Origin: Pomacea canaliculata
Lineage: Eukaryota > Mollusca > Gastropoda > Architaenioglossa > Ampullariidae
NCBI RefSeq assembly: GCF_003073045.1
Contig: NC_037601.1
Location: 6,417,872-6,481,871, forward strand
Direction: 5' to 3'
Length of the DNA stretch: 64,000 nt
Both the position numbers and the translations under genes were made by a program. The notes under the pieces are model-generated. The model had not been told where the DNA came from, searched no databases, and was given only the letters and a program-made list of their open reading frames with translations. Below, one piece after another: positions 1 through 64,000 of the stretch. Every line of letters begins with the position of its first letter. Position 1 is the first letter of the stretch.

Positions 1-3000
1 CGGAGTCGAAAAAAAGGTGTGTTTTCCTGCGAAGGATACGTAACGCCCTAAAACTCATTGATTTCCGCCATCTTGGCGAGTTTTACTGCTGCTGCTACTG
101 CCTCCGGCGTCGCATTGTGGGTGCACAGAACACCAAATCCCAGAACATCAAATCACCTCACGAAATGTCTGATTGTTTAACAGTCTGTTGATGGCAAGGG
201 GGGAGAAAAAAAAAAAGGAAAATGTGGAGTAATCGTTATAAGTTCATATTCCTGAATTGTTGGATTTGTATTTGGCTTGACTCGAGTTTAAATATAGTTT
301 GTTTCGAGCAATGTGTGATTCTAGTTGCTTGTATGTTGGTGTTCATGCGTCCATATATGTACCGCCAGACGAACGCCACAAGAAACGAGTACACTATATA
401 TGAGAAACATTGCAGATTTGGACGATGTCGTATCAAACAGAACGAAAGACAGAGGGAGAGAGAGCGACTGGCACCGCCGCTACGTTTATCTCCCCCTTCA
501 CATGAAATGTCGTGCCCCCGTTGTCGAAGATGAACTGTCAAGCTTCCAGGTTAAAGAACGTATACCAATATTTTTTTTTTGCTGCACTGTCATCATGCAC
601 GAATATGCTTCACTCTAATGAAGCGATAGGTCAAAAGATGACAGCACCACAGGTGGGAAAGGTAGCGGAACAAATCAAGCAATGAAGCAAGCCAGGCGAA
701 GCCAAGTACCTGCAGGGCCATTAAATAAGTTCGCGCAATACCGTAACGACCTCTTCTATCAACCGATTGAACAATCTGAGCTGAAAGTCGTGAAAGTCTT
801 AGTTTACTCTTTACCAGTGACATCAGGGGAAAGAAACTTGTGATGATTGCTTGACATAGACCTAAACCCCACGCGTATCCAGTTTGCAGTCGTCGGTGTC
901 AGCTCCGCGCCAGTGAACAGCTGAGTACTCGATCTTACCTTGCCGACAGACTAGAGAGGTCGGGTGTTCTGTCGCAAGCTGAAATGCTTGTGAAACATGG
1001 CGCAGCTAGTCGTCAATAGTAGGTGCAGCTGTGAGCATACAGCTTTACGACTAGAAACTAATTCTAAACCGGGCAAATGTCGAATGTTAGGTCAAGTCTG
1101 GCAAAGCTGAGTGTGACGGTTACAGGAAACCAGTGGGTTCGGGACTTGAAACTTTAGTCAACGTGCTGTTCATCTGTTAGATAATACAGTTGGCAAAGCA
1201 TAACTGGAACTGTGAGACTTTAGAGGTTTGATGAACTTAGCTGGGTTGCGCTGGTGTCTGAGCTGAGAGGCGAGCTGGTTGGATACCCGAGAATCGGTAC
1301 CCGACTTCATAGATGATTGTGGGAAGGAGAGGAGATGGGCACCACCCTCACCTAAAGATGGCCCCGAGGAAGGTATCTAAACATCGCTACCCAACGACCA
1401 GAAAAAAGAAAAGACACTAGCGCACGGTGTTTGCACGCTGGTCTTGTATAATATTCAAGTGAGAGAAATATCTTGTAGCGGGGCATAGATGTCGTGTCTC
1501 TTCCAAGCAGAGACTTTGATAAAAAAAAAAAAATAAATAAAAATAAAATAAAATAAAGAAAACCATCTCGCATGGGACTGCTTCTCATGTTCATGTTCTA
1601 TTAATCCCAATATGCATTCTGAGTGTAGACAAGGCATTTATCTGCCAAAGCATCTGGTTGGACATGACAGATCTTCAAGTAAAATCCACCGAGCTGTATA
1701 GGGAGCATGTAACACGATTCTTAACACGAACAGAAAAGCAGACGATAGAAAATACACAATAAAAACTAGAGGAAGGGGTCACAATCGTGATGATTACATC
1801 TAAAAGGGAAAACTCTGTTGGGTAAGGTGAGGGCACTTAATCTAAGAAGGGCCGAGGCAGGGTGTGTCGGGTTAAGGTTGGGATGAATTCGCTGATTTTT
1901 CCACCGCCCAACTGCAATATTCCAACACTATTTTTGTTATTTTTACCGCTTAAAACATTTTAAAAGCGAATGCAAAAGTTCTTTGTAATATCCAAGATCT
2001 GTTTCACGGATCTGTTTCAGAGTAATTTACATGATCTCTTTCGCAAACTTAACAAATAATTTAAGAACAGACTACATGTGATCACCACACACACACACAT
2101 TCTTGCATTTAAATGTGAACAAAATGCAGATGGCTGGTGTTGGGGAGATAAACAGGTGGGGCTCCGACTACAAAACTAGGAAAGACACAGGAAGTCGTAG
2201 AGCTCGTTATGCAGTACGTGGGCGGCACAGGTCGATGTGTAGACACGAGGTAGCAACTTACATCGCCCAGATCAGCATATAAAAAAGTCCCATCTACATA
2301 AAGCACTCTCTGTTCTGAGTTCTCATGCAGGGATGGCCAGTATTCTTTAACTCAAGGGTAGAAGACCACCCATCAGGTGACCTTACCGAAGCCGGATTCG
2401 CGAACCCCCATTTCTGAATGCTTTCTTCAAAACAGGTTTACATCGTCTTGACCGCCATTAAAATTGTTTGCTTACACGCTGTAATGTTATGGCTAACCAG
2501 CATGATCTGTGAATAAACGTCTGTGACGATATTTGAATGAATATCAAGACTGATCATCCCATCGTCAGTGACGAAAGGGGATATACATTCAGCTCCACAT
2601 CCCCGTGCAAGATATTTACAAAACAGCTTGACATCTGCAGAGGCGAATGCTTGTCAACAACAGTGCTCGGCAAGGCGGTGAAGGCAGGAGTACGAGTTGC
2701 GTGTCCAAAACCAAAACAACAGCGTAAATAAGAAAGGAAGACAGAAAAAAAAATAAAAAAAAAAATAGGCGAGGTCGGCTGTCTCTATGGGCGACCGTTG
2801 CGCTGTTGCAGTTATCTGAGGTCTCTAAGCACCTATTTACGGGGTTGCGCGCGCCCTGGGACTGCTCTCTTTGATCGCACCGAGTAGTTTACCCCACCCC
2901 ACCCTACAGGATCAGCCAACACAGGTCATGATGTGACTCTAGGTCACTCGAGGTTTGGAAGATTGACAATATCTCGGGGTTTTTGCATTTTTGACACGCT

Positions 3001-6000
3001 TTTTTTTCTTTTTAACTTGTTTTAGGACCAAGTCAACGATCCGAATTTTTTTTTAAAGATAGTAACCTACTTGGCACAGTCACATTCACAGTAACCACTT
3101 TTGATGCTCTGATTATCAAAAGCATCGTCTTCGGGGTTTAGTCGCCACAAAATATTGCTCGTAAGAGCGCGTTGGCTGACAGGATGCACATAAAGTTTCA
3201 CAAAAAATAAGTTAAATTGGCTTTTATTTGTTACACCCTAACAAGGACTGCCTGTTGGAGAAACAGGAGGCCGGAAGCACAAGCCACGTCGTTTGATCAC
3301 GTGATCTGGGACTTCCGGAACCTCAGCAGCTTCCACGACACAGAGAACGTTGTCAAAAGATGGCTGACCCGCGTGAATCCCATCGCCCAGCAACAAGCGG
3401 GAGGAGAGCGTTGAGGGTTTAAAGGACTAGCGGGTGCAATTTTTTTTTTCTAATTATACAAAATTTCTAAGTGCAAGATATTTTCCCCAAATCAAGGTGG
3501 GTACCACCCTCCCTCCTATCTTGCGATCAGCGTCTACAAAAATCATCATTCACAACGCCCCCTTTGTATGCAGATACGCTTGACATGCCCCAGCTCACCC
3601 ATTGGCTAAATGAAATGTGCACCCTACCGGTTTCAAGAGCCGTGTCATCATTTCTAACCTTGCAGCAAACGCAGCTCATGTTTCTCTTCGGTCGACATAC
3701 TGGACTGGCAGATTCTTATAGTTGATTGGCAGCCTTCCACAAGTGCATTTTTACAACTTGTGGAGCAAGTCCCGGGAGCAAGTACCAATAAAAGGTTAAA
3801 CGATTTATCATTTAAGCATTCATATTACGTACAAAAGAGAAATTTCATTTCTTTTCATAAGGTGTTCGTGTGCTTTTAAATCCTTTAATCGCAAATGGAT
3901 TTGACACATCATGTCTATCACAAAGACAATGAGTCCGCAACAAATATTTCCGTCATAAAGCTTGCATTAGAATACGCGCTTGTACGCGTACACGCACACA
4001 CACACAAACACGCACGCACAGACACGATATATGCATATACAAAAGGGTGCAAGATCACGCACGCACACACACTTGACCTATGTCTGTTGAATCACTGACG
4101 CACAAGGATTGCTGTAAAGTATCAGTAATAGCGAAAGACACGAAAAAAGCAGCTTTTTCAACAGAATTAGATTTCTGATCCCCCCTTGATCACCCTCTTT
4201 TTTTTTTCTTTTTTGAAGAATATTCCGTAATATTTATGAATCACTCACTGACAAACACTTTGGGTAAAAAAATGTACACAGTCCCTAGGTAGAGTACTCG
4301 TGTTGATATTTTCAGGCCCTTGAACTACAAATGTTTTCGATATACATAAAATAATATCTGTAGTATATTCGCCAAGATCGCGAAAATCAGAATCCAGCGC
4401 GAAACTAAACCTAAGTCATTTGAAAATAATGTTTAAACACTATATCCATAAACTATATCCTGATGCGTTTTTAAAAGATAATCATTCGTTTTAAGATGAC
4501 ATTTCTTGATAGCTTTCAAACTTCAGGTTACTCTTAATTCTTCCATTCCTTAAGTAAGAATCTATCACTGCCAAGAAATAAAAACCAAACGAGTAAAGCT
4601 TTCAGCAGCCACATTGTGCACTTGGGCTAGCGAGACACGATAGGGTAGGATAGAGCTGAGCTACGAAAAGCTTTTTTTCGCCATAGCTGGATCGGATTCC
4701 GATCGTGGTACAGTCTGCACGTAGGGCAGGTCGGAGCTACTGAAACAGAGAAGGAGGCAGCATTATCTGATATCAGGGAAGGTATGCATGACACCACCAT
4801 AATGATGGTGGTGATAGTGTAATCCCCTTTTCATGGCTGGTTAATGAGCCTTCGATGCGTTAATTTCACTATCTACGACTATAAAATATTTAGTACAATG
4901 GTAATTGAAAAGGTTAGGGTGCAACCCATACGCACACAACAAAGAGAGATATATACATAAACAGAGGAGGAAGGGAAAAAAGGATGAGGGGAAAGAAGAA
5001 ACAAAGAATAAAATTAAAAAACTCTAAAAACACAAAAAGAAAGTAAGAAACAACAAAAAATATAAACAAAGTAAAGAATACATGAACAAACGAAGAAAAG
5101 AAGGAAACGAAAAGAATTAAAAAAACAACAACAACAAAAAAAAACCCGAAAGAACATAGAAATTATCAAAAAGAAGGCAGTTTAGCTGCACTCAGAGTAC
5201 AATGCTTCGCCAAATCCGATATGGAATGTAGCCCAAAAGGTCTGCAGGCACCCACTGCACAAAACCTTCGTTGACCTGTCTTTGATCAGTATATTGCCCC
5301 ATTACCAGACCGTGAAGACCTCTCTGTCAGTATCTACCACGCGTGAAATATACACGTCTGCCACCCTCCTTCAATTCCCCTACCCCTAAACACTATTATC
5401 TGCATAAGAACTAGCACAGAAAGGACAATATTCAAGGTTATCCCTTGAAATGAAGTCGCTTAAAGAATGTTTGCAGTACATTTGCACTCACCTGCCACTT
5501 AAAGCCGGATATTTCGTTATGACCTACCCTTACCCCTCACAAACCATTCCATCACTCTAATGACTATGCTGCATTAAGTGTGTACCCCCACCCCACTTCC
5601 AATCCCTTGCATTTCAAACTGCTGCCACTGTCCTGCCGCTTAAATCAGTCTTGATGCCAACTATTTTGTCAGCGCCCCAAATTTTGACATTTGCCAACCG
5701 TTCAGATATTCATTTGCGCACTTGTCGTCTAGTCTGCCTTTTCACTGAGCGATGTAAGCCATCCAGAAACTCACTCGCTATCTCGCAGGTGTGGACCTGC
5801 GTCCAAGTTGTCGTGACTGGACGAGGTGGTCCGGTCAGTCTGTCGCCGACGACTGAGGGGGACTTGAGGTGGGGGCATCAACTCTTTGTCCTTAGCCTGT
5901 TGGAACAGACACAGCAATACATACTACTCGTCGAATGCTGACTCAGAAAATTAACAACAACAGGCTTTTTTTAGAAACCAGATCTCAGCACAGGGTACTT

Positions 6001-7560
6001 TACAAACAATCGACCCCTAGCCTGCTGGACTGTTTGCAAGATGTACAGGTATTTTCTCCACCCAACAAACTGCTCTCCTAGTGGTTGTGATACTGTCTTT
6101 TGCACCACCACATAACGGCACAAGCCGCCGCTTTGGTCATTTTGTTCTATATTCGTTTGTCAGGATTCGGCACGTTCAGGAGCAGATTAACAGGCAACAA
6201 TTTTAAACAGCTGTATACTAATTAGTATAATTAAACAGTTGTATGCTAACATTCTATATCAAACGTTTATATATTTTACATCCTCTTTATTGTCTATCGT
6301 TAGATCAACAGACAGCTATTGCTCATTGCAGTTTGAATTTGTGTGTGCGTGAGAGAGAGAGAAAGAAAGAGAGAAATATGATCGCTGGGGAGGATGAGTG
6401 GTTACTGGTATAATTTTTATCAATCTCTTTCTTTCTGTCCTTGTAAGTCGTTCCTGCTGATGGCAGTGTAGGAGATAACAGCAGATGTTACAGCTTAGTG
6501 CACAGCACCGTGCATCATTTCTTGATGAGTTCGCGCTCGCTTCTATGGGTCTGAACGGAAATAAAAGACTAAAACTAGTAATTGTTACATTGTTTTATTA
6601 TTAGTAATGTATATGAAAAGAAAACACCCGACGCACAGCGGTCTCTACAATCTGGCCCTCTGTTTGGTGAATATTTCAAGAGACCACCGCACATCCTGAA
6701 GTCCTTGCCCAAGTCTTAGTCATTGCGGTAGCAGTGTTTCTTGACAAAGAAAGTTCTGGAAAAACTCCACCAAAGGCATCTTAAAAATAGTTTCCACAGA
6801 CCTATAAGAGCTTAAGAAACGCTTCTGCTGCTGTCCTCCTATAACAATCTTTCCCCTCTGCATATCTCGAGGCAGACAACAACAAAAATAAAAGCCCAAA
6901 CAAACAAAACTTAGAGTCCTCCGTGTGCACAAGTTGTTCTGCTTTGTGGCGCCGAATATGCATAGTGATGTTGTGGATAAGGGGTGGGAGTGGAGAGGAT
7001 GAGCAGGGTGTTCAGTGAAGCGAAGAAGGTCGTACATCTTGATAATCTAGTGTGGGATTGTGCTAACCCTTCATTTCAGATCCTCCCACTCTCCCACCCT
7101 TTACTTTTTACTCATCTTAGGACGAGCAGACAGCTTTCGCTCGCCCCATCCCGATGCAATTTGAATCTGCAATGTAATCGAGAATATTCGGGATGCATTA
7201 TCGTCAACCATCCTTGTTTAATCGCGTCTAACATCTTCTCACGGTCTCAACATCCGGTTCCGCTTAAGCTGGTGCTCTCGCGAGAATCTGTCTAGTCGCA
7301 TGGGAGATCCGGGCCTTTCACATGCGTGCCCAGGATACTGGAAGCGCTGAGTCATTCATTTCGTATGTTGGTTTTTCCGCGACAATGCCGGCGGGCCAGT
7401 GCGTTTTGGGTATGCACACCCGTTCTCCGGGTATGTCTTTTTGCCCAAGACTTCCGGCTGCTCGCACGCGTACACGGGAGCGCCGAAGTAAGTTTATGCG
7501 TGTAGGAGAATACAAACGACGATGAAGCGCATGATGATCACGTGACTGACTGCCCCTTCC
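1..7560. other. Gene-poor region, no gene recognised
   Basis: No open stretch here shows a recognisable protein family, and none is convincingly flanked by splice sites. What is visible is simple sequence: an A/T-rich run near 1520-1557, a short CA run near 2088-2100, CA-rich sequence at 3982-4026, a roughly 230-base A-rich purine tract at 4938-5170, and a GT-then-GA tract at 6340-6376. Near 2375-2410 the minus strand carries a GGTTCG box-B-like motif followed by snail-SINE-like sequence, but too little is left to call an element. Short hairpins occur, for example at 4793-4814. Both strands were considered. Confidence 0.5.
4938..5170. repeat. A-rich polypurine low-complexity tract
   Basis: About 230 bases are almost entirely A with some G on the plus strand, with scattered C and T and no fixed repeat unit. 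It has the look of decayed simple sequence or an old poly(A)-rich insertion. No coding potential is visible. Confidence 0.7.
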
Positions 7561-7564
7561 ATCA

Positions 7565-7788
7565 CACCCTATAGGTGGATTGCTGTCTGTCTGCCAAGAC
7601 CAACGCTTACCCTCTTGCGAAGTGATCCGCTGTTAGTCTAGGCGAGCCTTGACAATGAACGTGACTAAGCCGGAAGCTTTGTACACACCTGCCTCGTTTT
7701 AGTAGTTAATCTGAAATGTGAATAAACCGGAAGCTTTAAACACACCTGCCTCATTTTAGTAAACTGAAAAAAAAAAAAAAAAAAAACA
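7565..7788 (+). repeat. Dispersed A-tailed repeat, copy 1, with internal duplication
   Basis: This stretch matches, in reverse complement, the sequence at about 55805-55940. Shared landmarks, in order, are a TATAGGTGG start, a GCTGTCTGTCTG run, CCGCTGTTAGTCT, GGCGAGCC, then GGAAGCTTT and a CCTC.TTTTAGTA segment running into an A tract. In this copy the last part (CCGGAAGCTTT to TTTTAGTA) is present twice in tandem, about 7668-7705 and 7725-7762, before a run of about 20 A (7768-7787). The A tail and the dispersed second copy fit a short retroposed element, but no tRNA-type promoter is obvious. The family is not identified. Confidence 0.55.
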
Positions 7789-8529
7789 CACAAAAAACCA
7801 GTCTGCCAGCAGTCCAATAATACAAGTTCGTGATCACACGGTGACCGTCACAAAAAGGCGCGCGAGAACTCGTCACCGTAAAACTTGACATCGCCGCCCT
7901 ATGCTGTCCACCCAACCTCCCTTCTTCCCAAGGGGGAATAAAAACTGCCTTACGGCTTACTGAGTGTCGAACGTGTGTGTCAACTATCTGGGTGATGTAA
8001 TGTGCCCTTGGGAGACCGGTAGAGGGAACGTGAGCGATAAAATGCGAATAAGTGCTGACGAATCTTGAAAATATCTGGAACATTTTGGCTGTCCATAACT
8101 GGGACCAAAAAACACCCCCCACGGTGTAGGCGTATATCTGGAAGACACAAGCGAGTGTTCACCCAGATTTGGGGAAGATAATACTTTGTATTGAGCTTTA
8201 TCCAGTTATTAGAAAAAAAAAAATGGTTGCGCACCATCAGACATTTTAGATGCGTTGTCTGAGCTAATCGTGAAAAATAACAGGAAGGAGCCACAACTGG
8301 ATGCGTGCGCAAGGGCTTACAGAAGGGGTAAATGAAGGAAATAATGGGGAAGTTACTGCTGCACAAGACACTAAGAAATCTGCTAAACACTGATTGAATG
8401 TTGCTATAGGATACCAATCTAAACTAAATACTCTCACTTCTGTCCATAGTTTGATGACCAGATTGACGATCATCATCAGAATGATCTCCGATATTGCAAG
8501 TCTCAATTAGACGACTGTGCTGCTGCGGA

Positions 8530-8735
8530 ATGAGGTGGGAGGGATTAGGTGTTTTACGCCGAACCAACAACTAAGGCTGTATCACGATAAAACAGCCAGG
8601 CCTGCAAACAGATGCCACATACAGAGAAGGAACAGCGTGCCCGAGACGAGATCTGAACCCAGGACAGCGAAACCTGTATCAGTTGACAGGGGCTATATAA
8701 CCACTGCGCCACGGGACCGGCCAATACACTGAGAA
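8530..8735 (-). repeat. tRNA-derived SINE, minus strand
   Basis: Read on the minus strand from about 8723, the sequence begins GGCCGGTCCCGTGGCGCAGTGG, which has the look of a tRNA 5' half with box A (GTGGCGCAGTGGTTA). About 45 bases later comes a box-B-like GGTTCAGATCTCG. This is the standard internal RNA polymerase III promoter of tRNA-derived SINEs. A non-tRNA body then runs to about 8530 and includes a CGGCGTAAAACACC segment. The tRNA head does not fold into a clean cloverleaf, so it is a SINE and not a tRNA gene. Its end abuts the plus-strand LINE fragment that follows. Confidence 0.65.
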
Positions 8736-9073
8736 AGGCAGCACTGGACAAGTTGTAGACTAGAGCACACAAGTGATGAACAAGTCTTTGCCCAGCTATC
8801 TTGGTCTTTCTCCTACCCAGCCCCATCAACTTGGAATGGATTACCCATAAGCCTTCGTCACTGGTTCTATTACCTCCTTTAAGTCTTTTCAGAACGACGA
8901 CTTCACTGTGATCCTGTCCTGACCATGAGTGTGCATAATGTATCTGTAATTTACTTTGTGTACGAGTGGGTGTGTGTTGTTGATGATTCAACCTAAATGT
9001 TATTTATGTGAAGCGCTTTCAGCAAATCTTTGGAAAAGCTCTATATAAATCCTATTAATCATTATTATTATTC
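8736..9073 (+). mobile_element. LINE 3' end fragment, plus strand
   Basis: Around 8828-8905 the plus strand reads STWNGLPISLRH followed, with some decay, by a VFSERRL-like segment. That corresponds to the WNxLPxxLR...FKxxLKTxLF signature found at the C terminus of many non-LTR retrotransposon ORF2 proteins. A 3' UTR follows, ending in a GCGCTTT...GCTCTATATAAAT tail and an ATT microsatellite at about 9058-9072. The same tail layout recurs near 29853 (minus) and 32950-33021 (plus). No reverse transcriptase is left, so this is a short truncated copy. The clade (CR1/L2/I group) is not resolved. Confidence 0.6.
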
Positions 9074-9166
9074 TGAGCCACTGTATGTCACTGAGCGACA
9101 ACCTGGCGGCAGCTCTAGGTTTGGAGTGACAAGTAGGGTAAGTACATAAAAGTCATCTGTATTTAC

Positions 9167-9366
9167 CGTTCCTCTCCTCCTCCTCATTGATGGCGAGGCC
9201 AACGACTGGGCACCGGGCTCCCTCTCCTCCACGACGACGTCCCAGTTGCCGCGCATGGAGGTGTGGCGCATGAGGGGTGACGTGGCCTGCAGCAGCGAGG
9301 AGATGCGGTTGCTCTTACGAGCGTTGGTCGAGCGCACGAACGAATCATCCACGGACCGCGCCGAGC
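9167..9366 (-). CDS. Lone GC-rich coding exon of an unidentified gene
   Basis: On the minus strand an acceptor (TTGATCACAG) is followed by a 200-nt open exon and then a donor (GTAAAT). The exon starts in phase 1 and ends in phase 0. It encodes about 67 residues rich in Ser and Arg, including SARSVDDSFVRSTNARKSNR, ATSPLMRHTSMRGNWDVVVE and SLASPSMRRRRGT. GC content and codon use are sharply unlike the surrounding AT-rich DNA, as expected of a real exon. The serine/arginine-rich residues suggest a regulated, phosphorylatable linker. I do not recognise the protein and found no partner exons in the window. They may lie across long introns or beyond the left edge. It is not part of the SOWAH gene, whose stop lies upstream of it at 17156. 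Confidence 0.55.
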
Positions 9367-9394
9367 CTGTGATCAAAACATGTGTGTTGTACAA

Positions 9395-10290
9395 ACATGA
9401 TATGTACTGCTCTAGTCTTACCTGACATACTCGTTACAACCACCTTCAGGTCAGATACATCTGCGCTGGACAAATTTTGGACACTGTAGCCCTGTGATCA
9501 TTCAGGGCATCTGTGCTGTACAAATATTTTGTAGATGATTTCCTATTATCTAATATACAAGTGATAATAAGAGCCGAAGGAATAATAGCGGTAGGTTTGT
9601 TTTTTTTTATTTTTAAAACTGAAGCGTGAATGTGCGCACACGCAGGATTTTATGGACACAAGCATTCAGGATAAAGTTGATGAGGGCGGGAGCGGTGTAC
9701 GGTTCAAAACAAGCAGGTTATTGCCTGAGGATAAGGCTCTTTTTATGATAAATTTTTGCAGGTTTTATCAATACCTACGTCTGACATTGATGCACGGCGA
9801 CTTCCTTTTTCACGGGGACGATAACATTACTCAATGTACTAGGGTGGGAGTGGTTTAGACGAGTAGTTTCAGGCCCACCCATCTTAATCGACTGCGTGTG
9901 CTAGAAGTTTCTATTGTGGTTCTTGTGATGTTAGATGACAGAGCTCGTCTCTGCCTTTGTATGTGCGGGCAAGTGTGAACGCGCCCATATGTACGCGACG
10001 CCTAAAACGAGCATGTAAAAAAATACATAAAATATAAAGTAGCTTTTCCTTGCGCCTCTACTTTCTGGAAACTGTCAATAACATGTCAGAAAATAAACTT
10101 AAGCCAACCATTTCTGATTAAACTGCCGCGGAGACACCTCGACAACAGTGGCTCATCGAGAATACGCAAACTCCATCACAAATACTAGGTTTGATCGTTT
10201 TGCAAAATCGGTGGCATAGAAAGATGGTTAGTTTTGGGAGGGGCTAATCTATGGTGACAGTTAACGACGTTCACATTCTTTCCTCCTCTG
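9395..10290. other. Intergenic or intronic stretch without recognised features
   Basis: No coding exon, RNA gene or clear transposon was recognised. A short T run lies near 9600. If the exon at 9167-9366 belongs to a gene extending to higher coordinates, part of this could be its intron. Confidence 0.4.
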
Positions 10291-10294
10291 TATC

Positions 10295-10353
10295 CTAAAT
10301 TTTTTTTTGAAGAGGCAGCTGCCCCCCTTGCCCCCTAGTTCCTACGCCACTGA
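10295..10353 (-). mobile_element. Possible hAT-type transposon end
   Basis: Read on the minus strand from 10353 the sequence begins CAGTGGCGTAGGAACTAGG and continues into a G-rich stretch ending near a GGCAGCTGCC palindrome. CAGTGGCGTA-type ends with a following G-rich block are common in invertebrate hAT elements. A matching opposite end was not found, so this is either a solo end or a chance resemblance. Confidence 0.35.
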
Positions 10354-10559
10354 AAGTGACAAAATGGCTGCCCAAAAGTTGCTGCGGGAGAACAGCCCAT
10401 TTCGGCCTGTTTCCGTGCAACTTGTTTCTGTTTGAAAACAATTGCTGCTTTCGCAGTTCTGCTGACCTAAGTCTGCTCCCAGCCTCCTCGACACCAGCAG
10501 TTCTGAAAACAAAAACAAACCCTGTAATAATGATTCTTCTCTTCAAAGGGTAAGAAACT

Positions 10560-13500
10560 GCAAAGCACAAGTAAAACATATTTATAGAAACTTCTTACCT
10601 TTAATATGCATAATTTTTCCAACAATTTATTGATAATTTAAATGCAAAGCCATAAGTTCAAAAGTGACCATTGGAATGATGCTATAAATCAAACATAAAA
10701 GAAATGCTGTACTTCACTAAATTGTTTCGTGAAAAATGCATCGCTCCATATGAAAAAGTACCATACAAAGTTAACCAGCCTGCAGAGCTAGAATGCTTTC
10801 ATGTCCACTTCTTTTAAAAGTTTTGGGATATTTGTACTTTACATCCCAACATTCCTTGTGTCCCACATAAGCACTTCTGATATTACTTCCCAAACCAGGA
10901 TAAAATGCGATTACCAATATTATATATAGACTAACCAGAAATAAATGTCTTTAACATAACTTTGCATGCTATCATCTTCACATGCCATCCAGTTCGTGGT
11001 ACATGCCATCAGACATTCAGACAAACCAAACCCAAACATTGATTCCAGAGGCAACTAGGAAGACTAACATTAAAATATGTTTGGTGCTCTTTACACTAAC
11101 TATAAATAGTTCCGATGCTAATAGAGTGCAAATAATAAACTAGACTGTGGGATTCATGTCAGTGTAGCAGTCAAGAATGCAGTTCAAACAATATCAAAAA
11201 TATACAACATAGTAGGCACACACCAGCAGTCAAGAAGAGACACATGCATAAACAAACTGATAAATGAAATGCTAACAAATAAGAGGGGAGTAAGTACCAG
11301 TTCACCATTGCCAATCCAATACTGAATGAATATCTTTTTTCTTGCCATATCTATATTTATAAATCAACCAGAATGCAAAGCGATGCAAGCACTACATAAA
11401 CAAAAGAAAGAAACAAAAAGTGTTATACTTTTCACAAATGCTTTTTAACCAGAAACCTGCACATGCATTTCTGCAGTCAGAACTTTACTAGAAGCTTTGG
11501 CACCATTAAACAACAGCCAAAAAGTTTACAGTGCCACAATCAGAATTCAAAAGTAGAATCTTAGATCCTAAGAAAGTAATACATTATTGTTAAAAAGATA
11601 TCCTTTAAAATGCACATATGCTGCCATCTGTGAAATTATGTTAAATAATCTCTTTAATATTTTACATTCTTGCTTTATAATCTTGATGCAGAATTTTTGA
11701 ATATTTCTAAAAATACTTTTAATATATGCTACAAATAAAAATATCTTTCAACTGCAACCCACACTTTCTTCAAATTTTAAGCAACTATCTAGCAGGCTCA
11801 GAGGTCTAACTGCTTACTACACTTGTCAGTAATTAAAAAAAGGGCATTCCTTTTTAAGAATACATCTGCATTCATGCAGAGAAAGAGTCTGCTTTACTGC
11901 TTCTGCAACAATATTCATACCGTGATAATGAAAATGAAGGAGTGCTTACAAACATAAAGGTTCAGGTTATGCCAAAAACGCCTGTGCAGCTGGGTGTACT
12001 ACATCCCAGACAACAAGACAACAAGACTAGCAGGCAAGATACACGACACACACCAAATACATTCCTTTGAGTGTCTTTAAACCCACCCACTCTCAAAGGT
12101 CCACGCTCCAGGCAAGATAGCAGCATAGGCACAATACAAAGAACATGAGTATGCATAATTAACACAATATGAATATGTACACAAGTCTATCAGTAATATG
12201 TACAAATAAAGCGCATAAATAATTTTCAAGAAATGCCAGAATAAAATGGGAACAATTGAATGTGCCAGATCCAAAATTACTTCAAAGATGCAAGGAAAAG
12301 ACTGTACATTTATACAATATGGTTCAGTTCTAAATACCAGAAGGTATTATAGTCCTATTTCTATGTCATGTACCAAGCTGAAGCATATACAGCATTTAAA
12401 AGCAAGTTTAAAAACAAAACTGACAACATAAATAGAGAAATATTTTACATCATAGAACGAGATTGTAAGAACAACTGGCAACTGGTGAAAAATAAGATGA
12501 TGCCTGCACAGGACTCAAATTAACAGTATAACATTACAACCATGCAGCACTCACCTCTGCAACAAAATTGTATGCTCCAAGAAATCAGGATCACTCAGTG
12601 TCCTTGAGAATATTAATGAGGCAGAAATGACAAGGAAGATGCCATAACACTTTCATCATCTGTGCTATCCATGGTGGTTGTTTTGAAAGTTATGTTGGTA
12701 GAAAATGCTCAAACATTTCTATGTCATAACTTAGAATTATTAAAAGAATTTGGTATGATACTTTAGAATTTCCGTTTTGTGCATGTTTGTGTGTGTGTGT
12801 GCTTGAGCATGAAATATTGTATGCATACTAGTATTTTTATCAAGTATACAAACACTTCTTTTGAAGTTGCAGGTACATTCCATTGGTTTCAAAGTTTACA
12901 GATCAAGGATAAGACTAAAATTTTCTAAAATGAAAAAATAGTAATTTAGATCTTTTGCAGAAAGTTGTTTTCTAACTTTGTAAGAAATATTCATGTAATA
13001 AGTCTCATACACCATAATATTATTTTGGCATAAATTCAAAGACAAAAGCAATTAAATCTTTAAAAGTGTAAAAACTTTATTGTAAAAAATGTATTGGTAT
13101 CTTATTCCACTAAAACAAAGTCTCTCAAATGATGTAAGATATCTTCACTTTTATGTTTAAAAAAAAACAGAAGAGAAAAAAAAATCCATGCGGCAACATT
13201 TTACAAAGTTACAAGCCACCATTATTATCATGCTCAAATAAACGCAAGAAAGTGTTTTACCTTCCCTTTTAGACCAGGATATAGCGTTCTATCCTCCTCT
13301 TTTACACCACTGAAACTTTGATGTGTTAGGATTATTTAATGTGACGTTCGTTAACCACTTTCAGCCACTGTTTAACGTCATCTACTTTATACAACTGCAA
13401 ACAGTGCAATTTCCTTCCCTATTTGTTAAATTTGATTTGTAGAATGTTAAAACTCTTCTTATACAGTGGTAATGAACATTGGGGATCCAAATATGACAAA

Positions 13501-16500
13501 ATAATTTTTTGTTGTCATTATTGTACGCCATTTTTTTTTAACTCTGACAACAATAAAGACTACCGTCAGCAAAGCATTTAAATGCTGCAAGCCATATACC
13601 TAAAGGAGGGGAGACAATGATGTTAAAATAGCACAGATTCTTATCTCAGTTGCGTCTGAAGAGTAAAAAATGCAGCCTTTCTGGTGTTGTACATACAACT
13701 GCTTAAAAAATATTTCCTGTGCTGTCGTATAGAAATGAAACTCATCACCAATGCATATTCATACCCTATGATATGGATCAATTGATTCAATGGAGATATA
13801 GCTATGAATACGTTCACATCCACAGGTGTAAACTGAATAGGGTGAGTGAACTTCCATTTGCCAATTGTTCCTTAGTTACTGAAGCAGCAAAAATTATGAT
13901 TTGTAAAAAAGGAGGTGACTAAGGTGAGGAAATTTGATAAAAACAAAACAATTATGCATATATGTAGTGTTAACATTTAGCTGTAGTACTTACATTAACA
14001 TTTAGCAATATAATAAAGAAATAAGCATGTTAAAACCAAATTAAAATGTTTATGGTTAATAAAACATACAGCTGAACATATGGTAAAAATTATGTACTCA
14101 TGAAAAATCAATAACTTAAAAGGACATTATATGCGGATATGTACAATTAACAGAACAGTGGCTGCTAAAATTCCCAACACAAAAATTCAGTTACGATGCT
14201 GTCAAGAAATTAATGCCAATACCTTGCTTATCCTTTAATCATTTAAAAATTACACAGAAAAATGAAAAAGCTAAAACCAAAAAAAGCTTCATTTCCTTGT
14301 GTTCTAAACACACAAGAAAAATAAAAAAGAGAACCTAAATTACAAAAGACAATAATTCTCTCAATAAACAGCACCATTTTTTTTCTTTAGGAGGGTTAAC
14401 AAAAATAAATACGAAATATATACATATATTTAAAAGAAGACTAAGTCTTCAAAATTATAAGGATGGCTGTTAAATAGATGTGACTGTACTTGTGTGTGAA
14501 TGGATGTACAAAATGCTGTTGAATGACTAGAGAGAGGAATATCACATTTACAGTATATAAAATCTGGCCTTACTTCACCAAATGCTAATGAGTATCTGAG
14601 CTCCATATTTACGATTGAACCAAGTTGGCAGTACTCTACAATCCAAGTTAGAACAAGATGGCAAAGCAAGATATATCTGACTTAGATTAATTAATGAATA
14701 CCAGGCTTTCAAACTGCTTCTTTAAATGTAAGGATACTTCTTGCACAATCATAAAAACAAATAGCACTGAGACAAAAATATTTCTGTGCGACTGCTTTCA
14801 AAGCCATGCTCATGAATTTAGGAAAAAAACCCTTTAAAGGATTTAGATCAAGCTTTATCCTAGATGTAGCATTTTCAAAAACCTCAGGAGAAAATCGTAT
14901 AAGAAACCTATAATGAGGTATCAAAAACCTATAATGAGGTACCAAAAGATTTTGTAATTCTCCTACACCATCCCCACCCTGCCATATTATTTAGTTTTTT
15001 TTTATAGAAGAAATGGACTTCAAAAGAATAAGCCAATAATTGCTGTTCTTCAAAAAAAATAAAATAAAATGTTAGATCAATGGAATGGAGTTTTTATGAA
15101 AATGTCAAACCTGAAAACAATCCAATATCTAAGAAAAGAAACATGTTTTAATAAACAGCTTATTTACATAGGAGAAAACAAGGTAAACAATATTTTTAGT
15201 ACTTGCTATTCCCCAATCAGTCTGGTACATGAATGATAGTCTAGCAAGAACAGAGACGTCTACCTGATATGTAGGGTCATGGTGTTGTAAACTCTCAGTT
15301 TACAGAATAATCTGTGGCCATGAACTGCAAATACTGAAGCTATCTGTAGCAGCTATAGTACCACTACTGGTTAATATTAGACATGCTACAAAATATACAA
15401 ACATCGTAAAAACATAAACAATTACACAAAGAAATCACTCCATTCACTGTTAAGACAATGAAAACATATTTATCAATTTATCAAAATGTGATAAGAATCT
15501 GTGCTGAAAAGATTCTAAAATACAATAGCTACAAAACTACAATGTATTTAAAGAATAACTTGTGACACCTTCCTGCATGCTAAAAATAATAAAATCTGTA
15601 TTAATTAAAAAAAAAGGTGAAAAGAGAAAAGGAGTCCCACAATCTTTCATTCATTGGGGAGTGAGGTTTTATCTCTATGGGTTCGTGTTCTTCTTTCCTT
15701 TGCAGAATTTTCCCCGACTTCTTTTAGCCCTTCCCACTCAATAACTGGGTCATCTGGGTAAAGTATGCTGCACCACACAAGTGTAAAACTGACCAGCATA
15801 TATGCGTTTGGCAATGGATGTTGCTCTAATTACTTGGATCTCCACTCCCTCATCAATGTAAAGACCCCCAAAACAAATGATGCAAAATGAAAATTTTCTT
15901 GCTGGGAATGTGAAGGGTACATAATCACTGTCAATGAAAAGCAGAACTGCATGAAAATAACCGAAAAAAATTTAAAACTGAGAATAAGTTGGTACTGATG
16001 ATGGCAATTCTAATGTTCCAAAGGTAAATGACAAAGAACTGCAAGACTTGTATTACAGCTTCTTACAGAGAAAAAAATTGGCATCAATGTACATGCAAGA
16101 GCTTTTCATTACTTAGAAACCTAGCTGCTACATAAAATGTGTTTTTGAGGACATGTAAGCCTATGTAACAAATGAAAACAAAATGGTAACTTTAATCAAC
16201 CACTTGATGAAAAGCAGCACTCTGAAACTCCTTGAGCCTGTGGCTCAGTAGAAGCTACTGCTGAAACTAATAATAAAATTTACTGCTCTCATTATTATTT
16301 CATCCTTAAAATGTGTCACAGACTTTATGCTTTTATGGGTGATTAAAACTGCATTTAGTCTGAACAAACATCAGATGTCTTATTGAAATAAACTGCTGCT
16401 AAGCAATGACAGCTCTTTGAACATTGCAGTTCAAATCACCCAACTCTCACAAATGTATACCAATCTAAATTTCAGATCATTTATCAGTACTTTTTTTTAA

Positions 16501-17155
16501 GATGCTCTTTTATTCCTCTAAAGATTTATTCAGATCTGCTTTGCCAGTTAAAAAGGTTAAAGTATCAACATACATCTATTCCTGAACCAAGTACTGAATT
16601 TGCAGAAGTAAACAAGTCTATCTACAGATGTGGAGAAAACATACATGAGCAATAATGATGATAATAAGGAGGTTAAAATTATTACAGCCACAGTGGTGGC
16701 AATTAGACCTCCGAATGGTATGTCCATTTTTGAGTATGACAGAGACTTGAAGATCAGTGGTGGATAAATAGGCAGGAGAAAGCCAGTTAAGGCAGAAAAC
16801 CCACAACCATGATGATGCAGTTTTCGATCCAGCAGCATAAGGTCTTTCAAGAATATTCTTTTAGCACAATACTGAAGGCATACAATCTTCTGAAAAAAAT
16901 AAGCTGTAACTCTTCATTCACCGCTCTAACCTTCATATCATTTAACTAGAGTTACATTTCTACAAAAGCAAAATGACAGCACCTCTGCGACAATTACCCA
17001 TCATGCCTTGTTTCTAATAAGCTGCTCAAATAGCAACATGTAACAAGCTTTCACGTCATATCAAAACTGAAAAGTTGCTAATGTACGCATTTCATATGAC
17101 TATCATAGGAAGCCGGAGACCATACAACAAAATAAGCCCCCTTTTCTGTCCAACT
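10560..17155 (-). other. Probable very long 3' UTR or downstream flank of the SOWAH gene
   Basis: From about 10560 the composition switches from mixed to strongly AT-rich, A-rich on the plus strand and so T-rich in the sense of the SOWAH gene. It stays that way up to that gene's stop codon. No recognisable coding exon or transposon was found in 6.6 kb, in contrast to the repeat-rich DNA to the left. A minus-strand AATAAA is present at 10626-10631, close to the composition switch, and others occur further in. The simplest reading is a long 3' UTR with several possible poly(A) sites. Small oddities include a 22-bp direct duplication at 14900-14945. That the whole stretch is transcribed is inference. 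Confidence 0.4.
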
Positions 17156-17376
17156 TCACACTTGAGACGCAGAAGCTTGTGATTCTGTCATTGAAAGATG
17201 TATGATGCCACTGGTACGTGTCCTGGGCACAGAGGCAGCCTGTGTAGGAGTTATGATCAGGTCACCACTAGATCCACAAAAGGAAATGAACTTACGCTGA
17301 GCCTGAGAAGATGCAGAGTTTTTCAAGTACTGTTTAGGCTTTTTGCCGCTGTAGTCTCGGATGTTAACATCAGCTT
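17156..17376 (-). CDS. SOWAH exon 14 (last coding exon)
   Basis: 221 nt after a TTCCATAG acceptor, ending with the stop codon. It begins ADVNIRDYSGKKPKQYLK, the most diagnostic SOWAH segment, and continues with a Ser/Thr-rich tail ending SQASASQV. Confidence 0.85.
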
Positions 17377-20300
17377 CTATGGAACAGAAAGGAAAAAAAA
17401 AAATATTAAGAATGGGGAGGTTAAAAGATGACACTAGGTGTAAGGTGATGTGAAAGACTGCTTAGTGAATGGGGGCAAAATTTAAATTAAAATCAGGAAA
17501 AAACTAAAAAAACTCACTGTATGTATTAACTAGAAGGTCAATGACGTCTTCATGTCCATGAATGGCTGCCAGATGAAGAGGAGTATAACCCTGAAAAAGA
17601 AAGTTGGCAATGGGATTGTTTCAACTCCATTCAGGTACGGTCAAAGTGGTTAATACTTAATTTGCTCTTTACACAAGTGGTTTTTTAAGGCAAAGTATAT
17701 GTTGATGCTTCTTTGTGAAATGAGTGTATATTTCAGTCAGTAGTACTATTGTCCTTACAGCTTTAAGAAATAGTTTTTTTCAAGGTATCAGTTTATTTTC
17801 CAGACAAAAGGGACAACTTGTAACTGATAGCTCTATATCTGAACAAAATAAATGGTTGAATTCAATTTTAGCATGTCTCCTCTCATATAAAATTACTTTA
17901 CTGAAGAATAAATGAAAATGTATAAAGTATACAGAGAAGTATGCGCATGATATTAATATTTTTATTAAAGATAAGTAGCTTCATACACAAACCACTACTT
18001 TTTCCACCTATAATTTGGGCTGCTATTGACTCTTCATTAGTATGGAAGTGAAACACCATACTCTATGTAAATCCAAACTTACATGTACATGCTGGAAATG
18101 TCATAAATTTTTTAGTCATTTATAATAATTAGCCATTGCAATATTTTTTCTTAGCGACAAGAGGCAAAAATCACATCTCAAGCTAGTTAACTCATCACTA
18201 TGTAACAGTTGTTTACATTTACAAAGAAATGCATAAAACATTAAACCTACCCCCTGATGTCCATGATGGTAGATATAAGGTCAAGCAGGAGAGGAAAAAA
18301 AAACAAAACCCAGTTAATATATTTCATAATAATAATCTATAACATTTGTTGAAGAAATACTGATAGAAAATAAACAACATCTAATTAACTGCACAAAACA
18401 TGTAACAAACTTATTATAAAGTTACTCTAAATATCTCAAGCAATTTGAAGATAATCAGAATCTAAATCCCCTAAATCTCTGAGACTAGCAAAGTAAATAA
18501 TTACCATATTAACAAAAGAATCTGTAACCAAAATAATTATTAAAAATTATATTACACAAGAAAATTAATGGGTAATACAAGAATAAACACCAAATATAAA
18601 AATAATATATTGAGAAATACAAAACATAGAACAATGTTTCATCTATTATATAACACACGTATAATACAACAGTTTTAAATATGTCTAGTAATACTCACAT
18701 ACTATGAAGAAATGTGTCGGATACAGCATACACATGAAACAAAAGCAAAAATATGATGGTACTAGGGAGTTTTAACGAAGAAAGTAAAAATAAAAACATG
18801 CATAGTTCTTCAAGTATTCATCATTACAAATTTAGGGCAAGCAGGTACAGGAACAGATATACAGCTGCAATCAATAGTTTGCCTTGTGGCAAATTAATCA
18901 CTCACAGATCTCTGGTTGACATTGACACCAATCTTGTTGGCAAGAAGCTTGACAACATCTGAGTTGCCTGCTTTTGCAGCCCAGTGAAGAGCAGTCTGAA
19001 AAATCAAAATATACATCAACAAAGACTATGTGAATATGTTTATTGCCTATAATCAGTTTTATTTTCCGACCTCCAATTAAAAAATCTTAATGGTACTAAT
19101 AACCAATTAGTCATAAGATGAAAATACAAAAAGCAAATATTTACATATTTCAAAAATATTTCAGACTTTAAAAAATTTTTATCTTTAATTTTTGCTTTTT
19201 AATTATTTTAAACCATTATGATCATAGTTAATTTCACCAAGAGTGCAAATGTCGGTATGAAACTTCACCATAAAGAAACTTTAATTATGGCAGAAGAATG
19301 GTAGTTCCCCCTCACTCTTCCCAACCCACATCATACATTAACCTCCATAACACAGAAAGTGCAGTAAAAAAACAGTTACTTTCTCTCTCTTAAAAACATT
19401 TTAAAAACAACAACAAAAAAAAAAAAAAAAAAAACAACAACAAAAAACAAAAACCAAAGGCAATGATTAAGTCAGCTTTAGTAAGAAAAGTGTTATTCTT
19501 GCATAGGATACTTACATACTTCATTTTGGCATCATGGAGAGATGACAGATAGGTGAATCACAGAGTGTAAGCAAACAGAAAAAAAGGTCAGTTAGGAATT
19601 AAAACTTTTAAAGAAAATTTGAACCTGGTACTGAATTTGTAAAATTAACAACTCCTTATGACACAATTTCATAATTTTAAAAAAGTGAGAATAATTATCA
19701 CAATTTTGAATATAACTAGCTCTCTCTCACACACACACTGCCCTTCCTTATAAAAAGAAATAATGCACAATCACATAATAAATAAATTAAAAAATATTTA
19801 AAATACCAAATAATTCTATCTCTCTCTCACACACAAACTGTCCCATAGTATTTCAAAATTCAAAACATCAAATTTCCTCTTCCTAAGATGAAAAATATGC
19901 TACTTCTGTAACACTTATGTAACATTCACCTACATGGTAAATAAATTTGGTGTAAAATATACTTACCCCCTGAATAAAGAGTTGATCAGTATTGGGACAA
20001 ACAAAAAAGAAGACAAAGTGTCAACAAACGTCTCACTTTCTTAAAGATTTATACATTACAACAAAGAAATAGATTTAAAAAAATGATTTTGCATGTACAA
20101 TAAAAACATTCCATCTGTACCCCTTGCAAAGTAATTTTGATAAAAATCCTACTCTTGGACGAAAAAAAATAACTGATAAGAAATTCAAATTTAGGACCAA
20201 GAAGTACACAGTCTCCAACAGATAAAAAAATTCCCAATATATTACATATTTATTTCAGCAATGTGATCTACTGAACTTACTAAAATGCTTCATATTATTA

Positions 20301-23300
20301 CTTACTCTTTAACTTACGTTCCATTACAGTCATGATAACATCATGGCATCAATATGCAACCAACTGTTAAGTCAGACTTATCTATTAAAAAATTATGGTA
20401 TGTAAAAAAGGACTCAAAATATATATATATAACATGCTGAAAATAACTGACAGCTGAAAAAGGCATGTAAGGATCATAAGCCTATCTAAAAATATAAAAA
20501 ATATACTGAAAATATCAACTTATGCGATTTTGAAAAACTGTGAAATAAATAATTATTCTTGATAATTTTAACTGTTAAAAGGTAAAAGACATCTTTAAAG
20601 AAAGTAACAAAAAAACAAGTGAAGCATAAAATTTACAGAAGGTGAAGAGAATGTTGTTACCAGAAAAGATGCACTTACGTTTGAAAGGTTCTGAAACAGA
20701 AAATTGGTTTCGTTCTTCAAAACAGCCCCATAAATATCTACTTACTATGCCCTGCGCAGTACTTTAATACCAGATCTTATGTTGCAAAAGAAGACAAAAG
20801 AACTTAAGTTTGGACATCTTTGAGAATTGTGCTATTTGCATTTAAAAAAAAACTATTCAAGTCAAAAAGAACAAAGACTTTAAAGAATTCCACTATTTAA
20901 AAGCAAATTCTATAATAATAATAATAATAATAATTATTATTATTCAAAGAACTTTTCCTAATAAGGATGGCAATGGTATTTATAAAGGAAAAATACAAAC
21001 CCACAAAACTCTCTTTGTTTGACATATATATAGATTTTAGGAATACCAAAAGTTAAACAGCAACACTGAAACAAAAAATACACTCATCACACCCAATCAT
21101 CATTGCCTGCAGCCAACCTGCAGGTGATCCAAAACATAGCTCCCACACAGATAACTGACATAAAATATAAATAAAACAAAATAAAAAAGTGCAAAGTGAG
21201 GTATTATTAAGGAGAATACTGATTGTGTTGTGAGTGCTTGCCATGTTCTTATTTTTTGAGATACCTTCACTTTTGCCAAATTTGGCTTTCTTGACAGAAG
21301 TCTGTGCATATCAAGGTAGTTAGCGGTTGAGCACACAACCATCCATTCCTTCTCTTCTGCAGACAGCTGAAAACATACCAACATCACAACCATGTATGTG
21401 AAATCTACTCAGTATTTTCCTAAAATTTCAAATACTACTTCCTCTATTTTTGATTTCTGTTTTTTTTTGCCAGGTTTTAGATGTCTCAGTTAGTAATGTG
21501 ATCATTGTTTGAGCGAGACATTTTGAGTACGTGTTGAACTAATTCTTATTATTCTTCATATCTGGCTGACTACTCATTAGGAACAACAACAAAAAAAACT
21601 TCTATTAGTACAATATGTAGAATTATAAATGTAGAATTATAGAATTATAATGCATAATCCTTGGATGAGATGAGATTTTTATTTTACTTTAACATGCATT
21701 TTTTTTATGCAGAGAGTGCTGTAACATTCCTCTTTATAATTAAAAAAATTAGATAAGGCCTGCAAGAGTGATATAAAGTTGCCTTTGTTCAGAGTGAAAG
21801 AATGCGCTAATGTCAGGACAACTTAGTGAGGATCTGTGATATTCACCAGCATTTGAAGTGCATTGCAAAAATACTTTATATAAAAATCACAGATATCTAA
21901 TTACTATGATTTATTATTAAAAAAGTGAATATATTATATGCATCATTTTGCCACTTAGAGTTTTGCTTTCTGTTTTAATATATACCAGCAAAATTCAACA
22001 GAGAAAAGATCAAAAGATCTCTTTTAAGCTGTTCATATCATGATAAATAATTGTTTTAAGCAGCTTCGAACTAAAAGATTTTATAATATCTTAAATGTGC
22101 ATCTTCTGACAATTGTAAATGTATGGTTTTGTATGACTCCTAAAACTTCTATAATCATAACTGTAACAAAAGTTACAGAATTGCATCTCACCGTGACAAA
22201 TGAAGATCCACCAGATGTATGTGATTCCTCGTCATCATCTCTCTGTGCCACCTATAATTTGATTACTCTGAGTAAATTGAGCATGCAAGACTAATTCCAC
22301 AAATGAAACATGCTTAGAGAATATGGGTAGAAAGATAGGCAGATATGCACACATAGGCAATCCAATATTCTAAAAAACCACAATTACAACCATCACATTT
22401 TGTTTCTTTTCCATCCTCCCCATTCCAGATCAGATTGCATTGGAAGAAACTGTGATTTTTCCTTGTGGTAGAGTTTACAGTTATGATCAACAATTTATAT
22501 AAGATTATATATGGAAAATAATCATCAATAATAAAGCAATAACTTCTTAAATGTATCAAATTTCAAATTCTAGGTGTTTATATGACCAAATGCATGTACT
22601 AGGTAAGCACTTAAAAACAGTGTTTTCCACAGAGATGTAAACAAATTCTGCACTGTTAGCCTTATTTTCAAATCTCATGGTTCCAGTTCGGGAATCTGAA
22701 AGGACAAATAACTCAGTGAACCTTTTTCCTTTGGGGAGCACGAGACTGCTGAAGTTCTGCATCAGAGCTCATTTTGTTGAGGTGCAGAGCTCTTTCTTTT
22801 ACACTTTGTATGGAAACATTGGCCTCGTCCTCCCCTGAACCAGACACACTCTCTCCTACAGAAGCTGGCACTGATGAAGAAGAACCCTGAGAACCCTTAA
22901 GAAAAGATAAATAACGGAATATTATTTCTGGAATGAGCTGCCATAAAATATTTGAATAATATCAAAACCACAATGAAAGTAATGGTTCTTTAAAAATTCT
23001 GTGTTGTATAATGCATCAGCATAGCGAATCAGTGCAAGATGATTTTGTAAGGAACTTCATGAAAAAAACAAGAAACACGTACGGTTGAAGCTAGGGATGC
23101 TGAAGAAGCATTTGATCCTGATTTCAAACCAACATTCCTAGTGGTACTCTTCAGCTTTACTTCAAGACTATCATCGCTGTAAACCTTTGACATGTGACCT
23201 CCATCTGGCATGTCCTCTTTGGAAGGAATAGTGTCTCGAGGTTCCGACTGTGCTCTTGAGCTATCTCCAAGGACAACAGGTCTGTCTCTCTTTGGGGTTT

Positions 23301-24558
23301 CATCGTATTGTGCATGCAGCTCTTGAAGATTGCTGGTCTGAGACTGAAGCCCATCTCCAGATGCAAGTGATTCTGCTTTAGTAACAGAGGGTGTGCTGGA
23401 AGCTAGAGATAAAGATGTTGAAGACCCACTGTCTGCTCGATACTTCTTTTTCAGAACCAGTACCTTTTCACCCTGTGGTACAAATGGAAACATGTAATGG
23501 TGGATACTAGAAAGATTACAGTGCTATGACTGAGTATGCTTAAAGCATTATACTCACAGCATAAACCATCTATTAAACTCTGCTCTTGAAAAAGCTGTTT
23601 CACCCAACTGAACCCTACAGATAAGCAGTATTTGATGGCCTTAAAAGATAAATGCCCCTTTATCATGAAAAAGGAATGCTAAATACAATCATAAATGCAA
23701 TGAAATATTCTCTGCATAACCATTTATCTCTGTCATGGAAAGTAGCTTAAAAACAACAAATATTTGTAAATCTTCAATCTGCTTTGTAAGGGTTTCAAAA
23801 TTCTGTGACAGATACTTGTATATTTTTGATCTGCTTTGTATGGGTGGCAACAGATCAAAAGATTGGGCTAGGTCCCCTAGGTACTTGATTGGTACTCTCT
23901 TTGATTTCTTCTTATTCATGTCTTTATTAATTTTATCTAAACCAGATGACACGAAGGCCAAACTTACCTCTTCAACTTTTATTGTTGCAAGTTCATTGAC
24001 AAAGTCTTTAAATTTCTCCCTATTCACAACTGTAAAAAAATGACAATGGTTAAATGACATTTCTAAAAGACAAATGCTTAATGAAATAAAAAAATTGTAC
24101 TAAAATTGACCTGAACTGTAATTTTTTTTAAAAGTTTGTATTTATATTTTATGATACATTGTTCTCAGCACCACAACACTACTTAGTCCAATGATGATCG
24201 TTAATGTAAACCCACATTTTTGTTCGTTTTGGACTGATGAGATTAGAATAGCTACACACATGTAGGATCGCGCATAATAATTTGTCGAATAAGAAGGAGT
24301 GAGTAAGATTAATAAATACGTAGTTTGTTTCTTCAGAATGCGGAAGAGATTAAGAAAAATCGTCTGCAACAATAATATGCTTGTTTTAACAGACTAGAAC
24401 CTGTTGTAAAAATAAAAATCTAAAAATTTGTACAAACCTTTGTCCACAGGATCATTTAAAAAGCTTTTAAAGTGTGTAACTAGCTCGTGATTTCTAATTC
24501 TGCCTCCGTTTCGTAATATACAGTCTTTCACAGAACCAAGGCTAAAATTTATCGCCAT
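17156..24558 (-). CDS. Sosondowah-family (SOWAH) ankyrin-repeat protein, 14 coding exons
   Basis: Joining the minus-strand exons gives 438 aa in an unbroken frame. Residues 1-72 match the SOWAH N-terminal winged-helix domain (RNGGRIRNHELVTHFKSFL, then NREKFKDFVNELATIK and GEKVLVLKKKY). A Ser/Thr-rich disordered middle follows (about 73-269, including SVKERALHLNKM). Then come LSAEEKEWM and the ankyrin region with TALHWAAKAG and GYTPLHLAAIHGH, ending in the family signature ADVNIRDYSGKKPKQYL. Known vertebrate SOWAH proteins are roughly 315-790 aa, so the length is normal. The start at 24556-24558 begins the conserved domain directly. Family members are poorly characterised and are thought to be scaffolds; no enzymatic motif is present. 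The oddest feature is that two short gaps in the ankyrin region are filled exactly by one 12-nt and four 3-nt exons. A degenerate LINE in the same orientation lies just upstream. Confidence 0.85.
17518..17590 (-). CDS. SOWAH exon 13
   Basis: 73 nt, with acceptor CTTTTTCAG and donor GTGAGT. It encodes GYTPLHLAAIHGHEDVIDLL, then VNTY plus one base: the second ankyrin repeat, close to the family consensus. Confidence 0.85.
18251..18253 (-). CDS. SOWAH exon 12, candidate 3-nt microexon (Gly)
   Basis: ATGGACATCAG is followed by GGG and then GTAGGT. The codon supplies the first glycine of GGYTPLH. The donor is slightly off consensus. Confidence 0.55.
18699..18701 (-). CDS. SOWAH exon 11, candidate 3-nt microexon (Tyr)
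   Basis: TTTCTTCATAG is followed by TAT and then GTGAGT. The codon fills the x of the family's R(S/T)xGGYTxLHLAA. Without it and the next microexon the repeat would be two residues short. Confidence 0.55.
18906..18995 (-). CDS. SOWAH exon 10
   Basis: 90 nt in phase 0, with acceptor ATTTTTCAG and donor GTGAGT. It encodes TALHWAAKAGNSDVVKLLAN, then KIGVNVNQRS, the body of the first clear ankyrin repeat. Confidence 0.85.
19516..19518 (-). CDS. SOWAH exon 9, candidate 3-nt microexon (Tyr)
   Basis: AAATGAAG is followed by TAT and then GTAAGT. The codon supplies the aromatic residue before TALHWAAK. There is a pyrimidine-rich tract further upstream, but the bases next to the AG are A-rich, so this acceptor is the weakest of the series. 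Confidence 0.5.
19967..19969 (-). CDS. SOWAH exon 8, candidate 3-nt microexon (Gly)
   Basis: AACTCTTTATTCAG is followed by GGG and then GTAAGT. The single codon supplies the conserved glycine of DFxxG(F/Y)TxLHWAA. Phase 0 on both sides. Confidence 0.6.
20679..20690 (-). CDS. SOWAH exon 7, 12-nt microexon
   Basis: A strong acceptor (TTTTCTGTTTCAG) and a strong donor (GTAAGT) enclose only 12 bases, AACCTTTCAAAC, read as NLSN. This occupies the place of DFxx in the family's K-DFxxG(F/Y)-TxLHWAAK sequence, with conservative N for D and L for F. Confidence 0.7.
20913..20945. repeat. AAT/ATT microsatellite forming a palindrome
   Basis: A run of AAT units passes directly into ATT units within a SOWAH intron, giving a self-complementary simple repeat of about 32 bases. 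Confidence 0.8.
21265..21366 (-). CDS. SOWAH exon 6
   Basis: 102 nt in phase 0, with acceptor TGTTTTCAG and donor GTATCT. It encodes LSAEEKEWMVVCSTANYLD, then MHRLLSRKPNLAKVK, matching the family's LxPxExEWM...LLxxxPxLA start of the ankyrin region. Confidence 0.85.
22192..22251 (-). CDS. SOWAH exon 5
   Basis: 60 nt in phase 0, with acceptor AAATTATAG and donor GTGAGA. It encodes VAQRDDDEESHTSGGSSFVT, an acidic Ser/Thr linker immediately before the LSAEEKEWM block. Confidence 0.75.
22722..22895 (-). CDS. SOWAH exon 4
   Basis: 174 nt in phase 0 at both ends, with acceptor TTTTCTTAAG and a weak donor GTTCAC. It encodes a serine-rich acidic stretch, then SVKERALHLNKMSSDAELQQ, a segment typical of the family's linker. 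The weak donor is the least certain junction among the larger exons. Confidence 0.75.
23083..23472 (-). CDS. SOWAH exon 3
   Basis: 390 nt in phase 0 at both ends, with acceptor GTACCACAG and donor GTACGT. It begins GEKVLVLKKKYR, completing the conserved N-terminal domain. The rest is a low-complexity Ser/Thr/Asp-rich linker without recognisable domains. Confidence 0.85.
23968..24029 (-). CDS. SOWAH exon 2
   Basis: 62 nt after a TTTTTTTACAG acceptor, with a GTAAGT donor. With the leftover base of exon 1 it encodes VVNREKFKDFVNELATIKVEE, the second helix part of the N-terminal domain, and ends in phase 0. The frame stays open for about 90 codons past the donor (see findings). Confidence 0.85.
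24438..24558 (-). CDS. SOWAH exon 1 (start codon)
   Basis: 121 nt, encoding 40 residues plus one base: MAINFSLGSVKDCILRN and on to FLNDPVDK. The donor is GTTTGT. It holds the first half of the SOWAH winged-helix domain, so the ATG is well placed. Confidence 0.85.
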
Positions 24559-24599
24559 TTTCTCTTTAAGAAAGGGCGGACTACTGGTCAGAGTAGAAT

Positions 24600-25141
24600 C
24601 AGAGTTTTCTCCCTTGTCTGCTGGTGCACATAGGAGAATAACAATAATACGAACTTACAACGCATCACGACCAAGACAGATCGCACTCTCTGCGCAGAAC
24701 AATAACGATAAATGAAAGATGATAGCCAGTGGACAGTGAGGTACGTATAGACACACTGAACAACATAAAGATGAGGTACAAGAGTAGAACGTAAAGCGAT
24801 GGATGAAGGTATGAAGTACAAACAGCGTAAGATGGATATCAGTCGTTACATGACGGTTAGCATGAAAGCATTGTCAGGGAGTTAAGAATAGTAATTCAGG
24901 GATGGTACTTTGTGAACAGATATGTTTTCAGAGAGGGTTTGAATGTAGCCTTGTAGTCCGAGTGGCGAATGTGATGTGGAAGAGAGTTCCACTGCTTATA
25001 GCAGCAACGGAGGGAGGACGTCTGCTGTCTGTATGTGACTGTCGTTGTGGGAGGGAGGATAGAATGCAGGAGCCTGGTGAGGAGCAAAGGTTTCGCTTTA
25101 TTAACGAGAGGTAAAATGAGCAAGAAGATGCTTTTTTTCAT
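24600..25141 (-). mobile_element. LINE 3' end fragment next to SOWAH exon 1
   Basis: On the minus strand 25141-24896 encodes about 80 residues containing QWNSLPHHIRHSDYKATFKP and SLKTYLF. This is the C-terminal signature of non-LTR retrotransposon ORF2, followed by a stop and a likely 3' UTR. The fragment runs in the same direction as SOWAH and stops roughly 40 bases upstream of its start codon, so LINE-derived sequence may contribute to the SOWAH promoter or 5' UTR. The left boundary is uncertain. Confidence 0.6.
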
Positions 25142-25189
25142 TTAGCCCTCACCTCTTACGGTGAAAGAATAAAGTAAGTAATTAAAGTA

Positions 25190-25665
25190 ATTAAGTAATA
25201 TAAGAATAATTAGTAGTAAATTTAAGGTAAGTTATCAGATGAGAGTGGAAGGTGAATATGTACAAAAGTGATGGTTAAGAAAAACAAATATTGACAAGGG
25301 TCTTGGAGTTGGAAGGTATCTCTGTATTTTGGTAGATGGCGTCAAAAGCAGTTCAGGGAGGTCAATTGCTTAAGATGGAGAGGGAGCTGGGCGACTTCAG
25401 GCTGACAGATCAAACCGCATACAATTATATATGGTCTGAAGAGAGCACATTTAAGACAGTAACCATACGTATGACATGATCAACAGGTCTGTGCACCACC
25501 CATTCCACGATATGAGTTTTTACGTGAGTGGGCTCAGTGACTGACTGGGTGAACTGGAAGACATAGAACAGGTCCGTGATCTTTTAGGTATAGAGATTTT
25601 TTTCCTCAAAATGGACGTTGAAGTCCCCTACGACCACAGGTATGCCACTGAGCGTGTTGCCCCTC
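25190..25665 (-). mobile_element. Degenerate LINE endonuclease fragment
   Basis: The minus strand at about 25655-25400 reads VVVGDFNVHFEEKN followed, after decay, by KITDLFYVFQFTQSVTEPTH and further matches. GDFNVH is the catalytic D-N motif of the LINE apurinic endonuclease, and FTQSVTEPTHV matches the downstream motif of L2/CR1-group endonucleases. Several in-frame stops show it is dead. It precedes the 3'-end piece at 24600-25141 in the same orientation, with no reverse transcriptase between them, so the two may be remnants of one deleted element or of two insertions. Confidence 0.55.
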
Positions 25666-25899
25666 ATAAAAAACAGTGCATAACTGAAATACCTACGTGC
25701 ATTTAGTTTATTTATTACAGGTTGCTACAAAATTTTTTGGATAAACGACAGAATGTAGTGTTGTCAGCTCTCGTCGACCGTCAGCGCCTATCGCAGGCTC
25801 CACAACACACGGTAACCAAAGCAGCCAACAGATACAGAATAGAGATCAGCAGAAAGGGGATGAAGGCAGCCAGGAAAAAAGGAACGATTAGCAAGACCT

Positions 25900-26520
25900 T
25901 ACGTGAGATTAGGGTTTGGCACGAGATGATAAACACCTACCAGAAGGCAAAGATACTAAACTAAGATGGATCAACACGAAACTTCCTTCCGCTCATCCTG
26001 TTATGACACCACTGCTCAACCTAGTGGTGAGAAACCTTTACAACAACTTTCCTCACCACCTATTTGAAATGTGCGATTTGAAGACAACATTCGTCTAATG
26101 GCAGACTGACCTTTCCAACAGTCTGACACACATTACATGTGCACATAAAATTAAAAAGAAGACCAGCATTAACAAGAGAAAAGACATGATGAACACCAAC
26201 AACGGCAAAGCCTAGATTGACACGATCGAAGAGGAGTTGAACAGCTTTGAGTACATGGGAATCATCCCTTCCAAAAAATGGCAATGGCCAGGCTGGACAA
26301 GATGTGGCACAGTCTGGTTCCAATCACACACTGTATAAGTTCTTCATAGCTACCGTATTGTAGCACGGATGCGTGACGTGGCCTCTGCTTGCCGATCCCG
26401 AGACCTAGGAGAATTCGAAACCCGAAGATGCTGCTCTGCATTCATCAGAGTTGATTGAAATCATCTAAAAGACTTACTACCCTTGCACAGCTACAGAATA
26501 AACACCGGAACTTTTCAATC
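25900..26520 (+). mobile_element. RTE-like LINE reverse transcriptase relic
   Basis: In shifting plus-strand frames one can read IEEELNSFEYMG, then MARLDKMWHS, then a decayed LPYCSTDA segment and FETRRCCSAFIRV. The order and spacing match the late reverse transcriptase region of RTE-type LINEs (FxYLG ... MARLxKIW ... LLYGCETW ... FExKCLRxLLRIS). Stops and frameshifts are frequent, so this is an old inactive copy. Its outer limits are uncertain. Confidence 0.55.
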
Positions 26521-27132
26521 AAAATAGAACGAATAGCGTCGTCAAAAAATTCTTCGGGAAGACATAGGTACTTTAAATCAGTCATCGATAAATATATAAA
26601 ACAGGTTTGGAATGGAGCATCTCTTGTGTTACATAGCCAAAAGAAACAAAGCCAACTCTGCAAAGGTGTTGACAGTAGCTTTAGCTTGACAAACAAACAG
26701 ATGTCCATTCCTTCATGTTACCCAGCCACCACTTCTTCTGTTTGCATTGTTCACAGTCTTCCTCCACCCATTCTTGGAGGACTGTTTATACACACGTAAT
26801 ACACATAAAACGAATAAAGAGAGAGATATGGACAGCTTAAAACTTCAAACAAGATTGTTGAACATAGTAAATTTCTAGCGATGAATATCATAAAACTTGC
26901 ACGTGAATAAGATTTTTAAGTACAGTGGAACCTCGGTTAGCGAACGCCTCGGATAGCGAATATTTCGGTTAACGAACAAAAATTTCGTTAAAAGTTTGTC
27001 TCGGATAGCGAACAAAATTTCGGATAACGATCAGCCACGTGAACCACACGTGACCGACCAGCATGTCATCATTCGCGCTCGAGACACAGTTACGATCAGT
27101 CGTTCCTTATCTATGCGCATCCTTCTTATTTA

Positions 27133-27480
27133 GTGATTTTTGTGCTTTATTTTAATAAGATAATCCTCGATAATGGCTCCAAAGAAAAGTCTGTAGAAAA
27201 GTCTTTCCCTAACAGTGCAGTAGGCAATAGGAGCCTAAACATGTTCAATGATAATGTGATGTCGTATTACACAAGAGTGTTACAAAAAAGGCAGAAGCAA
27301 CGGACAGTGGACAAGTTTTTTCCTTCAACCTCAAAGCGACAGAAAAAGGAAGTTACCCCCCCCCCCGTTTTTACAATGTCACGTGCTCATGGAAGGGGAA
27401 TCAAAGCAGTAATTCCATCCCTTCCTCCCCACACCTCCATCCACCCACGCCGTCAAAACGACAAGTGTTCTTATGTTTAA
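27133..27480 (+). pseudogene. Tigger transposase remnant (N-terminal start and C-terminal tail)
   Basis: This lies inside the 26923-28963 element. MAPKKSL at 27174 looks like a transposase start, is closed by a stop within seven codons, and lies in the same frame-neighbourhood as the KRQKQRTVDKFF tail motif. Tigger-family transposases end with a similar QxTLDSFF-like segment. An internal deletion that removed the catalytic core before or during spread is the simplest explanation. Confidence 0.6.
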
Positions 27481-27539
27481 ATGCTTTCGTTAATGTTTTT
27501 ATGTTTATTTAACTCCATTTATGTTGTATTATAACTGTT

Positions 27540-27905
27540 CTCTCACACACACACACGCACTACATAAACCATTGTGTGCACGTGCCACATACACTGCATT
27601 CATGTATGTACGACAACTATGACTATACATGTGCAACACATATTCCATCTGTAAGTACTACCATGTATATGCCCTAATGTACTACTGTATATGGATTAAT
27701 TACCTTGTGTGTACTAATATACTACAATATATTTATTAATTATTATGTATGGGTACTAATAGACTATTATATATACACACACTAGTGTACTGCTGTGTAT
27801 ATGTAGTACACATACTTCTATGCATGTGTATACACCTTGTGTTTTACGGTATATACTGTTGTACTACTGTATGAAGTTCATGTACTATTTTGTATATGCA
27901 TGTAT
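27540..27905. repeat. Degenerate TACTA/TATG-rich low-complexity sequence
   Basis: It starts with a CA run (27543-27559) and continues as loosely repeated units such as GTACTA.TATACTA and TGTATATG over about 350 bases, inside the Tigger-type element. No constant period could be fixed by eye. Confidence 0.5.
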
Positions 27906-29852
27906 CTGGGATAGCTGGATTTTGAGCAAGAGTTCGGACAGCCAACAGCAAGAAAAATAAGAAAGTCATACAGATAGAACCCTTCTTACAAAGTCTATCT
28001 CAGTAAACTTTATGGGACCCTTGAATTTTCGGGAGAAGGAACAATCGAGAAGTGACCTCTACATGATGAGGAGGAGGGGGATACGTTTCATGCACCCAGC
28101 AACACATTTTGACCGCCTGCTGCCTTCCAAGTGATGATAAGCATGGAGGGTTTCTTTGTGTGTGAGATGGCCGAGACCAGTAACATCTGTCGTTATGGAG
28201 CAGAGTTTACCTTCTGTCAAATTCTACTTGAGGGATTTTATTTTCATTTTAAACGGAGTCACAAAGCTTTCTTGCTGCATAGAAAACTGTGTGGCATTTA
28301 ATGATGTTGATATAGAGGAGTGTGTGGAATTTAATGATTTCAGTATAATTGTTGTCATTGCAGGTTCAGTTTATGTCTCTTGCACGTTGAGAAATATTTC
28401 ATAGCCGGAGCGCTGTTTAACGTTTGAATAACTGTACGGGTCTTTCATACAGATTTCACATTAAACTATATCATAGCGACGCAAATAACATTAACAGTAA
28501 AAATATTCACAGACAGAAGAAAATAAACACAGAGGCTACCGGAGTCGGAAAGTCTTGCCCGTAAAAAGACTTTAATTTTTAAGATTTAGAAAACATCCTT
28601 ACGAAGATCTTCTGTAAATTCTTCAGTTATTTGTTTGTACGTTAACTTTGGAAAGATTTACATGCAAGTAAAAAACTAATGATGGAATAATGTCTAATGA
28701 TACCAGATAATGATACGTTCAAGATAAGACTTAAGTAATCCACCCTTTCCATTCTCAAGATACACACCCACAAACATCAGCATGCACAGGTCAAGGCCAC
28801 TCGCACAGACGTCAGAGTTGTACATAACGAGTCATTAAGGGATGGGAACCAATTAAATCTATTTCCTTTATTTCTTATGGGAAAAACTGTTTCGGATAAC
28901 GAACATTTCGGATAACGAACAACTTTACAGAACGGATTATGTTCGTTAACCGAGGTTCCACTGTATACAAAATAACGATTAGATTAAAAATATGCTTATA
29001 TATATATTTGCAGATCCGACTCATTTCTTTCTTGGAACTCCAGAAAGGATGGTGTCTAATATTCTGAGAAACTGTACACTCTATTCCATTTATGATCAGA
29101 ACACTACTGCTCCCCTCCACAGAGGTAGCTGCATTTTCCTCCCGCTGAAAGCTGTCACATGACGAAAGAGCGCGCCCACGCTCGTGCTTGGCCTGAGTGT
29201 CTGAGTGGTTTCTCCAACTGTTCACCTTAAATGCGCAACAACTAAACCTTCGAGTCTGGCGCCAAGGTACGTGATATTGCCACCGCCTGCTTACAAACTT
29301 GTACTCGTGGCCATTGTTTCTGTTCACAACAACATAACTCAAGAGCTTACGCACGTACGCACGCACATACGCATGTAAACTTGCACTCTTGACCTCTCAC
29401 ACCTGACCACCGCACCAACTGTCAAGAGGACTCCATGTTCAGTGGGTGGGTCGTAGGCTATATTTGGTCGGGGCATGTTTTTCATTTGGTTGAGGGCGTT
29501 ACCGGTGACAACAACAATCTACCCGGATCTGATTAGGCTTTACTGGGAGAAAAAAAGGACATAAAGGATGCAGCAAATGCAGCAACACATTAGATTGCTG
29601 TATGCTATTACCGAGGCATGAATGCATGTCACTCATACAAATTAACTCAGACGACGAAGGATGTGAAAGGAGCAATCAGAACAGTTCGTGGGAGTAATTA
29701 ATAAAAGCCACTCGCGCGCGTGTGTGTGGACAGTTCTGGTTCAGTTTCTATTCCGAGTCTGTTCACAATTATAATGGCTTGGGGATCGGAATAACAGTCG
29801 TGCGCAGGTTAACGACAGAGGTATGTTCTGTTAATGCATTATTAGGTTATTT

Positions 29853-30065
29853 AATAATAATAATGATTATTTACATAGCGCCGTATCCCAGCCCTATAAG
29901 CAAGCTCATGGCGCTTTACAAATGATATTAATTATAACAACTACAAATATCATGATAGGGAAAAATTGACGAACCAACCAAAACGATCGGGGAAACAAGG
30001 GGATAACCCGCGGGAAATAAACTGTAGTTCTGACTGATTAACCACTGAACCAATTCAATATTCCG
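29853..30065 (-). mobile_element. LINE/SINE 3' tail, minus strand
   Basis: Read on the minus strand, TGTAAAGCGCCATGAGC...CGGCGCTATGTAAAT is followed by an ATT microsatellite ending near 29853. This is the same tail layout as at 9008-9073 and 32948-33021. The upstream limit of the element and its family are not clear. Confidence 0.45.
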
Positions 30066-31880
30066 TTATCCAACAAGTCTATAAAATTAAGCTAAATGCA
30101 TAAATGGAAAAAAAAAAAGAAATCCTGGAGACAGAAGAAAACGGAGGGCCAGATTCGTCTGAGCTGCCTGACAACACATTTCACCGTTGAAGATTTAGAG
30201 TTTACATCTGCAATTGTTTGTCATCGGAGAAGGTATTAGAAAGAACAGAAAAAGAATGCTGATGATACACATGTGCAGGTCAAACAAGCTGTAAACAGTT
30301 TTGCTGCCTCGAGTCAACAAGACGTTTAGTCACATTGCACATGATGCATCTCGCTGTCCACGTGCACAAACAAGGAAAGAGACTCAGATGAAAATGGCGT
30401 CGTGGAAGAAAGGACTGTTAGTCAACGGATCAATTGAAGCAGTAGAAGTGAAACACAGTCCAGCACATCACTAGGATCACGACAGGTCAAACGATTGATG
30501 GACTCTAAAATCAAAATTAATTTAGAGAAATAACAAAATCCAAAGAAATCACGAAATTTCATCATATTACCGAGTATATCTTTATGAATGACAATAGGCT
30601 TCTCCGGGTGTTAACAGAGAGAATAAGCTGTTGGTCCTTGACCTGTTTGAGCATGGACACATACATTCATTTTATTGCGTCTGGCTGAACTGGTAAATAC
30701 GTAGTTTAATTTGTTTTTGTGCTTTTCCAATGGCTGATACTCTTTGTCACCTATTTGTTTTGGGGAAAAAATCCCTGCTGCAAACTGGTTTCCGGACAGG
30801 AAAAATCTCCAGACAAACTGGCATCTGAAAGGCACTGAAACAGTTGTGTCCCTGGTACATGCACGAGAGAAGTGAATCGAGTCCAATCTTTCATCTCTTT
30901 GTGGTTTAGAGTGGTCCTTCACTAAAGTGGTACTTCAGAGCTATTAATGTCTCACAGCCTTATGTTGTGATAAACGTATTTAGAGATGAAAATCTGCTTC
31001 CTGTGCCTTGGTGTGTTCTAAAATATTGCGACACTAGCCATGGCCGTACTCATGAAGCAGAGGTGAGGTTACCTCAGGGTTAGCTGCTGGCGGGTAGCCT
31101 TGCAGTGTCCTGTACGCGAAAAGAGGGGTAGGTCTGGAAAGTTTGTTGGCAATATAGAAATCTCCCATCTCTCCTTCTGTCCAACACTATGGCTCCAGGG
31201 TGCTTTCAAAGGCTGTAGGTACTGGATGTAACCATCTGTTTTTCTGAATTACAGCGCTGACAATGCTTGCAGGACGTGGAAAACAAGATTTGAAAGAGCA
31301 GTGTAAGGTTACCAGGCCTGTATTCGGGAAAGAACCGGACCGTATTCGGGGATGAGAGTAAGGATTGAGTTATCAGCTGCGCGAGGGAAATAAATAAAGT
31401 GTTTTGTGCACAGGGAGATTAAGATGAGGATGCCAAAAAAATATGTTTAAACCTTATCAGAGCACGGACTTGTATTACACGCTCGTGATCAGACTGGCAC
31501 GGTCGATCCGAAGGATGGAGAACAAAAGGTCCATCCCTTTGGTCTTTTTTTTAAAAAAAAAATTGTTACTCATTTTTGCTTTTAGTATATTGCTGATTGA
31601 AATCAGATTCAGCAATAACTAGAAAGAGAGTTATAGGTAGCTTATGCGTCGTTTTTGTATTTGAATAATTTTTGTTGGTGGTGCAAAAAGGAGATTTCCG
31701 GCGTTGTGAAGGCATATGAGAATGCAATAGGTTCAGACGGGAATGGTGACGATTTTTCCCTAGTGGCACAAACATCTACTCCTCTCTCCTACCCTACCCC
31801 CGACTAAAACAGCGCTGATTGTTCAATTGTTCAGATGTCCTTGAATGTGGTAATATATTTCACGACAGCAGAATGTCTCC
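30066..31880. other. Stretch without recognised features
   Basis: No coding exon or identifiable transposon was seen on either strand. Open frames are short and lack splice-site support or family resemblance. A short T/A run lies at 31548-31562. Confidence 0.4.
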
Positions 31881-31884
31881 CATT

Positions 31885-33021
31885 CCGAGAACTAAGATGG
31901 CCGCTCCTAGCTGTGCGACGTCTGCAGCTCTCACTTCGGATTCAAATTTATTTCAATTTTTCATCGCTTTCGTCTCACCCTGTGTAGGTTAGTTGTCAAG
32001 TTATAGACTTAGGGTGTTGCGTCTGTGTCTAGTGATGATGATTTTTACGTTCATTGTGTTAGGCATGCGTTTATCATTTTGGATGGCTGTGGCCGTTACC
32101 ACTAGCCGACATTATTAAGATGGCGGTCAGCTTATTTCATGCTGGTCCACGGCTTCTCTACTCCCGCGAGCTCTTGCTCCGTCTTCGTTCATCTCCCTCT
32201 GTTACCCGGAGTTTTCGGGCGCTGCAAGTCGACATCGCACGGCTCCCTCCACTTCGCAGATCAAGAAGGAGAGGACGCAGAGGCGGTGTGAAGCGGAGAC
32301 TCAAGCAGTTTCGTCTGGACGATCGACGCAGATCTCCACCTCTTCCTTCTATCCTGCTCTCCAATGTCCAGTCGATTCGTGGCAAGATTGATGAGCTTGA
32401 GGTGTGGATACACAACTTTTGATTGCACAGGGATACTTGTTTGTTGGCGTTTACAGAAACATGGCTACACGACGGTGACGCTGATCTAGACATCGCTGGC
32501 TTCTCTGGCCCGTTTAGATCTGATAGATCTGCTGCAGTTACTGGCAAGGCGCGTGGCGGCGGAGTGTGTTTCTATGTCAACAACAGGTACTGTAAAACGG
32601 TTATTCTTCGTGAAAAGATGTGTACTTGTGACCTTGAACTTCTCACAATTTCGCTTCGCCCATTTTACCTCCCGAGAGAATTCCCCCAGCTGTTTTTCAC
32701 GCTTGTGTATATTCATCCCAGGGCGAATGTTTCCAATGCGTTACAGTGCATTGCAGAGGTGACTCACGATCTCGACTCGCTTTGCCCTGATGCTCCAAAA
32801 TTTATTTTGGGAGATTTTAACCACTGTGATCTGACATCAGTTCTCCCTAACTACGACCAGTATGTGACATGTCATACTACACTGAGTCAGACAACACTCG
32901 ACCTTGTGTACGGATCTGTACCACATTTTATTTTTGCTGGGATCACCGCGCATTGAGCGCATCTTTGTGATGCGGATACTGGCGCGCTATAAAACTACAT
33001 CATCATCATCATCATCATCAT
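31885..33021 (+). mobile_element. LINE with 5' region, endonuclease and 3' tail but no reverse transcriptase
   Basis: After an apparent 5' UTR, 32120-32956 encodes a basic N-terminal part (RRSRRRGRRGGVKRRLKQF), then ILLSNVQSIRGKIDEL. After one in-frame stop near 32420 it continues with LLAFTETWLHDGDADLDIAG, GKARGGGVCFYVNNRYC, PFYLPREFPQ and FILGDFNHCDL. These are the LINE apurinic endonuclease motifs (catalytic E in TETW, D and N in GDFN) of the CR1/L2-like group. The endonuclease breaks off near 32935, before its final SDH motif, and joins directly to a GCGCATTGAGCGC...GCGCGCTATAAAACTA tail and an ATC microsatellite (about 32999-33021). The whole reverse transcriptase is missing. Confidence 0.75.
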
Positions 33022-33553
33022 CCCATGCCATGTCGCCAACGACAGACGCTGAGTTATACCGATCACCAGGTGACTCAAGTTGGGGAGAGACAGGTGTGGC
33101 ACGAAATCGAAACTAACCCCCAAACAATTCTTTGTCTAAGACTATATTTTTTCTGCACTTCAGATACAGTTTACAGTTTATGCAAGGTCCCTTGTACATG
33201 ATCTGCTTCAGACACTGTCAGTGCGATATTTAGCATCAAGTCAAGCGCCGCATAATGAAGAAGTTTCGCTCATACATGACGGTAATCATATGTAATTATA
33301 ACGGAATTCAAGTCCAGTCGCCAAGTGACCCACTGGTAATGTCACATTACGCATTACTCATGCGCACGCACACACACATACACACGAGCTAGAAAAGTCC
33401 TAGGCAGGGAGGTAGATACCTAGATTACTCATGTAGCTTACCAGACAGAGGAGGTCAAGTTTAACTCTGATTCTACATCCTGTCGGTGCGTAATTCCACA
33501 ACAAAGGAAAAGATTTGCATGTTATCGTCTCATTGTATCATGTGCACTAGAGA
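33022..33553. other. Short intergenic stretch without recognised features
   Basis: Only a short CA run near 33367-33384 was noted. No coding or element signature was recognised. Confidence 0.4.
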
Positions 33554-33741
33554 CCCTACTCTGCTAGAGTTGAAGGTATTGTTAGTTCCCTACTCTGCTA
33601 GAGTTGAAGGTATTGAAGGTCCTACTCTGGTAGAGTTGAAGGTATTGTTAGTTCCCTACTCTGCTAGAGTTGAAGGTATTGAAGGTCCTACTCTGGTAGG
33701 GTTGAAGGTATTGTTAGTTCCCTACTCTGCTAGGGTGGCAG
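33554..33741 (+). repeat. 33/34-bp minisatellite, about 5.6 copies
   Basis: Units start at 33554, 33588, 33621, 33654, 33687 and 33720 (partial), with the core CCTACTCTGCTAGAGTTGAA. Two unit types alternate (ending GTTAGTT or GAAGGT, with CTGC or CTGG in the core), so the higher-order period is about 66-67 bp. The plus strand stays open through it, but only because the unit length is close to a multiple of three. It is not evidence of a gene. Confidence 0.9.
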
Positions 33742-34580
33742 ACTGTAGGACACTACAACATCACAGTCTCTGACTAGGAAACTAACAAGGCAATCAACGC
33801 AAACGGGCAAGGACATGTCAATTTCAGACTCTGGTACTTGTGGAATGCAGTCAGTTTCAGTCTTGCTGGCGCGCCAGGCAGTGTCAGTTTCAGACTCTGC
33901 TAGTGTCTAGGGCACAGGGGTCAGACTGGGTGCAGTGCACGTGACCCTTGCCTGCTGCCGCACTAAGGGCGGATGCATAGAATAACAAGAAAAGGTCGCG
34001 GCTGAGGTCGGTGTGTTGTGTTCTTTTCGCATCCTCTTGTGGTATGAGTGTTCTCACTCGGTGTCCTGAGTGAAGTTTCACAGCTCTCCACTCACTGGCT
34101 GTCCAACTGATAAACTACAAAATAAACACCAAAAACTCACCTCAGAAGCTGCATCTCGACGTCTTCGACACGTGACTGTCACGTGCTTTTTATCTTCACT
34201 TGCTTTGTCTCTCCCATGCTTTCATTGTAATTCAGATTTGCATACTGTCAGAATGTTTTATATTATTAAAGGTTATTATTGTCACTCAAAAAGCAAGCGA
34301 AAATTGAAGAAAATAGTAGTAAATAAAATAGTAAAATAGAAAAAGAGTATTGAGTATAAGAGATCATCAACAACTTTTGAACCATATTCCCAAGAAGTGA
34401 AGTGCTAGGGGTGCCAGCCAATCAGATCTCGCAGTTTTCTCATAATTTTCACCGGAAAATTCCAAATAAGCCAATAGTCCTTGAAGGTCAGAAGACAGGT
34501 GATCAGAAAATTGGAAATAGCTTTGAAGCATTATTATGCCTTGGGTACTTCAGTGATAAGGGGATCGGGAGAGAATGTCT
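33742..34580. other. Stretch without recognised features
   Basis: A partially repeated GTCAGTTTCAGACTCTG-like phrase appears near 33820-33910. Nothing else was recognised. Confidence 0.35.
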
Positions 34581-34584
34581 ATTT

Positions 34585-34720
34585 TAATGGACACACATTT
34601 TGGAATTCGCTGACATCTCTCAGCTGGTATCCTGGAACCATTTATCCTGTTCCATGTTTCTGAGGGCGTTAAAGACTTTCCTGTTTCGGGAATAACTCTT
34701 GCAATAACTCCATTCAACTT
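34585..34720 (+). mobile_element. Possible LINE 3' coding remnant
   Basis: The plus strand reads HTFWNSLTSLS, then with a frame change an HVSEGVKDFPV-like segment. This resembles the WNSLPxxLR...FRRxLKTFLF signature at the end of LINE ORF2. Decay makes the assignment tentative. Confidence 0.35.
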
Positions 34721-37700
34721 TATTCTAATTGTAGTCTTCTGTTGCACTTGTTCTCTACCTGTGTGTGTGCGTGCGCCCCCGCGCGTGTATTTTAGGCGAG
34801 GGAGAGAGAAAGAGCTTTGTTATTTTTCACCCTCCCCATATCAGTTATTTTCCCTATTCATGGCCAGAGAGCATGGCCATGTTCTGGAATTTTGAGCTCT
34901 ACAAACGTTATTCTAGGAAGTCTTTCCCTCCCTGTGAGACCACATTGCCAAGACTGCCAGGGTCTGTGTCTGTATCAACGGTGTCAAGCTCTTATCTGTT
35001 GTAACTTCCCTCCTCAAGCGGAGGAAACAGCGGCCCCAAAGGGTAGCAGTGTTACAAGGATTCTGCCTCAGTGGGACAGGCATTCGCTTCACGGTAAATC
35101 CTCTGATTTTTCCTTCTCCCCACGCGATCGCTGACACTGGTGGACGGTGTTGATACTGGTGGTGATGACAGTGGTGATGTTGATGATATTGGTGATGTCT
35201 GCATGTCTCGCTCATCGTGTGGGAGGTTGTGAACAGGAGTGTTACATCAGAGGTTGTGGGTGGGGTGAGTGCGAGCGTGAGCGTGTGGGCGAAAGAGAAA
35301 AGGAGGAGGAAAATCCCACTGGGAATTTCCCTCCACCAACCCTTTTGTTTTTTTTTCTCTCTCTCTCGCACTAATACTTCTTTTTTCAGTGCATTTTTGC
35401 GCCGGTAACTGGTAAAGAAAGTTGGCACACAAAGGTCAAAAATCCATCAACAATCATCTAGTATTCAACTATTAAATCAAAATAGTTGGAACAGATAAAT
35501 AAAATAAAAAGTGCATTTTTATTTCCACTTCCATACAAAACTGAAATTTAGAATTTCCGATATTATCACAGCTGAAGCAAAACTTGTGAGGAATAAATTA
35601 GACCACTTTCGTCTGAATTGCACGAGTGCCTCTCCTATCTGTATGTTTTATGTGTGCAAGAAAGTTTGTATGTGATACGATTATTAAAAAGTTGCCTTCT
35701 GGAATTTAAACTGAGCTTGCCATTCTAGGTGAAAACAATCCATCAATCTTAATTGCAATTCTTTTAAACAGAAACCTTGACATTCTTAACCGCTTGATTT
35801 TCCCATACAAAAACAAATCCATGTATATAAAGAAAAAAAAATCATCCTGTTAGGTATCCATTTAGTCTTATTTTCATGTCACAGATTAAGCACATCATTA
35901 ACTTTTCTGGGCTATTGTTCTTTTGACAGCTGCAGTATTTTCCTGTGCATTGATATAATACTGGATAAGTGAAGGTTGAAACACAGCTTACAATAAGTAT
36001 GGTATATACAAGGAAATGAGCCCAGTTAAGTTCATTAATTCTAGAAAATTATTGCGCCCATTGCCATCAGGCACAATAAAGGACGTTCTGTCTTCTTTAC
36101 TGAGCAAGAAAAACTTTCTAAAGGAAACATACGAATGTCCCATCATACATTCAGATATAAAGATTATCCAACATATACACTCAAAAACATAGCTCCACGT
36201 CCCCGGCAATGTATACAAATATTTGCACATAAACATTCTTGCTCATTCAAGTATCTTTATTTAGAGTAAACCGTTAATTAACTACTTTTAAATACCCGAA
36301 CTGTGTGAGTGAGATATTTTTATTATTAATTATAAAGGTATTTATGGCGCACACATAAAAGAGCTCACGAACATATGCGCACGTCCACCAAAAAAAAAAC
36401 AAAACAAAACAAAAAACAACAACAACAAAAACACACACACACGCTCGTGAAAACAAAAATTAAGTTTTAATTAAGAGAAGGTTTGTTTTTGCTGAGGTAT
36501 AAAATCAGTCCCGGCAGATAAAGCTAGAGTACAATAATAGTAATGTATTTGTTCCAAATCAACTCTGTAACAATTTTAGCCTGAAATATCACATAGGTGT
36601 ATGTCTTTAAGTTGGATGCTAAAGGGTTAAGGGGAAGTCACACGGAATCTTATCTCTATGTTTCACACCCTGCAGAACATCCTCAGCAGAAATGAGCACT
36701 TTTGGTGGCGGAAGGGTGGTGTAGCTGCTCGCCTCTTTCGTACTGTGGTGTAGAGACGATCAAAGGTAGATATCTACCTCCGGGGCTGCTACACCACCGC
36801 CAAATGCCTTTATCTTCGGCAAACTGTATTGTCTTAGATACGTATCGTGCGAAAGAGTTGAGCTTATCAGCCGGTCTTCTCGTTCTTGTAGTAATGACTA
36901 ATTGTTTTTTCCGGTAATGTGTCTAGTGGTGACCATCTTGATACTGGTCTGTCCATATTCACAACCACAAACCCCAGTCCGTAACTAATTCTGTGGTAAA
37001 ATTACATCCACTTTATTCTCACATCCACAGATCCAGAAAATGCTCTGGAGAAAGTGACTCAACGTGCCAAATTCACTTAAAGCGACGACAGTTCAAACCA
37101 TCTGTGTGAAAGGAAACTCTCAAAAGGAAAGAACAAGAGAGAGAGAGCGTGCCTAATTGCCTAATGTTAAAATTAAAGTTATCATTTCTTTTTCTATAAG
37201 TTAGATGTGTAAGACACTTTCCATTTTATTGACTCGTTTCAGTCGCTGCATCGTGAATGCAATATTATCACGAAGTTGTTTATACAAGTCCGTGGTATCA
37301 GCTTCGCAGTTTATCTGGTTGCCAAGAGATATCATAATAATTTAAATCTATTTTGAGATATTAACTTGCAAGCTGAAATTCTGCCAAGTGCAAGAGCTTA
37401 AGACTCATTATTAATTGACAGCAAGATACCCCGAATAAACAACCTTGATACCCCTACCACCGATCTTTGATAAGTTCCCAGCCACAGCTGTGGAATTTAT
37501 GTAACCATTTCTTTTCTGCAGCTTCTAAGACAACTTCATATGAGTCATTTCTTTAAAAAAGCTATATCTTATCTTTGAAAAACAGCCTGACTTTGAGTGG
37601 AAGTAGGCGTAGAGTGAAACCAGGGGATTTCCCACACGAAACCCGGGGCTGACTTGTTAAAAAACGAGAGCTAAGAAGTCGCAAACCTAAACTGTGTGGG

Positions 37701-39900
37701 TTTAAAAAATATTTTTGAGCAATAAAGACCTTTTTTGATGCTTTGAATTCAAGACAAACACTAATCTGTAACCGAGCATCCTTCTTGAGCTTTGTTGGCC
37801 AGAGCCAGAAATTGTTCACTCTGTGTGACCAAAGTGAGGTCTGTGACCACATGTTAATTAGGTTTCGACTTCTTTCTGTGCGTGATGTTGGTACTTCTAG
37901 GATTACCCCCGGTATGGAGAAATAGTATGAGTTTTACCCATTCGTTAGAAAAAAGTGTCTACACCCATCTTCGTTCTTGAACGTCTATGTAGATGGGTTT
38001 AGACAAGTGATTTATACACAGCAGGAGTTTTGTTGTTGGTTTTTTTTTTTATTTCGCAGTTTGATAAAAGCTTGGCAGACGCACAGGACGGAAGTAGAAT
38101 GTGGTGCAGAGAAAGAGAGATAGGACGAGAAGGGGTGATGGTGGTGGTGGAGGTGGAGGGTAACAACTGGAGCACGCTGAACATGTGCGCGCCTTCCCTC
38201 GTGCATCCGAGACTTGAACTGTAGAAGACATAATTACAACCCCTCTCGCTTGAAGTAAATCCTCAAGGCAACAGGATGTACTTGTTAACTCATTGGCAGT
38301 TTGAAAAAGAAATTCGGAGAAAGATTTGATTTCTTACTAGGAATTCTATTTTCAGTCCACTGCTCCTCCGCGTCCGCACTTAAACGCTTTATTTCTCTCT
38401 TACATCAGCATCCTAGTAAAGGTCTTCATGCGAATTCTGTGAGCAGTTTTGTCGTCTTTAACTATACATTAATTAGGAAGATATAAAGGAGAGAATATCA
38501 GGTTATTTTATGATGTACCTGTTTGTCCTGAGACAGCATGCATCAGGACTGTTACTTATGGTAGACTTCGAAAAATCGTTCGACGATGTAGGCGGGTCCT
38601 TTTTTGGTTAAAACTACTTATATTTTGACTTTATACAATCAATCGTTTAGTAGTTGTCCATATCTGTTTCTTTGGAAACTGGCATATCATATTTGTAGAT
38701 TTTTGTGATGGATTTTTTTGTATCGTCGTCGTTACGTCATCTGACCTCTTGACCCTTCTAAAGCCGTGACAAAGTGCTCAAAATATTTCTTCTCTCCTTC
38801 GTTCGTAACTTTATGCAAAACTTTTGGGTTAGTATATGATTAATAACCGTCTGAAAGACGCTAGGGTGTCTTTGTCGAAGACAAACTTGAGAGTGAGGAC
38901 AATCCTAATTAGTTAACTTATCCTATTAATTTACTGGGCTACCGTGATCAATGCTTTAACTGACATGTTTAATCACACCTTTAATTTAAAGACCGAATTT
39001 ACGCCGTCTGGCAGGAAACAATGGATTACATTTGGCGGAGGTAGGTCAGGGTACCCGTACGGCCAGATGGAAGTAGGAAAGAATGACCACTTAGGTCTGT
39101 AGTAACCTAGGGCAACATGCAAAAATCAAGGACAAGTGTATTGTTTTAAAGTTATAAGAGTTTGTCAATTGGCTCTAGGGAAATGACTAACATTCATAAC
39201 TATGGCCCCAGGGTAACCGGCACTGGGTATGCTCCACACCCCCTCTCTCAGATCAATCCATTTTTTCCCGCCATAAAGTTTCGGCAAGGTAGATGAAGAT
39301 GTTATCAAACCCGACCTTAATATGAACGTTCTTAGAAATTTCATAATCTGATTTATCCTAAGGATAACCATAATGAACATTTATAGAAAATTGGTGATCG
39401 TAGGTAGTGACATTATCATACCAATGAACCCGACGTTTTTAGGGATTTCACAATCTTAAACGGTGAAATGATTGCAGGCTGGGGAGTTAATAACTATGAA
39501 AGTTATGAAGGCTAACAACCCCCAGCTTCACGCGAATTCCTCTGCGAGTCCTATTATCTGCCCAGTTTCTGAACAGGATTTGCGGCTGGCATTTACTTCC
39601 AGGTCACAAACGGTGTTACACTTTGCTGGAACCTGAAGCTGATTGCGCAATGATGCGGGTCGCGCAAGTCTCGCGCAGTGCGTGGTGCGTCAGAGCGGAA
39701 ATAAACTCTCCTCAGCCCTTGCGTCTAGGGCTTTGTCTGGTCTGCTTTCCAACATCGCACGCCACGGACTTCCATTAGCAACTTTCTACAATAACGGCCA
39801 ATCCCCTCTGTGACACACGCACGTTCCTGGAACTAAACACTTCTGAAACAAAGATCTCTTACAATAAACAGTGACGGCCAGCCAGTGCACCCGTTAGACT
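34721..39900. other. Gene-poor region upstream of the receptor array
   Basis: No exon could be supported on either strand. Simple sequence includes GATGTTG-type repeats at 35150-35200, a CA/CAA-rich A tract at 36390-36445, and a GGTGGTGGA tract at 38137-38160. A small imperfect inverted repeat has arms near 36694-36717 and 36782-36801, with a perfect 16-bp palindrome AGGTAGATATCTACCT between them. GC-rich sequence with several CGCG and GCGC motifs appears at 39640-39800, ahead of the first receptor. Confidence 0.4.
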
Positions 39901-39959
39901 TCCTGACGCTGCGGCATCGGGTTCGCGAGGAAGTGACGACACTCAGCTTGCTGTAGATA

Positions 39960-40504
39960 GGTCGTCCAGGCCGAGCACAATTACCAGTTGTTCTCGTACT
40001 GCTTGCAGTCTTTTTGTTCCTTCATCCTTTCCATCTCGTGGGACAGAACAAAAAGGAGGCTTTCGTGAGTATGGCCTATCACTCGCTGTGGTTATTGTCC
40101 AGTGTCGAAGATGACATTTAAAAGTTGCAGCAGTATCGCTGGGAGTGTCTAATTCGATGTCAACCTCATCTGCTGTACAGATCCACCATCATCTATAATA
40201 TCGTGTGTACTCCTATTGAGCATTCGCGGTGGTTGACTGTGTTTTCAGCTGCGTGATGACTGTCCGTTTCTTATTTTCGCTTTGCTTACGAATACAATAT
40301 TTGTGGACAAGTCTTCTGTACCTGTACCTACCATCTTTCTATCTTTATGTCTCTCGCTCTCACGTACTATTTGATTATTTATTACTTTTTATTTGATTAG
40401 ATCAGTCTTGATCAAGAAGAAGTCAGAAGAGTAAGTCGTTTTGTTTTTGTTTGTTTTTGCCCGCTTCGGTGCTTCTTGCTTACTCTGGAGATTCCCTTGT
40501 GCAG
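39960..40504 (+). promoter_or_regulatory. Probable 5' UTR exon and first intron of TLR copy 1
   Basis: The coding exon is preceded at 40502-40504 by a clear acceptor (CCCTTGTGCAG), so the transcript must have at least one upstream non-coding exon. Two donor-like sites exist: GTGAGT at about 40064 and GTAAGT at about 40430. Either could end the leader exon. A short inverted repeat (CTTTTTGTTC ... GAACAAAAAG) lies at about 40010-40055. No promoter element could be assigned with confidence. Confidence 0.4.
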
Positions 40505-40517
40505 GTTCGTGTTGAAG

Positions 40518-40748
40518 ATGATGCTATACTTGCTGGTCGTTGCCGCCATCTTTGATGGGACAAGAGGTCAGTCGTCCACGACGACAAATACCAGCTTGCT
40601 GCCCACCGGCTGGGACGAAATATGTCAGTCGACATCACTTGTTGCCAATGACTCCAACGCTTCATTCTCATGTCACGTGACTAGAGAGGCACAAGTCCAA
40701 TGGCGGCTCGCGGATCTACGGGCGTCGCTGGCCACGAAGGATGTGAAG
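40518..40748 (+). CDS. TLR copy 1, coding exon 1
   Basis: 77 codons in phase 0, with donor GTATGT. It encodes the signal peptide and the N-terminal part with GWDEICQSTSL and VQWRLADLR, both shared with copy 2. Confidence 0.85.
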
Positions 40749-43700
40749 GTATGTAAGACCTGTGCCAGTAAAGGCGCAATTCCTTTAATGCTAGATTAAA
40801 AGGTTACATTTTTCCAATAAATTCTCTGATTGTTTAGAGATATTTGCTAACGCCTAATGACTTGGTGTGCAGCACACCGATCTGGACTGATGAAAACACT
40901 TGCTAGGGCTAGCGGTCGACATGTGACCTTTGATGTCTTGTATTAAGCGGTAGAAATAAAAAAATAAATAATTAAAAAACCCTCTGGTTGCAAAGTGTGC
41001 ATGCTTTTGTGCAGGAGGTCGGATGTTTGCATTCTAAACCAAATGTGTTCAACTGGTCGAAGGATATGTTTCTGTCAAAGATACAATTTTAGTAATAGAG
41101 GTATTTAAATCCGAAGACTTCTTAATATTTTGATAGTGGTCAAATAGTTTTACTAAAAGTTAATCGAGTGTGCTTCGAAAATAATGATTCAAGACGGCTT
41201 GTAAGTAAAACTATTGAAGCTGAAGTCATCGATTTGTCTTTATTTCTTAACTGTATGATCCCTCTTTTACCAGGTGTCTTTTAATGTGACATGTGAACAA
41301 GGCGCCAACATCAGTCTTCCATGGCCGATGAAGGCACCCGGTCTGGTGGAGTTGAGGGTACGGGACTGCATACTGTTGGACCAATTCGCTGATTTCCAAA
41401 CGCCGGCAGAGAAACTGAGCGATTCTCTGCGCGTGCTGGACATGCAACATTGTACATGGCTGACTGATGTACAAACTTTCCTGATGTTTTACTCAAAAAT
41501 GGAGAACATGTCCGAGGAGTTTGACTGTGGCCAAGACAGTTCTCTGGTTGAATACATCATGAAAAACATCAGTAGACATTTGAGAGGTCTTTCTAAGTCA
41601 CTGTCAGGCCTAGGGCAGAACAGTGGTCCTTCAAAGGGTGCTGATACTGGTACGATCTTCAAGAAATTATTGGAGAAAACTGATAAGATCGACATAAGAT
41701 GCTATTTCAGTAAACTGCAAGTACTCGATGAAAGTAATACTGACAATTTCCCTAAACACCATTTTGAGATGATGGTGCCGAAGAATAAATATCCGAGTCT
41801 TCGCATCATGAACTATCGTAACATTGGGTTACTTAGTGTTCCTGAGCAACTCAAGCAGTGGACGAGGTTCTTTCCCAAGCTGGAAGTGATCGATCTGTCG
41901 TATAATCGAATCAAAGATCTCAACATGGAATACCCATTCCCTAGCAACGTGAGCATGACTCTAGTTCTGCATTACAACAACATTACTAAAATCTCTATGG
42001 ATATCCTCAAAAACTGGGCTCAAATCCCAGGCCTTTATGTCGATATTCGCCATAACCCCATCAACTGCACCTGCGAACTTGGCAATCTATTGGACCAGCT
42101 GAACAATACAACAGCATGGACCGGACTGGCCATGACCTATTATCGTTCCTATGTCCCTGACCTCACATGCTTCACACCAGAGGCGCTGAAGGGTCGAAGG
42201 CTTGGTTCTCTGTCTCTAGATGACCTCCCTTGTCATGTATTACCCTATGACCTTCGACCTGCTTTGGCTGCTCTCGCGGTGGTTGTCCTTGTGCTGTTGG
42301 TGTTCCTGCTGCTTGCTGTGCGCTACCGTCGCGAGGTTCGCATCCTCGTCTTCACGCGCGCCCACGTGTTGCTGCCGTGCGGCCTTCCACTGGCGAACGT
42401 GGACGTCGGTCTGGCAGGTAGGAAAACCTACGACGCCTTCGTGGCCTACGCACACGAGGACAGCGAGTGGGTGCTGAAGGAGCTGTGTCACAGGCTGGAA
42501 AACTCCTCCACGCCCTCCAGACCAGCGTGCAAACTGTGCATCCACCAGCGGGACTTCGTCGTGGGCAAAACCATCATCGACAACATCATCGACAGCATCG
42601 CCTCTAGCAGGCACACCATTGTTGTCGTGTCGCCCAGTTTCGTCAAGTAAGTTATGGACAACATTATTACGCCAACTTAAAAAAAAATTATGATGATTAC
42701 GATAACGGTGATGAAGCTGAAGGGATGCCGTTTGTTGTGATGCTCAGGATGACTTTCGTGACCATTGTCGAATGTGAAGCAAACTTTGGTCGATCCGGCA
42801 TGACATGTGTTACCTCTTGATTAGTCTTAAGGGTCTTAACGGGACACACACGGCCAAATATGGTCGTTATTAAATGTTAAGTATGCACCTGCCACAAAAA
42901 CTCCACGACCCTGTGGCAATGTGTCTTGTTATATATATAAGGTTCCCCTCAGACTTCACATACAAATTGAAAGTGTCACGTACAGTTACAAATAAATCAT
43001 TCATTCTCATGAAACGTTTATACCCTATACCGCATATGTTCCAGGCGTTCCTTTGTCATTTTTCATTATTCTCTGTTGCTTCAGCAGAGCTTATAACCTA
43101 TTTTTATTGCTGAAGTTCAAATATAAGCGCTCCTTTGAAGTATTTTTAATCATTCGTCTGTTGTTTTAGAAGTGCTTGGGCCATGGAAGAACTGCAGCAG
43201 GCCTTCCGTCAGAGTCTGGAGGAACGGAGGCGCCATCTGGTGATAGTGATGCTGAAAGATGTCCAGATGTCGAAAATGCCCCTCGTACTGAGAAGATGCT
43301 GCAAAACCTTTACTTATCTCGAAGCTAATGATTCACTCTTCTGGGACAGGTAGGTCAGAGGTCATCACGGAAACGTACCTTCAGTCCTATGATACATTTT
43401 TGTGTGTGTGTGTGTGCGCGCGCGCGGCATTTGCTTACATTTATTTGCAGATTATTTTGTCAAATTAACATAGTAAAAGTGATGACAAATATATCGATAT
43501 ATGTAAAGATCTGACGCACTAATGATAATGCTAATACTGGTAATGTTCGATTAGGGAGAGGTTGCTGTGTTCTGTTATTTCTCAGCCTTCATATTCGTAT
43601 TTGTACCCAAATAGGTCAAAGTTCATAAAATCACTTATTTCCACATGTTTTCTTTTTCTTAATTAACTTTGTATCTCAAGCACACTAAACCTTTTAGTTT

Positions 43701-44075
43701 TCACTTGCTGTTTTAAGGTCTAGGATAATGCATTGAAGAGGCTAGTCTAGTATTGGCAGATTTTAAAACAAACCGGCCATTGTTTATTTTGACAGACTTC
43801 TGTACTCGCTTCACGTGACGGAGAAAAAGAAGAGCATCAAACTGCATGAAGACGGAGAGAATGGCGAGGAGAAGAAAGACGAGATTCAGGGGGAAGGCAA
43901 CCGAAAGTTAGAAGATAACCCCATCGACGCCGAGTTCAGACGGGCGCTATTTTTAGAATCAATGCGCTCACTCTCGGTGGACAGCACGAGCACAGTTGTC
44001 TCCACTGTCAGCGACGACCGACTACTCGTGACGCCCTCTCCTGCGCCTAGATTAATCTCCCCTTTTCGTTTTTGA
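40518..44075 (+). CDS. Toll-like receptor, tandem copy 1 (687 aa, four coding exons)
   Basis: Joining 40518-40748, 41274-42646, 43170-43349 and 43796-44075 gives one frame. Residues 1-17 (MMLYLLVVAAIFDGTRG) form a signal peptide. The ectodomain (about 18-403) has divergent leucine-rich repeats, clearest at FPKLEVIDLSYNRIKDL, then a C-terminal cap NPINCTCEL...CF...LPC. One membrane span lies at about 407-427, followed by a basic RYRREVR. The TIR domain (about 461-597) shows box 1 YDAFVAYAHEDSEWV, box 2 RDFVVGKTI (Arg503) and box 3 FWDR (592-595). A 92-residue acidic and Ser/Thr-rich tail follows. The intron after SPSFV splits the TIR domain. Such receptors bind microbial or danger ligands and signal through TIR adaptors. 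The ectodomain is much shorter than in typical Toll receptors. The start is the first ATG after the exon acceptor. Confidence 0.9.
41274..42646 (+). CDS. TLR copy 1, coding exon 2
   Basis: 1373 nt after the TCTTTTACCAG acceptor, starting VSFNVTCEQGANISLPWP and ending within the TIR at the GTAAGT donor in phase 2. It contains most of the ectodomain, the membrane span and TIR boxes 1 and 2. Confidence 0.9.
43170..43349 (+). CDS. TLR copy 1, coding exon 3
   Basis: 180 nt after the TTGTTTTAG acceptor, ending GGGACAG before GTAGGT. It encodes SAWAMEELQQAFRQSLEERR through EANDSLFWD, the second half of the TIR domain. Confidence 0.9.
43401..43427. repeat. GT/GC microsatellite in TLR copy 1 intron 3
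   Basis: A run of GT units passes into GC units (TGTGTGTGTGTGTGCGCGCG), a sequence type able to form left-handed DNA. It lies in the intron after exon 3. Confidence 0.8.
43796..44075 (+). CDS. TLR copy 1, coding exon 4 (stop)
   Basis: 280 nt after TTTTGACAG. It completes R595 and encodes LLYSLHVTEKKK, then an acidic, later Ser/Thr-rich tail ending LISPFRF. The tail is much more diverged from copy 2 than the TIR is. Confidence 0.85.
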
Positions 44076-45340
44076 TGGGCGCTAGAGAGAACACTGGTGA
44101 AGCTGCGGACACTGCAGGAAATATTCTAAAAGTGACAGCTTCTCCGTTTTAAACGTTGTTTTACGTAAACGTATTTGTAAGATTTGATCTGAGTTAAAAT
44201 TGGTTTTACGACTTTGAAAACAATGATAGGGATGGGAGCTAATGTTCATAAAATTTGAACATCTAGTAATGTAGGTCTTAAAATATAATTAAAAAAAAAA
44301 AGACAGACATTAAGGCAAGTTCATTTTATCTCGTGAAAATATTCCCCACTTTCCTTCAAACACTGTAAATTTTACCTCAAATAGCTGCCGTTAGTCCCTG
44401 TCAGTATTGTGTTTTACCTCCCCTTTCATTAAAGCAGCACACTCGCATACTGCTAAAGTCAAAATACTCAGTAGAGGTCACCATGATATCAGTTTTAAGT
44501 AGCTTGGCACAGAAATAACTGACGAATGGGAATTTTCATTCCTTTGATATGCACATACATGAGTAGACGTCCAAGGAGGACCATAAAATCTTAGTTGTGA
44601 CTGTCATCATGGTGATCTTATTCATCTCCACACAAGGTTTATTTACAGATAACAAACTTTGTATAAAACAAGGAGACAAAAGACTGCGTCTGTCATATTT
44701 ATCAAACGTTATCTTCAAATCAAACAGCACTTTTGTGATAATCTTACTAAACACCTTTTGTAATGTTTTTCCACTTCACAGCCCTCCAGTCATGTTCCAT
44801 TGTTATGTTCAATTTCTAAACACTTTTTTCTTATAAAGGCACGTCCTTCCACATACCTGAATGTGGTCTAGACTGTTGAAAAATTGTTTTAATAGATCCT
44901 AATTTGACCTTATAAGGATGCACAGTATACATTTACATATATGCATCTCTATTGAAATTTAAACCTTTTGTAAGGAGACAATTCAACAAATTCAGGCTTG
45001 TAAATAATGTGTTATGGTTTGGTAAAAGAGAAATGTGTATTAATCAAACACTTGTGGCTTAGACTGAATGGTTTGGACAAGCTTTAATGACAGACAGGTT
45101 TTCTGACTGTATACTATGTTTTATTGCACATACTGTTCAAAATGAAGCACTGTAAAAACTTTCCATCATACCTTTCTTTTGTGTGTAAATGTTATGTAAA
45201 ACTTTCCAAGCAATGCGAAATCACTTCTGCTTGATACAGTCTAATGAGATTGTTTACTGTTTTAAAACAATTTTGTACAGTAAAAATTTACACAAATTTA
45301 TTGAACATGCTGCTGTATTATTTTTGAAAATAAAATCACA
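44076..45340 (+). other. Probable 3' UTR of TLR copy 1
   Basis: AT-rich sequence without open frames follows the stop. A canonical AATAAA at 45329-45334 would end a 3' UTR of about 1.25 kb. A short A run near 44290-44300 is an alternative, weaker end. Confidence 0.4.
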
Positions 45341-48300
45341 AATATAAGAAAATTTCAAATAGGTTTGTATTGAACAACTGTCAAGAAGACAGGGGAGAAA
45401 GGGACAGACTGTGGACAATCACAAGGGCGGCTTATGACTTTTATGTGCATGGCTACCCATTTTTACCCAGCCCTTCTTTCTTTGAGCAAAACACCCTAGT
45501 TTTGAGAAAAATAGTGGTGGAGTGAAATAAACAAGGATGATATATGCAGGATTTCCACACAGGTGCTCTAACTTAGCTCACGGAGCTTTGCACACAGCAA
45601 TAGGGTATCGTTTACTTGTTTACGAAGTGGTGGCTTTTGTGTGTGTGTTTTTTAATTTCCATTTATTCCCTTTAGTGCTGTGAATTCAAGGTGAACAGAA
45701 ATTTGTAACCGAGGTATCGCCCTCGAAACTAAACGTTTTTATTTGTGATTTCAGCTTGGCGGTTGGTGTTTTGCATATTCACCTGTGTGTATCTCTCTGT
45801 GCGTATGCGTGTCCCAGGTGGGTGGGAGAGTAGCAAGAGGTGACTAGGAGAGATTTCATTAATCATGTCTCACTCACTCGCAATTTATTTAAAAGCACAT
45901 TACACAATAGCATTTAAAATACAACTGAAGTCCTAATGCAGTTTCCGCAAATAGTTTCGAAAATATTTTATCGGCTTGTACTACTAAATGCGATGGGTGA
46001 GTGAGAAAAGGGGAGTATTACGGGCGAAACTGGTGGGGATCCAGTCATGAAATGCTCTAGAAAAAAAGGACATGGCGACACTTTTCAGTAAAGGCAGTCT
46101 AAAGCAATAACAAAAGCTATAACATTCCGCCAGGGTTTTTCATTTCTATTCATAATTCAATCATAAATGCTTATAGTGCAAAAATATACCGATTGTTGTG
46201 GGACGCAGGTAAGACAGTTTTGTACAGAGAAATAAAAAAGCTTTGTTCTCCATTTAAGTGCTGTATTATCAAAATTAAAAAAGCGGTATAGGCAGCAATT
46301 TTATAGCAGGACGCCAGAGGTATTCCCAATTTTTCTCAAACATACAATGTTCACCTTAAGCAACCCTTCAGTGAGAAACTCTTTGAGAAACTGAGCTGAG
46401 TTTGCGGAGAACGAACGAAAGATTAAACAGTGGGGTATCCAGCATGGTTTTCATTGATCATATTTGCACACTGCATGTTGAACTCCAACAATTTTGAAAA
46501 ATAGTTTCCATTAAAAGTCACGAAATGACACTATGCTTTTTAATGCATCACGATCCGAAAGGCGAACTCTCTCCGTTATCGTTTAATGAAACAAACCTTT
46601 GTTTGTCGATACCAAAACAAAATAAAAGCCTGTTACTGCAAAAGGTTATTTTGTTTTTACTTTTTCAGTTCCGCAAAAGTCGTCTGCTTCCTGTTTGTTT
46701 AGGTGAGATACAATATAACCGGAATCCCAGAGCCCAGACTCGCAAGGCATAAATCTGCCTGCTAGCACTTTGCTCAGACAGCACCAGGAAATGCGTGGTC
46801 TTGTTGAAAACATCTTTAATTTGATTTGATCGACTGTGGCCAGATCCACCATTGTGTAGCTGCCATCAAACCCTTTTGGCAAAGTGCTTTACTGCATTAA
46901 CGGCGCCATGGGAGGAACAAAATCAGAGGCATGTTTGTGAGACCTCGTGATCCAAAAAAGGAATTTTGCTCACAAATGCAGTTTGAACTATCGTGAACCT
47001 ATTAATTCAAACGCAGATAATGTACGAAGCACGTGAGATATTGCTTAGCAATTGCATCAACCGACACCTGTATCTCGGGTGATAACTGTCTGTATGAAAC
47101 AGTCAACAGAATACCTCGGTTCACAATCTCTTGTCTCGATTGTTTCACACTGTGAGTTGTCTGTCTTTCGTTTTGTATTCTTTAGCTGCTAATGATATAT
47201 ATATATAGATAAAAAAGTCAGAAGTTTGAATGACGAAGAAGGATCTAGAAAAAGATCAAAGAGCATCTATAGAGTATTTAGCAGAGAAACTTCCCGCCCG
47301 ATACTCGTAATAAAATAATGTAACTACTTTTTTTACACTGCGTAATATCTTTAATACGCTAAAACATTGAGAATTTAATCCCCTACGGTTCTGATTTACT
47401 TGTTTTCATACTAAAAGTAATACAGTGTACTTCTAAGCCAAGACCAAAGGCAGGACTGTATTACTGCAGTCCAAAACTCCACGAAAGTTAATATCAAAGG
47501 GAGTGACATTATTCTACTGCCTGACTCTTCTTTTTTTCCGGTAGACAACTGTAGCATTTTACCCGCGTGTTATGCACCCTGGCCTTGCCACCCCTTCCCT
47601 AACTTCTTTTATATAAATAATATTTTATATAAGTAATATAAATAATATGGACATATTATGTCTTATACGTCACCTTCCAGGCCACAGAGGATAACCTTAC
47701 TCTCTGGTCAGTGTTAGGAAATCTGAGAGAGAAAGGTCGGCTTTAATGAACCGGCATAGAGAGGTGTTTTAGAAGGGTTGAAGTACTTAAAAAAACTTGT
47801 ATATTTTGTGTAGAAAATATTGAAAACGGCAACATTTTAGTTTGGTTCACTTCTGACTTCTCTGTTCCCCTCAATGGGTTTTAGATATGAAGAATATCTT
47901 ACATAAGTTAGCCGTTATTTAAAAATTTTTTCATGTGAATCGTCTCAGTCTCAAGTAACACTTCAATACTACAGGCGTTGGCATTGACTCTTCAATCTTT
48001 CAGTGCTTAACACTAGAAGTATTTGTTTCTCCATGATGGGCTGCAAGGGTTGACGTGACCTGACCAAAGACGATTTATATCCGCCTTGAGCATGATAATG
48101 ACAGCAGCACTGGTGTAGATACAAACGCAGTGTTAATCAAATTCTGCATGGTGCACAGATGAAAAACTAGAAAATTATATGCTCATCGGTTCTTTTGAGC
48201 TGTATTTTCGGAAGGAAACCAGATAAAATTCCGATCTTAATTGCGTGTTCTTTCTTTCTTTAGGTTGCTATAGTTTCTGCTAATTAGTCGAAAAGAGCCC

Positions 48301-48360
48301 GATGCTGAAACAGCAGAAGAATTGTTGTGAGGGTTAGGTTCGGCGCTTCCTTCCCTGTTG
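45341..48360. other. Intergenic region between TLR copies 1 and 2
   Basis: No exon was recognised. It contains the minus-strand repeat at 46646-46882 and short AT runs, for example an AT microsatellite near 47195-47206. The likely leader exon and promoter of TLR copy 2 should lie in its right part but are not identifiable. Confidence 0.4.
46646..46882 (-). repeat. Dispersed repeat with open frame, inverted copy left of TLR copy 2
   Basis: The minus strand encodes 78 residues including MVDLATVDQIK and HLNKQEADDF. A related sequence lies in the opposite orientation at about 52560-52790 (MADLATVDQSK ... QEADDAPLKW). Base similarity extends through the stretch, with gaps. The two copies flank TLR copy 2 as inverted repeats about 5.7 kb apart. 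The family is unknown, and with decay in both copies a functional protein is unlikely. Confidence 0.45.
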
Positions 48361-48405
48361 TCATTTTTGCTTCGCAGGCCATTGGTGTGGTGATCCTTGG
48401 TGAAC

Positions 48406-48642
48406 ATGATGCTTCCAGGAGTCCAACTGGTTGTTGTCGCCATTGTCGTGGCGTCCAGAAACGTAATATTAGTGAGAACAGACACTAACCTACTGCCACG
48501 TGGATGGGACAAGATATGTCAGTCTACATCCCTTGCTGCCAGTGACCTGAACGCATCATTTAAATGTTTCTTGAGCGAAAATGCTCCAGTCCAATGGCGG
48601 CTTGCAGATCTGCGACAGGAACTAAAAACTAATGGTTCAAAG
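48406..48642 (+). CDS. TLR copy 2, coding exon 1
   Basis: 79 codons in phase 0, after a leader joined at the TTGCTTCGCAG acceptor (48376), with donor GTATGT. It shares GWDKICQSTSL and VQWRLADLR with copy 1, but the signal region is diverged. Confidence 0.85.
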
Positions 48643-51403
48643 GTATGTAAGACCTTAACGGATTGCGATGCAAAAAGATGAGGCGACTGACAATGCATAT
48701 GTGTGGGTGTGTCAGAAGTCTGTCGAAAAATGTGTGATTCTGCTTGAAAGGGAATGTTTGCATACCAAAAACAAAATGCTTAAAAGTGATGCATATTTCG
48801 ATGACCTTAAAATAAAGTATTTAAACAGAAACATTTTGGTATAAAGCAAAAATGCGTTCACCTATAAAAAAATCTTCGAATCCAAGCATTACTATAGTGA
48901 AGCTGCTAATGCTACATATTCACCCAGGTTACTATTTTATGTTTGTCTTTTCTGGAGTTGTATTGTCAGCAAATAATTAAAAAAAAAAACCTACACATTG
49001 AAAATTACTGCATTGTCTTCCTGTAAAAACTATAGAACCCACTCCACTTTTTGGGTCAGGTGTCCTTTGAAGTGAAGTGTGAACAAGGCGCCAACATCAG
49101 TCTTCCATGGCCGATGAGGGCACCCGGTCTGGTGGAGTTGAGGGTACGGGACTGCATACTGTTGGACCAATTCGCTGATTTCCAAACGCCGGCAGAGAAA
49201 CTGAGCGACTCTCTGCGCGTGCTGGACATGCAACATTGTACATGGCTGACTGATATACAATCTTTTCTGATGTTTTACTCAAAAATGGAGAAAATGTCCA
49301 AGGAGTTTGACTGTGGCCAAGACAATTCTCTGGTTGAATATATCGCGAGGAACATCAGTAGACATTTGAGAGGTCTTTCTAAGTCACTGTCAGGCCTAGG
49401 GCTGAACAGTGGTCCTTCAAAAGATGCTGATACTGGTACGATCTTCAAAGAATTATTGGTGAAAACTGATGAGATCAACACAAAATGCTATTTCAGTAAA
49501 CTGCAAGTACTCGATGAAAGTGATAATGACAATTTCCCTAAACACCATTTTGAGATGATGGTGCCGAAGAATAAATATCCGAGTCTTCGCATCATGAACT
49601 ATCGTAACATTGGGTTACTTAGTGTCCCTGAGCAACTCAAGCAGTGGGCGAGGTTCTTTCCCAAGCTGGAGTTGATCGATCTGTCGTATAATCGAATCAA
49701 AGATCTCAACATGGAATACCCATTCCCTAGCAACGTGAGCATGACTCTGGTTCTGCATTACAACAACATTACTAAAATCTCTATGGATATTCTTAAACAT
49801 TGGGCTCAAATCCCAAGCCTTTATGTCGATATTCGTCATAACCCCATCAACTGCACCTGCGAACTTGCTAATCTTTTGAACCAGCTAAAGAACGAGACTG
49901 CGTGGGCAGGACCGGCTATGAAATATTATCTTTCCCAGGTTCCTTACCTGAGGTGTTTCAAACCCTGTCAGCTTGAGGGTAGACAGTTTGGGTCTCTCTC
50001 GTTAAATGAACTGCCTTGTCCTGTTTCTCCTGTACATCAAAATGACCTTCGCCCTGTATTAGCCGCTCTAGCAGTCACCATTGTGCTGTTGGTGCTGCTG
50101 GTGCTTGCTGTGCGCTACCGTCGCGAGGTTCGCATCCTCGTCTTCACGCGCGCCCACGTGTTGCTGCCGTGCGGCCTTCCGCTGGCGAACGTGGACGTCG
50201 GTCTGGCGGGTGGCAAAACCTACGACGCCTTCGTGGCCTACGCACACGAAGACAGTGAGTGGGTGCTGAGGGAACTGTATCACAGGCTGGAAAACTCCAG
50301 ACCAGCGTGCAAACTGTGCATCCACCAGCGAGACTTCGTGGTGGGCAAAACCATCATCGACAACATCATCGACAGCATCGCTGCTAGCAGGCACACCATC
50401 GTCGTCGTGTCACCCAATTTCGTCAAGTAAGTGATGATAAATGACAATCAAGTCCTTAAGTAATGGGAAGTGATGTTATCATGGGTCAGACAATGATGTT
50501 GGCGAGGATGATGACGACAAGGGATTAAGGTAATGACTATAGTAGTGGTCGCGTCGTCCTTTTTCAGACAACAAATAAGCGAATTATTTCTGCAAGTTCT
50601 TTCTGGCAACTGACAAGGGAGGGGATGTTGGAAAGTTGACCACAATGTAGTTATGTTTTTCAGGAGTTCTTGGGCCATGGAGGAGCTTCACCAGGCTTTT
50701 CGCCAGAGCATGGAAGAACGCAGGCGCCATCTACTTATAGTCATGCTGCAAGACGTCCAGCCGTCAAGTATGCCCGCCATGTTGAAGACATGCTGTAAAA
50801 CCTTCACTTACCTGGAAGCTAGTGATACACTGTTCTGGGACAGGTAGGTCAGAGATCGTCAAGCAAAAATGCTCTGATTTCAGTTTTATTACCAACCTGA
50901 AAGAAGACATTTCGTAATATTTTACATGCACGAGCTTGTTGCCCAAAGAGTACAGACTGATCCACCAAGTGCTGTACCCTGCCAACTGTTGTGAATGGTA
51001 ATATGTGTGGAAGTCAAAACAGAGTTAGCTACTAATGACAGATTCTAAACACATCAAACTTGCATACATTTTAATCTTTTAACTTTTTATATTTTACAGA
51101 CTTATCTATTCACTGCATGTCACAGAGAAGAAGAAAATAAAACTGGACGACAACGATGTCTACGAAGACGAGCTGAAGGATGACGGCAACAAAATGTTAG
51201 ATAATAATCCTATCGACGACGAGTTGAGATCAATATTTTTAGAGGAAATGTTAATGATTTCCAGTGATATGATGAGTAGAGGTGTCGCAGTTGCGAGTGA
51301 AGACAGGCCTCGCCCCATCAGCTCAGATGCCTTTAATACAAGCGAAGACTCGCCTCAAGCCACGAACACGGGTGTCTTTACGACAAATGAAGATGAGCTT
51401 TGA
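48406..51403 (+). CDS. Toll-like receptor, tandem copy 2 (695 aa, four coding exons)
   Basis: Joining 48406-48642, 49060-50426, 50664-50843 and 51100-51403 gives one frame with intron phases identical to copy 1. It has a hydrophobic leader (MMLPGVQLVVVAIVVASRNV). The leucine-rich ectodomain is nearly identical to copy 1 over most of exon 2, with a distinct C-terminal cap (NPINCTCELANLLNQL ... CFKPCQLEGRQFG ... LPC). A membrane span follows at about 411-430. The TIR domain has YDAFVAYAHEDSEWV (from K465), RDFVVGKTI (Arg503) and FWDR (592-595). Compared with copy 1 the TIR lacks a short Ser/Thr/Pro insertion (STPS region). The acidic cytoplasmic tail is longer and ends TTNEDEL. It looks intact and functional. 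ATGs at 48406 and 48409 are both possible starts just after the exon acceptor. Confidence 0.9.
49060..50426 (+). CDS. TLR copy 2, coding exon 2
   Basis: 1367 nt after TTTTGGGTCAG, starting VSFEVKCEQGANISLPWP, with donor GTAAGT in phase 2. It contains the ectodomain, the membrane span and the first part of the TIR. Confidence 0.9.
50664..50843 (+). CDS. TLR copy 2, coding exon 3
   Basis: 180 nt, the same length and phases as in copy 1. It encodes SSWAMEELHQAFRQSMEERR through EASDTLFWD. Confidence 0.9.
51100..51403 (+). CDS. TLR copy 2, coding exon 4 (stop)
   Basis: 304 nt after ATATTTTACAG. It encodes LIYSLHVTEKKKIKL, then an acidic tail with NPIDDELRSIFLEEM (NPIDAEFRRALFLESM in copy 1), ending TTNEDEL. 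Confidence 0.85.
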
Positions 51404-52555
51404 GCGACAAAGCCGAGAACTCAAGAGAAACATTTTGCTGACAAATATCCTCGTGAGGACAAAGCTACCAATGTCTGAAGTCATGTCTACTCATCATGTG
51501 GAAGCTACTCAGCTGTTGTTCCTTCCACCTCCCCTACATCCCCTACCCCGACGACCAGACTTATCCAGAGAAAAAACTGACGAGCCTGATCACTAATTTG
51601 TAATCTTCCTGTTGGAGACATAATTTTAATAATGTCACGCAGATTATTAGTAATCTAGGTCACATGGATGTAAACTGTCTTTAAAAGAAAGCTCTGAACA
51701 CTTCCATCACTTTCTTAACCTACTCTTCCTCTTATTAACATCAAATAATGTTTCTGTACATTGCACGAAATAATGACATACGACCATGCTTATTTGTTTA
51801 CGTCCCTTGACCTCCTTGCTGTCATTAATAGTAATGTTTGCCAAAGCAAATGAAGTTAATGAGATATTTATGTACATTTGTCTTAAATCGTAGAAGGCGT
51901 GTAACTTCACAACTTTTTGTCAATTTCCTTCATCACTGATTTTATTACTATTTTATTATAGTACTGACTGTAATATAACTAACAGCATATCCTGTAGCTG
52001 GAGGTCTGGGTTATGAAGGGTTATGTAACAACACAGGAAAGCAGACTTCAAGTCTACTTCCGGAAGGACACTCAGTTCTAAACTTGACCTTTAGCAGTTT
52101 TGTGTATTTTTCATATTATTTTATTATTCCAGATGTTTGTCGCCTGACTGATAAACCCACACTTGGAGGTTGATTTATGTTTCTCAATGTCATTTTTAAA
52201 TTCGGATAATGGGAAGTAATTAATGTCGTCTCAATTCCTTGGTCCACAGAAAACAATCATAATCCACTTGATATGAACAGTCTAAGGCAACAGTGGTTTG
52301 TTGAACAAATGTACATTTGTCACGAAAGTGTGCGAGGTGGACTTGAGTATTGTGTGACATTGGTTTCCTCGTAGTGCGAAAGGTTTTGGATTGAGAGAGC
52401 TGTCTTTTTCTAAGTCTCGTGAGCATTTGTTGTTACTTTTACTTTGTTTGCTTATATACCCGTCTCCGGTCTGCGGGAGAGTCTATACTTCTTTCTGCAG
52501 TAAGTGTCATTCACCTTAAATGAATACTCCAAGTAATTTTTGAGGGTTTGGCATT
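51404..52555 (+). other. 3' flank of TLR copy 2
   Basis: Probable 3' UTR followed by intergenic DNA. No clear AATAAA near the stop could be chosen, and no coding feature was recognised. Confidence 0.35.
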
Positions 52556-52559
52556 TTTG

Positions 52560-52800
52560 TTTGAGTTTATATAATGGCTGACCTGGCCACAGTTGATCAA
52601 AGCAAAGCAAATTTCAGTTACTCTCAGCAAGACCACCATAGGACTCTCCATGGGCTATCTCAGTCGGTTGCGAGTAGACAAGATGTCTGCCCTGCGATGT
52701 GGGGCTCTGTACTTCCGGCCAGATTTTATCTACAAATTAGCATACAGGAAGCAGATGATGCGCCATTGAAATGGAGCTGAGACTCTGTACTCCCGGCGAG
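52560..52800 (+). repeat. Dispersed repeat with open frame, inverted partner right of TLR copy 2
   Basis: It encodes MADLATVDQSK through SIQEADDAPLKW, related to the minus-strand sequence at 46646-46882. Within it a phrase CCAGATTTTATCTACAA is repeated at about 52721 and again in modified form near 52798, a local duplication. The family is not recognised. Confidence 0.45.
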
Positions 52801-54897
52801 ATTTTATCTACAATTATAATCCTTGGGGAATTATGAGGTGACACGGTGTTTGTGTTAAAGGGAAGTAACTCCATTATATGTGAAGTAGAATTAATTTGAG
52901 AAAACCTGGAGGTGAACTCTCGTTACTAGTGTCATCATCTATGCTCCTGCACGGGGTTTACGAATGAGACCCTTTTCTTCATTCTCACTCGGTGCACACA
53001 CTCGCACACCCACATTTTTAGCTTAACTACATTACAACTGTCACATTCCACTCAGTAAAACAATATCTTACAGCCCTATGGAATTTCTTAATCTAGTTCT
53101 GCTCTCGATAAGGCATCTGCTATATTTTTATTCGTACCTTGATAGGTTTTATTTCAAACGACCGTGACCTTACCTTCAGACCCCGTCACGTCAACGTAGT
53201 GTGGCCGTTCGCAAGTGACCACGTCACGTGACCTCATACCCTAACTGGCTCCTCCCACTGCTGCAGCAAGTACACACAGTTGCAGGAGGCAGATCCTGCT
53301 GGCGACATGAATAAGAGGAAGAATGCGTGGGCCTCGCATCTAAAATTATGGACCTTCTTCAAAAGCGACCTTGTGGTCTGAGAAAGAGTCGTCAACTTTG
53401 TTCTCTTCCCGCCCTCCATCTCAAATGCCCCGCATCTTGACGATAGTTTCGCTAGAGTAGGGAAAGGGAAGCATCAACTTGACCTCATTCACCTTACAGG
53501 ATACATAATTAACTCTTTTGATTACATATATACAGTAAATATGGTCTATATAGCTGGCTAGAGACTGTAAGGGGGTTAAACAAAATTGGCGAGAAAATGA
53601 AAAATTTTAAAGGATTGAAGAAGTGAAGATCTCATGGAGGGGACAACACGATTTCTTCCTTCGTCTAAGAAGGAGTGGTAGAGGGCAAGCCATACACTCA
53701 ACCCAAAGTCTGCTTGTCGAGTTCATCACCACCTAGTTGCCATCGTTGCTTGCAAGTCTGAACCAGAGGCAAGACCGTGACAGCCTTATAACGATAAGGT
53801 AATAAACATCCAACAACTCAGAAGTCATATAGTTCTGTGGTCACGATGCTCGGGAGGCTCCACACTTCAGGTGTAAAGGCACACCCTCCAACAGGTGAGC
53901 AGTTGGGAGTGTAGCATTGGACATGAGATACTGTAACGGTAAGTCGTGTTGAATGTTGTTTATCTTAAAATCCCAATAAAAAGACTTGGGTACACAAACA
54001 TCTTATAATGTGTGTGTAGAGGGTGGGACGGTTTACGAAATGCTTGTTTAGGAAATGTTTCTACAAAAGCGTATATTATATCAAAAATTAGGAACGTGTT
54101 TATATATATAGTTTAGTAATTAATATTGTGTATATGTGCGCACGTTTGAATCGCTTCCTTAAGAAAATATTCACAGAAAAGCCGACATTATATCAAAATT
54201 GGAAAGGTATTTGTGTATATAGACCTGTACATAATGCTCTCCATTCTTCTTTCCCCTTTTCGCTCCTTCAGTCTTTTAATATTTGTTTTTCAGTCTACAC
54301 TTAAACTTTGCACACGGTAATGAATACAAACTGTGCGTGTTGCATAAAATAACTATAAACTTCACTCTTATTTCTGGGGTCAGTAGCACGGTCTGAATAA
54401 TCAATCATGGAGAGTTTTAAAACTTATAAAAGAAATTAGCTGTTTGCCTACAGGGCTATAAAATAAACTGAGATTATTGACTCCTAATATACACTTCACA
54501 ATACCTTTAGACTCGCAGACTTGATAGTCAAACAAACAAATGAATTTCAGAGAAAACACTTTAAAAAAAACTAAAAAAGCACCCAAATAGTCGTTCTTTA
54601 CCAAATCACCCATAAAATGATTCTAAATCATAAATTATTTTTGTTCATGTCGCAATGCTGGTTGGGCATTCAACATTTGCGCATAAATATTATTGACAAA
54701 AGAGGGAAAAAACCTCAGGCAAACAAGACTTGAATCCGATCCATCGTGAGTTTGGAAGATAGTGTCACATGCAGCGATGAATGCATGTTTGTGATGTTAT
54801 CAGAAGTAATATGAGATGTGGAATGACTATCATTCAGCCGTGCGGATGCTGAGGTGAATGTTTTACTACTTGGTTAATGTGTTTTCTGTCTCACACT

Positions 54898-54975
54898 GTG
54901 TGCACGTGTGTGTGAGTGTGTGTACGTGTGTGTACGTGTGTGTGTGTGAGAGAGAGAGAGAGAGTGAGAGAGAGA
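54898..54975. repeat. Compound GT/GA microsatellite
   Basis: GT units with CGTGTGTGTA interruptions pass into GA units with GAGAGTGAGAGA. The matching place in block B (62166-62290) also carries GT followed by GA/GGGA sequence, so the microsatellite predates the duplication. Confidence 0.85.
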
Positions 54976-55639
54976 TTTGTCAGGTTGTGTGTCTCTGAGA
55001 GAGACCGAAAGATTGTGTGAGGTTGTGTTGTGCGCGCTATGGTACAGACAGGCAGCCAGCAATACAGACGAGCAGACAGAAAGACAGACGCTCAGTCAGT
55101 CAGACAGATGAACAGATAGGAAAATATCTCGTGTGTCTGCTAAGAGTACACACCGTGTTACGGAATACCAGCCTGTGCAAAAGGTCGGAGAGCATCGCCG
55201 CTCCCTGTGATCAAATCTCCTTCCTTGGTACAATGTCCAGTCTGTCTGCGGTAGACCTCAGATGATAAACATGATACCCGGGACCTGGGTTGAGAGGATG
55301 TGGGGTTTCAAATGTCGCTCAGTGGACAGATACATAATTTAGTCAAGGCTATTTTTTTCAAAATTCTTCATATCTGTGGGTAAGCTAGTGTTTTCGTTTT
55401 AGGAGAATATAAAATTTTTGAAACTTTAGTAATGGATACCCTGAAACAGAGACTCTTTATTAAACGATATTTATTACTTTTCGTCGACAATGAAGTGGGT
55501 ATAAGTTAAGAGAATTCTCGCCGCCTACCAGTCGCCCATGTGGTGGAGGAAGGGATGCAATGGCTGTTAAAGTGTTGTAGAAAGCTCGGCTGCAGAATAA
55601 AAAATGTCTGAAGTGCTAAACAAAGGAAGGAAAACAAAG

Positions 55640-55800
55640 GTACCTACCCACTACTGAATCCTTTAAACGTGCACTGAAAACGCACCTTTTCCTGAAACAT
55701 TACTCCTAACAACCTTTCCCATAATGCTAGTCTTTTGTCACATCCTTCCGTTTGCAATATCATGTCACTCTCAACTCTTGTTGTTATTATTTGGTTCCTT
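55640..55800 (+). mobile_element. LINE 3' end fragment inserted in block A
   Basis: The plus strand reads TTESFKRALKTHLFLKHYS and then a stop, the exact C-terminal signature of many LINE ORF2 proteins, followed by a short 3' UTR. The corresponding place in block B lacks it, so it inserted after the duplication or was lost from B. Confidence 0.6.
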
Positions 55801-55804
55801 CACG

Positions 55805-55940
55805 AACAGACGGTTTTTTTCCAGTTAACTGCTAAAACGAGGCATGAGACAAGAAAGCTTCCGGTTTAGTCACATTCTTTGTTACGGCTCGCCGAGACTA
55901 ACAGCGGATAACTGAGCAGACAGACAGCAGTCCACCTATA
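55805..55940 (-). repeat. Dispersed A-tailed repeat, copy 2
   Basis: The reverse complement matches 7565-7770: TATAGGTGGACTGCTG, then GTCTGTCTG, CCGCTGTTAGTCT, GGCGAGCC, CCGGAAGCTTT, CCTCGTTTTAGCAGTTAACT, then a short A run. This copy has the terminal part once only. It lies directly after the LINE 3' remnant. Confidence 0.55.
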
Positions 55941-56346
55941 CACGTCCTTGGTTCCTCGTCGTGTTTTCTGTATTTGATTTTATTCTTCGTTTAGTACTGT
56001 TGATTATTCTTTTATAACTCATATATATATATGTGTGTTATTTGTTTGTTTTCCTCTCCCTGGTATGATGTCCATGTTTCGTTCCTGTTCTTAACTTAGG
56101 AGTGCGAGTGTGCTCTTTACAAATTTTGCGTTTATTATTATTATTATCTGTTGACCAGCCTGACGTGGTGGTCGCGGGCAAGTGAACGCTGATTGTTAAC
56201 CGGCTTCTCGCGTTTGCCGAGGACACACCGTCCCCCTCATCAGAAGTAGCATCAGTAATCGCCATGTGAGCACACGGCACACACCAGACAACTGTTTGCA
56301 CTGTTCAGGTCACACTTTCTGGAAGTCGAAAACGTTTCTCACGCTA

Positions 56347-56595
56347 AGTGTACTACGTCATGCTGGTACACCATTCACAACATTGCCAGCCGTGAACACC
56401 AATCAGAGCGACAGTTCGAATTATTCGGACGTTGAAAGTCTGCATGTCTCGTGCTAAAGTATTAGTTTTTCAGAACCACGAGAAATTCAGAATGTCAGCG
56501 TCCGAATAATCCGAGCTGTCACCCATTCTCTCTCTCTGATTGGTGTTAACTGCTGGCAATGTTGTGAATGGTGTACTAACATGACGTAGTACACT
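56347..56595. repeat. Fold-back element, arms of about 110-120 bp
   Basis: The left arm (56347-56454) begins AGTGTACTACGTCATG. The right arm (56474-56595) is its reverse complement with some differences and ends CATGACGTAGTACACT. Only about 19 bases separate them, so the unit could fold into a long hairpin. Read inward, both arms encode similar peptides (TPFTTLPAVNTNQ then SDSSNYSDVE or GDSSDYSDAD). The element begins exactly where block A stops matching block B. Confidence 0.8.
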
Positions 56596-56799
56596 GTTAC
56601 GGAGCTTGTTGATCGCAGGTGCGAATCGTAGTAGATAATTAATTAACAGAAGGGTTTTGGAGGCTGAAATTTGCAGGTTAGTTTTATACCGCCTGTATCT
56701 ACTGATATCTGTAAAAACCGCAAACCGTTCAGGCTGGTCTTTAACGGTGGGAAAAGCGCTATGCAAATCGACGTATTATACATAATATAACTCTCTCCT

Positions 56800-56910
56800 T
56801 CGGCGTCCTTACCTCCCCTGATAAATCAGGTAACGTGGTGGGGAAGTAATACAGCTGCAGGTCTCGAACCAGTGACTTGCTGCTCCACACCCCAGCGTTA
56901 AATTAGTAAT
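56800..56910 (-). repeat. Possible tRNA-derived SINE remnant
   Basis: On the minus strand CACTGGTTCGAGACCTGCAG resembles a Pol III box B (GGTTCGAGACC), followed by sequence ending CGCCGAAGGAGAGAG. A convincing box A was not found, so it is tentative. Confidence 0.35.
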
Positions 56911-57081
56911 ACGACACAATGAAGATATTACTCATTTCCATTCATGCAAACTGCTCAATTGTTGATTCTGGAACGATATTCTTCTGGCTGAGCTCTGTTC
57001 ACATTCGATGTTGGTGACGATGTATGTTCGTTTAAGCATGCACCACGAATCTGACTCGTGGTCTTAACTGCCGACTCGGTG

Positions 57082-57126
57082 GGAGGAGGAGGAGGAGGAG
57101 GAGGAGGAAGAGGAGGAGGCGGCGGC
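57082..57126. repeat. GGA/GGC trinucleotide microsatellite
   Basis: About ten GGA units with one GAA interruption, ending in GGC units. Confidence 0.9.
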
Positions 57127-57500
57127 TGTGGGACGTCATGTCAGATAAAAATCATACCGTTCCAAAAACGGAGACCTCAGGGATTCTTTGGTCCCTAATT
57201 CGTTATGGAGGGGTTCTTCCTCATGCATATTTATATCGACACGTTTCCATCACACATCCATTCCGTTTTTCTATCTGCCTCTTTCTCTTCCCCTTTTTTT
57301 CTCTCTCTTTCTCTCCACACGCACACACAGTCAAATACATTATTTCAAACTGTCCAGAGTCCTCTACTTTTCTTACTATTTACTTTTTCTTGTGTGTTTG
57401 TTTGCTTGCTAACCTACCTTGATCCTTGCTAGCTAATCCTCTTGACAAACCGACACTAACTCTTCATGTAAGGTGGTAAAAGTATCTTAATATTTGCAGG

Positions 57501-58545
57501 TTTCTAAGGAAAAATCATGCTATACTTCCTGGTCGTTGCCGCCATCATCGTGGAGGCAAGAGACGTGACGTCGGCGACGACAGACACTAACCTGCTGCCA
57601 CCTATTATATAGTCTACAGCCATAATTAATCGTCTGTCACAGTGATTAACTTTTTGGCAATTCGATAAATCCTATAGGAATAAAAGGGTTAAAACCTGTC
57701 TACATTTGATGAAAAATTGGGAAGCCCACAGACTTTGTCTTCTGTTGTTCGAAAGAGCACATGCGGACGCAGTGTATGCGTCTGTGCTACCTATGTCCTG
57801 TCCCTGACAAACAACTCCGATCTCCTTGAGGCTCTGGTTTACAAAATAAAGATTCCGGGAAACAAAATAAGCACACGGTCCTATTTCACACCCACCCACC
57901 CACACAAAATCACACGAACAGCTAAATAACATTGGCTGCCGATAAGTTAAATAAGAATTATAAATCCTGTTCAACATACACGCTACTTAAAGAAGAGAAA
58001 AAAATATCACGTGATACAATTACAAATCACAAAGAGATAAACATTTGGAGCTTCTTTGCATAACGACCCGGAGCTGGAGGACAGACAACCTGTGATCGCG
58101 TTACTCACGCAGTGAGTGCAACCGTTGAATGTCAAGCGCGAGGTTTTACTCACTATTGTGAGGACAGGTTGCAGTGAGCACAAGAATGTTGGACACCATC
58201 GCTATGGGCTCAACGTCCTGACGTAACCCTACGGTCAACGTTGTCGCTCCGAAATCCACGCCCTTCAAATTCAAACAGAGATTTTTGTGTCTTTGTGAAA
58301 TGGAGAACTATTAAGGATGTTAACCAAAAATACCCTTCTACAGAATGTTCTCAATATAAATCATAATGCTGGTCAGATCTTCAAAGAAGTTTAGGGGAAG
58401 ATGGGTTATGCAAGTAGGTGATGAACGAGGTATCCCACAACACCACTTTGAACATGGATTTCAACAGTGAATAGGCAACGATCTTCAGCAATCTAAAGCT
58501 GACCGATCTGTCGTATAACTTCATTAATAAACTTCACTTCCAAGA
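57501..58545 (+). pseudogene. Toll-like receptor copy 3, decayed pseudogene
   Basis: After a TATTTGCAG acceptor, 57517-57612 encodes MLYFLVVAAIIVEARDVTSA, then TTDTNLLP before a stop at 57610. This is clearly the first coding exon of copies 1 and 2 (MMLYLLVVAA, TNTSLLP), cut off after NLLP. Further on, pieces of exon 2 survive in order: AAATGGAGAAC (near 58300), a GGTCAGATCTTCAAAGAAGTT phrase (near 58372), TGCAAGTA.GTGATGAA...CCACTTTGA (58408-58455) and CTGACCGATCTGTCGTATAA (near 58499), the last reading KLTDLSYNFI like the leucine-rich repeat of the intact copies. The cap, membrane and TIR regions are gone. It cannot encode a receptor. Confidence 0.8.
57613..58290. other. Non-homologous stretch inside TLR copy 3 remnant
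   Basis: Between the exon 1 remnant and the first exon 2 remnant no recognisable sequence is seen. It may be old intron plus insertions. No coding exon is supported on either strand. Confidence 0.35.
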
Positions 58546-58756
58546 ACGCGAAGTGGGAATTAGTATTGTTATTGATATTAATAGTGATGGTGTGTTGTAG
58601 TAGTAGTGTGCTTGTCTCTCCTTTGAGACGTTTATTCGCCATCAAACACATCGTGCGCAGGAATGTTATGACCACCAGGGGTCGGTAACACAGCTAATAT
58701 AACATTGGTCGTCACACCGTTACACTGATAATAAAATAGAAGCGTTACAGTGCAGG

Positions 58757-59197
58757 TTGCCATTAGCTAAACCACTGGAGTATTTTTTAAGAGCTGATAG
58801 CCCTCGGGGGAGCACCTTCGCCGTGCACCGGGCCCCTGGCAGCTCGCGTCATGACGTCATACACACGCCCCACGTCGCACGTTTGGCTGTGAACAACCTT
58901 GACCTCACCAAGGGAAACAACTTCAGACCCTGCTACGTCAACATCCTCGAGTACGGCCGTTCGCAAACCACCACGTCACGTGACGTTTGCCCCCCTGCCT
59001 GGCTCCTCCCACTGCTGCAGCAAGTACACAGCCGCGAGAGGCAGGTCCTGCTGGCGACATTAATGAGAGAGAAAGTGTGTGTGAGCCTCGTATTCAAGTC
59101 ATGGACCTTCTTACTAAAGCAGACTTTGAGTCTGAGAAAGTCGTCAGCTCTGTTCCCCTCCCGACCTCCATCTCAAACTATCCCACAATTATCTTGA
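58757..59197 (+). other. Open frame of 146 codons in block B, unknown
   Basis: A GC-rich open stretch reads, in part, FAVHRAPGSSRHDV, NNLDLTKGNNFRPCYVNIL and AWLLPLLQQVHSRERQVLLA. The matching part of block A (53160-53465) is diverged and not open in the same way. No family is recognised and no supporting splice sites stand out. It may be a former exon or chance. Confidence 0.25.
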
Positions 59198-59756
59198 CGA
59201 TAATTTCTCGAGAGTGGGGAAAGGGAAGCAACAACTTGACATTACTCATCTTACAGGATAATTAATTCACATTGCCATGCATATGTATATGTAAGGTACA
59301 AATTATCTGGCTAGAGACCGTTAAATGGTTAAAAAAAAATTGGGAAGAAATTATAAAAAAAAAAAAAACATTGAAGAAGTGAAGCTTTCATGGAGACATG
59401 GCACGATTTCTTCCTTCGTCTAAGAAGGGTGGTAGAAGGCAAGCCATTCACTCAAGCCAGATTCCTCCTGTCTAGTACGTCACCACCTAGTTGGCTATCG
59501 TTGCACGATCCGCAGCTCCAGCTAGCATCTCATCCCCAGGGACTACTCAGTGCTACACATTTCAACACCTTCAGCAGTTCTCCGAATGTAGACAGCACCG
59601 CTCTGAGTGGAGGGTGTGTTTTCTGCTCCGTTCATTCCCTACCCACTTTTGTACCTCAGCTACATGTGGAATTCTTTTGCTTCGCGCATGCTTACTTGCA
59701 AGTCTGTTTTCTGCGGAGTAGAACCAGAGGAAAGACAATAACAGCTTTATAACGAT

Positions 59757-60030
59757 GTGATAAGAAAACTCCAACAACTAAGTGGTACCATAGAATACAA
59801 AAAGTCCTGGAGTCGTACAGTACAGCGGCGTTACCAAGACAAACATCTCAACACCGACATCTCATTTAGCTCTGTGGTAGAAGCCATACAGCTCTGTGGT
59901 CATGATGCTCGGGAGGCCCTGCACTTCAGGTGTAACGGCACACCCTCCGACAGGCCAGCAGTTGGGAGTGTAGCACTGGCACGGAGACAGCGTGTAGTCG
60001 GCGGCCTCTCCCTCCCTTGTGCTGTAACGG
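59757..60030 (+). other. Possible exon or former exon in block B ending at a GTAAGT donor
   Basis: The open frame contains SSVVEAIQLCGHDAREALHF, then RCNGTPSDRPAVG and LSLPCAVT, and ends in front of GTAAGT at 60031. The same donor context and several of the same residues occur in block A at 53835-53940, where the frame is broken. Cysteine content and the conserved donor are suggestive of an exon, but the family is unknown. Confidence 0.3.
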
Positions 60031-61161
60031 TAAGTCGTGTTAAATGTTGTTTATCTCACAAGCCTAAGGACGGGACTACGGTACACAAACATGTTATTTA
60101 CGTATTAGACATCGCAATGTTTTGCTCCGCGCAGTGTGTTGACGTCGGAAATATGATAGCGGCAGTGGTTGTAGTGTGGGTAGGGGGTGGCACGGGTTAC
60201 AAAATGTTGCTAGAAAAATGTATATTATTATAAAAATTAGGATGTGTTACACATCTACATATAGTATAATAATCAGTATTATGTGTGTGCTTCGCGAATT
60301 TTCTACTCAAGAAAATATTCACAGAAAACCTGACACTATATCAAAGTCGGGAATGTATATGTGTATATAGACCTGTATACAATATGTGTGTGTGTGAGCG
60401 CGCGTGTAGTAATGAACAAGTATGAACGAAACATAATCACACAAAGATTACATACTATAATGTAAGCTCTGTCGCTCTATACTTCCAAGAAACTTCTTTC
60501 TTGATCACTGCTCTCGACAGCACGACAGCTGTTCCCTCTTTTCTCGTGTCTGCAACTTGTTGTGTCGAGCTTTTTTGTTTGTTGTTTTTTACGCGGAGCT
60601 TAGCCCTATAAACACGTCTAGCAGATCAGGGTAAATCAAAAACCAGGCCCCAGTCCAGGATAGTGTTTTCCTTTTAACGGTTCTTGTTAATACAAGCTTT
60701 ACATACAGTAGATATAGACAACATATGTATGTACTGCTTATACAGTGACTCCCGACTAACTTCCAAGATTTCAAATATATAGTGTATGACTCTCAAATAC
60801 TCACTTCAATAATTAAATATACTTGCGGAACTGACTTACCTTCCCTGCCAATGTTCTGCAAATAATATAGACAGCCAGACTCCAAGACAGGCTGGTAGGT
60901 AAGATAGATAGATAAGGAAATCTTGCCGTGATGTATGCTGTTGCTGACTTGGTGGAAAACAAAAAATAATCAACCAACAGTTGATAATGACTAAAATAGA
61001 TGACATATGACATGGAATTCCTGTAGTAGCGGGGAAGTCTGTCTATTCATTATCTTAATTTCCGGAGAGGCAGCGTAATAAATGAGATTCATTAATGGCA
61101 TGGAAGTCCAACAGTCAAGCCCTACTCACGAGACATTTCCGTGACCTGATCCTCTTATTCA

Positions 61162-61262
61162 TCCTCATCTGTGTGTGTGTTACGCTCTGTGTGTGTATAT
61201 GTGTGTGTGTTTTACACTCTGTGTGTGTGTTACGCTCTCTTTCTATGTGTTGTGTGTGTATT
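61162..61262. repeat. GT-rich degenerate microsatellite
   Basis: Repeated blocks of TGTGTGTGT separated by TACGCTCT or TACACTCT, giving a roughly 28-40-base higher-order pattern. Confidence 0.75.
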
Positions 61263-62165
61263 TGTTTTACACGCTCCCTCTCACTGTGTAGAGGCTCATA
61301 AAAACTCCTCACTCCCTCTCTCTCTCCCACTCCATCACTCTTGGTCTATTTTACTCTTCCTCCCTTTCTCCGCTCCTCTTTCCTCTTTTCGCTTTTTCCA
61401 TCTCTTCCTATTTGTCTGTCAGTCTACACTTAATGATGCACACGATAATGAATACAGACTGTGCGTGCTGCATGAAATAACCATAAACGTCACGTTTATT
61501 TCTGGGGTCAGCAGCACGGTCTGCCTCTAGAGTCTAGCTCGAGGCTTCAAGCGAAATGTTCTGAAAAATGTTGAAGGTTTACTGCTGCTTGGCGCCAGTC
61601 GTCCAGCTAACATCTAACAGCAGTTATTATTATTTTTTTAAACCTTTCCGCTCGCATTCAAAGACGATAGCCGCGGTGGCTCGCAATAAATCGTATTTAT
61701 GGTGCAGGAATAAAGGATTGAATGGATATCATGTCCTGGCTGGAATCGAAAAACCGACAATCCACATTGTCAGTCACCACGAAGCTTTAGTGGTCCGGCA
61801 TGTCCGTTGGAGGGATTGTTTTTATGACATTTTTCACAACTCGTCTATAAAATGATTTTGGATCATAAATTCCTTTTGTCCGTGTCGCAATGCTGTCTGG
61901 GCGTTCAACATGTATTCACATATGCGCATATTCACAGACATTAATTACCAGACGCTAGAGGGGAAAAAAAAGTCAAGACGACAAGTTTTGAATCCGATCC
62001 ATCTTGGTATCAGCAGATCTTGTCACATGCAGTGACGTATACATGTGTGTGACGTTAGCAGTAAGTAATCCGAGAAGCGAAATGAATATCCTGCAGCAGT
62101 ATGAACACGGATGTCGCCGTGAACGTTTACTTAAAAAAAAAAATTCTTTTCTACAACACTGCTCG

Positions 62166-62290
62166 CGTATGTGTGTGTCTGTGTGTGTGTGTGAGAGAGA
62201 GACTGTGGGGGGTTGTGGAGTGCGAGCTAGCGTTCTAGAGTGAGTCAGGGGGAAGAGAGACAGAGAGGGGGGAGGAGAGGGAGGTGAATG
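62166..62290. repeat. GT then GA/GGGA-rich tract
   Basis: Counterpart of the compound microsatellite at 54898-54975 in block A, more diverged on the GA side. Confidence 0.7.
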
Positions 62291-63740
62291 TGAGAGGAGG
62301 TCGACAAAGGCCAAGCGTCAGGCAGTGTTGATTTTAAATGTCACCATTAAATACCAATTGCCGGCCCAGTCAAGCTCCTCAGCTGTTGTGATAACAGTAT
62401 TGCGGAATAGCAGCCTCTGCAGACGGTCCGCCGCTTGAAAGCATCCCCGCTCCCTAGGAACTAAACTTTTATCTCGATACAATATCAAGGCTGTGTCCGG
62501 TATACTCCCCACCCTCAGTGTTCATTAATACCGTAAAAAAATATGACACCTGGATTGGGGGAGGAGTGGTAGTTATGTCGCTCAGCGGACAGATTAATTA
62601 TCAAGCCAAGTTTATTTTTTTGCAAAATTCTTCATATCAGTGGGTCTGCTTGTGTTTACGTTTTAGGAGAATATAAACTTTTTGAAACTTCAGTAATGGA
62701 GACTGTGGAACAAAGACTCGTTTTTAAAAGATGTTTATCATCTTTCGTCAACAGTGAAGTGGGTATGAGTTAAGAGAAACAGTTCTCTCCAGCCCACCAG
62801 TCGCACATGGGGAGGAGTGGGTACCGGAGGCTGTGAAAGTGTTGTAAAAATGTTCGGCTGCTTAAAACCAAAAACGTCCGATAATGATGAGCAAAGAAAG
62901 CAAACCAAAGGGACACCATTTTTTTGTCATCAACCTTCACCACACAACAGATGTTACTATCTCACACTGGGATATCATCTGTTTTATCGCCCGAGCGTGC
63001 ATATCTTCATCGAACTGTATAAAGTCTTTGGTATAGCTATTGACTGGGAGGCGGTTATAGCTATTACGCAAAGCAGGGTATATGCTATGACTTCATATCT
63101 TTGTATAAGGTCTTCAGTGTAGCTCTTGACCAGCATGACGTAACGACAAGGAAGAATAATTCTTCTTTTTGTTCCTAATCACCCCCAGTGGAGCATAGGA
63201 CCGGAACTGCACCAGAAGAATAGCTACGAAAACTATATTTAGCTAATGAAGAAAAGAAAAGAAAATCCGATGCGTACTTGTGCAATAAACAGGCTTACAG
63301 AGGTTACTCACGACCTCCTGGACGTAAATAAATAGCAGTCAACCATACACATACAGTATCTCTGTCCCGCAGTGACAGACCTCAGGATGTGTAGGGTGAC
63401 AAATGGCGACTGTAAACTATACTTGGTAACCGCTCCTTGTTCCTCACCATTGAAAGTGCTGCATCATCCGGGTAAACGGAACGCAAAACGAACTGTTGAA
63501 TACGTAGATTTTTTTTTATTTCATTGGCTGGGGAAGGTTGACCGGTTTCCATTGGTGGTCGCGGACAAGTGAACGTTGCTTGTTAACCGGCTTTTCGCTA
63601 GAGACAGCGTTCGCCGAGGACACACTGTCCCCCTCATCAGAAGTAGCATCAGTCATCGCCCTGTCAGTACACGACACACACCAGACAACTGTTCGCGCTG
63701 TTCAGGTCACACTTTCTGGAGATAGACAATTTGCTCACGG

Positions 63741-64000
63741 TAAGGACACGGTTCGCAAGCAAACGTAAGTCTGTGTGTGTGCGTGTTTATACATTGATGT
63801 ACGCACATAAATCAAATTTAATAGAAGAAAGTATACTCTAATTGAACCAGATACAACAGGTTGCTTGCCTGTTGGACTGAACAGCTAAAAAAAAAAAAAC
63901 AACCTCTTTTGTTGTCTGTTGTTTACGGAGCATGATTCGCATTGTTTGTTAGGCGGTGGCTTATGTTTGAGTAACGAGCTGTGTGCAAGAAAAAGTGCAA
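63741..64000. other. Right edge, no recognised features
   Basis: A short GT run (63770-63785) and a 12-base A run (63887-63898) only. Confidence 0.4.

Follow-up and report, generated by a model that had tools for sequence, protein, structure and literature searches.

The window analysed here, a 64,000-nt stretch of the Pomacea canaliculata genome that contains no N, i.e. no assembly gap, carries on its minus strand what is, judged by sequence, a SOWAH-family ankyrin gene (Table 1). Full-length similarity was found to the SOWAHC-like protein P0002 of Babylonia (54% over 90% of the query) and to P0001 of Nucella (55% over 90%). The ankyrin repeats lie at the C-terminus, where PF00023 matches at 3.1e-20 with the microexons described below and at 2.7e-18 without them. 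PF25877, the N-terminal SOWAHA-C winged helix domain, was not reported for the window protein and is precomputed in 10 of the 10 best-scoring relatives. When the genome was searched with the ankyrin part, the top three matches and the seventh were exons of the window gene, and the others listed were ankyrin proteins with at most 50% identity; among the matches listed (150 of 383 candidates scored), no second SOWAH-family gene is evident in the Pomacea genome. Left unspliced, e9 would have an alternative end, reading through to a stop at 17156.

Table 1. Exons and predicted microexons of the SOWAH-family gene, in order of transcription
Feature	Positions	Strand	Content and signals	Basis
e1	24438..24558	-	start codon; N-terminal SOWAH region MAINFSLGSVKDC...	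close relatives align over ~90% of protein
e2	23968..24029	-		frame and GT-AG
e3	23083..23472	-		
e4	22722..22895	-	donor GTTCAC weak, boundary less certain	
e5	22192..22251	-		
e6	21265..21366	-	ankyrin repeat 1, ends AKVK; weak donor GTATCT	models of 30 relatives jump at same residue
m1	20679..20690	-	12 nt, NLSN (AACCTTTCAAAC); donor GTAAGT; AG-free zone 22 nt	4-residue piece in relatives
m2	19967..19969	-	3 nt, GGG (Gly); donor GTAAGT; AG-free zone 60 nt	residue kept in 30/30 aligned relatives
m3	19516..19518	-	3 nt, TAT (Tyr); donor GTAAGT; AG-free zone 84 nt	donor joined to e7 in P0234
e7	18906..18995	-	TALHWAAK...NQRS, ankyrin repeat 2	
m4	18699..18701	-	3 nt, TAT (Tyr); donor GTGAGT; AG-free zone 58 nt	residue in P0234
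m5	18251..18253	-	3 nt, GGG (Gly); donor GTAGGT; AG-free zone 81 nt	residue in P0234
e8	17518..17590	-	GYTPLHLAAIHGHEDV, ankyrin repeat 3	
e9	17296..17376	-	ends SSQAQ; donor GTAAGT	
e10	10467..10502	-		exact match to P0234
e11	9167..9366	-		exact match to P0234
e12	5775..5896	-		exact match to P0234
e13	4661..4739	-	stop	exact match to P0234

Five in-frame sites in two introns

The sequence-only reading had filled six residues missing between e6 and e7 (gap 1) and two between e7 and e8 (gap 2) with five microexons, of 12+3+3 nt (NLSN-G-Y) and 3+3 nt (Y-G). All five AG-exon-GT sites lie on the minus strand where it had placed them, with AG and GT directly flanking each exon. All are in frame and phase 0 holds at every one: the reading frame is open with all five (438 aa) and, as had been claimed for skipping, also without any (430 aa). 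The same chains came out best when both introns were searched with the exon layout left free, using generic splice weights and cut-off values for the splice scores. Of the chains adding 18 nt from intron A (2269 nt), 12+3+3, encoding NLSNGY, ranked first, as did 3+3, encoding YG, among those adding 6 nt from intron B (1315 nt). The gene family, the identities, order and phase of the exons and the counts of missing residues stand as first read. With exons of at least 3 nt, the intron A score was reached in none of 320 genome segments and none of 400 shuffles, and the intron B score in 0/520 segments and 0/1000 shuffles, the control segments, which overlap each other, being taken from twenty 10-kb loci on either strand. 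When exons of 1–2 nt were allowed, intron A remained at 0/320 and 0/400, and the intron B score was reached in 2/520 segments and 3/1000 shuffles. The pattern AGNNNGTRRGT occurs 18 times on the two strands of the 64-kb window (shuffle mean 7.1), and four of the 18 are the 3-nt exons. None of the five is a zero-nucleotide recursive splice site, in which GT directly follows AG: 3 or 12 nt separate AG from GT at 5/5 sites. The alternative that intron A holds G and the aromatic residue together in one 6-nt GGNTAY exon was set aside, no such exon being among the chains that the search listed.

The m3 site at 19516 was rightly named the weakest: its acceptor scores -6.0 over the last 17 nt, and a rival chain with F in place of its Y comes close (22.8 vs 23.5). 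The same site has the longest AG-free zone of the five, and its donor is used in P0234. NLSN departs from the DFxx pattern, scoring 0.3, 0.1, -1.7 and 2.7 at its four positions.

P0234, an NCBI predicted protein of Pomacea, has Y before TALHWAAK and YG between NQRS and GYTPLH, i.e. the residues of m3, m4 and m5. With the part up to e8 fixed as ATGAAGTAT-e7-TATGGG-e8, one of 192 combinations of downstream exon ends reproduced P0234 letter for letter from the window DNA, which bears out the Y, Y and G of the earlier reading; ATGAAGTATGT has a single occurrence in the gene region. P0234, itself a prediction, begins at ATGAAGTAT and so shows the m3 donor, not the m3 acceptor. The NLSN of m1 and the first G, that of m2, are predicted from sequence and homology. 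We conclude that the five microexons are very probably real exons.

Gap residues in related proteins

Gap 1 was surveyed in 254 proteins, the best matches listed from similarity searches, some of which are other ankyrin proteins. All six residues are present in 112 and none in 30; 13 have the first four only, 12 have four plus G (one with S), 19 four plus the aromatic residue and 3 the aromatic residue only, while 34 were unclassified, 28 had no motif and 3 start inside the gap. Partial or complete loss of gap 1 in 77 of the 254 listed models amounts to a systematic annotation fault; the codons dropped include that of a strongly conserved glycine, and this gene and others like it could be put right by annotation software able to handle 3-nt exons. 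At gap 2, counted by reading the list, both residues are absent in 35 of 214 proteins and only G in 5; five carp-like fish models have gap 2 without G and with H or Q kept.

In mollusc, insect and fish models, gap 1 behaves as three pieces, of 4, 1 and 1 residues, each lost or kept independently, and the two single residues of gap 2 are separable in fish models also. The division of gap 1 into 4+1+1 is matched in relatives, that of gap 2 in the five carp-like fish, and the piece boundaries in fish and insects coincide with the snail microexon cuts. The four-residue piece reads NFTN in Haliotis and DFTN in Biomphalaria. In several corals and in Littorina, Biomphalaria and Magallana, protein models end at gap 1; the coral ones stop after its fourth residue. 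Models that read through are consistent with a GT behind residue four (Biomphalaria DFTN-VS, Orbicella DFML-VS) or an AG ahead of Y or G (D. virilis SQ-Y, Mercenaria LQ-G). One-codon slippage at a GT donor or AG acceptor was rejected as a source of losses of G or the aromatic residue alone: it cannot yield GGN or TAY/TTY, so such losses point to separate exons. Judged from their proteins, other species would share this exon layout.

The glycine of m2 is kept in 30/30 aligned relatives, rows that were chosen as complete, and aphid models have serine at its position. Among 41 transcript-like sequences (short contigs), gap 2 is present in 41/41 and all six residues of gap 1 in 40/41, P0237 having five.

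Splice signals and competing readings

The AG-free zones upstream of the four 3-nt exons measure 58 to 84 nt, compared with 12 to 55 nt at the gene's 13 other acceptors, a ranking with a chance of 1/2380 in a test devised after the sites had been seen. In random loci, 653 of 24508 AGs reach a zone of 58. An AAA decoy at 20039-20037 shares the signature, with an AG-free zone of 73 and a consensus-like donor, so zone and donor alone are not sufficient. These long zones suggest distant branch points. CTAAC, a CUAAY motif, lies 74 nt upstream of m3 and at m3 only, with weaker YTNAY matches in its place at m2, m4 and m5. TCTC is found upstream of m3, as is a TGC ending 10 nt before the exon; TGC also occurs within 60 nt of m4 and m5, and is absent from the last 60 nt before m2. 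The microexon donors are strong, that of e6 upstream weak.

We regard as highly probable a model in which the gene has five phase-0 microexons, normally all included and spliced via putative distant branch points. Under this model, the loops opening ankyrin repeats 2 and 3 would be encoded by the 12+3+3 and 3+3 nt exons, and the introns would be removed one at a time. Each 3-nt exon combines a consensus or near-consensus donor with a long AG-free stretch; a distant branch point and polypyrimidine tract would hold U2AF/U2 far from the AG, leaving room for U1 at the donor, and the AG used would be the first downstream of the branch point. The sites, frame, matching residues, Y/Y/G of the NCBI model and AG-free zones are direct observations; the branch points and the order of splicing are putative, as is constitutive use, above all of NLSN and the first G. 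Inclusion nevertheless looks constitutive.

The suggestion that skipping could tune ankyrin geometry found no support, in view of the transcript-like sequences (41/41 with gap 2, 40/41 with full gap 1) and the retained glycine. AlphaFold2 models of two Mytilus proteins were compared: in P0015 the gap 1 residues lie in a loop between a helix ending at 253 and one starting at 263, and in P0013, which lacks them, just two residues of that loop remain. The number of residues at pLDDT 90 or above drops from 189 to 172 and the fold is still predicted, so the comparison does not decide whether skipping would be tolerated.

A related reading, that the microexons exist but that some or all of them are under regulation, as in the SRRM/eMIC neural programme, with skipping that alters the ankyrin domain in some tissues, seems to us unlikely. 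Its strongest case is m3, which combines features reported for eMIC exons in the portion of PMC8797185 used here (weak acceptor, long AG-free zone, CTAAC at -74, TCTC and TGC); according to that source, long AG-free zones are largely confined to exons under eMIC regulation and are no general feature of short exons, a point that also weighs against the constitutive model. The TGC near m4 and m5 fits as well, and some annotated isoforms lack single pieces, but these may be aligner artefacts, and m2 has no such TGC. The eMIC microexons likewise have long AG exclusion zones and a strong upstream branch-point motif, which in the snail only m3 has as CTAAC; the zones of the 3-nt exons are comparably long, that of m1 is not. 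In contrast, eMIC exons are described as neurally restricted, with donors that are weak and, in the fly, upstream donors that are strong (PMC8797185), and the snail gene, with strong donors after a weak e6 donor, shows the reverse of the fly pattern and resembles the constitutive microexons described in PMC8042270. Nor is the glycine of gap 1 absent from any of the 41 transcript-like sequences.

Less probable still is that some residues come from other bases. The closely scoring F chain would use TTT at 19837-19835, where the AG-free zone is 37, and P0234 has Y. With GT-AG borders, intron B can spell YG in just two ways, of which one is a 6-nt TATGGT exon at 18060-18055; P0234 cannot tell it from TAT+GGG, both giving YG, but it has an AG-free zone of 0 and the non-consensus donor GTTTCA, and the five carp-like fish models argue against a joint exon for the two residues by keeping H or Q while losing G. 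TAT could also end a longer first exon of a short isoform driven by an internal promoter, as P0234 begins MKY at 19524; the D. virilis model P0248 shows the same start before Y, which a shared annotation artefact fits better than a shared promoter. Removal of both introns whole, with the AG-N-GT sites as decoys and a protein truly without the six and two residues, is extremely improbable: the frame stays open and 30 of the 254 listed models, including the caenogastropod Nucella, lack all six, but P0234 has Y and YG, each of the 41 transcript-like sequences has gap 2 and the gap 1 glycine, the glycine is retained in all 30 aligned relatives, and the segment and shuffle controls speak against it.

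Comparison with known microexons

Microexons of a SOWAH gene were not found in the literature, as represented by titles and abstract openings; a listing in supplementary tables is possible. CG42672 is the gene number that we take to be that of sowah. Both names are absent from the main text of PMC8042270, and sowah from that of PMC8797185. The window protein shares with SOWAH (sosondowah) proteins its sequence, ankyrin repeats and the residues of both gaps, and differs in nothing notable; the exon layout is the novelty. Single 3-nt exons are already known; the snail gene would have four, apparently constitutive. We infer that the layout descends from a cnidarian-bilaterian ancestor. The broader claim, that a run of single-codon exons, one of them a near-invariant structural glycine, has been constitutively spliced since before the cnidarian-bilaterian split through a shared, sequence-readable distant-branch-point architecture in animals, is plausible but held tentatively. 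Such a gene would be a natural test bed for the spliceosome on exons too short for exon definition; one of the 3-nt exons encodes a strongly conserved glycine, so mis-splicing should come at a cost and its frequency should be open to measurement.

The known cases below are compared from portions of the papers cited. Human MPC1 has a constitutive 4-nt microexon that needs 67 nt upstream, distant branch points (-68, -64) and a consensus donor, with splicing that works down to 0 nt (PMC9929638); it is a single exon, not a multiple of 3, and its distant branch point was measured, whereas in the snail gene it is predicted. Human RPS24 also has several microexons in a row, a 3-nt one among them, flanked by constitutive exons, but their sizes are 3, 18 and 22, their splicing is alternative and tissue-dependent, only one is of 3 nt rather than four, and the portion used describes no conserved fold residue (PMC11162997). 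The 3-bp micro-exon 8 of Drosophila homothorax is likewise in frame and long retained in evolution, but single, located between domains, 0–9 nt long among insects and accompanied by an alternative 48-nt form in Schizophora (PMC7392893). TLN1 has a conserved 3-nt micro-exon, again single and with conservation stated for mammals (PMC4317164); in human brain, the alternatively spliced micro-exons are those with thymine further upstream (PMC4317164), which weighs against the constitutive model. Conserved plant microexons of 1–15 nt are mostly included and missed by annotations, as would hold for the snail exons, and an adjacent 5+12 nt pair in rice offers a further likeness; they differ in belonging to plants and in that the portion used describes no run of single-codon exons (PMC8831610).

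Five candidate microexons and a test against chance

Splicing without the five microexons gives AKVK-TALHWAAK and NQRS-GYTPLH. At the first junction (gap 1, six residues, in intron A between exons e6 and e7) and the second (gap 2, two residues, in intron B between e7 and e8), the sequence-only reading had claimed five AG-exon-GT sites, and all were found in the window where it had put them (table).

Positions, in window coordinates, of the candidate microexons and other features
Feature	Strand	Position	Length	Reading
m1	-	20690-20679	12 nt	NLSN, gap 1
AG-AAA-GTGAGA	-	20039-20037	3 nt	possible decoy, or extra Lys exon between NLSN and Gly
m2	-	19969-19967	3 nt	G, gap 1
m3	-	19518-19516	3 nt	Y, gap 1
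MKY of P0234	-	19524-19516		ATGAAGTAT
m4	-	18701-18699	3 nt	Y, gap 2
m5	-	18253-18251	3 nt	G, gap 2
e9 donor read-through	-	17296-17156		short alternative C-terminus
SOWAH gene	-	24558 to 4661		gene span
Long open frame	+	41259-42650		Toll-like receptor by appearance
Open frame	+	32423-32956		resembles non-LTR retroelement piece
Open frame	-	25141-24896		resembles non-LTR retroelement piece
Inverted ends		~28962-26921	~2 kb apart	DNA transposon copy by appearance

In introns A and B, AG-exon-GT candidates over low splice-score cut-offs were joined into chains of any exon number and length totalling 18 or 6 nt, scored by splice signals (generic weights) plus homologue fit. This layout-free search ranked the previously proposed chains first in both introns. 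Under a minimum exon length of 3 nt, the observed score was matched by 0/320 genome segments and 0/400 shuffles for intron A and by 0/520 and 0/1000 for intron B, the control segments overlapping one another. When exons of 1-2 nt were permitted, intron A again gave 0/320 and 0/400, and intron B 2/520 and 3/1000. Without cut-offs, intron B offers two spellings of YG, one being 3+3 and the other a single 6-nt exon, TATGGT, whose donor is poor; Y downstream of m2 has one spelling. The m3 acceptor is weak in the vicinity of its AG. Sequence and homology together point to m1 and m2 as exons. The AAA triplet at 20039 likewise has a long upstream stretch free of AG (73 nt), and no Lys between the four-residue piece and Gly was seen in the gap 1 classes of 254 related proteins.

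The annotated model and proteins of relatives

A Pomacea canaliculata protein, P0234, is identical letter for letter to spliced window DNA. To obtain this match, everything upstream was held fixed and 192 sets of downstream exon ends were compared, of which one fitted; GGG or GGT would both give G. Its N-terminus reads MK-Y-TALHWAAK, followed further on by NQRS-YG-GYTPLH. The MKY codons form a sequence found nowhere else in the gene region and end at the m3 donor GTAAGT; thus the NCBI model uses this donor, and it places Y and G at the e7-e8 junction. P0234 is a predicted model that starts at m3, lacking the further G and NLSN, as expected if the upstream pieces were unplaceable, and the annotated protein appears to be truncated at the microexon run. 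The start at ATGAAGTAT leaves out e1 to e6.

The 254 proteins comprised the best 120 of 506, the best 120 of 3228 and 21 of 21 matches, some being other ankyrin proteins. Gap 1 held all six residues in 112, none in 30, the first four only in 13, four plus G in 12 (S in one aphid), four plus the aromatic in 19 and the aromatic alone in 3; 34 were unclassifiable, 28 lacked the TALHW motif and 3 started inside. Examples are NFTN|TALH in Haliotis, CPAT|, CPATY| and CPATGY in Drosophila, DPTS| and DPTSG| in Apis, and DFTS|, DFTSG|, DFTSF| and F| in fish. In gap 2, both residues were missing in 35 of 214 listed proteins, and G was missing with H or Q kept in five carp-like fish models. Some gap 1 models run into introns (Biomphalaria DFTN|VS, Orbicella DFML|VS, Magallana DFTSG|VS), and others read through on the acceptor side (D. 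virilis SQ|Y|TALH in gap 1, Mercenaria LQ|G|GYT in gap 2); these suggest where the relatives' cuts lie. In protein form, the pieces would reproduce the snail's 12+3+3 and 3+3 layout. Among Drosophila models P0044, P0046, P0055 and P0060, the four-residue piece reads either CPAT or DPAT, and the 12-nt exon may exist in two versions; busckii has GF where others have GY.

From coral and sea anemone protein models we infer that the run may predate the cnidarian-bilaterian split. The Orbicella, Porites and Pocillopora models break after residue four of gap 1; that of Nematostella does too, but the following sequence does not fit GT. Acropora and Oculina models break ahead of the gap 1 residues, the Actinia model lacks all six and the Exaiptasia model has them all.

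Inclusion, skipping and splicing architecture

Among the matches listed, 41 SOWAH-like proteins on contigs <10 kb were taken as transcript-like, some of which may come from intronless vertebrate genes. Both gap 2 residues were present in 41/41 and all six gap 1 residues in 40/41; P0237 has five (DMNGY), G and Y included, as if the four-residue exon now encoded three, and in P0114 S replaces the aromatic. The 77 models that lack gap 1 pieces all fall outside this set, so the omissions are best read as mostly annotation failure. One salmon record, P0164 (C0HBN1), is without the G; it is presumably cDNA-derived, in which case salmon has a transcript that lacks G. The m2 glycine was conserved in 30/30 aligned relatives, a count biased by the choice of complete rows; aphid models have S.

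According to one proposal, microexons splice poorly because their splice sites interfere sterically with each other (PMC8378409). AG-free zones upstream of the acceptor span 58-84 nt for all four 3-nt exons and 12-55 nt for the gene's 13 other acceptors, m1 among them, a contrast with a rank chance of 1 in 2380 in a post hoc test devised once the sites were seen. Zones of at least 58 nt precede 653/24508 AGs in random loci and 14/177 in introns A and B, the four 3-nt exons included. A close parallel is the constitutive 4-nt microexon of human MPC1, which requires 67 nt upstream, branch points at -68 and -64 and a 6-nt donor (PMC9929638). The snail microexon donors are near consensus and the e6 donor is GTATCT, in agreement with constitutive fly microexons, whose donors are reported to be stronger than those of upstream neighbours (PMC8042270). 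Published descriptions count against a purely constitutive reading: eMIC-regulated exons are said to be largely alone in having long AG-free zones (PMC8797185), and thymine is said to lie near the exon in constitutive human micro-exons and further upstream in alternative ones (PMC4317164).

The gene and its surroundings

The gene carrying the run is a member of the SOWAH family; the window protein is matched over 90% of its length, at 54%, by Babylonia SOWAHC-like. A Pfam search of the window protein detected ankyrin repeats and reported no winged-helix PF25877, which the ten best-scoring relatives carry. The window's contig is part of a 440-Mb genome assembled in 24 contigs. Reading through the e9 donor yields RKFISFC...SQV and then a stop; Physella P0004 has a similar short ending (AQRKRVIS), and other relatives a long tail. 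Elsewhere, the long open frame has leucine-rich and TIR-like stretches (RKTYDAFVAYAHEDSEW), the retroelement-like frames lie upstream of the SOWAH gene, and the inverted ends read tggaacctcggttaacga... and ...aaccgaggttccactgta.
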